Assembly: GCA_003140215.1 (NCBI GenBank) | Contig: PLJL01000001.1 | Location: 515,283 to 579,282, forward strand | Direction: 5' to 3' | DNA length: 64,000 nucleotides | Source: Vulcanimicrobiota bacterium | Lineage (GTDB): Bacteria > Vulcanimicrobiota > Vulcanimicrobiia > Vulcanimicrobiales > Vulcanimicrobiaceae | In this document: one piece after another, positions 1-64,000 of the stretch | Numbering within the stretch: position 1 is the first letter of the stretch | Layout of the letters: every line of letters begins with the position of its first letter | Made by a program: the position numbers and the translations under genes | Notes under the pieces: generated by a model | What the model was told of the DNA's origin: nothing | What the model saw: the letters and a program-made list of their open reading frames with translations, nothing else | Database searches by the model: none

Positions 1-1
1 G

Positions 2-2140
2 GACCGGGAGCGCAACAGGGTGGCCGGGAGTCAGCTCGATCTGTGGCTCGGCGATTTGCGGAGGGACTATTTCGGCACCCGCCGTCCGAAAGGCGCGATA
101 CTCCAGTTTACCGCCGCGGCCGCCGCGACCGACAAGCGCTTCACGGGCGTCGCGGACTCCAAGGACCCTTGCCTCGAGTTCGACGCAAAGAACGCCGCGA
201 CCGGCGGACCGAAATCGAACGAAAAAGAGTTCCCGGAGTTCGATTTCGGCGGCCAAGCGACGCATGTGCGATATCGCAACGACGAAACACGGGAGGTCGT
301 CCACCAGTCGAAGGCTGCCGTCGCGGGCTTCGAGCTGAAGAAAGTCATCGATCCGAGTGAAAGCGGGTTTTCAGCGAACATCAGCGAGAAGATCCGGCAC
401 ATTCCATTCCTCAAAGGAACATTCGCCGACTTCAAGCTGCTCGTCGAGCCGTCCGGAGCGAAACGCGCAGTCAAGTTCGACAAGACAATGGCCGACATCG
501 TGGCGCTGCAGATGTACTTTCCTGGGATGAGCAACGCGGTGCTTATTCCACGCCTCGAGCACGGCGAATACACGGCGGCAGGCGACTTTACGCCGACGCT
601 CTTCCTGTTGCGCTACACGACGATGCATCTCGAGGTGAAGAAACAGTCGTTGAGTGCCACGTTGCGCGTCACTCCCGACAAAATCAAGCAGGCACTCCCG
701 ATCCCGGGTTTGACGATCGATCCGGTCACGCTGACGATCTCCGTCATCGACGGGGCGTTCAGCGCCGCAGGTCTGCTCGGATTCAAATACGGCAAGTTGA
801 TGACCGGTTCGATCGACACGCGCTGGCAGAACGGTGCGCTGCTCGGGGACGGGATCGTCGAGCTGCACATCCCCGGCATCGATAAGGCCGAAGGGCAGGT
901 CCATCTGCGAAACGGCCGCTTCACGGGTTCCGTCAACGTTCGCAAGGACAAGTTCAAGCTCCCCGGCGTCCGCGATGCGAACCTCACCGCCGCGATCGAC
1001 GAGAACGCGATCCTGACCGGCAGTGGATCAGTCGGCCTGGAGATCCCGGGCTTGCAGCATCCGACGTTGCTCTTCACCTGCAACTCTCAGGGCAACTACG
1101 CAATCGCCGGTTCGGCGACCGCGTCGATCCCCGGTGTGAAGGATGCGCGCATAGCGATCACCTACGCGAACGGCGCGTTCAGCGGACGCGGACACGCGGG
1201 TTTCGCGATTCCCGGCCTTGACACCGCCGGAATCGATCTCGTCTACGCAAACGGCCAGTTCTCGGGAAGCGGGAGCGTTGACTTTCGCAAGGGCAAACTC
1301 GGCGGTCACCTGCAGATCAATTTGAGCCCGGCGCACAAGTTGAACGGCGGCGGCGACTTGCAGTACGAGATCGCGCCCGGACTCGTGGCGATCGTCGGCA
1401 TGCAAGTCCGCGAGGACGGCTCGACGCACGTGCAAGGTGAGTTGCGTCTCCCCGACCCGCTCGAAATCTTCCCCGCCAAAGAATTCAAGAAGCGGCTTTT
1501 CGGCGTCTCGATCGACATCCCGATCTTCGGGATCAGCTTCGGTTCGACCAGCGTCGGGGTCATCGCCAATCTCACGGCCGCGGTCAATGCGAGCGCCGGC
1601 GTCGGGCCGGGGCAGATCCGTCACTCCAAGATCATCGCCGCGTTCGATCCGATGAAAGACCTCGCCGCGGCAACGTTCCGAGCGTCGGCGGAGCTGTACG
1701 TGCCGGCGCATGCCGAGATCGCCATCGTGCTCTCGGGCGGAATCGGCGTCAGCTTGTTGATCGTCAAGGCGATTGGTGGCATTTCGGCGACCGGCGAGGT
1801 CGGACTGATGGGTGCGCTCGCGGTCCCGATCGATCTCAAGTATATCGCCGGCAAGTTCTCCGTAAACGGCGCAGCGGAACTCTTCGCCCAACCGCGAGTA
1901 CGCTTTCACCTCGATGCGTTCGTCAAAGTCCAAGCCGATCTGTTGGTCACGACCATCGATGTCTACACCAAAGAGTGGAAGCTCGCGGCGTTCGAATGGG
2001 GGAGCGATTTCAAGATCGGCGTGCGCTTCCCGGTGCACTACACGTTCGGCGAGCCGTTCACTCTGTCGCTGAACCAGCTCGAGTTCATCGCACCGCAGGT
2101 CGACGCGCGCAAGCTCGTCCACGACCTGCTGCCGAAGTGA
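2..2140 (+). CDS. eCIS-associated beta-repeat protein, left-truncated
   Basis: The reading frame is open to the left edge and no convincing ribosome site precedes the first start codon (GTG at 20), so this is probably the C-terminal part of a larger protein; 706 residues are visible from that GTG. Residues about 228-425 carry a repeat of about 28 residues, each with an [IL]PG[ILV] turn followed by an NG-FSG-G strand pattern. The rest is beta-rich, with a glycine-rich hydrophobic stretch near residues 570-610. I recognise no enzyme domain. It is 13 bases upstream of eCIS baseplate genes on the same strand, a position where large cargo-like or structural proteins occur in such loci. Being an eCIS component or cargo is inference. 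Confidence 0.6.
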   Translation, partial: DRERNRVAGSQLDLWLGDLRRDYFGTRRPKGAILQFTAAAAATDKRFTGVADSKDPCLEFDAKNAATGGPKSNEKEFPEFDFGGQATHVRYRNDETREVVHQSKAAVAGFELKKVIDPSESGFSANISEKIRHIPFLKGTFADFKLLVEPSGAKRAVKFDKTMADIVALQMYFPGMSNAVLIPRLEHGEYTAAGDFTPTLFLLRYTTMHLEVKKQSLSATLRVTPDKIKQALPIPGLTIDPVTLTISVIDGAFSAAGLLGFKYGKLMTGSIDTRWQNGALLGDGIVELHIPGIDKAEGQVHLRNGRFTGSVNVRKDKFKLPGVRDANLTAAIDENAILTGSGSVGLEIPGLQHPTLLFTCNSQGNYAIAGSATASIPGVKDARIAITYANGAFSGRGHAGFAIPGLDTAGIDLVYANGQFSGSGSVDFRKGKLGGHLQINLSPAHKLNGGGDLQYEIAPGLVAIVGMQVREDGSTHVQGELRLPDPLEIFPAKEFKKRLFGVSIDIPIFGISFGSTSVGVIANLTAAVNASAGVGPGQIRHSKIIAAFDPMKDLAAATFRASAELYVPAHAEIAIVLSGGIGVSLLIVKAIGGISATGEVGLMGALAVPIDLKYIAGKFSVNGAAELFAQPRVRFHLDAFVKVQADLLVTTIDVYTKEWKLAAFEWGSDFKIGVRFPVHYTFGEPFTLSLNQLEFIAPQVDARKLVHDLLPK
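701..1294 (+). repeat. Protein repeat of about 28 residues (IPG motif)
   Basis: Within the left-edge protein the motif [IL]PG[ILV] starts at residues 228, 284, 314, 342, 370 and 397 (counting the GTG at 20 as residue 1). Spacings are 56 (two units), 30, 28, 28 and 27. Between motifs a pattern like YANG-x-FSG-x-G recurs. The regular spacing suggests a stacked beta fold. The repeat is at protein level; the DNA itself is diverged. Confidence 0.65.
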
Positions 2141-2153
2141 TACGAGGACGACG

Positions 2154-2822
2154 ATGCTCGCGAAAGCCGCGCTGATCAGCTTCGCCGGGGGATTCATCGG
2201 ACCGATCCCCGACGTCGTCGTGTTCCAGTACAATCCGGCGGAGCTCACCCGCACGCTCACGCAGAAGCGCGCGCCGGGGTGCGGTACCGGCGAAGCGAGC
2301 CAATCCGAGGCGTTCAAGGTCGACGGGCCGCCGAACGAAACGATCGCGTTCAAAGCCGAGTTCGATGGCGACGACATGGCGATGGACGGAAACCCGGTCA
2401 CGCCGCTGGTCGGCGTGCGTGCCGCGCTCGCGTCGCTGGAGCTGCTGCTCTACGCCAAGGACCAGCAGGGACTCGGCTCGATCGGCGGCCTCGCGGGAAG
2501 CCTCGCGGGCCTGCTCGGCGGCGGCGGCGGTTCGCAAAACCTGCCGCCCGACGAGCTGCCCGTCGTCATCTTCGTGTGGGGACCGGGCCGCGTGCTCCCC
2601 GTTCGGCTGACGGCGCTCACCGTTCGCGAGCTCGAGTTCGACCTGCTGCTCAACCCGATTCGCGCCGAGGTCGACCTCTCGCTCGAGATCCTCAAACGCC
2701 TGCCGACCGATCATCCGGCGCGCGGCGTGTACGACTACACGGAGAAGCAGATGCGCATCGTCTCGAGACTGCAGCTCGTCAACAACGTTCAGTCCGTGCT
2801 CGCCGGGCTCTCGCTGTTCTGA
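2154..2822 (+). CDS. CIS tube/baseplate adaptor protein (Afp7 N-terminal-like)
   Basis: A 222-residue protein resembling the N-terminal part of the Afp7/gp53-type component that joins the inner tube to the hub in contractile injection systems. Visible hallmarks are the early FQYNPAEL-like segment, which is typical of this family, and an acidic beta-rich body. A glycine-rich linker (LLGGGGGS) at about residues 120-128 is probably a flexible loop. The ATG at 2154 follows a GAGG element. In Afp and PVC loci this domain is fused to a LysM domain; here the LysM-like part is the next gene, one base downstream. Family call is from motif recognition; assembly role follows the family. Confidence 0.72.
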   Translation: MLAKAALISFAGGFIGPIPDVVVFQYNPAELTRTLTQKRAPGCGTGEASQSEAFKVDGPPNETIAFKAEFDGDDMAMDGNPVTPLVGVRAALASLELLLYAKDQQGLGSIGGLAGSLAGLLGGGGGSQNLPPDELPVVIFVWGPGRVLPVRLTALTVRELEFDLLLNPIRAEVDLSLEILKRLPTDHPARGVYDYTEKQMRIVSRLQLVNNVQSVLAGLSLF

Positions 2823-2823
2823 C

Positions 2824-3105
2824 ATGTTCGATCCGGGCTCGCGCTACGCGAGCGTCGCAACGATCACGGTCCAGGACGACGCCGGACGCTCCGTCGCGAT
2901 CGTCAAGTTGCGCCTGATCCCGCCGACTTCGGCGGCGATCACGCGGCGCGTCGTCGCCGAAGATCGCCCCGACCTGCTCGCGCACCACTACTACAAAGAC
3001 CCGACGCGCTACTGGCGCATCGCCGACGCGGGCTTCGTGCTCGATCCGATGGAGTCGTACGCGACCGCTGGTGCCGTCATCCCGATCCCCGCCGGAGGAG
3101 CGTAG
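2824..3105 (+). CDS. LysM-like baseplate protein (tail protein X type)
   Basis: A 93-residue protein ending in a tail protein X/LysM-like module: the segment DLLAHHYYKDPTRYWRIAD is the usual 'lives in a small domain, then tryptophan-Arg-Ile-Ala' signature of phage and CIS LysM proteins, and it ends with a short PIPAGG tail. It would sit around the tube-hub junction of the baseplate. It starts one base after the stop of the adaptor gene and ends one base before the hub gene, so the three are probably co-translated. Taken with the upstream gene it forms a split version of Afp7. Confidence 0.72.
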   Translation: MFDPGSRYASVATITVQDDAGRSVAIVKLRLIPPTSAAITRRVVAEDRPDLLAHHYYKDPTRYWRIADAGFVLDPMESYATAGAVIPIPAGGA

Positions 3106-3106
3106 C

Positions 3107-4204
3107 GTGGCCGCCAAACCGCAGGTCACGATCTTCGTCGACGACAAGGCGCTCGAACCGAAGTACCTGCGGCTGCTGCGCGGTCTGGAGGTGCAGCAAG
3201 CCGTCCACACGCAGGCGCAGTTTCACCTCCGCTTCTCGATCGGCCAGGACGCGACCGGCGACTGGGCGGCGTTCGCGGAGAAGACGTTCAAGCCGTCGCA
3301 GTCGATCAAGATCGAGGCGAAGGTCACCGATCGAACCGTCCGCCTCATCAACGGCATCCTCACCCAGCTCAAGATGAACTTCAAGGCCGATCCGTGCGAG
3401 TCGGAGATGGAGCTGAGCGGGTTCGACGCGCTCGAGAAGCTCAAACGCAGCCAGCCCACGGGCAAATTCAAGGGCCGAGATATCCCGACCGTCGTCAACT
3501 ACGTGTTCGATGCGGCCGACATCGCACCGGCCGACACTGCGAAGATCCCCAATCTGGGCGCGAGCGATCCGCAGCGCAAGGTGTTGATGCAGGCGCACGA
3601 CGATCTCGAGTTCTTGCGCATGCTCGCGACGACGGTGAACTGCGAGGTCTACGTCGAGCCGACCGCGAGCGCCGATCAGGGCCACTTCGAGCCGCTCGAT
3701 CTCGACGCCGCGCAGGAGCTGACCGCCACGATCAACGTCAATCAGGGCGATCGCACCAACGTGCGCAACGCGCAGTTCTACTACGACCTCAGCCAGGAGA
3801 CGGTGGTCGAGGCCGACTTCGTCGACGCGAACGGGAAGCACACGACGAGCGTCACCAAGAGCTTGGGCGATCAGCTCTCAGAGCGCGACAAGACGGTTCT
3901 CGGGCCGCCGGGCTTCCAATCCGTCAAGCGGCTCGAACGCCACGGCCGCGAAGATCGCAAGGAGCTCGAGCGGCTGTGCGAGGCCGAGCTCGACAAGCTT
4001 GCGTGGGTCGTGATCGGGAAAGGCGAGCTCGACTCGGCGGCGTACGGCGACGTCCTCGTTCCGCGCCACCGGGTCGTCGTGAACGGCGCGGCGACGGCGT
4101 TCAACGGCCGGTACCTGGTGTGGAGCGTGAAGCACACGTTCACCCGCGAGCTGTACTGCCAGTCGTTCGAGCTGCGGCGCAAGCTCGGGGTGCAGACGTC
4201 GTGA
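3107..4204 (+). CDS. CIS central hub protein (phage GPD / gp27-like)
   Basis: 365 residues, similar to the phage late control gene D family, which forms the trimeric hub under the tube (the N-terminal half of VgrG/Afp8). The GTG at 3107 is chosen because GGAGGAG lies at 3094-3100 with a six-base gap; an earlier in-frame start at 3071 would overlap the preceding gene heavily. The protein shows the family's order of beta domains, including the segment around MQAHDDLEFLRMLA that is typical of GPD proteins. Its stop overlaps the GTG of the spike gene by four bases. The spike/OB-fold half of VgrG is absent from this polypeptide and is supplied by the next gene. Confidence 0.82.
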   Translation: MAAKPQVTIFVDDKALEPKYLRLLRGLEVQQAVHTQAQFHLRFSIGQDATGDWAAFAEKTFKPSQSIKIEAKVTDRTVRLINGILTQLKMNFKADPCESEMELSGFDALEKLKRSQPTGKFKGRDIPTVVNYVFDAADIAPADTAKIPNLGASDPQRKVLMQAHDDLEFLRMLATTVNCEVYVEPTASADQGHFEPLDLDAAQELTATINVNQGDRTNVRNAQFYYDLSQETVVEADFVDANGKHTTSVTKSLGDQLSERDKTVLGPPGFQSVKRLERHGREDRKELERLCEAELDKLAWVVIGKGELDSAAYGDVLVPRHRVVVNGAATAFNGRYLVWSVKHTFTRELYCQSFELRRKLGVQTS

Positions 4205-4737
4205 CCGACCTCGAGGCGCTCCACCGCGCGGTCGTCGGGCTCTCGCAGCAGCAGCAGCGGCGCTACTACGGCAAGTTTCGCGGGATCGTCACCGACAACG
4301 ACGATCCCGGGAAGCGCGGGCGCATCCGCGCGAAGGTCCCCGAGCTGTTCGGCGACGTGGAGACCGGCTGGGCGCTGGCGTGCGTCGCGTACGCGCCGAA
4401 GGGACACGGCTTCCTCGCGCTGCCCGAGACCGCGGACACGGTGTGGATCGAGTTCGAGGGCGGCGACCCGTCGTATCCGGTGTGGAGCGGCTGCTGGTGG
4501 CCCGAGACCGGTGCCCCCACGATCGACTCGCCGCACGTGAAGATCTTCGAGACGGCGGCGGGCAACCGCATCAGGCTCGACGACAGCGAGGGCGCGGAGC
4601 GCGTCACGATCGAGGACAAGAACGGCTCGTCGATCGTGATCGACCAGAGCGGGATCACGATCACGAAGGGCTCGATGAAGATCGTCCTCGCCGACGCGCA
4701 GGTGTCGATCAACGACGATGCGCTCGTGGTGATGTGA
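4201..4737 (+). CDS. Spike protein, baseplate assembly V / gp5 OB-fold
   Basis: 178 residues starting at GTG 4201 (GTGA overlap with the hub gene). Residues about 20-100 form a gp5/VgrG-type OB fold: YYGKFRGIVTDNDDP, then GRIRAKVPELFG, then a tryptophan-rich segment ending in GCWWPE. The C-terminal half has the short-period beta pattern (ITIEDKNG, GITITKG) of the triple-stranded beta-helix needle. It would form the trimeric spike below the hub and carry the PAAR-like tip encoded immediately downstream. No cargo or toxin domain is attached. Confidence 0.85.
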   Translation: MTDLEALHRAVVGLSQQQQRRYYGKFRGIVTDNDDPGKRGRIRAKVPELFGDVETGWALACVAYAPKGHGFLALPETADTVWIEFEGGDPSYPVWSGCWWPETGAPTIDSPHVKIFETAAGNRIRLDDSEGAERVTIEDKNGSSIVIDQSGITITKGSMKIVLADAQVSINDDALVVM

Positions 4738-5069
4738 TGGGCGCCGCGATCCTGCAATCCGGCTGCTCGATGATGTGCCCGCACGGCGGGCAAGTCCAAG
4801 TCGCTCCGTCGCAGTCCAAGGTGCTGCTGGGCGGCGCGCCGGCGCTGCTCGCGAGCGACACGACGCTCGTCGCGGGCTGCGCGTTCGCGATCGGGCCGAA
4901 GCCGCAGCCGTGCCTGACCGTGGAGTGGAGCGCGCCGGCGACGAAAGTGACGATCGCGAACCAGGCGCCGCTGCTGCAGACCAGCGTCGGGCTGTGCAAA
5001 TCGGCCGAAGGGATCCCGCAAGGCACCGTGCTGATCGTCAGCACGCAGACCAAGGTGCTCGCGACGTGA
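4737..5069 (+). CDS. PAAR-like spike tip protein
   Basis: 110 residues from ATG 4737, overlapping the spike stop (ATGA). The sequence starts MGAAILQSGCSMMCPHGG, then has a VLLGGAPALLASDTT segment and several Cys and His residues that could hold a metal, as in PAAR-like (DUF4280-type, Afp10) tips. Such proteins cap the spike needle and sharpen it for membrane puncture. Length is standard for the family and there is no C-terminal effector extension. Metal binding is inferred from the family. Confidence 0.75.
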   Translation: MGAAILQSGCSMMCPHGGQVQVAPSQSKVLLGGAPALLASDTTLVAGCAFAIGPKPQPCLTVEWSAPATKVTIANQAPLLQTSVGLCKSAEGIPQGTVLIVSTQTKVLAT

Positions 5070-5428
5070 GCGCCGTGTGGTTCGACCAGCCGTATTCCGT
5101 CGACGCGCGGGGGCGTTCGGCGACGACGGGCGCCGACGACCACGTGCGCGATCTGATCGCGGCGGTGCTCTTCACCAGCCCGGGCGAACGCGTGATGCAT
5201 CCCGATTTCGGCTGCGGGCTGCGCCAGCTCGTCTTCGCGCCGAACTCCGACCTCCTCGCCACCGCGACCGAAGCGCTCTGCGCCGCGGCGCTCAACCACT
5301 TCCTCGCCGACTGGATCGTCGTCGACAAGCTCGAGGTGCAGACCGACGACGCGACCCTGCTGGTGCGGCTCTCGTATCGCCGCCGTGACGTCCAGGAGCC
5401 GCAGCTCCTCACGCTGGTGAGCACATGA
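5066..5428 (+). CDS. Baseplate wedge protein, gp25-like
   Basis: 120 residues from GTG 5066, overlapping the previous stop by four bases. It contains the gpW/gp25 family core: an early segment ending in LIAAVLFTSPGERVMHPDFG, then GLRQLVFAP, followed by an alpha/beta tail. gp25 (Afp9) links the wedge proteins to the first sheath layer. Its stop overlaps the ATG of the J-like gene, so translation of the wedge subunits is probably coupled. Confidence 0.88.
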   Translation: MSAVWFDQPYSVDARGRSATTGADDHVRDLIAAVLFTSPGERVMHPDFGCGLRQLVFAPNSDLLATATEALCAAALNHFLADWIVVDKLEVQTDDATLLVRLSYRRRDVQEPQLLTLVST

Positions 5429-7740
5429 GGCACTGCGGCGGGATCACGCTCGACTGCGACGACGACGCGAGGCGGTTGCTGGTCGACACGAAGGGGGCCA
5501 ACGGCATCGAGGCGGTCGAGGTCCGCTACGACGCGAACCCCAAGCCGCTCGCGCCGACGACGGTCCTCGTTGTCACGTTCTTCGCGGGCGTGCCGGCGGG
5601 CATCGACGCAAAGCACGTCGCGATCACCGGCGGCGTCCGCGTCCCCGGCCCGACGCTGCACGTGACGGGCGTCGCGACGGTGACCGTTACGGGCGTCGAC
5701 CACCTCGAGATCACGCTCGACCGGTTCGGCGATCACTCGACCTACGCGCTCGCGATCGACGCCGGCCTCCACCCCCTCGATCCCGCCTACGCGTGCAAGA
5801 CGTTCCGCTTCACGGTCGACTGCCCCGACCCGTTCGACTGCAAACCGCCGGCGCCGTTCCCGCCGCCGCTCCCCGCCGATCCGCCGCTGGACTACCTCGC
5901 CAAAGACTACCTCAGCTTCCGCCGCGCGCTGCTCGACTTTCTCCCCACGCGCGTCCCCGGTTTCGACGAGACGAACGAAGCCGACCTCGGCGTGACGCTC
6001 GCGGAGCTGTTCGCGTATGCGGGCGATCTGCTTAGCTATTTCCAGGACGCGGTCAACAACGAGAAGTACCTGCGCACCGCGCGCCGGCGCGTCTCGGTGA
6101 AGCGTCACGCGCGGCTGGTCGACTACGGCATGCACGAGGGCGCCGCCGCGACGACGCTGCTCCAGTTCTCGGTCGCGGCGACGGTCGCCTCGCCGGCGAC
6201 GCTTCCGGCCGCGTTCGCCGTGACGACCGACGAGACCGATCCCGCTCGCCGCACGACGTTCGAGACGCTCGCCGACGCGAAACTCTTCTTCGAGCAGAAC
6301 CCCGCCGCCGCGATGGCGCCCTACACGTGGGGCAACGCGACGTGCTGCATCGAGCAAGGCGCGACGAGCTTGGACGTCGAGGGCTCGCGGCCGAGCCTGG
6401 ACGCCGGGACGATGCTGCTGATCGAAGAGGTGCTCACGCCGTATGACGAGGGCGGTAGCACCGTACTGGACTCGCCGCCGGACCCGACGCATCGCTGCGT
6501 CGTGACGCTCGATGCGAAGCCCAGTACCTTCATCGACGGGCTCACCGGCGCGACCGTCACGCGGTTGACGTGGGGTTCCGCCGACGCGCTGCCGTTCGCG
6601 TTCTGCGCGGAGCGCACCGCGAAGGGCCCGGCGACCCTCGTCTCGGGAAATCTCGTGCCCGCGAGCCACGGGCGAAGCGTGCTCAAGGAGCCGTTCGTTC
6701 CCGGCGCGCCGCTGCTCGAAGCGCCGCTGACGTGGCTCGCCGGCGCCTCGGGCGATCCGCGCGGCGCGACGAGCTCGGTCGCGCTCGAGATCGTCACCGA
6801 AGCGTGGCACGAAGTCTCCTCGCTGCTCGACTCCGGACCGGACGATCCGGACTTCGTCGTCGACGTCGACGGCGACGGCCGCGGAACGCTGCGCTTCGGG
6901 ACCGGCGACGGTTTGGGCCGGCCGCTGCCGGTGCCGGTGCCGGTCGGCACGTCGACGCTGAGCTATCGGATCGGGAACGGCGCCGCCGGCAACGTCGGCC
7001 GCGAAACGCTCGTGCAGCTCGCGCCGTCCGCCGCGGCTCTCGGCGTCACGGCGGTGCGCAATCCATTCCCCGCCACCGGCGGCACCGACCCGGAGCCCAT
7101 CGCCGACGTGCAACGCGATGCGCCGCAGGCGTTTCGCGCGGTCCAGTATCGCGCCGTCACGGCCGACGATTACGCCGCCGCCGCGAAGCTCGTGCCGGGG
7201 ATCGCCGACGCCATCGCGACGTTTCGCTGGACGGGGAGCTGGCTGACCGTGTTCGTCCTCGTCGACCCGCAGGGCCGCACGACGCTCGACGCCACGCTGC
7301 ACGACGCCGTCATCGCGCAGCTCGACGCCTACCGCCAGGCCGGTTACGATCTCGAGATCCGCCCGCCGAGCTACGTCGCGCTCGACATCGCCCTCACGGT
7401 GTGCGTCCAACCGAACTACCTGCGCGCCGACGTGCTCGCAGCGGTGCTCGACGCGCTCGCAAGCGGGCCGCGCCGCGACGGCGGGCTCGGCTTCTTCGCG
7501 CCCGGCACGTTCAGTTTCGGCGGCGGCGTCGCGCTCAGCCGGCTGTACGCGGCGGTGCAAGCGGTTCCCGGTGTGCTCGCGGTGCACGCGACGCGCTTCC
7601 GCCGCTACGGCGAAGACGACCACGGTGCGCTCGCGGACGGGCTCATCGCGCTCGGGCCGTTCGAGATCGCGCGGCTCGACCGCGATCCCGACGCGCCGGA
7701 CAACGGCGTCCTGGCGATCGATTTGGACGGCGGCAGATGA
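5425..7740 (+). CDS. Baseplate wedge protein, J/gp6-like (first copy, Afp11-type)
   Basis: 771 residues from ATG 5425 (ATGA overlap). It resembles the 'putative baseplate assembly protein' group of CIS loci. An N-terminal beta domain (about 1-125) leads to a Cys-Pro-rich linker (DCPDPFDCKPPAPFPPP). It is followed by the wedge signature DYLAKDYLSFRRALLDFLP and, near residues 190-215, EADLGVTLAELFAYAGDLLSYFQD. The C-terminal part contains the baseplate-J-like domain with AVQYRAVTADDYAA. It would form the ring of wedges round the hub. A second, longer member of the same family follows directly. Confidence 0.85.
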   Translation: MRHCGGITLDCDDDARRLLVDTKGANGIEAVEVRYDANPKPLAPTTVLVVTFFAGVPAGIDAKHVAITGGVRVPGPTLHVTGVATVTVTGVDHLEITLDRFGDHSTYALAIDAGLHPLDPAYACKTFRFTVDCPDPFDCKPPAPFPPPLPADPPLDYLAKDYLSFRRALLDFLPTRVPGFDETNEADLGVTLAELFAYAGDLLSYFQDAVNNEKYLRTARRRVSVKRHARLVDYGMHEGAAATTLLQFSVAATVASPATLPAAFAVTTDETDPARRTTFETLADAKLFFEQNPAAAMAPYTWGNATCCIEQGATSLDVEGSRPSLDAGTMLLIEEVLTPYDEGGSTVLDSPPDPTHRCVVTLDAKPSTFIDGLTGATVTRLTWGSADALPFAFCAERTAKGPATLVSGNLVPASHGRSVLKEPFVPGAPLLEAPLTWLAGASGDPRGATSSVALEIVTEAWHEVSSLLDSGPDDPDFVVDVDGDGRGTLRFGTGDGLGRPLPVPVPVGTSTLSYRIGNGAAGNVGRETLVQLAPSAAALGVTAVRNPFPATGGTDPEPIADVQRDAPQAFRAVQYRAVTADDYAAAAKLVPGIADAIATFRWTGSWLTVFVLVDPQGRTTLDATLHDAVIAQLDAYRQAGYDLEIRPPSYVALDIALTVCVQPNYLRADVLAAVLDALASGPRRDGGLGFFAPGTFSFGGGVALSRLYAAVQAVPGVLAVHATRFRRYGEDDHGALADGLIALGPFEIARLDRDPDAPDNGVLAIDLDGGR

Positions 7741-10292
7741 GCGAGGACCGTTGCGCGCTGTTCGCGCCGCCCGCGTGCACGGCATGCGATCCCCGCGCGC
7801 CCGCGACGCCGCTCTCGCTGGTGAACCGGCCCGGCCTCTCGGCGCTGCGCTATCGTGTCGGAACGTTCGAGACGTTCCGGCAGGCGATGCTCGACCGACT
7901 GGTCGTCGTCCCGGTCGACGGCGTCGATCCGTACGACCCGGCGCGCAAGACGACGATGCTAACGACGTTCGATTCCGGCGATTACGGGATCGCGATGCTC
8001 GAGCTTTGGGCCTACGTGTGCGCGGTGCTGACGTTCTATCAGCAGGCGTATGCGAACGAAGCGTTCCTGCGCACGTCGACGCTGCGCGAGTCGCTGGTCG
8101 AGCTCGCCGCGCTGCTCGGCTACGAGCCGCTTCCCGGTGTCGCCGCGACGGCGTTGCTCGCGTTCTTCGCGAATCCGGGCGCCGTCGCGACGCTGCCGGC
8201 CGGCTTGCAAGTCGAGTCGATCCCCGCACCGGGGCTGCAGCCGCAGCTCTTCGAGCTCTCGTCGAAGCTCGCGATCGCCGCCGCCGCGAACCAGCCGGTC
8301 TTGTTCGGCCCGCCCAGTGCTGCATCGTTCGGCACGGGCGCGCTCATCATCGGCGCGGCGAACGCGGCCGGTGTGACGCCGGGTACGAAGCTGGTGTTCT
8401 TCGATCCAGTGGCGGGGACGGTGCTGGGGACGGAGTCGGTGACGAGCGTGACCTCGACGACGCTCGGCAAGTTCGTGTCGTGGCGCGGTGAGCTCGGGAC
8501 GACGCCCGTTTCGTCGATGAGCGTCTACCGCTACGGGCGCACCTTCCACTGGTACGGCGCCAACGCACCGCTGCACTACCTCTCGATCGCGCCGTCCGGC
8601 TCGACCGTGACGTACGTCGACGTGTGGATGGACACCGACGGTGACGTCAGCGATGCGACGCTCAGCTTCATGGTCGACGGGCAGTCCAACCCGGCCACGA
8701 TCTCGCTCGACGGCACGTACGACGGGCTGGTGCGCGGCGGAAAGCTGCTCGTGCACTGCGACGGGCAGTACCTGCGGCTGGCCACGATCACCGACGTCCG
8801 AGCCGGTGCCTCCAAGCGCGGTCAGCTCTCGGGCGCGTGCACGAACGTGACGGTCGACTTCGATCTGCCCAAGGCGAACGACCTGCGCTTCATCACGATC
8901 TATGAATTGCTCGGCGACGCCGTCGCGTTCTCGCCGCACACGTTCGCAACGTGGTTCGGCGCAAACGATCCGTCCGGCGGCACGCGGATCTATGTCGACG
9001 ACGCGTCGGCGATCGCACGGAACCAGCGTCTGGTCATCGTCTCGGGGTCGGGAAACGCGTTGCAGTCCGACGTCGTGACGGCGGTCGCCGCGCCGTCGGG
9101 CACCGGTCCGCCCTTCGCGGTCACGGTGACGCCGCCGCTGACGCACGCGCACTACGACGCCGCGTCGACGCGGTTGTTCGCGAACGTCGCCGCTGCAACC
9201 GCCGGAAAGACGCAGAAGGATCAGATACTCGGCGACGGCGACGCGTCGCAGGCGTTCCAGGAGTTCACGCTCGCGAAGAACCCCGTCACATACGTCCCCG
9301 ACCCGGCGTCGCAGACCGGCGCTTCGAGCACGCTTGCGGTCTTCGTCGACGGCATCGCCTGGAATGAGGTGCCGTCGCTCTACGGACGCGCGCCCGACGA
9401 GTCTGTGTACGAGACGTTCGTCGATCCCGACGGAAAGCGCCACGTGCGCACCGGCGACGGGCGCCACGGCCGCCGTGTGACGACGGGCTCGGGCAACGTG
9501 CGCGCGCACCTGCGCGCCGGGCTGGGCAGCGGCGGGAACGTCGACGCGGAGACGATCGCGACGCTGGTGCAGACCGTGCCGGGGCTGCGCGCGGTAGAGA
9601 ACCCCGTCCCGGCGTTCGGCGGAGCCGATCAGCAATCGTTCGCCGCGATCCGGCACGAAGCGCCGAGCAGCGTGCTCACGCTGGGCCGCATCGTCTCGCT
9701 GCGCGACTACGAAACGTTCGCGCTCGCGTACGCCGGGATCACGAAGGCGCACGCCGCCTGGGCCGAGATCGCCGAGGCGCGGGGCGTCGCGCTGACCGTC
9801 GCGACGGCCGGCGAAGCACCGCTGGGCCCGCTGGCGCAGCCGCTGCGCGACTTCTTCGACGGTCATCGCGATCCCAACGTCGCGCTCGCCATCTCGACCG
9901 CGACGCCGCTGCGGTTCGAGCTCGCGGTCACCGTGCACGTGCGCGACGGCGTGCTGCGCAGCGGCGTCGCGGAGGGGGTCGCGGCGGCGGTCGGGCCGAG
10001 CGCAGCCGGTACCGGGATGCTCGACGACGCGAACGTCCCGCTCGGCGAGACGTTGTTCCTGAGCGAGATCCTGGCCGCGCTGCAAGGCGTCGCGGGCGTC
10101 GACTGGGTCGCCGTCGACACGTTCGCGCCGCGGGACGCGAGCCGCGGCTACGGCGGCGTCGCGCCGCCGGACGTCGTCGACGCGATCCTCGTCGCGCCGA
10201 ACGAGGTCGCCTCGCCGGTGCGTCCCGACGACACCCCCGGCGTCACGATCAGGTGGGATGGCGGCGTCGACGATATAGGCGGTGTGCCGTGA
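7737..10292 (+). CDS. Baseplate wedge protein, J-like (second copy, Afp12-type)
   Basis: 851 residues from ATG 7737, overlapping the previous stop (ATGA). The N terminus is Cys-rich (residues 6-18 include three Cys). Wedge hallmarks are DYGIAMLELWAYVCAVLTFYQQAYANE near residues 83-108 (shown in two parts: DYGIAMLELWAY, then AVLTFYQQAYANE) and a C-terminal J-like domain with GRIVSLRDYETFALAYAGI. A long central insertion (about 190-480) is not seen in the first copy. With the first copy it would make the two non-identical wedge arms of the baseplate. It is joined to the gpI-like gene by a GTGA overlap. Confidence 0.82.
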   Translation: MSEDRCALFAPPACTACDPRAPATPLSLVNRPGLSALRYRVGTFETFRQAMLDRLVVVPVDGVDPYDPARKTTMLTTFDSGDYGIAMLELWAYVCAVLTFYQQAYANEAFLRTSTLRESLVELAALLGYEPLPGVAATALLAFFANPGAVATLPAGLQVESIPAPGLQPQLFELSSKLAIAAAANQPVLFGPPSAASFGTGALIIGAANAAGVTPGTKLVFFDPVAGTVLGTESVTSVTSTTLGKFVSWRGELGTTPVSSMSVYRYGRTFHWYGANAPLHYLSIAPSGSTVTYVDVWMDTDGDVSDATLSFMVDGQSNPATISLDGTYDGLVRGGKLLVHCDGQYLRLATITDVRAGASKRGQLSGACTNVTVDFDLPKANDLRFITIYELLGDAVAFSPHTFATWFGANDPSGGTRIYVDDASAIARNQRLVIVSGSGNALQSDVVTAVAAPSGTGPPFAVTVTPPLTHAHYDAASTRLFANVAAATAGKTQKDQILGDGDASQAFQEFTLAKNPVTYVPDPASQTGASSTLAVFVDGIAWNEVPSLYGRAPDESVYETFVDPDGKRHVRTGDGRHGRRVTTGSGNVRAHLRAGLGSGGNVDAETIATLVQTVPGLRAVENPVPAFGGADQQSFAAIRHEAPSSVLTLGRIVSLRDYETFALAYAGITKAHAAWAEIAEARGVALTVATAGEAPLGPLAQPLRDFFDGHRDPNVALAISTATPLRFELAVTVHVRDGVLRSGVAEGVAAAVGPSAAGTGMLDDANVPLGETLFLSEILAALQGVAGVDWVAVDTFAPRDASRGYGGVAPPDVVDAILVAPNEVASPVRPDDTPGVTIRWDGGVDDIGGVP

Positions 10293-12337
10293 GCGGTCTG
10301 GTCTCGCTGTACGATCTGCTGCCCGAGTACGTCCGCCGGCAAGACGTCGAGCGCGCCGTCGCCCCCGACGGTAGCGGACCGTTGCGCCTGCTGCTCGACG
10401 CCGCGCAGATGCAGGGCGACCTGGTGTACGCCGACATCCTGCGGCTGTACGACAACTTCTTCGTCGAGACGTGCGACCCGTGGGTGCTGCCCTACATCGC
10501 CGACATCATCGGCCTGGACCTCATCGACGATCTGCCGGCGGACAACCGGCGCGACCTCGCGCGCACGATCGCGTACCGGCGCCGCAAAGGGACCGTCTCG
10601 CAGCTCGAGACGATGGCGCGCGACGTCACCTCGTACGACTGCAAGGTCGTCGAGTTCTTCACGCGCATGCAGTGGACGCAGAGCATGATCCACCTGCGTC
10701 CCGACGCGCTCGCGACCGTCGACGTCCGCGATGCCGCCACCCTGGCGCGGATCGACACGGCGTTCGACCGCGCGCAGCACGTCGCCGACGTGCGCCCCGC
10801 GGCGCAGACGCAAGGCCTGTACGCGATCAAGAAGATCGGCTTCTATCTCTGGCGGCTGGAGGCGATCCCGCTGCGGGGCGTCGAGATGGCGCCGGCGCCG
10901 CCGCCGGCGCCGGCCGGGGCGTACCACTTCGACGTGCTCGGGCAGCCGCTGCCGCTGTTCGCGGCGCCGCCTCCGCTCGAGCGGCCGACCGATGCGCCCT
11001 GGCCGCGCGTCGACGAGTTCGGCGTGCGCGGGCCGATCTCGCCGTGGCTCATCGCGGAGTCGCCGGCGGACTTTTGGCAGACGGCCGTCGTCCCGCCCGG
11101 CTCGGTAGCGCGCTCGCGCGGCTTCGACGTCTTCGACGCCGCCGGAAACCGCATCGTGCTCACGCCGCTGCCCGCCGATCTGTGCGATTGGCGCCGCGCG
11201 CCCGCACCGCCGGTGCCGAAGGGCTCGGTGGCGGTCGACGTGCGCCTCGGACGCCTCCTGTTCGCGCCGGGCGAGGCGCCGAAAGGCGTGCTCATCTGCG
11301 ACACGTTCTTCGGGCTCGCCGGCGAGATCGGCGGCGGCGCCTACGCGCAGGACCGCAGCTTGGCGCTGCTCCCAGCCGAGGTCCCCGACGTGCAGACCGT
11401 CACGCAGACCGGCGGCGCGCCGATCAGCGCGGCGCTGACCGCGCTGGCCGGTTCGGTCGCCCGCGTGCGGGTCGTGCAGATCGCCGACAGCCGCACCTAC
11501 GGCAACGAGACGCTGCCGCTGCCCGCGAAGTTCGAGACGCTGGTGATCCAGGCGGCGCCGGCACAGCGCCCGACGATCGTGCTGTCAGGGACCGGCGCGA
11601 AGCCCGTTTTCGGCGGCAATCCGGTACAGGGCTCGCTGCTGATCCTGCGCGGGCTGCAAGTCACCGGCCTAGGCGAGACGCTCTCGTTCCCGGACGGCAT
11701 CGCGGAGATCCGGCTCGAGCACTGCACGGTCGACCCGGGCGGTGGGCCGTCGGCGGACGGCGTGACCGCGCGCGCCGCCGGCGTGCTGCTCGCGCTCGAA
11801 CCGCGCGCGGTCGATGCGACGCTGAGCATCGATCATTCCATCATCGGGGAGCTGAAGCTCCCAGTCGAGATGCGCTGCATCTCGATCCGCGACTCGATCG
11901 TCGACGGGCGGCCGTTCGGCGCGGCGCTGACGAACGGGCCGAAGGTCGTGGTCGAGCGCAGCACGGTGTTCGGCGGCGTCTCGTGTCTCGTCCTCGACGC
12001 GAGCGAGACGATCTTCGATGACGTCGTGACGGTCGTGCAACGGCAGGACGGCTGCGTTCGTTTCTGCTCGTTCACGCCGGCCTCCGCGACGCCGCGCCGG
12101 TACGAGTGCGCGCCGGACGCCGATCGCCCCGAGTTCACCTCCACGCTCTTCCGCGAGCCCGGATACGCACAGCTCGCGCTCTCGTCGCCGGCGACGATCC
12201 GCCAGGGCGGCGACGACCGCGGCGAGATCGGCGTGTGGTCTTCCCTCCAAGAACAGCAGCGCATCGCGCACTTGCGCCTGCGCTTGGCCGAGTATCTTCC
12301 CGCCGGTTTGATCCCGGTTTTCGTCTTCGCGACGTAG
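10289..12337 (+). CDS. Tail protein I-like domain fused to a beta-helix
   Basis: 682 residues from GTG 10289. The first about 170 residues match the phage tail protein I type of wedge-to-fibre connector: LYDLLPEYVRRQD, then a WVLPYIADIIGLDLI segment and ARTIAYRRRKGTVSQLE. After a Pro-Ala linker (about 200-220) comes a long domain. From about residue 385 it shows parallel beta-helix character, with repeated short strands such as LLILRGLQVTGLG and LSIDHSIIGEL. Normal gpI proteins are much shorter, so the beta-helix is an added domain, perhaps a fibre base or receptor-facing element. Fusion is visible; receptor function is inference. Confidence 0.75.
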   Translation: MSGLVSLYDLLPEYVRRQDVERAVAPDGSGPLRLLLDAAQMQGDLVYADILRLYDNFFVETCDPWVLPYIADIIGLDLIDDLPADNRRDLARTIAYRRRKGTVSQLETMARDVTSYDCKVVEFFTRMQWTQSMIHLRPDALATVDVRDAATLARIDTAFDRAQHVADVRPAAQTQGLYAIKKIGFYLWRLEAIPLRGVEMAPAPPPAPAGAYHFDVLGQPLPLFAAPPPLERPTDAPWPRVDEFGVRGPISPWLIAESPADFWQTAVVPPGSVARSRGFDVFDAAGNRIVLTPLPADLCDWRRAPAPPVPKGSVAVDVRLGRLLFAPGEAPKGVLICDTFFGLAGEIGGGAYAQDRSLALLPAEVPDVQTVTQTGGAPISAALTALAGSVARVRVVQIADSRTYGNETLPLPAKFETLVIQAAPAQRPTIVLSGTGAKPVFGGNPVQGSLLILRGLQVTGLGETLSFPDGIAEIRLEHCTVDPGGGPSADGVTARAAGVLLALEPRAVDATLSIDHSIIGELKLPVEMRCISIRDSIVDGRPFGAALTNGPKVVVERSTVFGGVSCLVLDASETIFDDVVTVVQRQDGCVRFCSFTPASATPRRYECAPDADRPEFTSTLFREPGYAQLALSSPATIRQGGDDRGEIGVWSSLQEQQRIAHLRLRLAEYLPAGLIPVFVFAT

Positions 12338-12354
12338 TCAGGAGCACGATCGCC

Positions 12355-15300
12355 ATGAAGGCTGATTTCAGCCGCCTCACGTTCGACCGACGCCAGCATT
12401 ACGCGGGGGTTCTGCAGCAGCAGGGCCGCGTCTGGACGGACGCCGACGTCAACGAGTGGGTCGAGATCGTCCTCGACCGTTTTCGCACGCAGAGCCGCGA
12501 CGCGTTCGGTGCCGCCTGGCGTCCCGACGCCGCGGCGGGCTTCAAGCTCGCCGTCAACGGCACCACGGTCACGATCGGCGCCGGGCGGCTGTACGTCGAC
12601 GGCATGCTCGCCGAGCTCGACGCAGCGGCCGGCTACGACGCACAGATCGACTTCCCGTTCCCGGCGCAGACTATCTGGGCGAGAGGTATCACCGGCGGCG
12701 CGCCGCAGGGCGACTGGCCGGGGATAGCCGCCGCCGACGGCAGCACCGATCTGTTCTACGTCGAGGTGTGGCAGCGTCACCTGACCGCGCTCAACGACGA
12801 GGCCGAGCGCGACGACGTCGCGGGCGCGCCCGACTGGAACGCGATCCCGAGCGTCGGCGACTATATTCGCGAGCGCGCGTTGGGCGGCGTCGACACGTGC
12901 ACCCGCCTGCGCACCGTCGCCCAAGTGAAACGTTGGCCGCTCCCCAACGGCGTCGCCGCCGACTGCGCCACCGCGTGCGCCGAGCTCAAGAAGACGCTGA
13001 CGACTGACGGGACGCTGCTCGTCACCGTGCCGCCGATCCCGCCGGTCGTCGACCCGTGCCAGCAGCCGCTCGACGGCGGATACAACGGCCGCGAGAACGC
13101 GCTGTACCGCGTGGAGATCCACACGCCTGGCAATGCCGGCACGGCAACGTTCAAGTGGTCGAACGAGAATGGCGCGATGACGGTGCGCGTGAACGCGGCG
13201 AAACCGTACGTCATCGTTCCCGCGGGGACCGCACTGACGCTGCGCTCGGTCGGACGCGATCAGCAGACGCAGCTGCAGTCGGGCAACGTCGTCGAGCTGT
13301 GCGGTGAGGACACTGAGCTCGGCGTGTGGCGCAACGCGCTCGCGCAGATCGTCGACGGCACGACCGCGCAACCCGACGGCACGTGGCAGGTGAAGCTGGA
13401 CGCCGACGTCCTGGTGCCGCGCGCGCCGTTCTTGCGGCGCTGGAACGCCAAGGACGCGCCGATCCCAGCGCTCGGGACGCAGGCCGCGCTCGACGTCCCC
13501 GCCGAGATCGACGTGCAGTTCTTCGACACGGGCGGCGCGACGACGGGGACGCCGTTCTTCCGCGCGATGGACTACTGGACGTTCAGCGCACGCACGCTCA
13601 CGCGCGAGATCGAGCCGCCCGGCATCACGCAGGTTGCGCAACACGTGCGCGGGATCGACCGCGCCGTCACGTGCCTGGCGCTCGTCGCGTGGTCGAGCTC
13701 ACCCGCTGAGCCCCCCACAGGCTTTCTCATCGACTGCCTCCCGCCGCCGCAGCAGCAGGATATGTGCGGCTGCTGCTGCACGGCGGTCGTGCGGCCACCG
13801 CCCAAAGACCAACAGGGGCGCGACGAGACCCCGGTGCTGCGCGCGGCGGTGGCATCGCTGCCTCGCGAAGGCGGGACGATCTGCATCGACCCAGGCTTCT
13901 ACGCGCTCCTATCGGGGCCGGTCATCATCGACCGGCCGGGCGTCACGATTCGCGGCTGCGGTGAACGCACGCGGATCTTCGCACCGCAGGGCGCGTTCGT
14001 CGCCGAGACGGTCGCCTCCCTGACACGCATCGAGGACCTCGCGATCCATATGTTCGACGTCCCGGCGATCGTGTCGGACGACGGCGTCCAAGGGATCGCG
14101 GTCGTCGGGACGAGCGTGACCGCCGAAGTAAGCACGCGATCGTACGCGTACTCGCTGTCCGGCCTAAACCTGCTCGTCGAGCGCAATCACGTGGTCGACG
14201 CTTGCGGCGTCGAGATTCGCACCGGCAGCGCCGGCGTGACGATCGCCCGCAACGTGTTCGAACGCGGGATCGGGCGCGCGATCAGTCTCGGCTCGCCGGT
14301 TACCGGGCCGGCGAACGATCAGTTCGTGCGCACGGTGCGGATTCGCGACAACGAGATTCGCGACATGGCGGCGGAGGCGATCGCCATGCCGTTCTGGGTG
14401 GAAAATGAACCGGTCACGCTGATCGTCGCCGACGACCTTCGGATCGACGGAAACCTGATCGAGCGCTGCCTCGCCGACCGGCTCGAGGGCGTCGGGTTCG
14501 TGTCGCACGGGCTGACCGTGGACGGCAACGGGCATCCCACGATCACGACACGCGTCTTCGAAGCGGCGTCGATGTCCGCGGGGACGGCGAGTGGCGGAAC
14601 CACGTCCGCGGGGGGGTCCGCCGCGCCGCCGTCCCTGGTAACGAACGTCGCTCCGGTTTTTCTCCCGATCGCGCAGCGCGTCGAGATCGAGGACAACCGG
14701 ATCTTCTGCGACGCCGCCGGCCTCGCGACGTCGGGGATCGCGTTCTTCCTTGGCCTCGGCGTCGCGATCTGCGACAACCACGTGACGCAGTTCGGGCAGA
14801 ACGTCGTCCCCGCCGCCGCCCTTCCCGTGCCGCGTGCAGGTATCTCGATGGTCGCGCTCCATCCGTCGATCCCGGTACCAGGCGCGTTCGGCGCCGACCC
14901 GAACGGAGTTACGGACCCGCTGCTCGCGGCGGGTGCGGCGGCGTTGCGCGTCGCTGGGAACACCGTGCAGATCGAGGGCGCGCCCGCGATCGCGCTCCTC
15001 GGGATCGGCACCGTCTCGATCACCGACAACGACCTCGCGCGGCGGGGGCCGCCCTTCCCGGGCGAGCTCGCGCTCGCCGCCGGTCAGGTGAACATCGACG
15101 CTCCGGTGGTGGAATGCATCGTTGCCGGTTCGTCCGCGTCGCAAGGCGGGCTCGCCGCCTTCAGCTCGCAGCACCTCACCGCGCCGACGCAAGGATTCGA
15201 CGAGTCGACGCAGCTCGTCGCGGGCGAGCTGGTGTTCGACGGAAACCGCTGTCTGCTCGACCTCGCGCAAGCGCAAACCGAGGAACGTGCCGCGATCGTC

Positions 15301-15603
15301 GCGCTGGTGCTCGGCGACGCGTCGGTGCAGCACAACGTCTCGCGCGTCGTCATTCTGGGAAGCATGCTGACGAACGGTCTCCTCTACGCGACGACACTGC
15401 GCTGCTCGGGGAACCGCTTCGACGAAAACTCGGCGCTGTTCTCCTGCTGGGGCGCGAGCACCGCCACCGTCGCCGTCGGAAACTCGGGATCGCATTGCTT
15501 CTCGTTCACGCCGTGGTCGACGGAGTACCAGATCGCGAATCTGGTCGACCCCGCCGGGCGCAGCTTCTGCGACAGCGTTAGCGTCGCCCGGGGAATGAGG
15601 TAG
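12355..15603 (+). CDS. DUF6519 / right-handed beta-helix tail-associated protein
   Basis: 1082 residues from ATG 12355, with an AGGAG element about 11 bases upstream. The N terminus (MKADFSRLTFDRRQHYAGVL, then QQGRVWTDADVNEW) is the DUF6519 signature found in tail-like loci. Residues 470-475 form a cysteine cluster (CGCCC after Met470) in a Pro/Gln-rich linker. From about 490 to 1060 the pattern is of a pectate-lyase-like right-handed beta-helix: short strands with NxI/NxV turns such as LLVERNHVVDACGVEI and VRIRDNEIRD. No lyase catalytic residues can be assigned. Its place after the gpI gene suggests a fibre or spike-like appendage; enzymatic activity cannot be excluded. Confidence 0.7.
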   Translation: MKADFSRLTFDRRQHYAGVLQQQGRVWTDADVNEWVEIVLDRFRTQSRDAFGAAWRPDAAAGFKLAVNGTTVTIGAGRLYVDGMLAELDAAAGYDAQIDFPFPAQTIWARGITGGAPQGDWPGIAAADGSTDLFYVEVWQRHLTALNDEAERDDVAGAPDWNAIPSVGDYIRERALGGVDTCTRLRTVAQVKRWPLPNGVAADCATACAELKKTLTTDGTLLVTVPPIPPVVDPCQQPLDGGYNGRENALYRVEIHTPGNAGTATFKWSNENGAMTVRVNAAKPYVIVPAGTALTLRSVGRDQQTQLQSGNVVELCGEDTELGVWRNALAQIVDGTTAQPDGTWQVKLDADVLVPRAPFLRRWNAKDAPIPALGTQAALDVPAEIDVQFFDTGGATTGTPFFRAMDYWTFSARTLTREIEPPGITQVAQHVRGIDRAVTCLALVAWSSSPAEPPTGFLIDCLPPPQQQDMCGCCCTAVVRPPPKDQQGRDETPVLRAAVASLPREGGTICIDPGFYALLSGPVIIDRPGVTIRGCGERTRIFAPQGAFVAETVASLTRIEDLAIHMFDVPAIVSDDGVQGIAVVGTSVTAEVSTRSYAYSLSGLNLLVERNHVVDACGVEIRTGSAGVTIARNVFERGIGRAISLGSPVTGPANDQFVRTVRIRDNEIRDMAAEAIAMPFWVENEPVTLIVADDLRIDGNLIERCLADRLEGVGFVSHGLTVDGNGHPTITTRVFEAASMSAGTASGGTTSAGGSAAPPSLVTNVAPVFLPIAQRVEIEDNRIFCDAAGLATSGIAFFLGLGVAICDNHVTQFGQNVVPAAALPVPRAGISMVALHPSIPVPGAFGADPNGVTDPLLAAGAAALRVAGNTVQIEGAPAIALLGIGTVSITDNDLARRGPPFPGELALAAGQVNIDAPVVECIVAGSSASQGGLAAFSSQHLTAPTQGFDESTQLVAGELVFDGNRCLLDLAQAQTEERAAIVALVLGDASVQHNVSRVVILGSMLTNGLLYATTLRCSGNRFDENSALFSCWGASTATVAVGNSGSHCFSFTPWSTEYQIANLVDPAGRSFCDSVSVARGMR

Positions 15604-15606
15604 GTC

Positions 15607-16221
15607 ATGCCCACCAGCAAGAAAGTCACGCCGCCAGCGATCGCTAAGCAGAGCACCGATCAGCTAGTCGCCCAAGCGCTCAGCACCAACTCGGCGCTGG
15701 GCGACGCGGTCACCGCGCGCTTCGCCGGGATCGGATTCCTCGGCGCGGATCTCATCGCTGCGGTGACCGCGAAGACGAGCGCGCCGAGCACCGCGCTCTC
15801 GGCGTACAAGAACCGCCTTTCCGAGATGACGCTCGCGGCGAAGCAGCGCGTGGCGACCGACCCGCAGACGTTCGTGGTGCTCGGGCGGGTCGTCGACGCC
15901 ACGGGCGCCGGCCTCAAAGGTTACAAGCTCACGTTGAGCGACGCGAACGGCGATCTCTCGCGCGTCGCACCCGTCGTCAGCGACGCGGACGGGTTCTTTA
16001 CTCTGCACCTGCGGCTGGGCGAGCTACCGCCGTCGGTCGTCGGCGGTTCGATCTACGTGCGCGTCAGCGATCCGAAGGGCAGCGAGATCTTCGCTCCGTC
16101 GGCTCCGCTAACGGTCCGCGGCGGCGAGGTCGGCTCGTTCTCCGCGATATCACCGGTCGCCGCGACTCCGAACGCTATTCCCAAAGCAACACCGAAGGCG
16201 AGCGCAACAGCGAGCCCCTAG
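15607..16221 (+). CDS. Small protein with carboxypeptidase-regulatory-like beta domain
   Basis: 204 residues, starting three bases after the stop of the beta-helix gene and therefore likely in the same transcript. An N-terminal helical part (about 1-85) is followed by an Ig-like beta domain: FVVLGRVVDATGAGLKGYKL, then VVSDADGFFTLHLRLGEL, the pattern of carboxypeptidase-regulatory-like domains. The last 25 residues are an Ala/Thr/Pro/Lys low-complexity tail. No signal peptide is visible. It may be a tail accessory or decoration protein; its function is unknown and the assignment to the eCIS rests on position only. Confidence 0.6.
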   Translation: MPTSKKVTPPAIAKQSTDQLVAQALSTNSALGDAVTARFAGIGFLGADLIAAVTAKTSAPSTALSAYKNRLSEMTLAAKQRVATDPQTFVVLGRVVDATGAGLKGYKLTLSDANGDLSRVAPVVSDADGFFTLHLRLGELPPSVVGGSIYVRVSDPKGSEIFAPSAPLTVRGGEVGSFSAISPVAATPNAIPKATPKASATASP

Positions 16222-16238
16222 CGCGGTGCGGGCGCCGA

Positions 16239-17486
16239 TCAAGCTGCGCCGGTGACGACCAGCGCGGCGTGCAGTACGACGCCGGCGGCGCCGCCGACCA
16301 GGCTGCCGTTGAGGCGGATGAACTGCAAGTCCGGCCCGAGCTCGGTCTCGATCTTTTCGGTGACGACGTCGGCGTCCCAACGCTGCACGACCTCGGTGAT
16401 GAGTAACGAGAACTGCTGCTGAAAACGCGCCAGGACCGACTCTGCGACGTCGCACAGCCGCACGTTGAGCCGCTCGACGATCACCGGCTCGTCGAGCATG
16501 TTGCGAGCGATTCTCGCAGCCACATCGGCGAAGCGCGGGCCGGCCTCTGATGACTGGGCCGATGGGTGCTCCAGGCGCGCTTTGAGCGCGCTCCACGCCG
16601 CCGCAACGAGCCCGTCGAGCTCGGAGCCGTGCAGGATCGCGGCCTTGATCCGCTCGGCCTGCTCGTGCATCTCCGGGTCGTCGTGCAAACGCACGACGAG
16701 CTCGCGGACGTAGGCGTCGAACTGCAAGCGCATCGGATGCTCCGGCGTGCGCGCGATCTCGTCGACCAGATCGATCATCCCGTCGACGAAGCGGTTCACG
16801 ATGTAGGCATCGACGAACCCCGGTGTCAGCAACGAACGCTTCGCGAAGCGGCGTTTGATCTCGGGGCGTTGCGCGTTCAACCACGCGGCGACCACGGGCA
16901 GGATGCGCGCGAGGACGCGCTGGTGCGCACCGTCCGCGGTCGCGATCTCGAGCACCGCGCCGGCCGCGCGCGAGAGATCGAGACGCTCGACCTCCTCGGC
17001 GAGGGCCTTGCCGACGACGGCCCGGATCTCGGCATCGTCGACGGCGTCGACCAGCCGCGGCACGATCGCGCGCGCGTTCGCGAACAGTGCGGCGCAGTTT
17101 GCGGGGACCGCAAACCAGCGCAGCAGGTAGCCGGCAAGGTCGAGCTCGCGCAGCTTCGACGCGATGATGGTCGGGGTCAAGAAGTTCTGCTCGACGAAGA
17201 TCCCGAGCTGCACGCCGATGCGGTCTTTGTTGTGTGGAACGATCGCGGTATGCGGTAGGCGCAGTCCGCCGGGATGGCGGAACAGCGCGACCACCGCGAA
17301 CCAATCGGCGAGGCCGCCGATCAACGCCGCTTCGCTGAAGGCCTCGACCCAGCCCAGGATCGGATACGCCGGCCGCAGGCGTGCGGCGATTACGAAAGCG
17401 ATCGCCATGACGCCCAACAGGGCCGTGGCGATCGTCTTCATCTGCCGTAGGCGAGCGCGCTTGTCGTCGGCACCCGCGAACGTCAT
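16239..17486 (-). CDS. DUF445 family membrane protein
   Basis: 415 residues, matching the DUF445 family. An N-terminal membrane segment (about 17-36) is followed by the family segment EAALIGGLADWFAVVALFRHP, then IPHNKDRIG-type wording (IVPHNKDRIGVQLG), a long helical body and a hydrophobic C terminus (about 390-412). Members are inner-membrane proteins of unknown biochemical role. It is convergent with the eCIS operon and 4 bases downstream of the phasin-like gene, so it probably shares that gene's promoter. Confidence 0.85.
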   Translation of the reverse strand: MTFAGADDKRARLRQMKTIATALLGVMAIAFVIAARLRPAYPILGWVEAFSEAALIGGLADWFAVVALFRHPGGLRLPHTAIVPHNKDRIGVQLGIFVEQNFLTPTIIASKLRELDLAGYLLRWFAVPANCAALFANARAIVPRLVDAVDDAEIRAVVGKALAEEVERLDLSRAAGAVLEIATADGAHQRVLARILPVVAAWLNAQRPEIKRRFAKRSLLTPGFVDAYIVNRFVDGMIDLVDEIARTPEHPMRLQFDAYVRELVVRLHDDPEMHEQAERIKAAILHGSELDGLVAAAWSALKARLEHPSAQSSEAGPRFADVAARIARNMLDEPVIVERLNVRLCDVAESVLARFQQQFSLLITEVVQRWDADVVTEKIETELGPDLQFIRLNGSLVGGAAGVVLHAALVVTGAA

Positions 17487-17490
17487 GGGG

Positions 17491-17811
17491 TTAGACCTTT
17501 TCCGCGGCGCCTTCCGCGGCCGGCGTTGCGGTCTGCACCGACTTGAGGACGTTGACGAGCTGGTTCACGTACTCGTTCTGCTGTTCGATCAGCTTCACGG
17601 CGAACGCCGAGTTGAGCTCGCTGACTTGCGCGACCACGGTCGGGATGTTGCGCAGGCTCTCCGCGCCCGGGAGCTTGCTGGTGGCGTTGGTGACGAGCTC
17701 GCGGAACGAGCTCACGGCGGCCGTCTGCGCGGCCTGGGCCTGCTTGAGCGCCTCGATGCCCTGCGCTTGGAGCTTCTCGATGGTGTCGATGTAGGTGTCG
17801 GTCACTGTCAC
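17491..17811 (-). CDS. Phasin-like small helical protein
   Basis: 106 residues if started at the GTG whose first base is 17811, preceded by AGGGAG six bases upstream. A longer frame to an ATG at 17892 exists, but that ATG overlaps the -35 element of the promoter described next, so the short form is preferred. The protein is almost entirely amphipathic helix with a heptad-like pattern (TYIDTIEKLQAQGIEALKQ, later FAVKLIEQQNEYVNQLVNV), as in phasin-family proteins that coat storage granules. The call is by character, not by a firm motif. The lipid-metabolism genes across the divergent gap make a granule or lipid-body role plausible but unproven. Confidence 0.6.
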   Translation of the reverse strand: MTVTDTYIDTIEKLQAQGIEALKQAQAAQTAAVSSFRELVTNATSKLPGAESLRNIPTVVAQVSELNSAFAVKLIEQQNEYVNQLVNVLKSVQTATPAAEGAAEKV

Positions 17812-17863
17812 GGGAGGTCTCCCTTGCGCCCTGCGGCGCGGGTGCTGCAACGTGTGTGCTAAG

Positions 17864-17892
17864 TATATCAAGCACTTTGCTATGCCTGTCAA
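17864..17892 (-). promoter_or_regulatory. Sigma-70-type promoter for the phasin-like gene
   Basis: On the minus strand TTGACA (17892-17887) and GATATA (17869-17864) are separated by exactly 17 bases, followed by an AT-rich stretch. A direct repeat TGCTTGA occurs once over the -35 and again just upstream of the -10, 20 bases apart, which could be an operator. The element lies 53 bases upstream of the GTG start. Confidence 0.65.
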
Positions 17893-17969
17893 GCACCCAA
17901 AGTCGCATCACACGCTCGCCTTGCTTAGCGGCCAACCGGAGACGGTACAACTGGGCCGAAGGTGCCTCG

Positions 17970-18728
17970 ATGGACCAGCTTTTTTCGCTTCAAGGCCGAG
18001 TCGCGCTGGTGACGGGCGCCTCCAGCGGCCTGGGGCAACATTTCGCGCACGTGCTGCACGCCGCGGGTGCAACCGTCGTCCTTGCCGCCCGCCGCCTCGA
18101 TCGCGTCGAGGCGGAAGCAAAGCGCCTCGGCGAACGCGCGCGCGCGATCGCAATCGACGTCTCCCACGAAGCCTCGATCTTGTTCACCTTCGAGACGCTG
18201 GCCGCGTCAGGTGTCCTGTGCGACATCATCGTCAACAACGCCGGCATCAGCGGTTCGAGCTTGTTGCTGCAGATGGAGACCACGGAGTGGGATGACGTCA
18301 TCAGAGTGAACTTGCGCGCCCCGTTTTTGGTCGCGCGCGAAGCCGCGCGCCGTCTCGTCGCCGCAAACAAGCCGGGCAGCATTGTCAACATCGCATCGAT
18401 CCTCGGGCTACGCGTCTCCCCGGCGCTCGCGCCGTACATGGCCAGCAAGGCGGGACTGATCCATCTCACCCGCAGCATGGCATTCGAGTTCGCACGCTAC
18501 GGCATCCGCGTCAACGCGCTGTGCCCGGGCTATTTCGAAACCGAGATCAACAGCGATTTCCTCAAGTCCGAGTACGCGCAGGCGGCGCTAAAACGCGTGC
18601 CGCAGCGCCGCATCGGCGACCTGCGTGATCTGGACGGTCCGTTGTTATTGCTGGCATCCGACGCCGGAGCGTTCATGACCGGGGAAGCGCTCGTCGTCGA
18701 CGGCGGCCAATCGATCAACGCGGTCTAA
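17970..18728 (+). CDS. Short-chain dehydrogenase/reductase
   Basis: 252 residues from ATG 17970, with GAAGG about seven bases upstream. Classical SDR: the cofactor motif TGASSGLG at residues 15-22, NNAG at about 89-92, and the catalytic set Ser143, Tyr156, Lys160 in YMASK. The loop after the second strand begins with AARR, suggesting NADP(H) preference. The end DGGQSINAV is typical. It would oxidise or reduce an alcohol/ketone, possibly a hydroxy-acyl substrate given the neighbours; the substrate cannot be read from sequence. It is divergent from the phasin-like gene and convergent with the P450 gene. Confidence 0.88.
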   Translation: MDQLFSLQGRVALVTGASSGLGQHFAHVLHAAGATVVLAARRLDRVEAEAKRLGERARAIAIDVSHEASILFTFETLAASGVLCDIIVNNAGISGSSLLLQMETTEWDDVIRVNLRAPFLVAREAARRLVAANKPGSIVNIASILGLRVSPALAPYMASKAGLIHLTRSMAFEFARYGIRVNALCPGYFETEINSDFLKSEYAQAALKRVPQRRIGDLRDLDGPLLLLASDAGAFMTGEALVVDGGQSINAV

Positions 18729-18741
18729 GGCGGCGCGGGCG

Positions 18742-21700
18742 TCAGGTCGAGCCCCACACGTCGAGGTTGTAGCGCTTGGCGGCGGTGAGCTCGCCGACCC
18801 AGCGCGCCGCGGCGGCCTCATCGGCGCCGGTCTTGCGGCGGTACAGGTCGGCAAGCGTCGCGCGCACGTCGGGTTCCATCCGGCTCCCGTCGCCGCACAC
18901 GTAGACGACGGCGTCCGCTTCCAGGAGTGCCCAGACGTCATCCGCCACTTCCGCGATGCGGTGCTGCACGTACGTCTTGGTCGCGTCGAGCCGCGAGAAC
19001 GCGACGTGCAGCTCGACGATCCCGCCGGCAGCGTAGCGCTCGAGCTCGTCGCGGTAGAGATAATCTTGATCGGGGTGGCGGCAGCCGAAGAACAGCATGG
19101 CTCGACCCAATGGTGCACCGCCGGCGCGCAGCGACTCGCGCTGCTGGAGGAAACCGCGGAACGGCGCCAGCCCCGTGCCGGGTCCGATCATGACGATCGG
19201 CCGCTGCGGGTTGTCGGGCAGGCAGAACGCGCTCTTGGAGTCCTTCACGAAGGCGTCGATCGTCTGACCGGCCTCGTGGCGGGCCAAGTACGTCGAGCAC
19301 ACGCCTTCGAAGGTGCCTAGTCCCGACCAGGCCGGCTCGTTGACGACGCCGACGGTGATGCTGCAACGATGCGGCGCGGCCAGCGGCGACGAGGAGATCG
19401 AGTAGTAGCGCGGCGTCATCGCCGGAAGCATGTCGAGGAACGATTCGAAGGGCAGCTCGCAGGCGGGATGCTCCTCGAGCAGATCGAGCACCGAGCGCCG
19501 CTTGCGTTTGACCTCGGTCATATACACGCCGGCGTCCGCGTCGTCGGCCGCGAGCGCCGCCAGGCGCGGCTTGGTGTTGGGGCACTGCGTGTGCTCGGCC
19601 AGCGTGGCGATCTGCTTGCGCGTCGCCGTGTGCTGCAGCTCGACGTGGTGTGCGAGGATCTGCTCGAGGGCGACCGGGGTGTCGACGGGAAGCGCCGCGG
19701 GCCGGGCTTGCACCGCGCGCAGCCGCACGTAGGTGTCGTCGGCGAACCCGAAGCGGCGCAGCGCCCGCGCGACCAGCGCCGGCGGATTCTCGGCGACGAC
19801 CCCGAGATGATCGCCGACGCCGTACGCCGATCCGTCGGGAATCGCGATCTCGAGATGGCGCGTCGAGCGTTCGCCCGAGCTCTGCAGCTCGCGGTTGACC
19901 AGCACGCGCATCGCGGCGGCGCCGTGCGCGGTGGCGAGCGGATTGGCTTGCGGGCCCGCTACCACCTCGACCTCGTAGCGCGGCCGTGCGCTGGTCTCGG
20001 CCTGCGTGTCGAACGCGACGCCGAGCTCCTTGGCCACCGATTCCCACAGCGCGATGCGCCAAGCACGGAACTGCCCGTCGAGGTCTTCCTGCGCGTCGCC
20101 CTCGCCGCGTTCGAACAGCCGCTCCGCGCCGTACGCCGCGAGCCGTTCGTCGATGAAGCGCGGCACGGCTTGGTAGGTCGACGCCCAGTTCCGGTTGCCG
20201 CATCCGAAGACGGCGTAGCGCACGCCCGCGAGCGCGCCGGGCGCGAGTCCGTCCCCGAGCCAGCGGTAGAACCCCGCAGCGTTGTCGGGCGGTGCGCCGT
20301 TGTAGGAGGCGCACACGATGAGCACGCCGCCGTCGGTCGGCAACTTGCCGGCGAAGTCGTCGAGCCATGCGACGCGCACGCTAAAACCTTGCCCGGTCGC
20401 CAGATCGGCGACCCGGCGCGCGGCGTCTTCCGAGGTGCCCAGATTCGACCCGAACAGAACCAGCAGCGGCATGCCGTGCACCGGGAGCTGCGCCGGCGGA
20501 ACGGCGGCCGGCGCGGCCCCGTTGCGCTGCGCCTGCACCGGCTCGAGGGCGGGCGCGGGCGAAGCGCCTGCGGCGAGCGCGGGGACCCGCGTACGCGGTC
20601 GGACCTTGATCTTGAGCCCGTCCGGCTTGATCGTCAGCGTCTCTTTGAGCCGCAGAACGTAGCGTTGATGATCGATCAGGCGGAAGCGCTGCAACATCAT
20701 CCCGATCACCAGCGTCGCTTCCTGCATCGCGAACTGGCGACCGATGCACGCGCGTTGACCGTTCCCGAACGGTTTGTACGCGTTATCCGGCAGCGCGCGC
20801 TCGCGTTCGGGCGTGAAGTTGTCGGGATCGAAGATCTCGGCGCGTTCACCCCAAACGGCGGGGTCGCGGTGAAGCGAAGGCAGCAGCACTACGACCTGCG
20901 CGCGCGCCTTGACCGCGTACTTTCCGCCGAGCACCTCGTCCTTGTACGGCAGCAACGCGAACGCCGGCGCGGTCGGCCACAGGCGCAACGACTCCTTGAG
21001 GATTTGCCCGACGTAGACCAGCGCTTTGACCTGCTTCATCGTCGGCTTGACCGAGGGATCGGTGCCGAGAACGCGATCGACTTCTTCCGTTGCGCGGGCC
21101 AGCACGTCGGGGTGGCTCAGCAAGAAGTACGTCGCGAACGAGAGCAGGCCGCTGGTCGTCTCGTGCCCGGCGATCAAGAAGGTGATGATCTGGTAGCGGA
21201 TGTTCGTGTCGTCGAGCCGCTCGCCGGTCTTACGATCGACGCCCGCGAGCATGTAGTCGAGCATGTCCGTCTTCTGCGGCTCACCGCCGTCGGCGGCCCG
21301 CGCTTGTTTGCGGTCCGCGATGATCTGATCGACGACGTGGTTGAGGTACTTTGCATCGGCGGCCAGCCGCGCTTGCCGCGGCCGGGTGAAGACCTCTTCG
21401 AACGGCAGGCCGCGCTGGCTCATCGAAATCTCCAGCGCATCGACCATCGCGTCGACGAACGGGTGATTGTCCTCGCGATAGAACGAGTTGAAGCGGTACC
21501 CGAAACCGCACAGGCCGATCGTATCGAGGGTCAACGCCGTCATGTCGTGGACGACGTCGACCTCGTCGTCGGCGTTGAGCCGCTCCCACTTGAGCATCAG
21601 CTGCTCCGCGACGTCGAGCATCATCGGGTGATAGCCCTGCATCGCGCGGTCGCCGAAGTTAGGCAGCAGGATGTTATGTGCTCTGGACCAGTTGGGTTCG

Positions 21701-21990
21701 GTCGTGTAGGCGGTGAAGAGCCCATCGCCCGAGATCGAGCGCACGCGGTGCAGCGCTCCGCGCACCGACTTGTCGAAACGCGACTCATCGCACAGCTCGT
21801 CGACGAGCGAGAAGCCCGAGACGACGGTGATCGGCTTGCCCATCATGTCGAGCCGGAAGATCGGACCCAACTCGCGCGCCAGTGCGATCAGGCCTTGGAT
21901 CGGCGTGACGGTGCTGATGTCGAAGATGTTGCCGACGACGGGTTTCTTGGGCGGGCTCGGGATCGGTTCGAGCGCTTCCCCGGAGAGCAT
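18742..21990 (-). CDS. CYP102-type self-sufficient P450: NADPH reductase fusion
   Basis: 1082 residues, co-linear with P450 BM3 (CYP102A1). The heme domain (about 1-465) has the I-helix motif AGHETTS at 274-280, ExxR at Glu333/Arg336 and the heme ligand Cys415 in PFGNGQRACIG. Phe92 matches BM3 Phe87. A linker rich in Ala/Pro (about 466-505) leads to a flavodoxin domain (about 507-650) and an FAD/NADPH reductase domain to the C-terminal VWGST. The family hydroxylates long-chain fatty acids at subterminal positions. The BM3 carboxylate anchors Arg47 and Tyr51 correspond here to Lys52 and Val56, so substrate preference may differ. It starts 13 bases after the wax-ester synthase gene: last gene of a three-gene operon. 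Confidence 0.93.
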   Translation of the reverse strand: MLSGEALEPIPSPPKKPVVGNIFDISTVTPIQGLIALARELGPIFRLDMMGKPITVVSGFSLVDELCDESRFDKSVRGALHRVRSISGDGLFTAYTTEPNWSRAHNILLPNFGDRAMQGYHPMMLDVAEQLMLKWERLNADDEVDVVHDMTALTLDTIGLCGFGYRFNSFYREDNHPFVDAMVDALEISMSQRGLPFEEVFTRPRQARLAADAKYLNHVVDQIIADRKQARAADGGEPQKTDMLDYMLAGVDRKTGERLDDTNIRYQIITFLIAGHETTSGLLSFATYFLLSHPDVLARATEEVDRVLGTDPSVKPTMKQVKALVYVGQILKESLRLWPTAPAFALLPYKDEVLGGKYAVKARAQVVVLLPSLHRDPAVWGERAEIFDPDNFTPERERALPDNAYKPFGNGQRACIGRQFAMQEATLVIGMMLQRFRLIDHQRYVLRLKETLTIKPDGLKIKVRPRTRVPALAAGASPAPALEPVQAQRNGAAPAAVPPAQLPVHGMPLLVLFGSNLGTSEDAARRVADLATGQGFSVRVAWLDDFAGKLPTDGGVLIVCASYNGAPPDNAAGFYRWLGDGLAPGALAGVRYAVFGCGNRNWASTYQAVPRFIDERLAAYGAERLFERGEGDAQEDLDGQFRAWRIALWESVAKELGVAFDTQAETSARPRYEVEVVAGPQANPLATAHGAAAMRVLVNRELQSSGERSTRHLEIAIPDGSAYGVGDHLGVVAENPPALVARALRRFGFADDTYVRLRAVQARPAALPVDTPVALEQILAHHVELQHTATRKQIATLAEHTQCPNTKPRLAALAADDADAGVYMTEVKRKRRSVLDLLEEHPACELPFESFLDMLPAMTPRYYSISSSPLAAPHRCSITVGVVNEPAWSGLGTFEGVCSTYLARHEAGQTIDAFVKDSKSAFCLPDNPQRPIVMIGPGTGLAPFRGFLQQRESLRAGGAPLGRAMLFFGCRHPDQDYLYRDELERYAAGGIVELHVAFSRLDATKTYVQHRIAEVADDVWALLEADAVVYVCGDGSRMEPDVRATLADLYRRKTGADEAAAARWVGELTAAKRYNLDVWGST

Positions 21991-22003
21991 GTCGCGCGCT
22001 CCT

Positions 22004-23542
22004 CTAGGCCGCCGGGCCGTACGCTCGTTCGAGCTCGTCGAGCTCGTCGGTCAACATCGTCGCGAGCCGCTGCACGTTGGGAATCACGTTCGCCGCCGCC
22101 ATGAGCCCGAAATCGAGGCCGTCGACGTAGCCGTGGACCGTGAAGTTGAGCGCTTGGCCGTGGACCGGGATCGACATCGGGTAGACGTGCTCGATGCGCG
22201 CACCGGCGATGTAGATCGGGGTGCGCGAGAAGAAGACGTTCGACACCACGACGTTCATCGGCGGCGGCAGGCTGTCGGCGAGCCGCGAGCGTTCGTAGAA
22301 GACGGCCAACAGCTGCAACAGCATCGGTGAACCGAAGGTCGGGATGTCGGCGAAGTGCGGGACCAGCGAGCGGAACGGGTTGGCCAGCTGTTTGGACGCT
22401 GCCGCGGAGGTCACGATCGTCTCCAGGCGCGTCTTGGGATCGTCCACGTTGGTCGCGAGCGGCACCACCATCCCGAAGACCTGGTTCTTGAGCTCCGCGT
22501 CACCCGCTTCGCGGGCCGAGATCGGAACGAACGCGGTAAGGGATTTCTTGGGCAGCGCATCCTCTTCGTCGAGGTAGCGGCGCAGCACGCCGCTGGACAG
22601 CGCGAGGACGACGTCGTTGACCTTCCCGCCCGCCTTCGCCGCGATTGCTTTCACGCGCGCCATCGAGACGGTGATCCCGGCAAAGCTGCGCTCCGACGAG
22701 ATCGCGACGTTGAGCGGCGTCGACGGCGCCGCGAGCAGCTCGAGGGCCTTGAGCGAATCCGGCTTGAACGCGTTGCTGACGGCCGTCGAGTAAGCCTGCG
22801 CGATCTCGCCCAGGTTCGCCCCGACCCGCAGCGGCCATTCGACCTGATGGATCGCCGCATCGAGCAGGACCGAGGCCAGATCGCTCCCACCGCTACGCGG
22901 CAATTCGAGGCTACCGAGCTGCGACGACTGGAGCGGGGCACGCCACAACTCGGCGTACGCGGCGAACATTGACGATGCAAGGTCGCGGGTATCTTGACGC
23001 TTCGGCGTCGTGCGCGCGGGAGCCGGCGCCGGTGCGGCAGCGGGCTCGGGCGACGCCGAGGTCTCGTAGAGGATCTCGGTGAGCGCCGCGCCGGCGCCGC
23101 CGTCGATGAGCGCGTGGTGCATCTTGGAGTAGATCGCCGCTTCGTTGTCGGGCATCCCGTCGAAGACGTAGAGCTCCCACAGCGGACGCGCGCGATTGAG
23201 CGTCTTGGCGTGCAGCCATCCCGCAAGCCGTTCCGCCGTCACCCGGTCGTGCGGTGCCGGCAGCGCGCCGCGCAGGACGTGGCGGTCGAGGTCGAACTGG
23301 TCGTCCTCGACCCAGCTAGGACGATCGATGTCGAAGGGCGCTTGCGCGAGCTTCCAGCGCAGGCTCTTGGCGAGGTGCAGGCGCGAATCGATGCGCGCTT
23401 TGAAATCTTCGTAGAAGTCGCCGCTGTAGCCGTCGGGCAGTTTGACGATCGTCAAGCTGCCGACGTGCATCGGGCACTCCGGGGTCTCGGCGAAGAGAAA
23501 GGCCGAGTCCACGACGGACAGTTTGCGGATCGTTTCGCTCAT
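22004..23542 (-). CDS. Wax ester synthase / acyl-CoA:diacylglycerol acyltransferase
   Basis: 512 residues of the WS/DGAT family. The active-site motif HHxxxDG is present as HHALIDGG at residues 142-149, and the N-terminal MHVGSLTI and later PLWELYVFDG segments are typical. The enzyme joins an acyl-CoA to a fatty alcohol (wax ester) or diacylglycerol (triacylglycerol) at the membrane face of a lipid droplet. An Ala/Pro-rich insert at about 164-180 is a linker. It lies 47 bases after the aldehyde dehydrogenase and 13 bases before the P450, so the three are likely co-transcribed. Confidence 0.92.
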   Translation of the reverse strand: MSETIRKLSVVDSAFLFAETPECPMHVGSLTIVKLPDGYSGDFYEDFKARIDSRLHLAKSLRWKLAQAPFDIDRPSWVEDDQFDLDRHVLRGALPAPHDRVTAERLAGWLHAKTLNRARPLWELYVFDGMPDNEAAIYSKMHHALIDGGAGAALTEILYETSASPEPAAAPAPAPARTTPKRQDTRDLASSMFAAYAELWRAPLQSSQLGSLELPRSGGSDLASVLLDAAIHQVEWPLRVGANLGEIAQAYSTAVSNAFKPDSLKALELLAAPSTPLNVAISSERSFAGITVSMARVKAIAAKAGGKVNDVVLALSSGVLRRYLDEEDALPKKSLTAFVPISAREAGDAELKNQVFGMVVPLATNVDDPKTRLETIVTSAAASKQLANPFRSLVPHFADIPTFGSPMLLQLLAVFYERSRLADSLPPPMNVVVSNVFFSRTPIYIAGARIEHVYPMSIPVHGQALNFTVHGYVDGLDFGLMAAANVIPNVQRLATMLTDELDELERAYGPAA

Positions 23543-23589
23543 CGTGAGACGCCCTTCGCTGCTACGTTCGAGCAGGCACGCCCCTTTGG

Positions 23590-25017
23590 CTACTCGGCGG
23601 TTCGGCCCTGCGCGGGGGCGCCCGTGTCGGGCCCGATCCAGACCGTTTGCACGTTGACGAACTCGCGAATCCCGAACTCCGAGAGCTCGCGCCCGATCCC
23701 GCTCTTCTTCACGCCGCCGAAGGGCAGCCGCGGATCCGACGCGGTCATCCCGTTGATGAAGCAGTTACCCGACTGCAGCTGCGCGGCGAGCCCTTCGGCG
23801 CGTGCGAGGTCGCGGGTCCACAGGTTGCCGCCCAAGCCGTAACGCGAGTCGTTGGCGAGCTCGACGGCGTGAGCAGCGTCGCGCGCGCGCAGCATCGCAG
23901 CGGCCGGGCCGAAGGTCTCCTCGGCCGCCATGCGCATCCCCGGCCGTACGTCGCCGACGACGGTCGGGGCGAAGTACGCGCCGGGGCGGTCGAGTGCCGC
24001 GCCGCCGAGCAGCAGCGTCGCGCCGGCCGCGACCGTGTCGCGCACCTGCTCGACGAGCGCGTCGCGGAGATCGGCGCGGGCCAACGGACCGATCTGGGTA
24101 TCGCGTTGCATCGGATCGCCGACGCGCAGCGCAGCGGCCTTCGCGACGAACAGCTCGACGAAGCGGTCGTACACGGCTTCATCGACGATGAAACGCTTCG
24201 CCGCGATGCAGCTCTGACCGGTGTTCTGAAAGCGAGCCTTGACGCCGATCTCCGCGGCTTTCTCCACGTCCGCGTCGGCGAGCACGATGAAGTAGTCCGA
24301 GCCACCCAGCTCCATCACCGTCTTCTTGATCGCTTTACCGGCCGCCGCGCCGACCGCCGATCCGGCGCCCTCGCTGCCGGTGAGCGTGACGGCGGCGATG
24401 CGCTCGTCAAGCACGACCGGCTCCATCTCCTTGCTGCTCACCAGCAGCGTCGCGAACGTGCCCTCGGGGATTCCGCACCGCGAAAAAATGTCTTCGATGG
24501 CCAGCCCGCAGCCGGTGACGTTGGCGGCGTGCTTGAGCACGACGACGTTGCCGGCCATGAGCGCGGGCGCCGCGGCGCGGAACACCTGCCAGTAGGGGAA
24601 GTTCCAGGGCATGATCGCGAGCAGCACGCCGAGCGGACGAAAGGCGACGTAGCTGCGCGTCGCGCTCGACGCGATCTCCTCGCTCGCCAGCAGCCGTTCC
24701 GCGTTCGCCGCGAACCACTCGCAGCTCACCGCGCACTTTTCGAGCTCGGCCTCGGCCTCAGCGATCGGCTTGCCCATCTCGCGCGTCGCCAGCATGGCCA
24801 GCTCGGGTTTGTGCTCGCGCAGATGCGCGGCCGCCGCGCGGAGCCGCGCGCCTCGCTCGGCGAACGAGGTCTCGCGCCAGCGCCGCTGCGCGGCGACCGC
24901 CGCCTCGAGCCGCGCATCGATCGCGGCCCGGTCGTGCGGCTCGTAGCGCCGCAGGACCTCGCCCGTGGCGGGATTCAGCGTCTCGATCGACGCGGCGTGC
25001 TCGGCTGTCATGCTCAT
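23590..25017 (-). CDS. NAD(P)-dependent aldehyde dehydrogenase (succinate-semialdehyde type)
   Basis: 473 or 475 residues: ATG at 25017 is preferred over a 57-base-longer frame whose extra residues look non-family. Catalytic Glu236 (in MELGGS) and Cys270 (in NTGQSC) are present, with the PWNFP motif near 137-141. The closest family by these motifs is succinate-semialdehyde dehydrogenase (GabD-like), but the same family also takes other aldehydes. First gene of the operon with the wax-ester synthase and P450, so oxidation of a fatty or omega-oxo aldehyde is a reasonable alternative to a GABA role. Confidence 0.88.
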   Translation of the reverse strand: MSMTAEHAASIETLNPATGEVLRRYEPHDRAAIDARLEAAVAAQRRWRETSFAERGARLRAAAAHLREHKPELAMLATREMGKPIAEAEAELEKCAVSCEWFAANAERLLASEEIASSATRSYVAFRPLGVLLAIMPWNFPYWQVFRAAAPALMAGNVVVLKHAANVTGCGLAIEDIFSRCGIPEGTFATLLVSSKEMEPVVLDERIAAVTLTGSEGAGSAVGAAAGKAIKKTVMELGGSDYFIVLADADVEKAAEIGVKARFQNTGQSCIAAKRFIVDEAVYDRFVELFVAKAAALRVGDPMQRDTQIGPLARADLRDALVEQVRDTVAAGATLLLGGAALDRPGAYFAPTVVGDVRPGMRMAAEETFGPAAAMLRARDAAHAVELANDSRYGLGGNLWTRDLARAEGLAAQLQSGNCFINGMTASDPRLPFGGVKKSGIGRELSEFGIREFVNVQTVWIGPDTGAPAQGRTAE

Positions 25018-25108
25018 GGGGTCAGCGTTCCCATTCGGTGCGGACCCTACCGCGGGATGCAGTCGGGCCGCCACAGAACAAACCGTGTGAAGCCGACGGA
25101 GGGCCGAG

Positions 25109-25708
25109 TTGACGTTGGACTACAGCCTATGGAACGCAGTTGTTTCGACCGCGACGCTGCTGGTCGTCGCCGGCGCGGCGTTCGCCGCGCTGCGGCAGAT
25201 CCGCCATTTGCGAGCGCAGACGACGCTCGCGGGGCTGCTGAAAGTGCTCGACGACTGGCGCGATCCTGAGTTTCAGCGGATCGTGTCGTACGTGCGAAAC
25301 GAGCTACCCCAAAAGGTTCAAGATCCGGCGTTTCTCGAGGATCTCGACCACGTGCTCGATCACGCGAAGCATCCGGAGCTGGCGGTCGGCGAGTGGTTCG
25401 AGCAGATCGGTTCGTACATGAAGCACGGACTGCTGGACGAGCGCATCATGATGGACGTCGCGTCATCGTCGTCCAACACGATGTGGCAGGCGTTGGCGCC
25501 CGTGGTCGGGCGGATGCGCAGGACGCGCGGCGATGCGCTCTGGGAAAACTTCGAATACATGGCCGCCCGCGGCGTACTCTTTCAGCGCGCGCACCCCAAC
25601 GGCTGCTATCCCCGCAACACCCCGCGGATGGCCGAGCTCGGCGGCGCGCACGCTTACGGCAGACCGGTCGAGAGCGCAGCTCCCGAGAGCTCTTCCGCTC
25701 CCGGCTGA
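25109..25708 (+). CDS. Membrane-anchored hypothetical protein (DUF4760-like)
   Basis: 199 residues from TTG 25109, supported by GGAGGG five bases upstream. One N-terminal membrane segment (about residues 7-27, LWNAVVSTATLLVVAGAAFA) is followed by a soluble helical domain with a WRDPEFQRIVSYV segment and an acidic helix pair, as in the DUF4760-type group. The last 18 residues overlap the HNH gene on the other strand by 55 bases. No function is known. Confidence 0.65.
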   Translation: MTLDYSLWNAVVSTATLLVVAGAAFAALRQIRHLRAQTTLAGLLKVLDDWRDPEFQRIVSYVRNELPQKVQDPAFLEDLDHVLDHAKHPELAVGEWFEQIGSYMKHGLLDERIMMDVASSSSNTMWQALAPVVGRMRRTRGDALWENFEYMAARGVLFQRAHPNGCYPRNTPRMAELGGAHAYGRPVESAAPESSSAPG

Positions 25709-26181
25709 GGCGCGTGCTTGCGCGGCCGCAGCGTCGCGGTGTGCGCTTTGTGGCAGGCCGGGCAGAGCGTCTCGAGATTCTCGAGATGGTGCGCGCACGA
25801 GAGCTCGCCGTGCGCTCCGGCGCAAGGCACGATGTGGTTGACCTCCATCCGCCCGGTGCGCTTCTCCTTGCGCCAGCTGCGCATTGCGGCGACGTACGCT
25901 TTGCGCGTCTTGTGCGCCGACTCTACCGGCCGCTTGGGCGCGCGCGTTCCGCAGCGCCTGCAGCGGTAGCGATCGCGGCGCTTGGCCGACTGCCGTGCCA
26001 CCGACCACCAATGGTTGGCCCAGAAAGCGTCGCCGCAGCGATCGCTGCACCACGTCTTGCGCCGATCCGGCCGCTCGGCGCCACACCATGCGCACGCGCC
26101 CTCCGACAGCGGCGGCGCCAACGAGCACGCCGCCAGCAGCGTCTCGCGTTTGGTCACCGCGGGCCGTCCGCCCAGGCTCAC
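25654..26181 (-). CDS. HNH endonuclease
   Basis: 175 residues from a GTG whose GTGA overlaps the stop of the VOC gene. Two zinc-knuckle-like pairs come first (CAWCG near residue 30 and CRRCG near 74), then an HNH core: EVNHIVPC, a helix, and LETLCPACHKAHTATL, with a fourth Cys pair (CPAC). This is the ordinary stand-alone HNH layout seen in phage and chromosomal nucleases. No intein, intron or prophage genes are nearby. DNA cleavage is expected from the family; biological role unknown. Confidence 0.82.
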   Translation of the reverse strand: MSLGGRPAVTKRETLLAACSLAPPLSEGACAWCGAERPDRRKTWCSDRCGDAFWANHWWSVARQSAKRRDRYRCRRCGTRAPKRPVESAHKTRKAYVAAMRSWRKEKRTGRMEVNHIVPCAGAHGELSCAHHLENLETLCPACHKAHTATLRPRKHAPQPGAEELSGAALSTGLP

Positions 26182-26603
26182 GGCGAGACGCGGCGTGCGC
26201 AGACTTCGAGCCGTGTTCCGACCGGGTCGTTGAAGAATACGGCGGGATATTCCGGATCACCGCGCTCGACGTCGCGCGCGCCGATCCGCCGCACGAACGC
26301 CTCCCAGGCGTCGAGCTCGTCTTCGGCGACCGCGAACGCCACCCGGCTGCGCGCGGCCTGCGCACTCTGCTCTTCGATCACGCCGAAGAACCAGCGCACT
26401 TGCCCCGGCACCTTCTCGGAGCAGTATTCGACGGCGTTGTAGTTCTCGGGAGTCCCCTCGGCCCACGACGCGCCGCCGAACTGCACGACTGCATACCGCT
26501 TCGTCGGCAGGCCGAGCCGCTCCGCAAGCGCGTCGTAGAAACGTTCAACCGCTGCCAGCGACGGGACGCGCATGTCGATGTGGTCGAAGCCGATCGACGG
26601 CAT
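26178..26603 (-). CDS. VOC superfamily (glyoxalase/bleomycin-resistance-like) protein
   Basis: 141 residues with one vicinal-oxygen-chelate fold: the opening FDHIDMRVPSLAAVERFYDAL and the closing VFFNDPVGTRLEVCA strands are characteristic. The metal-ligand positions His8 and a C-terminal Glu (in LEVC) are kept. The substrate is not predictable. It starts three bases after the coproheme decarboxylase stop and so shares that operon. Confidence 0.82.
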   Translation of the reverse strand: MPSIGFDHIDMRVPSLAAVERFYDALAERLGLPTKRYAVVQFGGASWAEGTPENYNAVEYCSEKVPGQVRWFFGVIEEQSAQAARSRVAFAVAEDELDAWEAFVRRIGARDVERGDPEYPAVFFNDPVGTRLEVCARRVSP

Positions 26604-26606
26604 CGC

Positions 26607-27473
26607 TCAGCGCCCCGCCGCGGCGAGGTCGCCGGCAAGGAGCGCCGGCGAGGCTTCGCCGGCGAGAAACACGCCGAGCTGCGCGACCGAGAACTGCATC
26701 CCCGTCCAAAACCTCCCGAACTCGCCGAAGCGCGCCGACGCTTCGTCAAAACGCATCGCGTAGACGAGCTTTTTGAAGACCAGCGGATCGTCGGCGTACA
26801 GATCGACGCCCCACTCCCAGTCGTCGAATCCGATCGAGCCCGAGATCACCTGCGTCACGTGGCCGTGGTACGAGCGCCCGATCTTGCCGTGCTCGAGCAT
26901 CATCTTGGCACGCTCGGCGTACGCGGTCGCGTACCAGTTGTCGCTGCCCTCGCGTTTCTTGTTCATGGGATAGAAACACGCGTAACGGCGGCGCGGGATG
27001 CGCGCCCACAGCCGCGCCGCGTTGCGCGGCTCCTCGCGCGCTTCGCGCAGCAGCGCGTCGAACGCGTCGTTCCACGCCTCGGAATGCGGCTTGAGCCCGC
27101 CCTCCCGCAGCTCGGCATGGATCTTGGCGGTGTGCTCGTAGAGGCCCAGCTCGAGGATCGAAACGTACGACTCGTGCGGCTCGAGGTAGTCGCGCAGCGC
27201 GAGCTTGTCGACCCGCACCTGCACCTCGCCGAGCGCGTCGAACGACTGTGCATAGTGGGTGAGCATGAGATCGCCCTTGTGGCCCAGCAGTTGCGCGAGC
27301 GCCAAGTCGGCATCCGCGTCGGCGGCCAGCTGGGCAAACAGCTCGATCGCCTCGCGTTCGACCGGCGCTCGGCGTGGCGCGTCGAGCGCGTCCCAGCGCC
27401 GCCGGTCGAACCGGAACATCCGGTGCAGGATCGCCCAGCCGTCGAGCGACTCGGGGACGTTGGGATGGCGCAT
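26607..27473 (-). CDS. chdC: Coproheme decarboxylase (heme-synthesis, chlorite-dismutase family)
   Basis: 288 residues from ATG 27473, which overlaps the panE stop (TGATG). Clear ChdC/HemQ features: the catalytic tyrosine Tyr168 in YPMNKKR, the proximal heme ligand His195 in LEHGKIG 27 residues later, and Gln208 at the distal position, followed by ISGSIGFDDWEWGV. These match the Bacillus-type enzyme (Tyr145, His172, Gln185). It converts coproheme to heme b, the last step of the coproporphyrin-dependent pathway, in the cytoplasm. A long N-terminal half (1-150) is the second ferredoxin-like repeat. Confidence 0.93.
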   Translation of the reverse strand: MRHPNVPESLDGWAILHRMFRFDRRRWDALDAPRRAPVEREAIELFAQLAADADADLALAQLLGHKGDLMLTHYAQSFDALGEVQVRVDKLALRDYLEPHESYVSILELGLYEHTAKIHAELREGGLKPHSEAWNDAFDALLREAREEPRNAARLWARIPRRRYACFYPMNKKREGSDNWYATAYAERAKMMLEHGKIGRSYHGHVTQVISGSIGFDDWEWGVDLYADDPLVFKKLVYAMRFDEASARFGEFGRFWTGMQFSVAQLGVFLAGEASPALLAGDLAAAGR

Positions 27474-28420
27474 CAGTTCGAGCTCACCTCGGCGAGGAGC
27501 GCCTCGGGGCGCTCGCGGTACTTCGCCCACAGCTGGGGCATGTGCGCGACGTCGCTGAGGATGCGCGCATACGTCGCGTTCACCGGCGCCGGGACGCCGG
27601 CCTCGCGCGCCGCCCGAGCGACCGCGCCATTGAGCACCTCGACCTCGGTACGATGCTTCGCGCTGCGCAGGTCGAGCAGCAAGGACGGCGCCTTCTGCCC
27701 ACGCGCGCCGGCGATGCGCCTGGCGAGGACCGCACGCGCCAGCGCGCTGGGGAGCGCGGCCACCCGCAGCAGCGCGCGCACGGGATAGCGCGGCAGGTCG
27801 ATCGGCGCGATCTTGAGGGCCTGCATCGTCGCGCGCACTTCGCGAATCGCCCGAATCTCGAGCATGAAAGCGGCATCTTCGCGCACCAGCCGCTCCGGCA
27901 TGACGTCGAGGATCGCGCAGGCGGCGTTGGCGACCACGTTGAGCGCGAGCTTCGACCACTTGAGCGACCGGTAGTCGGCGACCGCTGTCGTCGGCAAACC
28001 GGTCGCGCCGAACGCGGCCAGCAGCCAGTTGTGCGCGCGCCCCGAACCGACCGGGGCGAACGCGATCCCGCCGCGATTCGCGGCCACACCCTTGCCGCCG
28101 TCGTCGACGCCTACCGGGACGGTCAGCGCGGCGGCCACGACGTTGTCGGCGCCGAATGCCGCCGCGAGCAACTCCTCGTTGCCGACGCCGTTTTGCGGCG
28201 TGACGATCGTCGCGGCCGAACCGGCGGGAAGGGCGCGCTGCAGCGTCTCGATCGCCGCGAGCGTGTCGTAGGCTTTCACCGTCACCAGCACCAGATCGGC
28301 TGCTATCGGTTCGACGGCCGCGAGGTCGCGCGGAGCGTAGCTCACGTCGTTGCCGATCCCGCGCAGCAGCTCGCCGAGATACGTCCCGACGGCGCCCTGC
28401 CCGACGACGTAGACCTTCAT
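27473..28420 (-). CDS. panE: 2-dehydropantoate 2-reductase (ketopantoate reductase)
   Basis: 315 residues. The N-terminal Rossmann motif is GQGAVGTYLG at residues 7-16, followed by the family's VLVTVKAYDT and VTPQNGVGNEE segments and the conserved lysine/asparagine set in LKWSKLALNVVANAAC. It reduces ketopantoate with NADPH to pantoate in coenzyme A synthesis. Family members outside pantothenate synthesis exist, so the symbol is the likely rather than proven one. First gene of the panE-chdC-VOC-HNH run. Confidence 0.85.
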   Translation of the reverse strand: MKVYVVGQGAVGTYLGELLRGIGNDVSYAPRDLAAVEPIAADLVLVTVKAYDTLAAIETLQRALPAGSAATIVTPQNGVGNEELLAAAFGADNVVAAALTVPVGVDDGGKGVAANRGGIAFAPVGSGRAHNWLLAAFGATGLPTTAVADYRSLKWSKLALNVVANAACAILDVMPERLVREDAAFMLEIRAIREVRATMQALKIAPIDLPRYPVRALLRVAALPSALARAVLARRIAGARGQKAPSLLLDLRSAKHRTEVEVLNGAVARAAREAGVPAPVNATYARILSDVAHMPQLWAKYRERPEALLAEVSSN

Positions 28421-28472
28421 GGCGCGATCATTCGACGCCCGAAGGCGGGCACCGGCGCCTAGGGAGCCTCTC

Positions 28473-28919
28473 CTAGCGGCCGGTGCTGCCGAAGCCGCCC
28501 TCGCCGCGCGCGCTCACCGCCAACTCCGCGACGGCGCCGAATGCCGCTTGCACCACCGGGGCCATGACGAGCTGCGCGATGCGGTCGCCGCGATGCACCA
28601 CGAAGGGCTCGCGGCCCAGGTTCACCAGGATCACGCCGACCTCTCCGCGGTAGTCGCTATCGATCGTGCCGGGGCTGTTGAGACAGGTCACGCCGTGCTT
28701 GAGCGCCAGCCCGCTGCGCGGCCGGACCTGAACTTCGTAGCCGGGCGGAATCTCGAGCGAGAACCCGGTCGGAACGAGCGCGCGTTCGCCGGGGAGGAGC
28801 ACCAGCTCGCCGGCGACCGCAGCGACGACGTCGGCGCCGGCCGCGCCCGGGCTCATGTAGGCGGGCACGGGCAGACCCTCGCCCCCGGGCAGGCGCACCA
28901 CGCCGACGGCGGGCGTCAC
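28473..28919 (-). CDS. dut: dUTP diphosphatase
   Basis: 148 residues from GTG 28919, overlapping the nrdR stop (GTGA). All five dUTPase motifs are visible in order: [39 protein letters not shown] and the C-terminal [10 protein letters not shown]. The homotrimeric enzyme hydrolyses dUTP to dUMP, keeping uracil out of DNA and feeding dTMP synthesis. Coupling to nrdR, the ribonucleotide-reductase repressor, makes functional sense. Confidence 0.93.
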
Positions 28920-29362
28920 TTCGCCAGCAGCCCCTCGAGCTCGGCGCGAAAGCTGGCCACGTCGCGGAAGTCGCGGTAGACGCTGGCGAATCGCACGTAC
29001 GCCACCTCGTCGACTTTCTTGAGCGCCTCCATCAGCTTCTCGCCGACCAGCGTTCCGGCGACCTCGCTCTCGCCGCGCGCGAACAGCTCGCGCTCGATCC
29101 CCGCCACGATCTCTTCCATCTGCGCTTCGGAGACCGGGCGCTTCTCGCAGGCGCGCCGCAGCCCCGACAGGACCTTGTCGCGATTGTATTGCTCGCGGCG
29201 TCCGTCTTTCTTGACGACGAACAAGCGCGGGGCTTCCATCCGCTCGTACGTCGTAAAGCGATGCTTGCAGCCGAGACACTCGCGCCGCCGTCGGACGGAG
29301 TTGTCGTCATCGCGCGAGTCGACGACGCGGGTCTCGTTCTTGCGACAGTGCGGGCAGAGCAG
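28916..29362 (-). CDS. nrdR: Transcriptional repressor NrdR, CTG start
   Basis: 148 residues if started at CTG 29362. The N-terminal zinc ribbon is complete in frame: LLCPHC, then [18 protein letters not shown], then [12 protein letters not shown], followed by the ATP-cone domain (from [18 protein letters not shown]). The first ATG in frame (29239) would remove the whole zinc ribbon. No ATG, GTG or TTG precedes the ribbon in frame; only CTG fits the family's usual M-x-CPxC spacing. GGAGAGG lies 11 bases upstream. NrdR represses ribonucleotide reductase genes in response to ATP/dATP. Confidence 0.88.
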
Positions 29363-29373
29363 GTCGGGTAGGT

Positions 29374-29380
29374 CCTCTCC
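29374..29380 (-). promoter_or_regulatory. Ribosome binding site that supports the CTG start of nrdR
   Basis: GGAGAGG on the minus strand at 29380-29374 lies 11 bases upstream of CTG 29362. It is the only purine-rich Shine-Dalgarno-like element near the zinc-ribbon start and there is no ATG, GTG or TTG in the nrdR frame between it and the ribbon. Confidence 0.5.
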
Positions 29381-29448
29381 AGGAGTGGCACCCCTACATG
29401 TTGTGGTGCCGGTCCAGTATAGCCCGATTCAGCCCGAAAACGAAGCGG

Positions 29449-29598
29449 CTATGCAGACGCCCCGATTTTGAACATCTTGGTCCCGCAGACCGGGCACTTG
29501 CCCTCGGTCGCCGGGCGCCCGTTTTTCATCTGGATCTGCTTTGCGTCTTTGATCTCACGCTTGGTCTTGCACTTGACGCAGTAGGCTTCGGCTGCCAT
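29449..29598 (-). CDS. DUF5679 zinc-ribbon protein
   Basis: 49 residues from ATG 29598, with GAGAGAG upstream. Two CxxC pairs (CVKC at residues 7-10 and CPVC at 35-38) flank a basic segment, giving a rubredoxin-like or zinc-ribbon knuckle as in the DUF5679 family. Such small proteins are common in actinobacterial and related genomes; function unknown. It is divergent from dprA. Confidence 0.8.
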   Translation of the reverse strand: MAAEAYCVKCKTKREIKDAKQIQMKNGRPATEGKCPVCGTKMFKIGASA

Positions 29599-29773
29599 GT
29601 CGCTCGCTCTCTCTGGGTGTCGGCCCGGCCCGCTTGTGCGGCCGGTGGTCGCGAGGCCCGTTACGGGGGGCGCACGGGGAATCCTTGAAGGTCCCCGCCC
29701 CTTGGCCGACGAGGGCGCCGCGGGCGGGTCCCCCTGGACTTGCCGCCGGGCCCGCCAGCGTGATCCGAGCGGT
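29599..29773 (+). other. Intergenic region between the zinc-ribbon gene and dprA
   Basis: 175 bases, very GC-rich, between divergent genes. A frame continuous with dprA runs through it but lacks family-like residues. I see no clear promoter boxes, terminator or conserved RNA element. Confidence 0.4.
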
Positions 29774-30652
29774 GTGAACGCCCTCCGGCACTGGGTCCCG
29801 CGCCCCGAGCTCGACGCGCTGTGCGGCGGCCGCCTGCGCGACGCCGCCCTGGAGGGACTCTGGGTGGCCGGGAGCCTGGACGGCCTCGCCGCGCCGGCCG
29901 TGGCGATCGTCGGGTCGCGGGCGCCTTCGGACGCCGGCCGCCGGCGCGCCCGCGCGCTCGCGCACGAGCTCGCGGGCAGCGGGATCTGCGTGGTTTCCGG
30001 GCTCGCGCTGGGCATCGACGGCGCGGCGCACGAGGGGGCCCTGGCGGCCGGCGCGCCGACGATCGGTGTGCTCGGCGGCGGGCACGCGCACTTCTTTCCG
30101 CCTCGTCATCGCGAGCTGGGCGGACGCATCGTGACGCACGGCGGCGCCGTCGTGTCGCCGTACGCCCCCGAGATCGTCCCGCAGCCGTGGCAGTTCTTGG
30201 CGCGCAACGCGGTCATCGCGGCGCTCGCCGACGCGGTGGTCGTGGTGGAAGCGGCGGCCCGCAGCGGCGCGCTCAACACGGCGGGTCACGCGGGCGACCG
30301 CGGCATCCCGGTCTTGGCGTTTCCGGGCGAGGTCGACCGGCCAAAGGCCGCCGGCTGCAACGCGCTCATCCGCGACGGCGCGACGCTGGTTCGCGACGCC
30401 GCCGACGTGCTCGCGGCGCTACCCCATCCACTCGCGCCGCCGGCGAAGCCCGCGCACGGCGCGTTCGGCGCGCGTGATTCCGAGCCGATTCGGCGCGTCA
30501 TCACCGCGTTGCGCGACGGCGCCTGCGATCCCGGTATGCTGGCCGATCGCCTGCAGCTCGCACCGGCCGAACTGTTCCCGCTGCTCACGGAGCTCGAACT
30601 CTGCGGTCGCATCACCGCCGGCGCCGACGGGTACGCGCTCGCGCGGCCGTAA
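29774..30652 (+). CDS. dprA: DNA processing protein DprA/Smf
   Basis: 292 residues from GTG 29774. The Rossmann-like DprA core is clear: VAIVGSRAPSDAGRRRA, then SGICVVSGLALGIDGAAHEGAL, GVLGGG, ARNAVIAALADAVVVVEAA and SGALNTAGHA. A C-terminal winged-helix-like segment (about 225-290) is present. An N-terminal SAM-like extension seen in longer members is missing. DprA loads RecA on incoming single-stranded DNA during natural transformation. It is the first gene of the run with rlmH, argS and the epimerase. Confidence 0.9.
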   Translation: MNALRHWVPRPELDALCGGRLRDAALEGLWVAGSLDGLAAPAVAIVGSRAPSDAGRRRARALAHELAGSGICVVSGLALGIDGAAHEGALAAGAPTIGVLGGGHAHFFPPRHRELGGRIVTHGGAVVSPYAPEIVPQPWQFLARNAVIAALADAVVVVEAAARSGALNTAGHAGDRGIPVLAFPGEVDRPKAAGCNALIRDGATLVRDAADVLAALPHPLAPPAKPAHGAFGARDSEPIRRVITALRDGACDPGMLADRLQLAPAELFPLLTELELCGRITAGADGYALARP

Positions 30653-30661
30653 TGGTGCAAC

Positions 30662-31123
30662 GTGCACATCCGGATCGTCGCGGTCGGCAAGGTTCGCGAA
30701 CGGTATATCGCCGATGCGCTGGCGGACTTTCGCACCCGCTTGCGGCCCTACCACCGGGTCGATGAAGTCGAGCTGCACGCCGCCGACGGCGCCGACCCAA
30801 CCCGCGCTATCCGCCTCGAGGGCGAGGCAATCCTCAAGCTGCTCGACCCGGCCGACCACGTCTGGCTGCTCGAGCGCAGCGGCGAGCTGCTCACGAGCGA
30901 GGAATTGTCGCGCCGGATCGAACGGCTGCCGCACCAGGGGATCGCGCGGCTGACCGTCGTGATCGCGGGAACCTACGGCGCGTCCGCAACGCTGCTCGCG
31001 CGAGCCGATTTCCGCTGGTCCCTGTCACCGCTCACGTTCCTCCACGAGTGGGCTCGCGCGCTGGTGGTGGAGCAATTGTACCGCGCGGCGAAGATCGCCC
31101 GCGATGAACCGTACCACCACTGA
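30662..31123 (+). CDS. rlmH: 23S rRNA (pseudouridine-1915 N3)-methyltransferase
   Basis: 153 residues from GTG 30662. SPOUT-family RlmH: the N-terminal IRIVAVGKVRERYI, the cofactor loop VIAGTYGAS, and the C-terminal signature EQLYRAAKIARDEPYHH. It methylates pseudouridine 1915 in helix 69 of 23S rRNA on the assembled ribosome. It overlaps the start of argS by 20 bases. Confidence 0.93.
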   Translation: MHIRIVAVGKVRERYIADALADFRTRLRPYHRVDEVELHAADGADPTRAIRLEGEAILKLLDPADHVWLLERSGELLTSEELSRRIERLPHQGIARLTVVIAGTYGASATLLARADFRWSLSPLTFLHEWARALVVEQLYRAAKIARDEPYHH

Positions 31124-32798
31124 CGTGGCCGACCACGCAGGGTTGCTGTCCCTCGACGAGCTGGCCGCCCGCTTCGGCGCGGCGGCGCGCGCGCTGTGGC
31201 CGCAGGCCGAGCCGGTGGTGCAGTTCGAGCCGGCGCGGCGCGCGGAGTTCGGCGACGTCTCGACCAACGTCGCATTCGGGCTGGCCAAAGCCGCGCGCAA
31301 GAAGCCGCAGGAGATCGGCGCCGAGATCATCGCCCGCGCGCTCGCGGACGGCGGCGTGCGCGCGACGGTCGCCGCAGCGACCCCGGTGGCCGGGTTCATC
31401 AACGTCACGCTGGTACCCGCGTTCTGGCAGCGCGTCGTCGGCGACGCGCTGCGCGAAGGCCCGCAGTACGGGCGCGGCCGGCCGACGGGTGAGCGCATCT
31501 CGCTGGAGTTCGGTAGCGCGAACCCGACCGGGCCGCTGGTGGTCGTGCAAGGCCGCACGCTGTCGATCGGCGACACGCTCGCCAAGGCGATGCGGCACGC
31601 GGGCTACGACGTCTTCACCGAGTGGATCATCAACGATGCCGGGACGCAGCTCGAAGCGCTCGGACGATCGCTGTACGCGCGCTACCACCAGCTCGTCGAT
31701 CCCGCGTTCGCGTTTCCCGAAGACGGCTATCCCGGCGACTACCTGATCCCGGTCGCCGAGAAGCTGCGCGCGCGCGACGGCGACAAGTGGTTGCGAGTCG
31801 CTCAGGCCGAGGCCGTTCCATACCTGGCAGCGTTCGCACGCGACGAGATCGTCGCCGAGCAGCAGGCCGTCGCGCGCCGGTTCCGGGTCGAGTACGATCT
31901 GTGGCAGTCGGAGAAAGCTCTCCACGACGCCGGCGCGATCGAGCAGGGGATCGAACGGCTGCGCAAGCTCGGCGTCCTCTATGAGAAGGACGGCGCGACG
32001 TGGGTGCGCACGACCGATGCCGGCGACGACGAGGACCGCGTCGTGATTCGCAGCGACGGCCGGCCGACGTATTTCGCCAACGACATCGCTTACCACTTCG
32101 AGAAGCTGCAGCGCGCCGATCACGTCATCGACTTCCTGGGCCCCGACCATCACGGGTACATCAAGCGGCTCGACGCATTGGCGAACGCGTACGCACGCCC
32201 GGGCGCGTTCGAGGTCATCCTGGTGCAGCAGATGACGCTCAAGCGCGGCGACGAGACGCTCTCGATGTCCAAGCGCGCCGGGATGCTCGTCACGCTGCAA
32301 GAGGTGATCGACGAAGTCGGCGTCGACGCGGCGCGCTTTTTCTTCGTCATGCTCTCGACGGACCAGCCGCTCACCTTCGATCTCGAGTTGGCCAAGAAGC
32401 AGTCCAACGAGAACCCCGTCTTTTACGTGCAGTACGGTCACGCGCGCATCGCGTCGGTGCTGCGCAAGGCGCGCGAGTCGCACCCCGCTGCGCTCGCCGC
32501 GGCCGAACGCGGCTCGGGGCTCGGCGCGCTCACCGATCCCATGGAGCTGGCGCTCGCGCGGCGGCTGGCCGAATTCGGGCCGACGGTCGAGGGCGTGGCG
32601 CGCGCGCGCGCGCCGCACCGGCTCACCAAGTACGCGCGCGAGGTCGCCGGCGACTTCCACCAATTCTACGACGCCTGCCGCGTGCTGACCGAGGACGAAG
32701 CGACGACGACGGCCCGGCTGGGACTCTGCATCGCAACCAAGACCGTTCTCGCGGCGACGCTCGCGATGTGCGGCGTGAGCGCACCGGACGCGATGTAG
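31104..32798 (+). CDS. argS: Arginyl-tRNA synthetase, degenerate HIGH motif
   Basis: 564 residues from ATG 31104. Class I ArgRS: N-terminal Add-1 domain (about 1-110), the ANPTGPL segment leading to the first catalytic motif, the WIINDAGTQ region, an SMSKRAG second motif, and a C-terminal anticodon-binding helix domain ending in Met. The usual HxGH tetrad after ANPTGPL is replaced by Val-Val-Val-Gln (residues 146-149), although the flanking residues are standard. Because the rest is intact and the operon is housekeeping, it is probably the functional ArgRS of the cell. Its stop overlaps the GTG of the epimerase gene by one base. Confidence 0.92.
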   Translation: MNRTTTDVADHAGLLSLDELAARFGAAARALWPQAEPVVQFEPARRAEFGDVSTNVAFGLAKAARKKPQEIGAEIIARALADGGVRATVAAATPVAGFINVTLVPAFWQRVVGDALREGPQYGRGRPTGERISLEFGSANPTGPLVVVQGRTLSIGDTLAKAMRHAGYDVFTEWIINDAGTQLEALGRSLYARYHQLVDPAFAFPEDGYPGDYLIPVAEKLRARDGDKWLRVAQAEAVPYLAAFARDEIVAEQQAVARRFRVEYDLWQSEKALHDAGAIEQGIERLRKLGVLYEKDGATWVRTTDAGDDEDRVVIRSDGRPTYFANDIAYHFEKLQRADHVIDFLGPDHHGYIKRLDALANAYARPGAFEVILVQQMTLKRGDETLSMSKRAGMLVTLQEVIDEVGVDAARFFFVMLSTDQPLTFDLELAKKQSNENPVFYVQYGHARIASVLRKARESHPAALAAAERGSGLGALTDPMELALARRLAEFGPTVEGVARARAPHRLTKYAREVAGDFHQFYDACRVLTEDEATTTARLGLCIATKTVLAATLAMCGVSAPDAM

Positions 32799-33793
32799 TG
32801 CGCGTCCTCGTCCTGGGCGGCACGGTCTTCCTAGGCCGGCACATCGTGACGGAACTCCTGGCCCGCGGGCACGACGTCACGCTGTTCCACCGCGGTCAGC
32901 GCGGGCTTGAGCTCTTCCCCGAGGTCGAGCGCGTGCTGGGCGATCGCACCTTCGATCTCGACCGGCTGCCGGCAGACGCAAGCTGGGACGCCGTCGTCGA
33001 CACGTCGGCCTACGTCCCGGCCGTGGTTGCGACGAGCGCCGGCGCGCTGCGCGAGCGCGCCGGGCGCTACGTGTTCGTTTCGAGCGTCTCGGTGTACGAC
33101 GTCTCCCTGCCGCTGCTCGACGAGTCCAGTCCGACGCCGGAGTTGGAGCCGGGCGCCGCGCGCGACGAGATGGTCCCCGAAACGTACGGGCCGCTCAAGG
33201 CGCTGTGCGAGCGCGAAGCCGCGGCGGCGTTCGGTCCGGAGCGCACGCTCGTCGTGCGCCCGGGGCTGATCGTCGGACCGTGGGATCCCACCGATCGCTT
33301 CACCTATTGGCCGCTGCGCTTCGCGCGCGGCGGCGACGTGCTCGTTCCCGACGATCTCGACGCGCCGATGCAGGCAATCGACGTGCGCGACCTCGCGGCG
33401 TTCGTCGTCGGGGCGATCGAGCGCGGGCAGGGCAGCGTGGTAAACGCCGTCGGGCCGCGCGAGCGCACGCTGCGCGACCTCTTCGATGCCTGTGCTGCGG
33501 CTGCCGGCTTGCCGGCGCGCATCGTGCCGCTCGACCTCGCCACGCTGCGCGAGCAGAACGTCGCGGAGTGGAGCGACCTACCCGCGTGGGTCGCTCCGGG
33601 ATCGGGTCACGACGGGATGCGCAACATGGACCCGGCGCGCGCGATCGCGATGGGGATGCGCTACCGTTCGCTGGCGCAGACGGTCGCGGACACGCTGCGC
33701 TGGGCGCAGCACGAACGCCCCTCCGGCCCGCTCAAAGCCGGCCTGCAGCCCGAACGCGAAGCCGAAGTGCTCGGCCTCGCCGCGCTCCGCTGA
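32798..33793 (+). CDS. NAD-dependent epimerase/dehydratase family protein
   Basis: 331 residues from GTG 32798 (TAGTG overlap with argS). Extended SDR: GGTVFLGRHIV near residues 7-17, VVDTSAYVP, then VFVSSVSVYD and YGPLKALCE, which carries the Tyr-x-x-x-Lys pair. It resembles the isoflavone-reductase-like or sugar-nucleotide epimerase group; substrate unknown. Final gene of the dprA-rlmH-argS run. Confidence 0.82.
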   Translation: MRVLVLGGTVFLGRHIVTELLARGHDVTLFHRGQRGLELFPEVERVLGDRTFDLDRLPADASWDAVVDTSAYVPAVVATSAGALRERAGRYVFVSSVSVYDVSLPLLDESSPTPELEPGAARDEMVPETYGPLKALCEREAAAAFGPERTLVVRPGLIVGPWDPTDRFTYWPLRFARGGDVLVPDDLDAPMQAIDVRDLAAFVVGAIERGQGSVVNAVGPRERTLRDLFDACAAAAGLPARIVPLDLATLREQNVAEWSDLPAWVAPGSGHDGMRNMDPARAIAMGMRYRSLAQTVADTLRWAQHERPSGPLKAGLQPEREAEVLGLAALR

Positions 33794-33810
33794 CTTCGGG
33801 ATGTGGTACG

Positions 33811-34020
33811 ATGGGGAAGCGAATGAACGACGACACCAGACGATTCATCCTCGATCCTCCGCCGGGTTCTGCGATAGCCCGGGCGCGGGACTACGGCATT
33901 GACCTCACTCAGCTGGCCCGTAACCTCTCCCTGACGCCCGACCAACGCCTGGAAAAGGCCGAGCGCTCGCGCCGCATGGCAGTGTCACTGCGGGAGATGC
34001 GCGCCGAAGCTCATCGTTGA
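33811..34020 (+). CDS. Small protein paired with nucleotidyltransferase (antitoxin-like)
   Basis: 69 residues from ATG 33811 (or 65 from ATG 33823, which has GGGGAAG upstream). It has a proline-rich front (ILDPPPGS), a short helix and a basic C-terminal helix (LEKAERSRRMAVSLREMRAE). Small proteins of this kind often precede nucleotidyltransferase-fold genes. Its stop overlaps the TTG of the next gene (TTGA). Being an antitoxin is inferred from the layout only. Confidence 0.5.
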   Translation: MGKRMNDDTRRFILDPPPGSAIARARDYGIDLTQLARNLSLTPDQRLEKAERSRRMAVSLREMRAEAHR

Positions 34021-34502
34021 ATCAACTTCGCGACGTCCTTCGCGCTCTCGCGAAAGCGCAAGCACGCGTCGTCGTTGTCGGCGGCGTAGCACTTCAGCTC
34101 CAGGGCTCGTCGTATATTACCGAAGACATTGACTTCGCGTATGAACGCACACGCGATAACGCGCGACGAATTGTCGTCGCCTTGCGCGGCTTTTCGCCCC
34201 GGCCGCGCGGCTTTCCGCCTGGCGTCCCGTTCATATTTGACGATCAGATGCTGATGTCGTCCGAGATCCTCACCTTGGAGACGACGGCCGGGGACGTCGA
34301 CTTGCTCGGCGTGATCAAGGGGATTGGCAACTTCAATGAGGTCGATCGCGCCGCGGAAACAATGAATTTCGAGGAATTCTCGATCCGCGTGCTCACGGTG
34401 GACGGACTTCTTCGCTCGAAGCGGGCCGCCGGACGCCCCAAAGACGAGCCCGGCATCGCGGAGCTCGAAGCGATCGAGGATGCGCGTCGGCGCGCTGACT
34501 AG
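34017..34502 (+). CDS. Nucleotidyltransferase-fold protein
   Basis: 161 residues from TTG 34017, coupled to the small gene before it. The front part shows the minimal nucleotidyltransferase pattern: VVVVGGVALQLQGSSYITEDIDFAYE, i.e. GG-x-A followed about 15 residues later by a DID metal-binding pair (shown here in pieces: VVVVGGVALQLQG, then TEDIDFAYE). The codon use is more A/T-rich than in the flanking genes, which hints at recent arrival. Such proteins serve as toxins (MNT/AbiEii-like) or as housekeeping enzymes. It converges on the AI-2E permease gene. Confidence 0.65.
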   Translation: MNQLRDVLRALAKAQARVVVVGGVALQLQGSSYITEDIDFAYERTRDNARRIVVALRGFSPRPRGFPPGVPFIFDDQMLMSSEILTLETTAGDVDLLGVIKGIGNFNEVDRAAETMNFEEFSIRVLTVDGLLRSKRAAGRPKDEPGIAELEAIEDARRRAD

Positions 34503-34509
34503 TGCGGTA

Positions 34510-35670
34510 CTAGGGCGTGACCGATACGACGACGGATTCGGGTGGCTTCGTCGTGCCGCCGGCATCGACGCTGACGTCGACGTGCACGCCTTCGGCCGTC
34601 GCGCCGCCGCCGTCCTGTGACTGCATGCGTACGATGTAGGGCTGCACGAAGTAACCGAAGAGCACTTTGATGAGCGCAGCTGCGGGGATGCCCAGGATGA
34701 GCCCCGCGAAACCGAACAGCTCGCCGCCCGCGAAGACCGCGAACATGACGGTGATCGGCGAGACGCCGACCGACTGCGCCATGATCTTGGGGACGAGCAG
34801 ATTGTCGGCGACGCGCGCTACGACGAATACGACGATCGAGACCCAGATGACCATTCCGGTCCCCTGCGGGATCGCCAGCATCGCGGCGACGACTTGGGCC
34901 ACCAGCATCCCGACGAACGGCACGGCGTAGCCGATGCCGCAGATCACGGCGACCAACAGCGCGAACGCGAAGTGGGTCGGGAACAGCAGCAGCCACACCG
35001 CCGCGCCGACGATCGCGCACAGCACTGCTTGGCCCGCGACGAAGTGGCCGAAGACTTCGACGAGCTCGTGCAGCAGGCGCGCCACGTCGTCGCGCCGGCG
35101 GGGCGGCACCAGCGACAGTATGCCGTCGCGCACCTCGCCGCCCTGCAGCAGGAAGAACACCGACAGGATCAGCGCCGACATCGCGATGAGCATCCCGGTG
35201 AAGGCACTGACGACGATCGTCCCCAGCTTGGCGACCGCGGTCGCCAGGAATATCGAGATGCGGTTGCCGGCCTCGGTCTGCATCTCGGTGTACGACGGCA
35301 GCGGCACGCGATTTCCGAGCAGTTCGCGCAGCCGCGCTTCGGCATGCGCCACGCTGTCCTGCGAGCCGGCGAGGTACTGCGGCGCATGGACGACGAGCTG
35401 CAGGATCTGGGCGTAACTGATCGGGACCACCACGAGCGCGAGGAGCAGCCCCGCTCCGAGCAGGCCGAGGTACACGACGGCGATCGCGGGCCCGCGCGGC
35501 ATCCGCTTCTCGAGCCGCTGCACCAGCGGATGCGCTCCGAACGCGACGAACGCCGCGATGAGGAAGAGGGAGACCGTGCGGGGGATGTGCGCGGCGAACC
35601 AGACCGCGACGCCGATAACGACCAGCGTGATGGCGACGATGAGCATGCGCCGCAGCGTCGCCGGGCTCAT
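34510..35670 (-). CDS. AI-2E family transporter (permease)
   Basis: 386 residues with eight or so membrane segments in the family's layout. These include a pair at the N terminus (about 8-45), a pair at about 60-90 and a C-terminal cluster with FVVARVADNLLVPKIMA and SPITVMFAVFAGGELFGF. The large soluble loop between about 100 and 150 is normal for the group. Substrates vary and are mostly unknown. Its ATG overlaps the stop of the GNAT gene. Confidence 0.85.
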   Translation of the reverse strand: MSPATLRRMLIVAITLVVIGVAVWFAAHIPRTVSLFLIAAFVAFGAHPLVQRLEKRMPRGPAIAVVYLGLLGAGLLLALVVVPISYAQILQLVVHAPQYLAGSQDSVAHAEARLRELLGNRVPLPSYTEMQTEAGNRISIFLATAVAKLGTIVVSAFTGMLIAMSALILSVFFLLQGGEVRDGILSLVPPRRRDDVARLLHELVEVFGHFVAGQAVLCAIVGAAVWLLLFPTHFAFALLVAVICGIGYAVPFVGMLVAQVVAAMLAIPQGTGMVIWVSIVVFVVARVADNLLVPKIMAQSVGVSPITVMFAVFAGGELFGFAGLILGIPAAALIKVLFGYFVQPYIVRMQSQDGGGATAEGVHVDVSVDAGGTTKPPESVVVSVTP

Positions 35671-36134
35671 AGCGGCTTGGTCATCATCCGGCGCTCGGCG
35701 ACGAACCCGGCCCGCTCGTACAGCGTGCGCGCCGGCGCGTTCTCCTCGGTGACCATGAGGCTCATGTAGCGCAAGCCGGCCGCCCGCGCCTGCAACTCGG
35801 CGGCCTGCAACAAGGCTCGGCCGACGCCGCGGCCCCGGGCGTGCGGCTCCACGGCGGTATAGGCGACGAAGGCCTGTTGCGTGAGCGTCACCTCGTCGGG
35901 GACGTCGAAGAGCAGCAGCAAGAAACCGATGCGGGCTCCCTGCTCCTCGGCGACGAGCACCTCGTGCCGGCGCTCGAAGACGAACTCGACCAACCGTGCG
36001 AAGGCCTCGAGCACGTCGTCGTAGCGGGCCTCGCGCACCGGCGAGACGCTGCTCGCCGCGCTGCGCGCGCCCAAATCGTGCACGAACCCGCGGTCGGCGT
36101 GGTCGCCGCGGCGCACCGTGACCGGCACGCTCAC
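35667..36134 (-). CDS. GNAT family N-acetyltransferase
   Basis: 155 residues. The acetyl-CoA-binding motif is EPHARGRGVGRALLQAAE near residues 95-112, preceded by the beta strand TAVEPH and followed by YMSLMVTEENAPARTLYERAGFV, the usual GNAT end. No substrate is predictable. It sits between hisC and the permease with ATGA overlaps on both sides, but it need not act in histidine synthesis. Confidence 0.87.
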   Translation of the reverse strand: MSVPVTVRRGDHADRGFVHDLGARSAASSVSPVREARYDDVLEAFARLVEFVFERRHEVLVAEEQGARIGFLLLLFDVPDEVTLTQQAFVAYTAVEPHARGRGVGRALLQAAELQARAAGLRYMSLMVTEENAPARTLYERAGFVAERRMMTKPL

Positions 36135-37231
36135 CGGTGCGCCGGTACCAGCTCGCGCAGCGCTGCGATGACCAACGCGTTCTGCTCCGCCGTGCCGATG
36201 GTGATCCGAAGACGGCCCGGCATCCCCAGCGCGTCGCCGTTGCGCGTCACGATCCCGCGCTGCAGCAACGCCTCGTAGGCCTGCGTCGCGGTGCCCGGGA
36301 CGCTGACCGCGACGAAGTTCGCGGCCGACGGGTACGCATGCAGTCCCAACGTCGCGAACGCGGCGAACACGGCGTCCCTGCCCGCGGCATTGGTCTCCAG
36401 CGAGCGGCGCACGAAGTCGTGATCGTCGAGCCCCGCCGCGGCCGCGACCGCGGCCGGGCGCGAAACGTTGAACGGTAGGCGCACGCGCTGCGCGAAGGCC
36501 AGCAGCTCGGGGTCGCCCAGCGCATAGCCGAAGCGCAGCGACGCCAGCCCGAACAGCTTGGAGTGCGTCCGCAAGACGAACGTCGCGGGGCGACGCGCGA
36601 GATAGCTCGTTCCTTCGAGCGAGCCCGGCGGCATGTACTCGCGGTAGGCCTGGTCGACGATCAGTACCACGTTCTCGGGCAACGCGCGCGCGAAGCGGTC
36701 AAAGGCGTCGGGCTCGACCCGCGTCGCGGTCGGGTTGTTGGGGTCGACGACCACGACGATCTTCGTCTTGGAACCGACCGCCGCTTGCATCGCGTCGAGA
36801 TCGTGCACGCCGTCGCGCAGCGGCACCTTCACCGCGACCCCGCCGAACAGCGCCGTGTCCTTGGCGAACAACGAGAAGGTCGGATCGGCGAGCACGACCT
36901 CTTCGCCCGGCGACAGAAACGCGCTGAACAAGGTCCGCGCGACGTCGTTGGAACCGTGTCCGACCAGCACGTGCTCGATCCCGAATCCGTACGGCTCCGC
37001 GAGCCGCCGACGCAGTTCGGCATGATCGTCGTCGACGTACAGCTGCAGGTCGTCCATCGCACGCAGCGCCGCGGCGGCCAAGGGCGACGTGCCCAGCGGG
37101 TTTTCGTTCGACGAGAGCTTCACAACGCGGTCCAAACCGTACTTCGCCCGCGCCTGCGCCACCGTCGTGCCGGGCACGTACGGCTTCAACGCCGCAATCT
37201 CGGGCCGCACGATCTTGGACGTATCGGTCAT
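36131..37231 (-). CDS. hisC: Histidinol-phosphate aminotransferase
   Basis: 366 residues from ATG 37231; a longer frame to 37270 adds an unlikely Arg-rich front. Class II/I PLP aminotransferase: VVKLSSNENPLGTSP, DPNNPTATRV, VLIVDQAYREYM and the PLP lysine in THSKLFGLASLRFGYALG. The match is to HisC rather than AspC-type enzymes by the NENP and THSK motifs. It transfers an amino group to imidazole-acetol phosphate in histidine synthesis. An 120-base gap with a hairpin separates it from pyrE. Confidence 0.9.
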   Translation of the reverse strand: MTDTSKIVRPEIAALKPYVPGTTVAQARAKYGLDRVVKLSSNENPLGTSPLAAAALRAMDDLQLYVDDDHAELRRRLAEPYGFGIEHVLVGHGSNDVARTLFSAFLSPGEEVVLADPTFSLFAKDTALFGGVAVKVPLRDGVHDLDAMQAAVGSKTKIVVVVDPNNPTATRVEPDAFDRFARALPENVVLIVDQAYREYMPPGSLEGTSYLARRPATFVLRTHSKLFGLASLRFGYALGDPELLAFAQRVRLPFNVSRPAAVAAAAGLDDHDFVRRSLETNAAGRDAVFAAFATLGLHAYPSAANFVAVSVPGTATQAYEALLQRGIVTRNGDALGMPGRLRITIGTAEQNALVIAALRELVPAHR

Positions 37232-37264
37232 CGTTCTAACGGCGCTCCGCTCTCGCTGCGCGCC

Positions 37265-37283
37265 CCCCACGCGTTGCGTGGGG
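37265..37283 (-). other. Hairpin between pyrE and hisC
   Basis: CCCCACGC (37265-37272) and GCGTGGGG (37276-37283) form a perfect 8-bp stem with a three-base loop. No U-rich tract follows on the minus strand, so a simple terminator is not supported. It may be a partial terminator or just a stable GC stem. Confidence 0.4.
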
Positions 37284-37351
37284 CCCCCGGGTCCGACCTC
37301 GCAATACGAGTACAGGACGCGGACGATTCTGCTGCGCTCGGTCCATCGCCA

Positions 37352-37930
37352 CTATCTCAAGAACCGGGAGCCGGGTTCGGTGATGGGTTCGCCGGCGGCG
37401 CATTGGGGGCACTGTTCGGGATCGAACGAGTCGACCGGAAGATCGAGCAGGGTGATCGTCGGCACGCCGAAGTCGACCATGGCGCGGCGCACGATGACCC
37501 CGACTCCGGCGACGTGCGCGCCGTGCGCGCGAACCACGTCGAGCACCTCGTTCACCGAACCGCCCGTGGTCACGACGTCCTCGACGACCAATGCGCGCTG
37601 GCCCGCACGCAGCGCGAAGCCGCGGCGCAGCGTCGGCACGCCCTGCTCTTTCTCGACGAAGATGCTCAGCGTCCCCAGTTGGCGCGCGGTCTCGTACCCC
37701 AGGATGATCCCACCGACCGCCGCGCTCACGACGACCTCCGGCGTGAGCTCGCGCGCGCGGTCCGCCAGCGCCCGCGCGACGCGCTCGACCAGCACCGGGT
37801 CCTCGAGCAGCCGAAACTTCTGCACGAAGACGTTCGAGTGACGCCCCGAGGACAACCGGAAATGGCCGTTGAGAATCGCGCCGCGCGCTTCGAGCTCGCG
37901 CAGCAGATCGGCCGCGGTCGCCGCGGTCAC
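37352..37930 (-). CDS. pyrE: Orotate phosphoribosyltransferase
   Basis: 192 residues from GTG 37930, overlapping the pyrF stop (GTGA). The PRPP-binding loop VVEDVVTTGGSVNEV is present at about residues 116-130, and the front has GHFRLSSGRHSNVF. It converts orotate and PRPP to OMP, the step before PyrF. The C terminus contains a CPQC pair, seen in some OPRTases. pyrF and pyrE are co-translated in pathway-reverse order. Confidence 0.92.
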   Translation of the reverse strand: MTAATAADLLRELEARGAILNGHFRLSSGRHSNVFVQKFRLLEDPVLVERVARALADRARELTPEVVVSAAVGGIILGYETARQLGTLSIFVEKEQGVPTLRRGFALRAGQRALVVEDVVTTGGSVNEVLDVVRAHGAHVAGVGVIVRRAMVDFGVPTITLLDLPVDSFDPEQCPQCAAGEPITEPGSRFLR

Positions 37931-38637
37931 CCTTGCAGCTCCGCGAGGATCGCGCGCGCCGCGCCGACGGGATCGGCGTCCTCGACGATCGGCCGCCCGA
38001 CCACCGCGTAGCGTGCCCCGGCCTCGCGCGCTTCGCGCGGGGTCGCCGCGCGTTTCTGATCGCCGTGCGCGCTGCCGCCGGGCCGAATCCCGGGGCACAG
38101 CGTTCCGAATTCGGCGCCGAAGTATGCGCGCAGATCGGCGACCTCGCGCACGCTGCACACGACCCCCGCGCAGCGCGCATCGCGGGCCAGCGCGGCCAGC
38201 CGCGTCGCGTTCTCGCCCGGTCCGCCGATGAGGCCGAGCTCGCCCAGATCTTCGGCCCCGATGCTGGTGAGGATCGTCACCGCATAGATCTCCGGCGCCG
38301 GGATCCCCAGCTCGGCGGCGCGTTCCTCCGCGGCAAGTACCGCGGCTTCGAGCATTTGCGCGCCGCCCAGCGCGTGGACGGTGAGCAATTTGACTCTCGG
38401 CGCCACCACTGCGCGCACCGCCGCTTCCACCGTGCGCGGGATGTCGTGGAGCTTCAAATCGAGGACATATTCGGCGCCGTCGCGTGAAAGCGCCTCACGG
38501 ATCGTGTCGCCGTAGCCGTAAAATGCCTCGTAGCCGACCTTGAAGAGCACGCCGAGAGGGGCAAGCTTTTTCACGATCATTACGCAACGAGCAGGATCGG
38601 GGACGTCGAGCGCTACCACCAGCTTGGGAGAGGACAT
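37927..38637 (-). CDS. pyrF: Orotidine-5'-phosphate decarboxylase
   Basis: 236 residues from ATG 38637. The catalytic motif DLKLHDIPRTV (Asp-x-Lys-x-x-Asp) is at about residues 59-69, and the phosphate-binding end has TLCPGIRPGGSAHGDQKR. It decarboxylates OMP to UMP. First gene of the pyrF-pyrE-hisC-GNAT-permease run. Confidence 0.93.
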   Translation of the reverse strand: MSSPKLVVALDVPDPARCVMIVKKLAPLGVLFKVGYEAFYGYGDTIREALSRDGAEYVLDLKLHDIPRTVEAAVRAVVAPRVKLLTVHALGGAQMLEAAVLAAEERAAELGIPAPEIYAVTILTSIGAEDLGELGLIGGPGENATRLAALARDARCAGVVCSVREVADLRAYFGAEFGTLCPGIRPGGSAHGDQKRAATPREAREAGARYAVVGRPIVEDADPVGAARAILAELQG

Positions 38638-38701
38638 TAACGTAACGCTTCGCTCAAGACGTCTAGAGAACTTCGCGGGCTTGCCGAACGTTAGGGATAT
38701 A

Positions 38702-38721
38702 CGGCGTCGGAAACGACGCCG
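38702..38721 (+). promoter_or_regulatory. 5' hairpin with GAAA loop before the 46-residue gene
   Basis: CGGCGTCG (38702-38709) and CGACGCCG (38714-38721) form a perfect 8-bp stem with a GAAA tetraloop, a GNRA type. The ribosome site AAGGAG at 38724-38729 begins two bases after the stem. The hairpin may protect the mRNA 5' end or tune access to the ribosome site. Confidence 0.55.
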
Positions 38722-38735
38722 GAAAGGAGAACGAG

Positions 38736-38876
38736 ATGCCTGGGATCCAGGTCTTCAAGACGCTAGCCGACGCGCTTCGAGCGGGCTACCACGTCTACGA
38801 CCGTACCGACCACGGCTATCTCGTTCGCACGCGAACCGCCGCCGGCTGGGCCATGGCCATCGTGACCTGCCGCTGA
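38736..38876 (+). CDS. 46-residue hypothetical protein
   Basis: Starts at ATG 38736 with a strong AAGGAG six bases upstream. The protein has a short amphipathic helix (VFKTLADALRAGYH) and a beta-rich end (YLVRTRTAAGWAMAIVTCR), no signal peptide and one Cys. It is bracketed by a 5' hairpin and a 3' terminator, which argues for a real, separately transcribed small gene. Function unknown; no family recognised. Confidence 0.65.
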   Translation: MPGIQVFKTLADALRAGYHVYDRTDHGYLVRTRTAAGWAMAIVTCR

Positions 38877-38911
38877 CGCCTCGCCGTCGCGAACGGAAGT
38901 AGTCGCAAACA

Positions 38912-38951
38912 CGAAGGGACGGGCCGCCGAGGCGACCCGTCCCTTCGATTT
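38912..38951 (+). terminator. Rho-independent terminator
   Basis: CGAAGGGACGGG (38912-38923) pairs with CCCGTCCCTTCG (38936-38947) in a perfect 12-bp stem with a 12-base loop, followed by ATTTT. On the other strand the stem is followed by TGTTTG, so it may also stop transcription of the membrane-protein gene that ends at 38966. Confidence 0.8.
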
Positions 38952-38965
38952 TGTCCCGGCCTCGG

Positions 38966-39580
38966 CTAGCGCAGGTCGGGCGGCGGGACCGGCTTGGAGA
39001 GCTCCTCGAAGCGCGGCCGGCCAGGCTGCTGCGCCCACGGCGGGGGCACGGCGTCGCCGAAGTTGGGTGGCGGCGGCGGGGCCGCCGGCCCCGGCGGGGA
39101 CTGAGGCGGCGGGATGAACGTCACCCGCGGCTGGCCGCCCGGCAGCTGGGCGCCGGAGAGCACCGCGATGATGACCTGCGCGATCCCCACGAACATCGGG
39201 ATCAGGCCGCCCAGGAGCACCGGGTTGCCCCGATAGCCGCCGAACGCGGTGCCGAAGGCGATGGTTAGGCCGAGGCCGATGAGCGACAGCCGAATGCCCT
39301 TCATGAGCGCGCGCTGCGGATCGTCTTCGGGCGCGACCCAAGCCGCCGGTTGCACGTAGGGAGCCTGCGGCTGCGCCGAGCCCGGCGGCGGCCACACGCC
39401 TCCGGCCTGGCGCCACTCCCGGTAGGCCCGCCGGTTGTCGGGTGGTGGCACGATTCCGCGGCGCAGCATCTCCATGCGTTCCTGATGGCGCAGCACGCGC
39501 GAAACCATGAACGCGACGGCCGGGATACCGAACAAGAAGACGATCCCGAAGAGGGGGACCAACGCTTCGGTCATGGTCAT
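38966..39580 (-). CDS. Proline-rich membrane protein, DUF6249-like
   Basis: 204 residues. An N-terminal membrane segment (about 8-28) is followed by a basic stretch (RHQERMEMLRRGIVPPP), a Pro/Gln-rich linker, two more membrane segments (about 97-117 and 122-143) and a long Pro-rich tail. The RHQERMEMLRRGI wording is typical of small envelope-regulator-associated proteins. It starts three bases after the stop of the secreted beta-repeat gene, so it is in the same transcript and probably linked to the ECF module. Confidence 0.62.
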   Translation of the reverse strand: MTMTEALVPLFGIVFLFGIPAVAFMVSRVLRHQERMEMLRRGIVPPPDNRRAYREWRQAGGVWPPPGSAQPQAPYVQPAAWVAPEDDPQRALMKGIRLSLIGLGLTIAFGTAFGGYRGNPVLLGGLIPMFVGIAQVIIAVLSGAQLPGGQPRVTFIPPPQSPPGPAAPPPPPNFGDAVPPPWAQQPGRPRFEELSKPVPPPDLR

Positions 39581-39583
39581 GAG

Positions 39584-40519
39584 CTAAACACTCGCTCCCT
39601 GGGTGATGGTGATCGAGCCGTCGCCGCTCGACACCTCGAAATGCCCGCGGCCGGTACCGACGTGCACGACGCTGCGGCGGTCCTCGCTTTCGGTGGCGGG
39701 AAGGCCGGCAACGTTGACGTGGCCGTCGCCGGTGTGAACGTTGACCGTCGCATCGGTATTGCTGGTGAACGAGACGCTCACGCGGCCGTCATGCGTGATC
39801 AGCGCTCCGTCGACGGCGCGCAGATCGACGGCAGCGATGCGCCCGCTGCCGGTCGTGGCGTCGATACGGTCGGCGCCGACGCGGGTGAATAACAAGCGCC
39901 CGTCGCGCGTGTTCGCAGCGATATCCGCCCCCTGCACGTCGACGAGCACGATGCGGCCGCCGGAGCAGCTAAGGTCGAGGTCGCCGCGATGGTCTTTCAC
40001 GTAGATGGGGCCCTCGACGATGTGCGCGACGAACTTTGCGCGCAACCCGCTCGCGTCGATTCGCTCGGCGCCGACGACCTCGACGAGCGCCGCCGCCGGC
40101 ACGGTGATCTGCACTTCGCGCGTGAGCATGCCGAACGTCACGTGCGGGCCGTCGTCGGCACGCGCGGTGATGCGCACGCCGTCCGGCGTCTGCACCGCGC
40201 TGATCGGCGGAAAGTCACCCGTGACCCACCCGCCCCGGTGCGTCCTCCCGACCACGTGGACGCTGTTGGTCGACGCGGCCTGCACGATGACGTGCACGCC
40301 GGCGACGTCGACGTGGACGTGCGCGACGGGTCCGGTAAAAAAGCTCTTGTCGACGTCGCTGGACGTCGTTTGCCCCTTCGTCCAGGGTCCGAGCGCGGTC
40401 GGGGGCTGGAACCCGAACGGCCCACTTGGGCCGGGGTCCCCGACCGCCTTGGCGGCCATGCCGACGATCCCGAGCTCGACGACCACCAAGGCGCCGACGA
40501 GGGTCATGCGGGAAATCAT
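39584..40519 (-). CDS. Secreted DUF4097-like beta-repeat protein
   Basis: 311 residues from ATG 40519. A hydrophobic N terminus (about 5-25, VGALVVVELGIVGMAA) acts as a signal or anchor. The body is DUF4097-like with short strands repeating every about 20 residues: HVHVDVAGVHVIV, then DLDLSCSGGRIVLVDV, IDATTGSGRIAAVDL, VNVHTGDGHVNVAGL and GHFEVSSGDGSITI. Such putative adhesins often sit beside anti-sigma or envelope-stress genes. It is divergent from the ECF sigma gene and starts only seven bases from the -10-like box, so translation may be leaderless. Confidence 0.72.
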   Translation of the reverse strand: MISRMTLVGALVVVELGIVGMAAKAVGDPGPSGPFGFQPPTALGPWTKGQTTSSDVDKSFFTGPVAHVHVDVAGVHVIVQAASTNSVHVVGRTHRGGWVTGDFPPISAVQTPDGVRITARADDGPHVTFGMLTREVQITVPAAALVEVVGAERIDASGLRAKFVAHIVEGPIYVKDHRGDLDLSCSGGRIVLVDVQGADIAANTRDGRLLFTRVGADRIDATTGSGRIAAVDLRAVDGALITHDGRVSVSFTSNTDATVNVHTGDGHVNVAGLPATESEDRRSVVHVGTGRGHFEVSSGDGSITITQGASV

Positions 40520-40525
40520 GCCCCA

Positions 40526-40552
40526 TGTACGACCGGACGGCCGGGGAGTTTC
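40526..40552 (-). promoter_or_regulatory. ECF-type promoter, minus direction
   Basis: On the minus strand GAAACT (40552-40547) and CGTACA (40531-40526) are 15 bases apart. The same spacing and near-identical boxes occur in the opposite direction at 40589-40615, and CGTACATGGGG is shared exactly by both. It drives the secreted beta-repeat gene. Confidence 0.6.
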
Positions 40553-40588
40553 GAATGGCCGCCCGGTCCGGCGCCGCCGGCCCCGAGC

Positions 40589-40615
40589 GAAACCCCCGGG
40601 TCGCTCGCCCGTACA
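40589..40615 (+). promoter_or_regulatory. ECF-type promoter, plus direction
   Basis: GAAACC (40589-40594) and CGTACA (40610-40615), 15 bases apart, precede the ECF sigma gene. Box sequence and spacing mirror the minus-strand promoter, as expected if the sigma factor activates both its own operon and the divergent gene. Confidence 0.6.
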
Positions 40616-40625
40616 TGGGGGCACG

Positions 40626-41192
40626 ATGGGAGTCGCCCTCGCGGTGGAACCGCCCTTAGCGGCGCCGGTCGTCGACGACCAGGCGCTCATTACCGCGACC
40701 CTCGGCGGCCGCACGGAGGCATTCAGCGAGCTCGTATCGCGCTACGAGCGCGCGGTCTACCACCTCGCGGTGCGCACGCTCCACGATGCCGGCGAAGCCG
40801 AGGACGCGGCTCAGGAAGCGTTTTTCAAGGCCTACCGGGCCCTGAGCAGCTTTCGGCCGGGCGCCAAATTCTCGACCTGGATCTTCACCATCTGCTATCG
40901 CGGGTGCTGCGACCGCCTGGCGAAGCGAAAGCGACTCTCCGGCGACGAGCTTCCCGACCGTGCCGACCCGTCGGCCGGCCCCGAAGCCTCGGCCGTGCGC
41001 GAAGACGAGGCCCGGCGGCTGCGAGCCGCCATCGACGCCCTTCCCGAGAAGTACCGCACGGTCATCACGCTGTACCATCTACAAGGGAAGCAGTACGAGG
41101 AGATTGCAACCGTGTTAAACCTTCCGCTGGGAACCGTGAAAACGCACCTCTTCCGGGCGAAAGAACAACTACGGAAGGCACTGAGCACATGA
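40626..41192 (+). CDS. ECF-type RNA polymerase sigma factor
   Basis: 188 residues from ATG 40626. Region 2: AFSELVSRYERAVYHLAVRTL, then AEDAAQEAFFKAYRALSSF and ACTUAL region-2 end STWIFTICYRGCCDRLAKR (given in parts). Region 4: LPEKYRTVITLYHLQGKQYEEIA and LPLGTVKTHLFRAKEQLR. It is an RpoE-like sigma of the ECF family. Downstream genes are coupled by ATGA and GTGA overlaps: a small membrane protein that may be its anti-sigma, then a two-component pair. Mirror-image promoters suggest self-activation. Confidence 0.9.
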   Translation: MGVALAVEPPLAAPVVDDQALITATLGGRTEAFSELVSRYERAVYHLAVRTLHDAGEAEDAAQEAFFKAYRALSSFRPGAKFSTWIFTICYRGCCDRLAKRKRLSGDELPDRADPSAGPEASAVREDEARRLRAAIDALPEKYRTVITLYHLQGKQYEEIATVLNLPLGTVKTHLFRAKEQLRKALST

Positions 41193-41548
41193 CCTACGAC
41201 GACGACGACCTCGACCGCGCCCTGGCGGCGCTCCCGCTGGAAGAGCCGCCCGCGCATCTGCACGCACGGATCATGGCCGCGACCCTGTACCGTCCTGAGC
41301 CGGCGGTCCGCGGCTGGGAGATCTGGCTGATGGGAACGCTGATCGCGCTGGCGGCCTGGCTGGCTTGGCTCGTTGCCAGCGCCCCGCACACCGCAGAGCG
41401 CCTGACCGACGCCTCCGTGTGGGTGGTCGAGAGCACCGGTTTTACCTCGGAGTACACGATGCTGTGGCTGGCTGTCGGCGTCTCGGCGGCCTGGTGGCTC
41501 TCGCAGCTCACCTTCCCGACGCGACCCTCGCGGATCGAGGCGCGGTGA
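41189..41548 (+). CDS. Small two-segment membrane protein (candidate anti-sigma)
   Basis: 119 residues from ATG 41189, overlapping the sigma stop. A short acidic cytoplasmic front (DDDDLDRALAALPLEEPPAHL) resembles the N terminus of short anti-sigma factors. Two membrane segments follow (about residues 43-64 and 91-110). There is no zinc-binding HxxxCxxC motif of the ZAS type. Anti-sigma function is inferred from its position directly after the sigma gene. Confidence 0.65.
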   Translation: MTYDDDDLDRALAALPLEEPPAHLHARIMAATLYRPEPAVRGWEIWLMGTLIALAAWLAWLVASAPHTAERLTDASVWVVESTGFTSEYTMLWLAVGVSAAWWLSQLTFPTRPSRIEAR

Positions 41549-42249
41549 GCGCGACGCCGACCCCGACCCTCTCGGACGAGCGGCGCAAATACAAAGTCTT
41601 GCTGATCGAGGACGACGCGCAGATCACGCGCGTCCTCAAGCTCGAGCTCGAGCACGAGGGGTTCGACGTCGAAACGGCCGCCGACGGCCTTTCCGGTCTC
41701 GAGAAGGCGCTCAAGGAACCCGACCTGGTCGTGCTCGACCTGATGCTTCCCAAGCTCGACGGAATGGAAGTGTGTGCGCGCGTGCGCGCCAAGTCGCGCG
41801 TGCCGATCATCATGCTCACCGCGAAGGACCGCATCCCGGACCGCGTCGCGGGGCTGGATCGCGGGGCCGACGATTACGTGGTCAAGCCGTTCTCGATCGA
41901 AGAGCTCGTGGCGCGCATCCGCGCGCGCCTGCGCGAACGCGACCCGCACGAAAATGTGTTGGGCGCCAAGGACTTGCTGATGGATCGCGACCGGCACGAG
42001 GTCTCGCGGGCCGGACAGCAGATCCACCTCACCGCCAAAGAGTACGCGCTGCTGGAGTACCTCTTACTCCACCGCAACAAAGTGCACTCGCGCGACGAGT
42101 TGTTCAACGGCGTTTGGGGCAGCGATTTTCTGGGCGACTCGAACTTGATCGACGTCTACATCCGCTACCTGCGCGGCAAGATCGACGACCCGTTCGAGGA
42201 GAAGCTCATCCAGACGGTGCGCGGCGTGGGATACGCGCTCAAAGAATAA
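41545..42249 (+). CDS. OmpR-family response regulator
   Basis: 234 residues from GTG 41545 (GTGA overlap). Receiver domain at about 17-130 with acidic pair Asp23/Asp24, phospho-acceptor Asp65 in VLDLMLPK, Thr in IIMLTAKD and Lys in VVKPFS. The winged-helix DNA-binding domain (about 145-232) contains HLTAKEYALLEYLLLHRNKV and VYIRYLRGKIDD. It is partnered with the kinase 16 bases downstream. Confidence 0.93.
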   Translation: MSATPTPTLSDERRKYKVLLIEDDAQITRVLKLELEHEGFDVETAADGLSGLEKALKEPDLVVLDLMLPKLDGMEVCARVRAKSRVPIIMLTAKDRIPDRVAGLDRGADDYVVKPFSIEELVARIRARLRERDPHENVLGAKDLLMDRDRHEVSRAGQQIHLTAKEYALLEYLLLHRNKVHSRDELFNGVWGSDFLGDSNLIDVYIRYLRGKIDDPFEEKLIQTVRGVGYALKE

Positions 42250-42265
42250 CGACCGGAGCCGCCTT

Positions 42266-43696
42266 GTGAGCTCCCTCCGCACCAGGATCGCGGCGCTCTA
42301 TGCGGTGCTGATCGTCCTCGTCATCGCGGTCGGTGCGGTTTCGATCGACTTCGCGTTTCGCTCGCTGCTCATCGATCAGGCCAAGCTCAACCTCGCCGAG
42401 ACCGCGAATCAGATCGCACATGACGCCCAAGAAGCGGCGACCGACGGCTTCGGGGGCGCGGGGCGGCTCGTGCTGGTGTTGTCCGATCGCGCCACGCTCG
42501 ACCACTGGGCGTCGGCCAACGAGTTCGTCCAGATCGATACCGTGTCGGGGCAGATCCTGGGCAAGAGCACGAATCTGGGGGGGTTCACGTTCCCCGCCTG
42601 GCGCCCGCACGGCGTCGATCACGAGTACGGTTCGCTGCAGGTCGGCGGCGACCGGCCCGGGACGATGCTGGTGCTCAACCGCGTCTTGCTCGACGACGCC
42701 GGCCATCCGCTCGTCGTCATTCACGTCGGACAGCGCTTGGACATCGCCGACGAGCTCATCGCGCGCGCCCGCACGATCTTGCTGGCGATCACCGCCGCGG
42801 CGATGATCGCGATCCTCGTCGCATCGTACTTCATCGCCGGTTCCGCGATCGTGCCGATCGAGCGATTGACCACCGCGGTGGCCGAGATCGGTTCCGAGCG
42901 GCTCGATCGCCGTCTGCGCTGGCAGCGCGGTGACGAGGTGGGGCGATTGGCCAGCGCGTTCGATGCGATGCTCGACCGCCTGCAATCCGCGTTCGCGCGC
43001 GAGCGCCAGTTCATCAGCGATGCCTCGCACGAGCTGCGCACGCCGCTGACGGTGATCAACGCGAACGCGCAACTGCTGCAGCGCTGGGGCGACCGCGATC
43101 CGCACATCCTGGAGAGCTCGCTCCAGGCGATCGCCGACGAGAGCGGACGGCTCGCGGGGATGGTCTCGGGGATGCTAACGCTGGCGAAGGCCGAGGCCGG
43201 CGACGCCATCCCCAAGGAGCCGTTGGTGATGGAACGGCTCGTCGACGACGTCGTCGCCCACGCGCACGAGCGGGCCGCGAGCAAGGGGCTCGAGCTGGCG
43301 GCACATCACGATCCGGGGGCGAGCACCATCGTGGTCGGCGACGCCGGCCTCTTGCGTCAGCTCGTCGGCAACCTCGTCGACAACGCGATCAAGTTCACGC
43401 CGCGGGGCCGCGTCGACGTCGCCGTACGGCACGAGAACGGCTGCGCCACGATCGAGGTCGCCGACACCGGGCCGGGCGTCGAGGACGAAGCCGCCGATCG
43501 CCTCTTCGACCGCTTCTTCCGCGGGGATCCCGCCCACGCGCGGGCGACCGAGGGGACGGGGCTGGGGCTAGCCATCGTCCGCAGCATCGCGCGGGTCCAC
43601 GGGGGCAGCGTGACGGCGCGGGCACGGCCCGACGGCGGCTCGCTGTTTAGCGTCAGCTTGCCGGCCGAGCCCGAATCCTTCACCGGGGGTTCATGA
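42266..43696 (+). CDS. Sensor histidine kinase, HAMP-containing
   Basis: 476 residues from GTG 42266. Two membrane segments (about 8-28 and 167-191) flank an extracytoplasmic sensor domain of about 135 residues. A HAMP domain (about 192-245) leads to the dimerisation/phosphorylation domain with His255 in SDASHELRTPL, and an ATPase domain with NLVDNAIKF (N box), VADTGPGVED (G1) and GTGLGLAIV (G2). It phosphorylates the preceding regulator. The signal is unknown but the neighbours point to the envelope. Confidence 0.93.
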   Translation: MSSLRTRIAALYAVLIVLVIAVGAVSIDFAFRSLLIDQAKLNLAETANQIAHDAQEAATDGFGGAGRLVLVLSDRATLDHWASANEFVQIDTVSGQILGKSTNLGGFTFPAWRPHGVDHEYGSLQVGGDRPGTMLVLNRVLLDDAGHPLVVIHVGQRLDIADELIARARTILLAITAAAMIAILVASYFIAGSAIVPIERLTTAVAEIGSERLDRRLRWQRGDEVGRLASAFDAMLDRLQSAFARERQFISDASHELRTPLTVINANAQLLQRWGDRDPHILESSLQAIADESGRLAGMVSGMLTLAKAEAGDAIPKEPLVMERLVDDVVAHAHERAASKGLELAAHHDPGASTIVVGDAGLLRQLVGNLVDNAIKFTPRGRVDVAVRHENGCATIEVADTGPGVEDEAADRLFDRFFRGDPAHARATEGTGLGLAIVRSIARVHGGSVTARARPDGGSLFSVSLPAEPESFTGGS

Positions 43697-43727
43697 CCTG
43701 ACCCCGCCGCCCGCGTACGATAGACCC

Positions 43728-44810
43728 GTGGACGTTCCCCGGTTTCGAGCCCTGCGGTGGATCGCCGCGGGGCTCGGGTTGTTTGTGTCGTGTTCGATCG
43801 GTGCCGCGGCCCCCGCGCTGGCGGGGACCTCGAGCTTCGACGTGGGCGACCAAGCGGTCGTCAACGTCCTGGTCCGCGGCCGCGGCAACCAAGTCACCGT
43901 GCGCGTGTGGGACCGGCCCAGCGTCCAGGTCGACTACGCCGACGAGAGCGTGCCGACGGTCGACAAGCAGAGCATCCCCTTCGGAACGCCGCGCTTTCCG
44001 CTGAGCCAGCAAATCCCGTTGCAGCTCTACCCGCCTAACGGCGGCCAATTCGCGCCGGGAGCGCCGCTGGCGCCGGAGGTCTTTCCGTACGCCTCGTTCC
44101 GGCCCGGACCGCACGACGCGGTGAACGTCGTCGCGCCCGAAGGCTCGCGCCTCGTCGTGACGCTGCCGGTCTCCACGGGGATGCTCGCGCTGCGCGTCGG
44201 CGGCGGCCAGACCGTGCTCGAAGGCTACCGCGGCGCGAACTTGTTCATGGTGCAGAACCAAGGACGAATCCAGCTCACCGGCGTGACGACCACCGCGTTC
44301 GTGCAGATGAACTACGGCGCGTTCTACGCCGCGGACGGCAACTTCGACCGCATTCGGATCCGCGGCATCGCCGCGCACGACGTCTTCGAGCACTGCCGCA
44401 CCAAGCAGATCGAGGCGACGAGCATCACGGGCTCGATCCTCTACGACGGCGGCAGCTTCGACCCCGGACTGGCGCGGTTCGAATCGCAGAGCGGGAACAT
44501 CGCGCTGGGTGTCAACTCCCCGGCCCAGTTGGTCGGACGCTCGCAAGATGGTCACGTGTACACGCAATTCAGCCGCAGCACCAGCGTCGACCAGCGCGCC
44601 GAGGGCGAAGCCACCGCGACGGTGGGCGGCGGCGGGCCGCTCGTCAACGCGATCAGTTCGCGCGGCAACGTCTTTTTCTACGAAGGCACGCTGGCCGGCC
44701 GGCGCGGGATCGCGCCCGAATGGCGCCCCGTGCACCAGCTCTTCAACGCGCACCGCCGTCCGCAGCAAAATCTACCGGCTCGTGTGCGCCCGCGCGGGCG
44801 CCCGCTCTAG
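43728..44810 (+). CDS. Secreted DUF4097-like protein
   Basis: 360 residues from GTG 43728. A signal peptide (about 1-32, ending ...ALAG) is followed by a beta-rich body with DUF4097-like strand repeats: LVVTLPVSTGMLALRVGGGQTVLEGY and QIEATSITGSILYDGGSF (both given in part), with FESQSGNIALGV near the end. The C-terminal tail is Arg/Pro-rich. It follows the kinase gene by 31 bases and is probably regulated by the same signalling cluster. With the protein at 39584-40519 it makes a pair of similar secreted proteins around the ECF/two-component genes. Confidence 0.65.
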   Translation: MDVPRFRALRWIAAGLGLFVSCSIGAAAPALAGTSSFDVGDQAVVNVLVRGRGNQVTVRVWDRPSVQVDYADESVPTVDKQSIPFGTPRFPLSQQIPLQLYPPNGGQFAPGAPLAPEVFPYASFRPGPHDAVNVVAPEGSRLVVTLPVSTGMLALRVGGGQTVLEGYRGANLFMVQNQGRIQLTGVTTTAFVQMNYGAFYAADGNFDRIRIRGIAAHDVFEHCRTKQIEATSITGSILYDGGSFDPGLARFESQSGNIALGVNSPAQLVGRSQDGHVYTQFSRSTSVDQRAEGEATATVGGGGPLVNAISSRGNVFFYEGTLAGRRGIAPEWRPVHQLFNAHRRPQQNLPARVRPRGRPL

Positions 44811-44822
44811 CAGGGCCGCCGG

Positions 44823-45248
44823 CTAGAGCAGGAACTTGCGCAGCAGCGCGACGTCGAGCTTGAAGGTGTGCTGCGCGATCACCGCTTCGACGGCGTAGCC
44901 GCAGGCGACGAAGAACTTCTGTGCGGCCCGCCCATGGAAGACCGGAACGGTCATCTTGTGGCAGTTGTAGTAGTTCGAGACGTCCTCCGCGCGCGACACG
45001 AGCAGCCGTCCCAGACCGCGCCGGCGCTGCGCCGGCAACACGTAGAGCGCTTCGACGTGGCCCAGCGACGCGGCGATCCGCAACCGCAGCGCGCCGGCGA
45101 TCTCACCCTCCTCGCGCGCGACCAGATCGTGGGTCTGCTCGTGCCAGACCACCCGAAAATCCCACAGCTCGGTTCGCCAGTCGCGGTCGTGCAGCGTCCA
45201 GAACGCGTCGGTTTCGCCCGGCCGCGCGCGCTCGATCTCAAGCGACAT
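44823..45248 (-). CDS. GNAT family N-acetyltransferase
   Basis: 141 residues from ATG 45248, which overlaps the end of the metallo-hydrolase gene by 11 bases. The CoA-binding motif is VLPAQRRRGLGRLLVSRAED near residues 73-92, followed by NYYNCHKMTVPVFHGRAAQKFF (in part), an unusual but GNAT-like C-terminal half. Substrate unknown. Confidence 0.78.
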   Translation of the reverse strand: MSLEIERARPGETDAFWTLHDRDWRTELWDFRVVWHEQTHDLVAREEGEIAGALRLRIAASLGHVEALYVLPAQRRRGLGRLLVSRAEDVSNYYNCHKMTVPVFHGRAAQKFFVACGYAVEAVIAQHTFKLDVALLRKFLL

Positions 45249-46014
45249 CGTAGGCCCAACCGTCGTACGCGGCCAGCGTCTTGATCCCGGTCGCGTCCTC
45301 GAGCTCGTAGGCGAGCCGCTTGGGATCGCGCTCGAGCATGCGCGTCCCGAAATGCGACATGATCGCCACGCCGGGCCGAATCCCCTCGATGAGCGTGCGC
45401 GCATCGTCGTAGGTGAGGTGATCGACGTCCATCGAGTCGCGGTAGCGCAGCACGTTCATCACCAGGACGTCCGGTGCGTGTGCGCGATAGTCGGCGACGA
45501 TCCCGTCGAAGTACCGCGTGCACGGCAGGTAGGAGACCGCCGCGGAAGCGCTGCGGAAGTGCAGCCCGTACGCTTCGACCGGGTGCTCGAGGCGCAACGA
45601 TGCGCGCAGCTCCACCGCGCCGACCGCGAACGGCCCGCCGTTGGCGGCAACGATCCACTCGCGCGGCACGAACCGCCGCGCGTACGGCAGCACGACCGGC
45701 TGCATCGTCTCGTCGAGCGCGTCGAGCGGCGCGCACAGCGCGCCGCGTGGCCGCCAGCCGCCTTGGCACATCGCCTCGATCATGGCGTTGACGTCGCCGG
45801 AGTGATCGAGGTGCTTGTGCGACAGCACGATCGCGTCGAGCGACGCCGGATCGCACGGCGGCACTTGCGCCCACGCGCGCACGAGCGCACCGGGGCCCGG
45901 GTCGACGTGGATGTTGGTGCCGTCGGCCTGGAGCCAAAATCCGCCCGAGGAGCGGATCTGCTTGGCGACCACCCAGCGCGCGCCGCCGGTGCCGAGGAAG
46001 CGCAACCTGACCAC
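45238..46014 (-). CDS. Metallo-beta-lactamase-fold hydrolase
   Basis: 258 residues from GTG 46014; longer frames upstream run into the divergent gene and are rejected. The metal-binding motif HxHxDH is present as SHKHLDHSGD (His66, His68, Asp70, His71), with a front VVRLRFLGTGGARW and a late MSHFGTRM histidine. This is the MBL fold group that includes phosphodiesterase-like and RNase Z-like hydrolases. Substrate not predictable. It is divergent from the secreted protein gene at 46073 by 58 bases. Confidence 0.83.
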   Translation of the reverse strand: MVRLRFLGTGGARWVVAKQIRSSGGFWLQADGTNIHVDPGPGALVRAWAQVPPCDPASLDAIVLSHKHLDHSGDVNAMIEAMCQGGWRPRGALCAPLDALDETMQPVVLPYARRFVPREWIVAANGGPFAVGAVELRASLRLEHPVEAYGLHFRSASAAVSYLPCTRYFDGIVADYRAHAPDVLVMNVLRYRDSMDVDHLTYDDARTLIEGIRPGVAIMSHFGTRMLERDPKRLAYELEDATGIKTLAAYDGWAYDVA

Positions 46015-46072
46015 GCTCGCCGGTTCGCAGGCATGCGCGGAACCTCCGCCTGGCGCGCAGCGTTCGCCGGAC

Positions 46073-46822
46073 ATGCTCAGCGCTCCCGAAGCCTTCATGG
46101 CCGTCGCCAATGCGACGGCGGCGATCGTTGAAAAGGCGCCGCCGTTCGTGACGTACCACGTGCACGGACTCTTCCGCGCCGCCGGCGAGAGCACGGTCGA
46201 CCGCACCGTCGTGACGCGCAGCGACGACGGCGTCGCCGTCGTCCACGACGATGAGAGCGGGAAGGACGAGCTACGGCCGGCTTTCCCCGCGCCGCCGACC
46301 TTTGACGCGTTGGCTAGTTTCAAGCTTTCCGGCGAAGTCACGCTCACGGTGGGCGGCGGGAAGGGCAAGCACCGCGACGGCGACATGCGCATCGTCAACA
46401 TCCACCCGCTGCACTACGTAACCGGGCCATCCCAAGCCGACGCGGTTGCGCGCAGCATCAAAGGGTACGTCGTAACCTACGCGCCCGACGCGACGACCGA
46501 GCTCGGGCATCTCCACCTCGAGCGCAACGCGCTCATGAAAGACGCGCACTGGATGCGCGACGTGTGGTACGATCCCGCGACCCTGATCCCGTCGCGCGTC
46601 GTATGGGGCGGCCCGAACGATTTCACACTCGACGCCCGGTACCAAACGGTCGCGGGGCATTGGATGATGCGCACGATCAGCGCGAGCGCCGTGTACCACA
46701 CGCCGATGTGGTTCGGCCGAATGACCGTCGCCATCGAAGGGGTCTACGACCACTTCGTCTTCAGCGACGTCGCGCCCGATCCGCGGCTGGCGCCGACACC
46801 GGCGCCGCCGGGAGGGAGTTAG
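46073..46822 (+). CDS. Hypothetical beta-rich protein
   Basis: 249 residues from ATG 46073. The protein is beta-rich with segments such as YHVHGLFRAAGESTVDRTVV, LSGEVTLTVGGGKGK and LIPSRVVWGGPNDFTLDARY (the last two in part), reminiscent of the lipoprotein-sorting-like (LolA-type) beta-barrel fold. No classical signal peptide is visible at this start, so either it is cytoplasmic or the true start is different. A Pro/Ala/Gly tail ends it. Function unknown. Confidence 0.6.
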   Translation: MLSAPEAFMAVANATAAIVEKAPPFVTYHVHGLFRAAGESTVDRTVVTRSDDGVAVVHDDESGKDELRPAFPAPPTFDALASFKLSGEVTLTVGGGKGKHRDGDMRIVNIHPLHYVTGPSQADAVARSIKGYVVTYAPDATTELGHLHLERNALMKDAHWMRDVWYDPATLIPSRVVWGGPNDFTLDARYQTVAGHWMMRTISASAVYHTPMWFGRMTVAIEGVYDHFVFSDVAPDPRLAPTPAPPGGS

Positions 46823-46931
46823 GCGGCTCGGGCTTTGCCTAAAAAACGCGATTTGCCGATAAAATCGAGTGTCTGCCCAAAAAAGCCGGCTTCGAGATCG
46901 CGGTTCAGGCCGGCGGACGAGTTGACCAGGA

Positions 46932-47702
46932 CTACGGCTGAAGGTAGGCGCTCACCACGCACGAGACCGGGCTCGCGCCGGTCGACCAGTTCCAGCTCGA
47001 GAGCGGTTTCGGTCCGGCCTTCGCGACGATCGCTCCGTGAGGATCGACGGTCAGCTTCCAGTAGTTCGGGTCGCAATCTGCTTTGTAGGTAAACGGCGCC
47101 CCGGTCCCCGGATTGAACTGCGAGATGTGCTCCGCCGGATAGATGTAGTCGCAGTTGCCGCCGATCATCAGCCCGCCTCCGGACGTGCAGATGCCGGCAT
47201 CGGTGATGAATGGATCGTTGTCTTCCGAGTCGTGCGTGCCCTGATTGAGCCAAAACGACGTTTGCGAGGGGTAGTAGAGGCACAGCGTCGCATGCGCCGC
47301 CTTACAGAACGTGCGCACGTCGTTGGCAAACGGCCCGTACCCGTCGCCGGAGTACGCGGCGGCCGGCTCGACGACCAGCGTGCCGGTGGGGCTGCCGAGG
47401 ATGATCGAGCCGGCGGCGGAGTTCCGAATCGCCTTCGATGCCAAGGCGCTCACGGCAATCGTGGCGGCCGCGCTCGCGGCCGTGATGCGGCTCTGGCGCC
47501 GAACGTGCTCCGCGCGCAAGACCCCGAGCGTCGCCGTGCGCTTCCCGACGACGACCTGCGTGCTGTCGGGCAAGCGGGCACGCTCGTCGACGCTGAGCGC
47601 CGAGAACGGTCGTACCGCCGCACTCGTCCCGGCGCGCGGGGCGGCTCCGAGAGCCTGGGTGAGCCCGACCAGCGCCACGGCCCACAGCCATCGACGAATC
47701 AT
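46932..47702 (-). CDS. Secreted Cys-containing hypothetical protein
   Basis: 256 residues from ATG 47702. A signal peptide (about 1-20, RRWLWAVALVGLTQALGA) precedes a soluble body containing seven cysteines, including FCKAAHATLCLYYPS, GICTSGGGLMIGGNCDY and a pair in DCDPNYWKL and VSCVVSAYLQP, which could form disulphides outside the cytoplasm. A helix at about 72-92 is hydrophobic and Ala-rich. I recognise no family. Confidence 0.62.
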   Translation of the reverse strand: MIRRWLWAVALVGLTQALGAAPRAGTSAAVRPFSALSVDERARLPDSTQVVVGKRTATLGVLRAEHVRRQSRITAASAAATIAVSALASKAIRNSAAGSIILGSPTGTLVVEPAAAYSGDGYGPFANDVRTFCKAAHATLCLYYPSQTSFWLNQGTHDSEDNDPFITDAGICTSGGGLMIGGNCDYIYPAEHISQFNPGTGAPFTYKADCDPNYWKLTVDPHGAIVAKAGPKPLSSWNWSTGASPVSCVVSAYLQP

Positions 47703-47772
47703 GCGGAGACAATAGCAAGGAGACTCCTGCTTTGTCCTCCCCCTTTGTTCGCGTACCGACCCACGCGACGCG

Positions 47773-48567
47773 CTAGCCGCGCGAACCGATGCCGGGGCCG
47801 ACGACGGCGACGAACACGACGCCCACGACGAGCGCGACGGCGAGCCAGGCAATGCTCCAGGTCACGCGCGCCTGCTCCGGCACCGGCTTGCGCCGCATCG
47901 ACACGAGCAGATCCGCAACGGCGAGCAGGCTCAGTCCGGGCACCAGCGTCGTCGCGACGGCCAGCTCGAGCGCGATCGGTTTCGCCGTCGGGCTCAGCGC
48001 CGCCGCAGCGCATGAGACGACGGCGGCTGCGGCCGCCGGCCACAGCGTCAGCCGATACAGCCGCGGCGGCGAAATCCCCGACGGCCCGGTGAAACGGTAG
48101 TACTCCGCCGCTATGATGCGCAGCGAACCATAGTAGAGCGCGGCGGCAACGACCACCGTCGCGATGCGCCAGGCTACGGGCGGTTGGAGTCCGCCGATCA
48201 GGTACGCCCAGTCGCCGAAATTGAGCAGCCCGCCGACGGCGATGTAGCCGGCTGCGACGAGCAGGTTGAACACCATCCCCAGCCAGAGCAGGTAGCGCGC
48301 GTTGCCGCCGAACGCGTTCGTTTTCGCTAGGACGAACCAGCACAGCGCGCCGGCGACGAGGTTTGTCGCCGGACCGGCGGCGACCATCAAGGGTCCGACG
48401 ACGCTGCAGCGCATCCCCAGCGGGTAGAGCAGCGTCACGCGGCCGCCAGTCGCGAGGCACACCAGGCCGTGGCCGAGCGCCTCGTGCAGCATCGTCGCCG
48501 CGACGTACGCGACGACGCCCAAGCCCAGGACCACGAGCGCGCTGTCGCGCGGCGCGTCAGCCGCCAC
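47773..48567 (-). CDS. Membrane protein with HEALGHG motif (M50-like?)
   Basis: 264 residues from GTG 48567, overlapping the MaoC gene end by 11 bases. About six membrane segments are visible. The first contains LHEALGHGLVC, close to the HExxH zinc motif of site-2-protease-like membrane peptidases (M50) but with one extra residue between the Glu and second His (HEALGH instead of HExxH). The remaining layout, with an NLVAG segment and a C-terminal pair of helices, is M50-like. Catalysis is uncertain because of the altered motif. Confidence 0.6.
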   Translation of the reverse strand: MAADAPRDSALVVLGLGVVAYVAATMLHEALGHGLVCLATGGRVTLLYPLGMRCSVVGPLMVAAGPATNLVAGALCWFVLAKTNAFGGNARYLLWLGMVFNLLVAAGYIAVGGLLNFGDWAYLIGGLQPPVAWRIATVVVAAALYYGSLRIIAAEYYRFTGPSGISPPRLYRLTLWPAAAAAVVSCAAAALSPTAKPIALELAVATTLVPGLSLLAVADLLVSMRRKPVPEQARVTWSIAWLAVALVVGVVFVAVVGPGIGSRG

Positions 48568-49039
48568 CGGGTACCGCGAACAAGACGCGCGTGAGCCACA
48601 GCGCCGACAACGCCGGCTTTGGGGCATCCCGCAGCTCGACCTCGGCGCGCCACGTCAGCTGCGCGCCGCCCTCGATCGCCCGCACCTCCTCGATCGAGAA
48701 CGCGCCCCGAACCTGCGCCCCGGCCGGTACCGGTGCGACGAACCGGATGCGCTCGAAGCCGTAGTTCAAGCTCATCCGCGCCGTCGGAAAGCTGACGCAC
48801 TGCGCGATCAGGCTGGGCAGCAGGCTCAAGGTGAGGAAGCCGTGCGCGATCGTCGTCCCCAGCGGCGACTCGCGGCGCGCGCGTTCCGGATCGACGTGGA
48901 TCCACTGCCGGTCGCCGGTCACCGCGGCGAAGTCGTCGATCAGTTGCTGCGTTACGGTGAGCCAGGCACTGGCGATGCGCGTACCGCGCGCGCGCTCGAC
49001 GTCCGCGAGGCTGGAAAAGACCGCACGCTCCATCGGCAC
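48557..49039 (-). CDS. MaoC-like hydratase/dehydratase
   Basis: 160 residues. Hot-dog fold with the catalytic pattern of MaoC-type enoyl-CoA hydratases: the front QQLIDDFAAVTGDRQWIHVDPERA and TTIAHGFLTLSLLP (both in part), where Asp and His are the expected catalytic residues. It hydrates 2-enoyl-CoA to (R)-3-hydroxyacyl-CoA or dehydrates the reverse. The nearby quinone oxidoreductase and CoA-carboxylase genes place it in acyl-CoA metabolism. Confidence 0.82.
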   Translation of the reverse strand: MPMERAVFSSLADVERARGTRIASAWLTVTQQLIDDFAAVTGDRQWIHVDPERARRESPLGTTIAHGFLTLSLLPSLIAQCVSFPTARMSLNYGFERIRFVAPVPAGAQVRGAFSIEEVRAIEGGAQLTWRAEVELRDAPKPALSALWLTRVLFAVPGGG

Positions 49040-49086
49040 GCCGTTCGCACCAGGAACGCTCGGCCCCGCTTCGCAACGACGCCCGG

Positions 49087-50061
49087 ATGCAAGCGATTGT
49101 GTGCCGCGCCTACGGGCCGCCGAAGGATCTCGTACTGAGCGACGTCCCGGAGCCGCAGCCGGGCGCAGGACAGATCGTCATCGACGTGCATGCTGCCGGG
49201 GTCAACTTCCCCGACGTCTTGCTGGTGCAAGGCCTCTACCAGGTGAAGCCGCCGCTGCCGTTCAGCCCGGGCGTCGAGGTGGCGGGGGTGGTCAGTGCGC
49301 TCGGCGATGGCGTGCGCGAGCTGCGCGTCGGAGACCGCGTCGCCGCGGGGGTGATGGGCGGCTTCGCGCAGCGCGCGGTGGCGCAAGCCGCGACGACGAT
49401 CGTGCTGCCCGACGGCGTCGACTTCGTGACCGCTGCGGGGATGGTGCTCACCTACGGCACCGCGTATCATGCGCTCGTCGACCGGGCCGCGTTGCGTGCC
49501 GGCGAATGGCTCTACGTGAGCGGTGCGGGCGGCGGCGTCGGCACCGCCGCGGTCGATCTCGCGCACGCGTTGGGAGCGCGCAGCGTCGCAGCGGCAAGCT
49601 CGGCGGAGAAGCGTGCCGCGGCGGCACGCGCCGGTGCAGACGTCGTGCTCGACGCGGGCGCCGCCGATCTCGTGGACGCGATCAAGAGCGCCAGCGAGGG
49701 CGGCGTCGCGGTCGCGCTCGACAACGTCGGCGGCGAGCAGTTCGACGCGGCGCTGCGCGCGGCGCGCCGCGACGCGCGCCTGCTCGTCGTGGGGTTCGCC
49801 GGCGGCACGATCCCGCAGATCCCCGCCAACCGCATCTTGCTCAAAGAGCTCGACGTGCGCGGCGTCTACTGGGGCGATTGGGCGGCGCGTAACCCGGAGC
49901 GCAACCGCACCAACTTCGCCGCCCTCTTCGCGTTGATGGCGGACGGCAAGCTCCACCCGCACGTCGAGGCGACGTACGCGTTCGCCGACGCGCCGCAAGC
50001 GATCGCCGACCTGCACGAACGCCGCCTCGTCGGCAAAGGCGTCGTGCGCGTGCGACCGTAG
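49087..50061 (+). CDS. NADPH:quinone oxidoreductase (zinc-free MDR family)
   Basis: 324 residues from ATG 49087. Medium-chain dehydrogenase/reductase fold: catalytic domain with VHAAGVNFPDVLLVQGLYQ and FSPGVEVAGVVSALG, and a nucleotide-binding loop GAGGGVGTAAVDLAHALGA. The structural zinc cysteines of alcohol dehydrogenases are absent, as in quinone oxidoreductases (QorA-like). It would reduce a quinone or an enone with NADPH. It is divergent from maoC with a 47-base gap and convergent with the DUF1501 gene. Confidence 0.87.
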   Translation: MQAIVCRAYGPPKDLVLSDVPEPQPGAGQIVIDVHAAGVNFPDVLLVQGLYQVKPPLPFSPGVEVAGVVSALGDGVRELRVGDRVAAGVMGGFAQRAVAQAATTIVLPDGVDFVTAAGMVLTYGTAYHALVDRAALRAGEWLYVSGAGGGVGTAAVDLAHALGARSVAAASSAEKRAAAARAGADVVLDAGAADLVDAIKSASEGGVAVALDNVGGEQFDAALRAARRDARLLVVGFAGGTIPQIPANRILLKELDVRGVYWGDWAARNPERNRTNFAALFALMADGKLHPHVEATYAFADAPQAIADLHERRLVGKGVVRVRP

Positions 50062-50064
50062 CGG

Positions 50065-51315
50065 CTAGGCGATAAGCGACGGCAGCATCGGGTAGCCGGC
50101 GCCGACGATCGGCGTCGAGGGCCGCCCCAGCCAGCGTTCGAGCACGGTCGCGTAGACGTTGCGGAAGTCGGTCGTGAAGGCCAGATTGCCCATGTTGAGC
50201 CGGCCCAGATCGGGATGCGTTCCGTACATCCCGCCCTTGACGCCGCCGCCGATGAGAAACACCGGCGCCGCCTCGCCGTGATCGGTGCCGCGGCTGGCGT
50301 TCTCCGGCACGCGTCGTCCGAACTCACTGAAGGTCATCGTCAGCACGCGCTTGTCGTTGCCGTGCGCCGCGAGATCGGCGTAGAAGGCCGCGATCGAGTT
50401 GGCGAAGTCGGTCAGGAGCCGCTCTTGGGTCTGCTTCTGCGTCACGTGCGTGTCGAACGAGCCGTGCGCCACGTAGAGCACGCGCGTTCCGAGCTTCGAG
50501 CCCACGATCTGCGCCGCCAGCGCGAGGCTGCGCCCCAACGCGGTGGCGGGATAGGTCGCCTGCGTTTGGTACCCGGCGACGAGTTTGGGCAGCTCTTGGG
50601 CCCCGCGCTGCGCGTGGTCCTCGATCTCGGCGACTTGCGCGAGGAAGGGCGAGCGGAACGGGACCGTCGTGTCGCGCACGAACTCGTGGAAGGCTTCTTT
50701 GTTGGCCGCCGACTTGTCGCTAGCCAGGCCGTAGCTCCGCAGCGCGTCGATCGCCGGGACGTCGGTCGTGCGTGAGAGCAGCATCTCGGGCACGACGTTG
50801 CTGATCGCGACCGCGTTGAACAAGTTCGTCTTGGGCAGCGCGGCTTCGTCGAGATAGCGCCCCAGCCAGCCGGTCGACTCGTAACCCTTGGGCTGCGCGG
50901 TCTGCCAGATCTCGGTCGACCGGAAGTGTGAGTGGTCCGGATCGGGGTAGCCGACGCCTTGGACGATCGCGACGTTGCCGGCGTCGTACATCTTCTTGAA
51001 CGGCGCCAGCACCGGGTTGAGGCCAACGGTGTCGTCGATCCGCAGCACGTCGTTTTGCGGCACGCCCAGCGACGGACGATAGCGGTAGTAGTCCGGCAGG
51101 CCGTAGGGCACCACCGTGTTGAGGCCGTCGTTGCCGCCTTGGAAGTTGATCACCACCAGCACGCGGTCGCTGCCGCCCGGCAATCCGGGGAGCGCCGTCT
51201 GCGCCAGCGCCTGCGAGAAGATCGTGTCGGTATTCGCGACGACGGCAAGACCCGAGACAGCCCCGAGGAGAAAGTTAGATCGTGATAATGGCTTCATTGT
51301 TGTGGAGCGCCTCAT
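50065..51315 (-). CDS. DUF1501 (sulfatase-like secreted) protein
   Basis: 416 residues from ATG 51315, overlapping the DUF1800 stop (ATGA); a second ATG at 51297 would give 410. The signal-like front (LSRSNFLLGAVSGLAVVANT) resembles a Tat signal but has only one arginine, where family members normally carry two. The body is DUF1501: VINFQGGNDGLNTVVPYGLPDY and TFSEFGRRVPENASRGTDHGEA (in parts), typical of sulfatase-like proteins paired with DUF1800. Export and function are unproven. Last gene of the pair. Confidence 0.83.
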   Translation of the reverse strand: MRRSTTMKPLSRSNFLLGAVSGLAVVANTDTIFSQALAQTALPGLPGGSDRVLVVINFQGGNDGLNTVVPYGLPDYYRYRPSLGVPQNDVLRIDDTVGLNPVLAPFKKMYDAGNVAIVQGVGYPDPDHSHFRSTEIWQTAQPKGYESTGWLGRYLDEAALPKTNLFNAVAISNVVPEMLLSRTTDVPAIDALRSYGLASDKSAANKEAFHEFVRDTTVPFRSPFLAQVAEIEDHAQRGAQELPKLVAGYQTQATYPATALGRSLALAAQIVGSKLGTRVLYVAHGSFDTHVTQKQTQERLLTDFANSIAAFYADLAAHGNDKRVLTMTFSEFGRRVPENASRGTDHGEAAPVFLIGGGVKGGMYGTHPDLGRLNMGNLAFTTDFRNVYATVLERWLGRPSTPIVGAGYPMLPSLIA

Positions 51316-52817
51316 GCTAACTGGTAGGCCGGCATTGCCATGGTGAGATAGGCTGCGCTGCGCACGCGCTCGTCGACGTTTTCGGGCGAGAGTTGCGGCA
51401 GCGCCGACTGCCCGCTGCCGCCGAGATAGGCGACGAGCTGCGCGATCGCGGCGGGTGAGACGTCGCCTTGTAACATCGTGTCGGTCAAGGTCTTGGCGAC
51501 GGTGCGCGGGTCCATCGAGCGCATCGCGGTCGCGATCCACGCAGCGCTGTCCATCATCTTGGGATTCTTGGCGACGCCGTTGGCGAAGTTCTCGCGCGTG
51601 AGGATGGTCTGGCTGCTGAGCCACGCGGCGCCGCCGTCCCAACCCTTGACGTTGGGCGGATAGAACAGTACTTGTCCCATCGAGCGCAGCGTCGCGAGCT
51701 CGACCGGCGCCACCTCGGTGATGCCGAAGAGCTGGTGCGTTCCGACCAGGAACTCGACCGGGCTCTTTACCAGCGCACGGTACGCGCGATCGCTGAAGAA
51801 CAGGTTGCTGCGCAGCAGCGTCGACAGCACGGGCTGCAACTCGTAGTTGTTGCGGGTGATCAACGCGGCGACTTGATCGACCAGCTGCGGCTCGGGGTCC
51901 ATGTAGACGAAGAACGAGAGCAGCTTGCGCGCGAAGAGCTTCGAAGCGGCCGGCTGGCGGAAGATGATGTCGACGATGTCGTTGCCCGCGAAATTGCCGG
52001 ACTGCCCCAAGAACGTCTTGGTGCCGTCGTCGTGCTGGGCGCGGTTGTCGAGAAAGCTCCCCGTCCCGTCGGGGTTGCGGCGGAACGTCCAGCCGGTGAA
52101 CGCGCGCGCCGACTCGCGGATGTCCTGCTCGGTGTAGTTGCCGATGCCCAGCGTGAAGAGCTCCATGAGCTCGCGGGCGTAGTTCTCGTTGGGATGCGAC
52201 TTGACGTTGACGTTGTTGTCGAGGTAGCGCAGCATCGCCGGATCCTGCGACACGTGGAGCGTCAGGTCGTGCACGTTGCCCAGCGCGTACTCGCGGAAGA
52301 GCTGGTTCTGCATGAGCAGCTCTTGGCCGGTGGTCTGCTTCTCCGGCGAGCTGGTGAAGTGCCCGTGCCAGAACAGCGTCATCTTCTCTTGGAGTGGCGC
52401 CGGCGTCGCGATCATGCGGCCGATCCACCACTGCTGCATCGCGATGAGGTTTTGGCGCCGCGTCTGATTGTTGGTCATCTGAAACGCTTTGCGCGCGTCG
52501 ACGGTCATCTGGTCGGCAGCCATGCCCTGGGCGAATCCGCGATAGAGCCCGCGCGGCGGCAGCGGCGGGTCTTGGAGCGGCGGCCGAGCCGGCAGCGCCG
52601 ATGCGTCGGCGAAGCGAAGCAGCGAGTCGACGGCGTCCCGCGCGGACATCGCGGTGTAGCGGTCGATGTCGGCGGGCGACCCGCCGAAGCCGGCGCGGCG
52701 CAACAGGTGCGCCGCCTGACGGCGGCTCCACGGTCCCGCATAAGGCGACAGCGCGGTCGACGCGTCGAGCGTTCCGGCGGGGCGATACGAGACAGGAGCG
52801 GTCGTCTGAGTTGCCAC
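51312..52817 (-). CDS. DUF1800 protein
   Basis: 501 residues from GTG 52817. DUF1800 hallmarks are WSRRQAAHLLRRAGFGGSP near the start, RMIATPAPLQEKMTLFWHGHF and NYARELMELFTLGIG in the middle, and NPVK-like VLFYPPNVKGWDGGAAWL (in parts) near the end. The protein lacks a visible signal peptide, as is common; it is probably exported as a complex with its DUF1501 partner. DUF1800/DUF1501 pairs are common in environmental bacteria with no known activity. Confidence 0.85.
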   Translation of the reverse strand: MATQTTAPVSYRPAGTLDASTALSPYAGPWSRRQAAHLLRRAGFGGSPADIDRYTAMSARDAVDSLLRFADASALPARPPLQDPPLPPRGLYRGFAQGMAADQMTVDARKAFQMTNNQTRRQNLIAMQQWWIGRMIATPAPLQEKMTLFWHGHFTSSPEKQTTGQELLMQNQLFREYALGNVHDLTLHVSQDPAMLRYLDNNVNVKSHPNENYARELMELFTLGIGNYTEQDIRESARAFTGWTFRRNPDGTGSFLDNRAQHDDGTKTFLGQSGNFAGNDIVDIIFRQPAASKLFARKLLSFFVYMDPEPQLVDQVAALITRNNYELQPVLSTLLRSNLFFSDRAYRALVKSPVEFLVGTHQLFGITEVAPVELATLRSMGQVLFYPPNVKGWDGGAAWLSSQTILTRENFANGVAKNPKMMDSAAWIATAMRSMDPRTVAKTLTDTMLQGDVSPAAIAQLVAYLGGSGQSALPQLSPENVDERVRSAAYLTMAMPAYQLA

Positions 52818-52860
52818 GATGCGATGATAACGCGGATCGGTCCCAGACAGGTGCCAGGGA

Positions 52861-52870
52861 AGAATATTCT
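52861..52870. promoter_or_regulatory. Perfect palindrome AGAATATTCT in divergent promoter region
   Basis: The only AT-rich stretch in the 78-base gap between the DUF1800 gene (minus) and the carboxyltransferase gene (plus). It could be an operator half or part of the -10 region; no partner box is clear. Confidence 0.3.
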
Positions 52871-52895
52871 CACACGAGCTTAAAAACAGGGAGTC

Positions 52896-54506
52896 GTGAG
52901 CCTCCTCGTCTCCAGGACCGATACACGCTCGGCGGACTTCGAGCGTAACGCCGCGTCGATGGCAGCCCTGGTCGACGAGCTGCGAGCACATCTGGAGCGC
53001 GTGCGCCTCGGCGGTGGAACCGCGTCGGTCGACCGGCATCGCAAGCGCGGCAAGCTCACCGCCCGCGACCGCATCGACCGGCTCGTCGATCCGGGGACGC
53101 CGTTCTTGGAGCTCTCGGCGCTCGCCGCCAGCGGCATGTACCACGACGACGCGCCGGCCGCCGGGATGATCAGCGGGATCGGCAGCATCGCCGGGACGGA
53201 CTGCGTCGTGATCGCCAACGACGCCACGGTCAAGGGCGGCACCTACTACCCGATCACGGTCAAGAAGCATCTGCGCGGCCAGGAGATCGCCGAACAGAAC
53301 GGGCTAGCGTGCGTCTACTTGGTCGACTCGGGCGGAGCGTTTCTCCCGCTCCAGGCCGAGGTCTTCCCCGACCGCGAGCACTTCGGGCGCATCTTCTTCA
53401 ATCAGGCCCGCATGTCGGCGCAGGGCATCCCGCAGATCGCGGCCGTGATGGGCTCGTGCACCGCGGGCGGCGCCTACGTCCCGGCGATGGCGGACGAGTC
53501 GATCATCGTCAAGGACCAAGGCACGATCTTTTTGGGCGGACCGCCGTTGGTGCAGGCCGCGACCGGCGAGATCGTCAGCGCCGAGGAGCTCGGCGGCGCC
53601 GACGTGCACACGCGCATCAGCGGCGTGGCCGATCACTACGCGGTCGACGACGAGCACGCGCTGGGGATCGTGCGCCAAGTCGTCGAGCACCTCGACCGCC
53701 GCCGCTACGATCCCTGGCCGCTGCACGAGCCCCGACCGCCGGCTCACGAGCCGCGCGAGCTCTACGGCGTGATCCCCGCCGATCCGCGCCAATCGTACGA
53801 CGTGCACGAGGTGATCGCGCGCCTCGTCGACGGCTCGGATTTCGCGGAGTTCAAAGCCCGCTACGGGGCGACGCTGGTGTGCGGCTTCGCGCACGTCGAC
53901 GGACACCCGGTCGGGATTCTCGCGAACAACGGCATCCTCTTCAGCGAGTCGGCGCTCAAGGGCGCGCACTTCATCGAGCTATGCTGCCAGCGCGGCATCC
54001 CGCTGATCTTCTTGCAGAACATCACCGGCTTCATGATCGGTAAGGAGTACGAGAACCGCGGCATCGCCAAGGACGGCGCGAAGCTCGTCACCGCGGTCGC
54101 CTGTGCGGAGGTTCCGAAGTTCACCGTCGTGATCGGGGGGAGCTTCGGCGCCGGCAACTACGGGATGTGCGGCCGGGCCTACGGGCCGCGTCAGCTCTGG
54201 ATGTGGCCCAACGCGCGCATCAGCGTGATGGGCGGCATCCAAGCCGCGTCCACGCTGCTCACCGTGCGCATGAACGCCGACGCCGAGAAGCACAAGCCCG
54301 CGCTCTCCGCCGACGAGCAGGCCGCCTTCAAGAAACCGATCCTCGACAAGTACGAGACCGAAGGCAACCCGTACTACTCGACCGCGCGCATCTGGGACGA
54401 CGGCATCATCGACCCGGTCGACACGCGCCGCGTGCTGTCGATCGGCCTGCGTGCAGCACGCTACAAACCGCCCAAGCCGACGACCTTCGGCGTCTTCCGG
54501 ATGTAG
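52896..54506 (+). CDS. liuB: Methylcrotonyl-CoA (acyl-CoA) carboxylase carboxyltransferase, beta subunit
   Basis: 536 residues from GTG 52896. Crotonase-fold carboxyltransferase: the front [22 protein letters not shown], the [18 protein letters not shown] and GQIA-type [17 protein letters not shown] segments, and the C-terminal [19 protein letters not shown] (all in parts) match methylcrotonyl-CoA carboxylase beta more than propionyl-CoA carboxylase. It transfers CO2 from the biotin of the alpha subunit to 3-methylcrotonyl-CoA in leucine breakdown. The biotin subunit gene lies 6.4 kb downstream, past an unrelated block. Confidence 0.88.
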
Positions 54507-54523
54507 GCGACGCTCGCCCTACG

Positions 54524-55264
54524 TCAGATCCCCGCGTACCACTCGTAGCCTTGGTCTTCCCAATAGCCGCCTGCTCCGCCGTCGATGGGGTGTAGGTCGG
54601 CCACGAGTTCGATGCGGCTCACCCACTTCGCGCTCTTGTAGCCGAGCTGCGTCGGGATCTTCAAGCGTACCGGCGCACCGTGATCGAGGTCGAGCGGCTT
54701 GTCGTTGAGATCGAGCGCGAGCACCGTCTGCGGGTGCGCGGCTTGGTGCAGGTCGAGCGACTCGTAGTAGTGCTGGCCGCTTTGGTCGGTGTCGAAACAA
54801 CGGAACACGCAGTAGCGCGCGTTGGGTTTGGGTTTCGCCATCGCCACGACGGTCGCCAGCGGAACGCCGCGCCACTTGCCGATCGCGCTCCAGCCTTCCA
54901 CGCAGTCGTGGCGCGTGATCTGCGAGCTCTCGCCGGCGGCGCGCAGCTCGGCTAGGCTGAGCTTCTGCGGGTGCTCGACCAGGCCGTCGACGATCAGCCG
55001 GTAGTCGTGGAAGCCGCCCCGCGCCAAGCTCGCATACGCCGCTTCGTTGGGCGTGTCGAGGCCGTTCACGCGAAAGTTTCGGTCGATGTCGCGCTCGCGA
55101 TACTCGCGGGCCATGCCGTGCGTGCCGATGAGCGCCCCGTTGAGCTTCTCAGTCGAAAGCAGCGCCCGGCGGAACGGGCCGTTGGTGAGGGATTCCTTGA
55201 CCGGCCCGCAGCCGGCCAAACCCAGCGCCGACAACGACGACGCCAAGAACAGGCGCCGCCTCAC
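54524..55264 (-). CDS. Molybdopterin-dependent oxidoreductase (SUOX fold), Tat-exported
   Basis: 246 residues from GTG 55264, overlapping the cytochrome b stop. The front RRRLFLASSLSALGLAGC combines a twin-arginine signal and a possible lipobox Cys, so it is likely exported and lipid-anchored. The body is sulfite-oxidase-like: ITRHDCVEGWSAIGKWRGVPL (in part) holds the molybdenum-ligand cysteine, and SGQHYYESLD and DHGAPVRLKIPTQLGYKSAKW follow (in part). It resembles MsrP/YedY but is shorter. It may pass electrons with the cytochrome b encoded just downstream in the transcript order. Confidence 0.82.
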   Translation of the reverse strand: MRRRLFLASSLSALGLAGCGPVKESLTNGPFRRALLSTEKLNGALIGTHGMAREYRERDIDRNFRVNGLDTPNEAAYASLARGGFHDYRLIVDGLVEHPQKLSLAELRAAGESSQITRHDCVEGWSAIGKWRGVPLATVVAMAKPKPNARYCVFRCFDTDQSGQHYYESLDLHQAAHPQTVLALDLNDKPLDLDHGAPVRLKIPTQLGYKSAKWVSRIELVADLHPIDGGAGGYWEDQGYEWYAGI

Positions 55265-56118
55265 GGGCCGGCCCCGTCGTGCTGGCCCAGAACGAACCAT
55301 CCGGTGATCATCGAGCGCATGTTGTTCCAGAATCCCGTCGTCAGGACGAGGATCATGTGCGTGCCGAAATACCCGACCAGCAAGACCATGAGCACGAAGT
55401 GCCAGGTGCGCGCGAACTGCCGGCCGCCGAAAACCGCGGTCAGCCACGGCAGCGCCGCATCGATCGCCGGCGAGAGCGTCAGGCCGGTGATGATGAGCAG
55501 CGGGAACATGCCGAACAGCACGACGTTGTAGGTCAGCTTCTGCAGCGGGTTGTACGTCCCGTGCGGCGGCGGCTCTTTGCGCACGCGCAAATAGTACAGC
55601 TGCATCGGCCACAGTTTGCGAAAGTCCTGGGGCCGCATCACCAAGTCGCGCAGCGTCCCGCGCACCGCGGCCGAGACCAGATACGCGAACCATGCCAGGA
55701 AAAGTGCCCACGCGAAGAAGAGATGCCAGCGGCGCCCGTCGGCGAGATCCTGCGGCCCCGGCAGCGTCAGCCAACCCGGAAACGCGCGAGCGCTCTCGGC
55801 GCCCATGCCGTCGTCGGTGTAGCCGAACAGGTGCGTGGTCGGAATCGCGTGGCCGAACACGATCGTGTAACCGGCCGGCGTCCCGCCCCGGTCCTGCGCG
55901 TCGAACGCGAGCACCCGGCGCGCGGGATTGCTCTTGTCGGACGCGTCGAGGTAGGGAGCGGCGTTGAAGATTTGCAGCCCGCTCATGACGAGCACCAAGA
56001 TCGCCAGCGACCACACCCAGTGCGCCGTCCGCGCGATGACGCCGTGGCGATAGACGCGTTTTCCGGTCGCCCGCGCGGCGGCTACCGGCAGCGCGGGCGC
56101 GACCGCGTCGGCGCTCAC
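55261..56118 (-). CDS. Cytochrome b561-type membrane protein
   Basis: 285 residues from GTG 56118. Four or more membrane helices with the His ligands expected for b hemes: TAHWVWSLAILVLVMSGLQ, RRWHLFFAWALFLAWFAYL, and RTWHFVLMVLLVGYFGTHMI (each in part). A soluble loop at about 70-110 is typical of the cytochrome b561/Ni-Fe-hydrogenase b family. It would feed electrons to or from the molybdopterin enzyme. Translationally coupled on both sides. Confidence 0.82.
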   Translation of the reverse strand: MSADAVAPALPVAAARATGKRVYRHGVIARTAHWVWSLAILVLVMSGLQIFNAAPYLDASDKSNPARRVLAFDAQDRGGTPAGYTIVFGHAIPTTHLFGYTDDGMGAESARAFPGWLTLPGPQDLADGRRWHLFFAWALFLAWFAYLVSAAVRGTLRDLVMRPQDFRKLWPMQLYYLRVRKEPPPHGTYNPLQKLTYNVVLFGMFPLLIITGLTLSPAIDAALPWLTAVFGGRQFARTWHFVLMVLLVGYFGTHMILVLTTGFWNNMRSMITGWFVLGQHDGAGP

Positions 56119-56576
56119 GCGTGCTCGCTCAGCAGCGCTCGCACGGTGGTTTCCAACTCGCGGTCGTTGCCCTCGCCGACATAGGTCGCGCGCAGCCGGC
56201 CGCGGCGGTCGAACACGAACTGGGTGGGCCAAGCCGACACGCCGTAGGCGTTCCACAGCTTGAAGTCGTCGTCGTAAACCACCGGCCAGGTGATGTCCTG
56301 TTCGCGCAGCGCGCGCACGACGTTGGCGTGGACGTGTTCCTCGGGGAGCTCGGGCGCGTGCACGCCGACGATCGCCAGGTCGCCGCGCCCGTACTTGGCG
56401 CGCAGCCGCTGCAGCTCGGGCGTGACGTGCTTGCAATTGATGCAGTCGAAGGTAAAGACGTCGACGATCGTCACGCGGCCGGAGGTCGGCGGCGGGCCCT
56501 TGGCGTTGGCCCACGGACCGGCGCCGGCGATCGGCGCCAGCGACACGGCCGCAGCCAGCAGGATCGGCGCGATCAC
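56115..56576 (-). CDS. Exported thioredoxin-like protein (TlpA/DsbE-like)
   Basis: 153 residues from GTG 56576. A signal peptide (APILLAAAVSLAPIAGAG) precedes a thioredoxin fold with the redox motif CINC in VFTFDCINCKH near residues 48-52, then VVYDDDFKLWNAYGVSAWPTQFVFD. The cis-Pro is in WPTQF. It lies between the Crp gene and the cytochrome b gene, coupled to both, suggesting a role in extracytoplasmic redox. Confidence 0.83.
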   Translation of the reverse strand: MIAPILLAAAVSLAPIAGAGPWANAKGPPPTSGRVTIVDVFTFDCINCKHVTPELQRLRAKYGRGDLAIVGVHAPELPEEHVHANVVRALREQDITWPVVYDDDFKLWNAYGVSAWPTQFVFDRRGRLRATYVGEGNDRELETTVRALLSEHA

Positions 56577-57316
56577 GCCGGCTCTCCCGCAGGCACGATC
56601 ACGGCGCGACCGTCGAGGCGCAACTGCCCCGCATCGACGAGCTTGGCCAACTCGACGCTCACCGTCTCGCGCGTGCTCCCCACCAGCGACGCCACATCGG
56701 CATGCGTCAGACGCAGCTCGACCCGCGTTCCGCCCGCGACCGCGACGCCGTTCTCGGCGGCGAGCTTGCGGTACAGATGCAGGATGCGGTCGCCGACGCG
56801 GGCGTAGGCCAGATCTTCCATCGTCTCGCGCGCCTCGCCGAGCTGGCCGCTGAGCACCTTGGCGACGTTCATTGCGAGCGCCGGGTCGCGGGCGAGCAAT
56901 GCGAACAGGTCGTCGGCGCGCACCGTGCACAGCAGCGCGTCCTCGACGACGACTGCGACCGTCGAGCGGGGGCGGTCGTCGAACAGCGTCTCCTCGCCGA
57001 AGAAGTCGCCGGCGCCGAGCAGCGCGACGGTGACGTCCTTGCCTTCACGGGTCTCGCGCGCGATCCGCACCGCGCCGCGCTTGACCATGTACACGACGCG
57101 CGTCGTGTCGCCCAGGTCGAACACGCGTGTCCCGCGCGGCATCTCGCACATCGTGAAGAGATGCTCGCTCGAGATCACGCCCGCCTCGGCCGCCTCGCCG
57201 AAGAGGCGGTTCTGGCGCAGGTACCAGACCTTGTTCGCGTCGTCGGCGCCGCTAGGCGGCGATTCAGGCGGGCGCAACGTGGCGAAACGCTCCAGGGCCG
57301 TGCCCAGTCCGTCCAT
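56573..57316 (-). CDS. Crp/Fnr-family transcriptional regulator
   Basis: 247 residues from ATG 57316. Cyclic-nucleotide-binding fold (about 30-145) with GAGDFFGEETLFDDRPRSTVAV as the phosphate-binding cassette (in part), and a C-terminal HTH with LTHADVASLVGSTRETVSVELAKL. No Fnr-type cysteine cluster for an iron-sulphur centre is seen. It is probably the regulator of the redox genes in the same transcript. Confidence 0.88.
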   Translation of the reverse strand: MDGLGTALERFATLRPPESPPSGADDANKVWYLRQNRLFGEAAEAGVISSEHLFTMCEMPRGTRVFDLGDTTRVVYMVKRGAVRIARETREGKDVTVALLGAGDFFGEETLFDDRPRSTVAVVVEDALLCTVRADDLFALLARDPALAMNVAKVLSGQLGEARETMEDLAYARVGDRILHLYRKLAAENGVAVAGGTRVELRLTHADVASLVGSTRETVSVELAKLVDAGQLRLDGRAVIVPAGEPA

Positions 57317-57362
57317 GTCGGGATGCTACCACGAGGCTGCCATCGCGCTGCGGTAAGCGCCC

Positions 57363-60065
57363 TTACTTCCCGGCCGGTCCCACGACGATGCGCACGAAGT
57401 CCTTGGGGCGGATCCATTTCGCCATCGCCGCGCGCACCCGCTCGGGGGTCGCCGCCAACTGGGCCTGTGCTTCGATACGGTCCTCGTCGAGCGGCCGGCC
57501 GGTCGAGGCGAAGGTGATGAGCTGCGAGGCCAACCCGTCGTACGATTCCTTCGCGATCGGAAGCTCGCCCAGCAAGAGCGCCTTGGCGCGGGTCAGCCGG
57601 TCGACGGCGAGCGGTTTGCGCTGCAGCGACGACAGATCGTCGACCACCAGCTTCGCCGCTCGAGCCACGTTCTGCGGATCGGCACCGTAGCTCACCGAGA
57701 ACGTGCTGCGGTGGCGGCCGCCATTCAAGCTCGATCCGACGGTGTAGACGTAGCCGTGCAGCTCGCGCAGGTCGTGGAACAGCAGCGAGGCGTAGAAGCC
57801 GCCGCTGAGCACTTCGTTGGCGAGATGCAAGATCGCGTAGTCCGGGTCGGCGTAGGTGAGCGGCAGCGTCTCGCTCAGCGTGACCTCGGATTGAATCCGG
57901 CCGGTCGCCGGGATCACGGCGCTCGCGGCGCCGTTCGGGCGGACCCGCGGCGAGAAGACGTTGGGCGTCGGCCCCTGGGCCTTCCAGGCGCCGAACGCCT
58001 TCTCGATCGCGGCCCGAGCGTGCTCCGGCGTCACGTCGCCGATCACCGCGATCGTCGTCAGATCGGGACGGTACACCGCCGCGTAGTACGCCTTGGCATC
58101 GTCGAGCGTGACGCTACCGGCGGTCGCGGGCGTGGCGTTGCGCCGCGCCGGATCGCCGCTGGGATAGAGCGCCGCCGCGAGCGCGACGCCCTTCTTGTAG
58201 TCCGGGCTCTTGACGGCTCCGGTCAGCGTGCCGACGGTTTGCGCTTTGACGATGTCGAACGCTTGTTGCGGCAGCGCCGGGTGCAGCTCGTCGTCGGCGA
58301 GCAGGTCGACCCCGCGGTCGAAATCCTTCGACAGCACGTCGAGGCTGAAGCTGCGGCCCGCGGTCACGCTCGCCGCGATCTTGTCCAGCTCGGTCTGATA
58401 GGCGATCCGGTCGTAGGTTTGGGTCCCGTATTGGAAGAGCCCGTCGACCATCGACTCGACGCCGTCTTTGCCGGCCGGATCCTGGAGCCCGGGATTGTTG
58501 AGAATGTCGCCCCGCACCACCGCGGTGTGGGAGATCTTCGCGGGCACGACGATGAGCTTGAGACCGTTGGGCAAGGTCTGCGCCACTGGATGCACGGTCT
58601 GCTCGGGAACCTTGAGCTGCTTGAGCACCGCTCGGGCGAAGAGTGGTAACGCAGTGTGCTCGGTCGGCACGAAGGTGTTGTCCTCGCCCTGCCGCGAGCC
58701 GAACGCGGAACCCGCGGCTTCTTTGGGCGTCGAGATCGCCACGGTCGCGGTGCTCTGATCGTAGTAGCTGCGCAGCACGCGATTGACGTCGTCGACCGTG
58801 ACCGCTTGGAGCGCCGCGAGATCCTCGTCGGGCGTGCGGTGCTCGACCGCCAGGCTCTGGCTCCAGGACGACGCCAGCCCGGAGATCGAGTTGCGCGCGA
58901 ACTCCGCCTGCGCGACCTCACGCTGCTTCGCGACCGCGACCAGCTCGGGCGGCAAGCCGCTCTTCTTGTAGTTCTCCACGACGGTCTTGACGTCGGTAAC
59001 CGCGGTCTCGCCGGTCGTCGTCACCGGGACCACCGAGCCGACCAGGCTCATGCCGGCCCGCGGATAGGTCACCGACTGCGCGAAGGTGCCCAGCGCCTTG
59101 CCCGACGCTTGCAGCTCGTAGAGCGCGCCGCGCTGGCTGTTGAGAACGTCGTTGAGGATCTGCGAAGCGAAGTAGTCCTTGTCGCCGTAGCCGGGGACGC
59201 GGTACGCGACGAACGCCAAGGTGATCGGGTCCGAGCTGTTGTCGTGCAGCGTCAGCGGCGTGAGCGGTTGCAGGTGGACCGGGCGCCGCGCCGGCAGCTT
59301 CGCGGCCGGGATGTCGCCGAACAGCGCTTTGACCTTGGCGATGGCCTGCTGCGGGTCGACGTTGCCCGCGATCACGTAGATCGCGTTGTTCGGATGGTAC
59401 CAGCGCTTGTAGTACGCCTGGAGATCCTTGGCCTGGATCTGCTTGAAGCTGGCCACGGTCCCCAACCCGAAGTCCGCGTACGGCGTCCCGGCGAAGACGT
59501 GCTCGACGGCTTTCTCGAACAGCCGGAACGTCGCGCTCGAGTAGTCCAGCGTGACCTCTTGGGTGATCGCACCGCGCTCTTGGTCCCACAGCTTTTGCGA
59601 ATCGAGCACGCCGGCGGCGCGCGAGCGCTCCAGGTTGAGCGCGATATCGAGATACTGCGAGGGCATCTCGAAGAAGTACTGCGTGATCTCGTTCTGCGTA
59701 TCGGCGTTGAAGCTTCCGCCGGTGATCGCGGTGGTGTCTGCGAACTGCGACGCGGTGAGCGCCTTGCTGCCGCGGAACAGCATGTGCTCCTGCGCGTGGG
59801 CGACGCCGGTGATCGGCTCCTCGTCCGAGCCGGTCAGATAGTTCATCCAGGTCGCGACGACGGGGGCGAGCGTATCGCGCAGGACGACGACTTGCAGGCC
59901 GTTCGCGAGGGTCGCGCGCGTGACGTCGACCGAGTGCGAGGACGGTGCCTGCGCCCGGCCCGGCGCGAGCGCGAGGAGCAGGAACGCGGCAGCAAGCGCG
60001 GCGGAACCGAGGCGGCGAAGACCAATGATCACGCTCGTTGCTTCCGACGACTCGAACGCCGACAC
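57363..60065 (-). CDS. M16 (pitrilysin-like) zinc peptidase, two domains
   Basis: 900 residues from ATG 60065, or a GTG at 60032. A signal peptide (about 15-39, ending GRAQA) suggests export. The first M16 half carries the inverted zinc motif HxxEH as AHAQEHMLFRG (His90, Glu93, His94) with the third ligand Glu170 in QERGAITQE exactly 76 residues later. The second half (about 480-890) is the catalytically inert M16 repeat with the family's PLTYADPDYAILHLANEVLSGGFYASLL (in part). It degrades peptides outside the cytoplasm. Confidence 0.88.
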   Translation of the reverse strand: MSAFESSEATSVIIGLRRLGSAALAAAFLLLALAPGRAQAPSSHSVDVTRATLANGLQVVVLRDTLAPVVATWMNYLTGSDEEPITGVAHAQEHMLFRGSKALTASQFADTTAITGGSFNADTQNEITQYFFEMPSQYLDIALNLERSRAAGVLDSQKLWDQERGAITQEVTLDYSSATFRLFEKAVEHVFAGTPYADFGLGTVASFKQIQAKDLQAYYKRWYHPNNAIYVIAGNVDPQQAIAKVKALFGDIPAAKLPARRPVHLQPLTPLTLHDNSSDPITLAFVAYRVPGYGDKDYFASQILNDVLNSQRGALYELQASGKALGTFAQSVTYPRAGMSLVGSVVPVTTTGETAVTDVKTVVENYKKSGLPPELVAVAKQREVAQAEFARNSISGLASSWSQSLAVEHRTPDEDLAALQAVTVDDVNRVLRSYYDQSTATVAISTPKEAAGSAFGSRQGEDNTFVPTEHTALPLFARAVLKQLKVPEQTVHPVAQTLPNGLKLIVVPAKISHTAVVRGDILNNPGLQDPAGKDGVESMVDGLFQYGTQTYDRIAYQTELDKIAASVTAGRSFSLDVLSKDFDRGVDLLADDELHPALPQQAFDIVKAQTVGTLTGAVKSPDYKKGVALAAALYPSGDPARRNATPATAGSVTLDDAKAYYAAVYRPDLTTIAVIGDVTPEHARAAIEKAFGAWKAQGPTPNVFSPRVRPNGAASAVIPATGRIQSEVTLSETLPLTYADPDYAILHLANEVLSGGFYASLLFHDLRELHGYVYTVGSSLNGGRHRSTFSVSYGADPQNVARAAKLVVDDLSSLQRKPLAVDRLTRAKALLLGELPIAKESYDGLASQLITFASTGRPLDEDRIEAQAQLAATPERVRAAMAKWIRPKDFVRIVVGPAGK

Positions 60066-60124
60066 CTCGGGCCGCGCTCCGCGGTCGCGGGGAGGCTCGA
60101 AGGCACCGTGGAACGACCGAGCCC

Positions 60125-60910
60125 GTGTCCGAACCCGTTTTGCGCCTCGAGCACGAGGGAGCGCGCGCTCGCGTCGTCCTGGCCCGGCCCGAGGTTCGCA
60201 ACGCGTTCAACGCCGAGCTGATCGCGCGCCTGGGTGAGGCGTTCATGGCGCTGGGCACCGATCCGGCCGTCCGCGTCATCGTGTTGCAGGGCGACGGCAA
60301 GACGTTCTGCGGCGGCGCGGACGTGCATTGGATGCGCGACTCCCTCGATCTGGGCGAGGCCGAGAACGTGCGCGACGCCGAGGCGATGTCGGACATGTTC
60401 CGCACGATCGACCGTTGCCCCAAACCGGTGATCGCGAGCGTCCACGGCGCCGCGCTGGGTGGTGGCGCGGGGCTGTGCGCGGTCGCCGACGCGGTCGTCG
60501 CCGAGGAGACGGCGGTCTTCGGGTTCACCGAAACCAAGCTCGGCATCATCCCGGCGGTGATCTCGCCGTTCGTGCTCGCCAAGATCGGCGTCTCGCACGC
60601 GCGCCGCTTGTTCCTCACCGGCGAACGGTTTGCCGCGAGCCGCGCCGCCGCGATCGGGCTGGTGCACGAGGTCGTGCCCGCGGGAGCCCGGGACGCCGCC
60701 GTCGATGCGATCGCGCGCGAGCTCGAGAGCGCGGGCCCTGCGGCGGTCGCGGCGGCCAAGGCGCTGCTGCCGGCGGTGCGCGCCGCGACGTACGATCAGA
60801 CCCGTGCGCTCACCGCGCGCGCCATCGCCAAGGCGCGCACCAGCGACGAAGGCCAGGAAGGGCTGCGCGCGTTTCTGGAACGGCGCAGCACGAGCTGGAC
60901 GGCACGGTGA
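60125..60910 (+). CDS. liuC: Enoyl-CoA hydratase/isomerase family (methylglutaconyl-CoA hydratase-like)
   Basis: 261 residues from GTG 60125. Crotonase fold with NAFNAELIARLGEAF, the oxyanion-hole segment GKTFCGGADVHWM and VHGAALGGGAGLCAVAD (in parts). Catalytic Glu is in ETKLGIIPAV. Because the biotin carboxylase, an esterase and HMG-CoA lyase follow in the same run, 3-methylglutaconyl-CoA hydratase of the leucine pathway is the best call; other enoyl-CoAs are possible. It overlaps the next gene by GTGA. Confidence 0.8.
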   Translation: MSEPVLRLEHEGARARVVLARPEVRNAFNAELIARLGEAFMALGTDPAVRVIVLQGDGKTFCGGADVHWMRDSLDLGEAENVRDAEAMSDMFRTIDRCPKPVIASVHGAALGGGAGLCAVADAVVAEETAVFGFTETKLGIIPAVISPFVLAKIGVSHARRLFLTGERFAASRAAAIGLVHEVVPAGARDAAVDAIARELESAGPAAVAAAKALLPAVRAATYDQTRALTARAIAKARTSDEGQEGLRAFLERRSTSWTAR

Positions 60911-62790
60911 TCCGGCGGCTCTTGATCGCCAACCGCGGCGAGATCGCGATTCGCATCGCGCGCGGCGCGCGCGAGCTGGGGATCGTGCCGCTGGGCGTCT
61001 ACTCCGACGCCGACGAGCACGCGCTGTTTCGCGAGGCGATGGATGCGTCGATCCGCATCGGTCCGGGCCCGGCGAGCGAGTCGTACCTCGACGGCGAAAA
61101 GATCGTGGCGGCGGCGATAACGCTCGGTGCCGATGCAGTGCACCCCGGATACGGGTTTCTGAGCGAGCGCGCGGCGTTCGCTCGACTCGTCGCCGCCGCC
61201 GGGCTCGTCTTCGTCGGGCCATCGCCCGACGCGATCGCCGCGATGGGCTCGAAGATCGAGGCCAAGCGGCGCGTGCGCGAGTTCGGCGTGCCGGTCGTTC
61301 CCGGCTACGACGGCGACGACCAGAGCGACGCGCGCTTGCGCCGCGAAGCGGCCGCGATCGGCACGCCGCTGTTGATCAAGGCCAGTGCCGGCGGCGGCGG
61401 CCGCGGGATGCGCGTCGTCGACGATCTGGCCGGCTTCGACGAGGCGCTCGCCTCGGCGCGCCGCGAAGCGCTGGCGGCGTTCGGCGACGACACCATGCTG
61501 CTGGAGCGCTACCTGCAGCGCCCGCGCCACGTCGAGTTTCAGATCCTTGCCGACGCCCACGGGGGCATCGTGCACCTCGGCGAGCGCGAATGCTCGATCC
61601 AGCGCCGCCATCAGAAGGTGATCGAGGAGGCGCCCAGCGTCGCGGTCGACGCCCAGCTGCGCGCGCGCATGGGCGCCGCCGCGGTCAACGCCGCGCGCAG
61701 CGTCGCCTACACCGGCGCGGGGACCGCCGAGTTCATGCTCGACGCGAGCGGCACGTTCTATTTCCTCGAGATGAACGCGCGGCTGCAAGTCGAGCACCCC
61801 GTCACCGAGCTGGTCTACGGCGTCGATCTCGTTCACGAGCAGCTGCGCATCGCCGGCGGCGCGCGCCTGCGCTTCACCCAAGAGCAGCTCGTGGCGCGCG
61901 GCTGGTCGATCGAAGCGCGGCTCAACGCCGAGGATCCCGCCCGCGACTTCCTGCCGCAGTCCGGCACGATCGCGCGCTTCGAGGTCCCGCACGCGCCCGG
62001 GGTGCGCCTCGACGCGGGGTTTCGCGCGGGCAGCGAAGTGCCGCTGTACTACGACTCCATGCTCGCGAAGATCATCGTGTGGGGGACGGACCGCGAGGCC
62101 GCGATCGCGCGGATGACGCAGACGCTGCGCGAGACGGTCGTCACCGGCATCGCCACGAACCTCGCGCTGCTGCGCGCGATCGTCGCCGACGGGGCCTATC
62201 GGGCCGGCGACACGACCACGAGCTTTCTCGACGAACGGATGCCGTCGTTCGCGCTCGCCGGTGCGGTCGCCGGCGATGCGACGAAGCGGCGCATCGCGGC
62301 GGCGCTGTTGGCGCGCGCCGGTGCCTGGCGGCTGGGCAGCGTCGGCATCCCGGTCGACTTCGCAGTCGCCGGCGAGCGCGTGCGCGTGCAGGCGTCGTAC
62401 GACGGCACGCGCTGGGAGCTCGCCGGCGGCGTGACCGGGACGGTCGAGCCCGATGCGCGCGATGCGGTGTACGACGCTCGCGGCGGCAGCGTCGTCGTCG
62501 ACGGCCGCACGGTGCGCTGGGACGACCCGGCGCCGCCCGGCGCCGGCGCGGAGCATTCGGCGCATGCGGCCGGCTCCGGCGACGTCACCGCACCGATGCC
62601 GGGCAAGATCATCCGCATCGCAGTCGAGCCGGGTGCCACGGTCGAGCCGCGTGCGCTGCTCGTCATCCTCGAAGCGATGAAGATGGAGCATCGGATCGAA
62701 GCGCCCGTCGCCGGAACGGTGAAGGCGATCCACGTCGAGCCGGGCCAGCTCGTCGCCAGCGGCGCAAGCCTCATCACCATCGGCCCCTAA
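60907..62790 (+). CDS. liuD: Acyl-CoA (methylcrotonyl-CoA) carboxylase biotin subunit, alpha
   Basis: 627 residues from GTG 60907. Order: biotin carboxylase N domain (RRLLIANRGEIAIRIARGAREL), ATP-grasp with VQAHPGYGFLSE-type HPGYGFLSERAAF and KASAGGGGRGMR, carboxylase C domain, a short BT-like linker, and a C-terminal biotinyl domain. The biotin lysine is Lys592 in LEAMKMEH. It carboxylates its own biotin with bicarbonate and ATP; partner is the beta subunit encoded upstream at 52896. Methylcrotonyl assignment rests on the HMG-CoA lyase two genes on. Confidence 0.88.
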   Translation: MIRRLLIANRGEIAIRIARGARELGIVPLGVYSDADEHALFREAMDASIRIGPGPASESYLDGEKIVAAAITLGADAVHPGYGFLSERAAFARLVAAAGLVFVGPSPDAIAAMGSKIEAKRRVREFGVPVVPGYDGDDQSDARLRREAAAIGTPLLIKASAGGGGRGMRVVDDLAGFDEALASARREALAAFGDDTMLLERYLQRPRHVEFQILADAHGGIVHLGERECSIQRRHQKVIEEAPSVAVDAQLRARMGAAAVNAARSVAYTGAGTAEFMLDASGTFYFLEMNARLQVEHPVTELVYGVDLVHEQLRIAGGARLRFTQEQLVARGWSIEARLNAEDPARDFLPQSGTIARFEVPHAPGVRLDAGFRAGSEVPLYYDSMLAKIIVWGTDREAAIARMTQTLRETVVTGIATNLALLRAIVADGAYRAGDTTTSFLDERMPSFALAGAVAGDATKRRIAAALLARAGAWRLGSVGIPVDFAVAGERVRVQASYDGTRWELAGGVTGTVEPDARDAVYDARGGSVVVDGRTVRWDDPAPPGAGAEHSAHAAGSGDVTAPMPGKIIRIAVEPGATVEPRALLVILEAMKMEHRIEAPVAGTVKAIHVEPGQLVASGASLITIGP

Positions 62791-62819
62791 CCGCCCTCGT
62801 TCCGGGTACAGGTGCCCAC

Positions 62820-63593
62820 GTGCGAGTGATTCTGATCGCCGGGTGGAACGAGCAGTCGAAGCTGATGCGCACGTTCATCGACGGGCGCCACGGCCAGGAT
62901 GGGCTGTCGGCCTTCGGTTTCGACTGCACGATCTTCCCCGACGGCAACCAGACGCTGCGTCAACGCATCGACCGTTTCGGCGCGTTCCTGGACCGGCTGC
63001 ACGCCCGCGAGCCCGACGCGTTCCCGGTCGCGACGTTGGGGTACAGCGCCGGCGGTTTGATCAATCGGGGCTTTCTGCGCGCCTATCCGCAACGCGCCGC
63101 CGAGATCGCGGCCACCGTCCAGCTCGCCGCGCCGAACGGCGGGTTGATCACCAACTACGCAACGGGCACGCTGCGCCTGGCGCGCATGCCGACCCACGTG
63201 CTGGCCGACATGGACGTCGAGTCGCCGTTCATGCAGTGGCTCAACGGCACGACCGGCCACTGGGTGCCCGACCCCGACAACGCGAAGAAGCAGCGCTGGA
63301 AGCTCGACGGCTCGCCGTGGGTGATGCCGCCGGGACATCCGTTCCTGCACATCATCGGGCGGATGCCCAAGTACCACTACCAGAGCGACGGCGTGGTGAT
63401 GATCGAGTCGGCGACGCTCGACGGCGCGATGCCGGTCGTCTCGATCGACGCCGACGAGGCGAACCACCTCAACCTCGGCGCCGTCTCGAACATCTTCGCA
63501 ACGATCCTGCGCGGTTTCAAGCACGACGACGCAGTCTGGCCTCGCGCCGTCGAGTTGACGGCAAAATTTCTGCGAAGGGAGCCCGTAGCATGA
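62820..63593 (+). CDS. Alpha/beta-hydrolase (esterase/lipase-like)
   Basis: 257 residues from GTG 62820 or the GTG six bases later. The fold is shown by VRVILIAGWNEQSKLM (beta strand and oxyanion loop) and the nucleophile elbow GYSAGG near residues 68-73, with an Asp in SIDADEANHLNL and His in the same stretch as the likely acid and base. The hydrolase may act on an acyl ester or thioester. It lies between the carboxylase alpha and HMG-CoA lyase genes with an ATGA overlap, an unusual place in leucine loci. Confidence 0.78.
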   Translation: MRVILIAGWNEQSKLMRTFIDGRHGQDGLSAFGFDCTIFPDGNQTLRQRIDRFGAFLDRLHAREPDAFPVATLGYSAGGLINRGFLRAYPQRAAEIAATVQLAAPNGGLITNYATGTLRLARMPTHVLADMDVESPFMQWLNGTTGHWVPDPDNAKKQRWKLDGSPWVMPPGHPFLHIIGRMPKYHYQSDGVVMIESATLDGAMPVVSIDADEANHLNLGAVSNIFATILRGFKHDDAVWPRAVELTAKFLRREPVA

Positions 63594-64000
63594 AGAACCT
63601 GTCGGCGGCGGCGCCGCGGCGTGTGACGATCTGCGAGGTTGGTCCACGCGACGGGCTGCAGAACGAGTCCGTTCCGATCTCGACCGAGGACAAGATCCGC
63701 TTTTGCGACCTGCTCTCCGACGCCGGCGTCCCGATCCTCGAAGCGACGTCGTTCGTGAGCCCCAAGGCGGTGCCGCAGATGGCCGACGCGGACGAGGTCT
63801 TCCGGCGCATCCGCAAGGACCCGGACCGAACCTATCTCGTGCTGGTCCCCAACGAACGCGGTCTCGACCGCGCGATCGACGCCGGCGTGCGGGCGATCGC
63901 GGTCTTCACCGCGGCCACCGAAAGCTTCGCCAAAGCCAACATCGGGATGACGATCGACGAGTCCGTCGCGACCTTCGGCAAGGTGGTCAAACGCGCCAAG
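63590..64000 (+). CDS. liuE: Hydroxymethylglutaryl-CoA lyase, cut by right edge
   Basis: 137 residues visible from ATG 63590 (ATGA overlap). HMG-CoA lyase TIM-barrel front: VTICEVGPRDGLQNES, then LLSDAGVPILEATSFVSPKAVPQMAD (in part) and LVLVPNERGLDRAI, with ESFAKANIGMTIDES. The metal and substrate Asp and Glu are in GPRDGLQNE. The enzyme splits HMG-CoA to acetyl-CoA and acetoacetate, finishing leucine degradation. The rest lies beyond the window. Confidence 0.92.
   Translation, partial: MKNLSAAAPRRVTICEVGPRDGLQNESVPISTEDKIRFCDLLSDAGVPILEATSFVSPKAVPQMADADEVFRRIRKDPDRTYLVLVPNERGLDRAIDAGVRAIAVFTAATESFAKANIGMTIDESVATFGKVVKRAK

Follow-up and report, generated by a model that had tools for sequence, protein, structure and literature searches.

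The SigW-RsiW system is an autoregulated operon with a membrane-bound anti-sigma partner. Promoters of Bacillus subtilis SigW follow the consensus TGAAAC-N16,17-CGTA (PMC2375139). In the Streptomyces coelicolor operon sigE-cseA-cseB-cseC, sigE is without an anti-sigma factor and is driven by CseB (PMC6767563). Envelope stress modules of the LiaFSR/PSP type encode toastrack (DUF4097) proteins near a two-component system (PMC11237479). Mycobacteria possess leaderless mRNAs, in which initiation needs no more than a 5'-terminal ATG or GTG (PMC4633059), and the P1 message of M. tuberculosis sigE is leaderless (PMC4921905).

The window, a stretch of 64,000 nucleotides from the 3.88 Mb genome (7 contigs) of a Vulcanimicrobiota bacterium, contains an ECF sigma factor module that resembles each of these systems in part (Table 1). 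The ECF protein possesses only sigma regions 2 (r2, residues 36-103) and 4 (r4_2, residues 130-182), as do SigW and group IV sigma factors, and its gene lies behind a bipartite promoter with an AAC-type -35, a further group IV feature. It scores 122 bits against TIGR02937 (cut-off 42.9) and has sigma-H (6in7) and SigW (5wuq) as PDB relatives, but lies below the SigW equivalog cut-offs (132.3 of 209 and 114.8 of 243.1 bits) and is not a SigW equivalog. The membrane protein encoded next to it, which adjoins the ECF gene in all loci, is a putative anti-sigma factor by position and topology: helices are present in its predicted structure model and an N-terminal LDRAL-x-ALPLEEPP motif is conserved in 26 homologues, while searches of Pfam and NCBIfam gave no match and fold comparison no useful one. 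Like SigW, the module would be an autoregulated operon whose anti-sigma partner, here putative, is a membrane protein; the two-component system and the toastrack proteins are additions to that layout.

As in the sigE operon, an ECF gene is accompanied by genes for an envelope protein, a response regulator and a kinase. Unlike the sigE operon, a membrane protein occupies the anti-sigma position between the ECF sigma factor and the response regulator, the promoter is of the ECF's own type, and the response regulator scores 193.9 of the 350 bits set as the CseB model cut-off. Toastrack genes adjoin the two-component system, as in LiaFSR/PSP-type modules: the DUF4097 protein passes the PF13349 gathering score (29.6 versus 22.9 bits), and the top Foldseek match of the secreted protein is 4qrk, at E 2.8e-6 but with a low TM, a weak fold match only. 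In contrast to LiaFSR/PSP-type modules, this one centres on an ECF sigma factor and its promoter, and no PspA, PspC or LiaF-type protein was found among its genes. A 46-codon open reading frame with a good Shine-Dalgarno sequence (MPGIQVFKTLADALRAGYHVYDRTDHGYLVRTRTAAGWAMAIVTCR) lies at 38736-38876 on the plus strand, between a pyrF-like gene and the DUF6249 gene. A search for structured RNA gave no Rfam match in 38000-45000.

Table 1. Coordinates of the ECF module and its promoters in the window
Feature	Position	Strand	Basis
DUF6249 membrane protein, 204 aa, second gene of divergent transcript	38966..39580	-	Pfam PF19762 E 3.2e-13; synteny
DUF4097 (toastrack) membrane-anchored or secreted protein, 311 aa, predicted leaderless start	39584..40519	-	Pfam PF13349 E 5.8e-7
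Predicted transcription start (+1), A of DUF4097 ATG	40519..40519	-	C(-1)/purine(+1), 9th base after CGTA
Left arm of inverted repeat (minus -10 and context)	40521..40531		CCCCATGTACG
-10 element CGTA, divergent promoter	40528..40531	-	Sequence; CGTA kept in 44 loci
-35 element GAAACT, divergent (DUF4097) promoter	40547..40552	-	Sequence; GAAAC kept in 44 loci
-35 element GAAACC, ECF promoter	40589..40594	+	Sequence; conservation
-10 element CGTA, ECF promoter	40610..40613	+	Sequence; conservation
Right arm of inverted repeat (plus -10 and context)	40610..40620		CGTACATGGGG
Predicted 3-nt leader (ACG) of ECF message	40623..40625	+	Pyrimidine-A initiator conserved, nine genus members
ECF sigma factor, 188 aa, regions 2 and 4, no region 3	40626..41192	+	Pfam r2 2.7e-18, r4_2 4.2e-19
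Putative anti-sigma factor, predicted membrane helices	41189..41548	+	Position and topology; ATGA overlap with ECF gene
OmpR-type response regulator	41545..42249	+	Pfam; overlaps 41189-41548 membrane-protein gene
Membrane histidine kinase	42266..43696	+	Pfam
TACGAT, sigma70-type -10-like box, six bases before GTG of secreted protein	43716..43721	+	Sequence
Secreted beta-solenoid protein, toastrack-like by fold	43728..44810	+	AlphaFold pLDDT 86.5; Foldseek

Between the divergent DUF4097 and ECF genes, GAAAC-N16-CGTA is present on both strands (40552-40528, minus; 40589-40613, plus), with the -35 and -10 words and the spacing of SigW promoters; the base preceding GAAAC is C in the window and C or T in all loci. 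On the minus strand, GAAAC (40552-40548) and CGTA (40531-40528) are followed by CATGGGGC and an ATG at 40519, and on the plus strand, GAAAC (40589-40593) and CGTA (40610-40613) are followed by CATGGGGGCACG and an ATG at 40626. The initial annotation had described these as mirror-image GAAACY-N15-CGTACA promoters, and every coordinate proved exact. GAAACY-N{14,18}-CGTACA matched twice within the window and never in 100 shuffles. GAAACY-N{14,17}-CGTACA has five matches in the whole genome, and the window's two are the sole N15 matches in 3.88 Mb, which is the search that the initial annotation had proposed. The core GAAAC-N{16,17}-CGTA shows no genome-wide enrichment (37 matches versus 33 in the backwards control), so its significance rests on conservation and context rather than on the core alone, and context and start register were added to the regulon search.

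The 11-bp inverted repeat noted at the outset is exact, CCCCATGTACG and CGTACATGGGG being perfect reverse complements, but it is not a separate element: it consists of two promoters facing away from each other. A perfect dyad between divergent genes might instead be an operator for another regulator, for example the response regulator encoded downstream in the same operon, given that CseB controls sigE in Streptomyces (PMC6767563). This is highly improbable, since related loci differ in the distance from -35 to -35, which can be anything from 0 to 48 bp, a variation that speaks against a palindromic operator, and the plus side does not keep the match beyond CGTACATG. The conserved parts are the -35 and -10 elements at a fixed 16/17-bp spacing, and single copies of the motif occur at unlinked genes.

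Conservation was assessed in 46 related Eremiobacterota-type loci, fetched with the ECF gene (ECF identities of 64-91%); most of the nearest relatives in the genome collection bear the titles Candidatus Eremiobacterota, WPS-2 or Vulcanimicrobiota. Absence of the arrangement from relatives was to count against the initial reading, and the arrangement was found, with the ECF-side promoter in 46/46 loci and its mirror-image divergent partner in 43/46. GAAAC and CGTA are unvarying across the loci, apart from one TGTA, while the spacer sequences diverge. Up to the ends of their contigs, the related loci share the gene order DUF6249-(DUF4097)-promoters-ECF-membrane protein-regulator-kinase-secreted protein, with DUF4097 undetected in about a third of the loci. 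Such comparative evidence supports the proposal that the ECF sigma factor drives its own operon and the divergent secreted protein. Two contigs labelled Acidobacteria and Rhodospirillales (L006 and L041) carry the same module, fall inside the Eremiobacterota ECF tree and are probably misbinned. The spacer of the divergent promoter is almost always 16 bp, and that of the ECF promoter is 16 bp in the window's genus and 17 bp in most genera. Most of the 46 loci thus pair a 17-bp spacer at the ECF's own promoter with a 16-bp spacer at the divergent target, and self-activation may be weaker than target activation.

Among 44 divergent promoters, the window's included, the third base after CGTA is T in 43/44, the eighth is C in 41/44 and the ninth is a purine in 43/44, which is the pattern that a discriminator and a start site would give. 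In the window, the DUF4097 ATG begins on this ninth base, and so its message should be leaderless. On the ECF side, the start codon lies at CGTA+8 (the predicted +1, where it is mostly GTG) in 29 of 47 loci and one base further, at CGTA+9, in six, so that the two classes account for 35/47. Nine members of the window's genus have it at CGTA+12; they form one clade, so that the tree requires only one change (support 100/99). This genus keeps the pyrimidine-A initiator, which predicts a 3-nt leader on the ECF message. The initial annotation had expected nearly leaderless messages from both genes: a start codon at the predicted +1 recurs across the family and at unlinked sites, whereas in the window only the divergent gene is predicted to be exactly leaderless. 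Leaderlessness on the divergent side is not universal, since in many other genera this transcript has a leader of ~29 nt with GGAGG and starts translation 37 nt after CGTA.

A TANNNT-N6-GTG layout precedes the secreted-protein gene in many relatives as well as in the window (43716-43730). TANNNT is also found six bases before the response-regulator ATG in several relatives, and both boxes possibly mark further leaderless starts. As a general leaderless signal, TANNNT before long open reading frames was rejected, because it came mostly from two orthologous genes of the module, and the whole-genome count of TANAAT-N5..7-RTG was relied on instead. This count was 44 versus 22 in the control, with exactly six bases between the elements in 27/44. 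By analogy with mycobacteria, which is support and not proof, leaderless translation in the window's genome is plausible.

An independent test of the register used a motif that fixes the +1 purine but not the following TG, searched in 78 genomes. Away from the ECF locus there were 18 matches, and ATG or GTG stood exactly at the predicted +1 in 11 of them, against ~1 expected (p about 1e-9 with sites treated as independent, which in related genomes they are not fully). An alternative is that the promoters are real but that translation starts downstream, for example at GTG 40644 or ATG 40507, or that the messages have leaders, with the GGGG after CGTA acting as the Shine-Dalgarno sequence of a message begun further upstream. 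TGGGG does lie a few bases before the ATGs, and internal start codons are present in the window and most relatives. However, the -10 element is only 8-12 nt from the start, so GGGG must precede or straddle +1; in three loci (L013, L022 and L025) the first 60 nt offer no alternative start codon; and the same register recurs at unlinked genes of different families. A later start is accordingly unlikely, and start codons at or near the predicted +1 remain the preferred reading, a feature that sets the module apart from SigW.

Across 49 genomes of the window's family, YGAAAC-N16,17-CGTA-N8,9-RTG has 176 matches, versus 35 for the backwards motif and 60 when the start was moved by nine bases, a control that includes some of the same true sites. 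Outside the family there is no excess (13 matches versus 23 backwards and 17 shifted). Nearly all family genomes possess an ECF orthologue (63% or more), and the motif excess, confined to the family, tracks this orthologue and is gone in genomes without it. Two sister-family genomes with a 55% ECF orthologue have a leaderless DUF6249-like gene adjoining. Given 13 ECF-like matches in the genome, another ECF sigma factor could use the promoters and the local one have other targets. This is very unlikely, as the motif lies upstream of the local ECF in every locus examined and its excess vanishes together with the orthologue. Very probably, the ECF sigma factor of 40626-41192 recognises 40519-40626 as a pair of divergent promoters, a reading that includes the predicted leaderless starts. 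As in mycobacteria, messages here would begin with ATG or GTG, and an ECF gene would be among those so expressed; mycobacterial leaderlessness extends over promoters in general, whereas in the window's family it is a single ECF promoter class that carries the register throughout its regulon.

Within the window's genus, the regulon repeatedly includes the ECF operon, the DUF4097 operon and a microprotein of 37-38 aa ending GWGPRVPG(L/I/M). The copy in the window's own genome (G000:C5:867865-867966, minus strand; L164/L219; MKTTTPPGESVRLVRTIRPLASGTVSFGGWGPRVPGL) has a leaderless layout behind GAAAC-N16-CGTA, with GAAACACGGGCTGCTGCGCCGCGTACATGAGGGC-ATG. In other genera, a related peptide of 35-44 aa, with an end that is mostly RPTF-x-GWGPR(L/I), is encoded at the head of the divergent transcript, usually behind a GGAGG leader and with a stop that overlaps or abuts the next start. 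The regulon thus appears to include a previously unlisted microprotein family of 35-44 aa ending F-x-GWGPR, which has no Pfam or NCBIfam match and whose codon usage indicates constraint at the amino-acid level. It lies close behind the ECF promoter in the loci examined except G043 (alignment A3: L013, L015-L022, L025, L026, L030, L031, L033, L034, L037-L039, L044, L045 and others). In G043, a genome ~77% complete, two GWGPR-type microproteins (L225 and L226) were found and neither an ECF orthologue nor the promoter motif. A fourth site in the window's genome (G000:C4:1823423, minus strand; L142/L160) has an ATG at the predicted +1, behind which a membrane-protein frame is broken by one in-frame TAG, representing either a pseudogene or an assembly error.

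In the most probable mechanism, an envelope signal would release the ECF sigma factor from its putative membrane-bound anti-sigma partner. The freed sigma factor would transcribe its own operon (ECF, putative anti-sigma, response regulator, kinase and secreted protein) and, divergently, the DUF4097-DUF6249 membrane operon. The divergent mRNA would begin at its ATG and the ECF mRNA ~3 nt before its own; with the -10 box so near each gene, both would be translated without a Shine-Dalgarno leader. A role in envelope stress is suggested by the company of toastrack proteins and a membrane kinase (PMC11237479) and by the likeness to SigW and Streptomyces sigE (PMC6767563).

An autoregulated ECF sigma factor with a divergent target is ordinary. 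What is noteworthy is the leaderless register kept across the regulon and the family, together with the microprotein, and on sequence evidence the module is best described as SigW-like and autoregulated, unusual in this regulon-wide register. The chances are even that leaderless translation is built into the regulon, the initiator being the start codon at nearly every target (the sigma gene, the toastrack operon, unlinked membrane proteins and the GWGPR microprotein), and that the microprotein is a core effector or regulator of the envelope response; if so, induced expression would dispense entirely with Shine-Dalgarno initiation. Within the open-licence literature, no study was found that deals with promoters or translation starts of Eremiobacterota (Vulcanimicrobiota). 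The analysis provides a defined promoter, a regulon and predicted start sites for a poorly known phylum of soil bacteria, and exposes a microprotein family outside all Pfam and NCBIfam models. It also predicts that the mRNA of a stress sigma factor has little or no leader, and this could sustain its translation when ordinary initiation is impaired.
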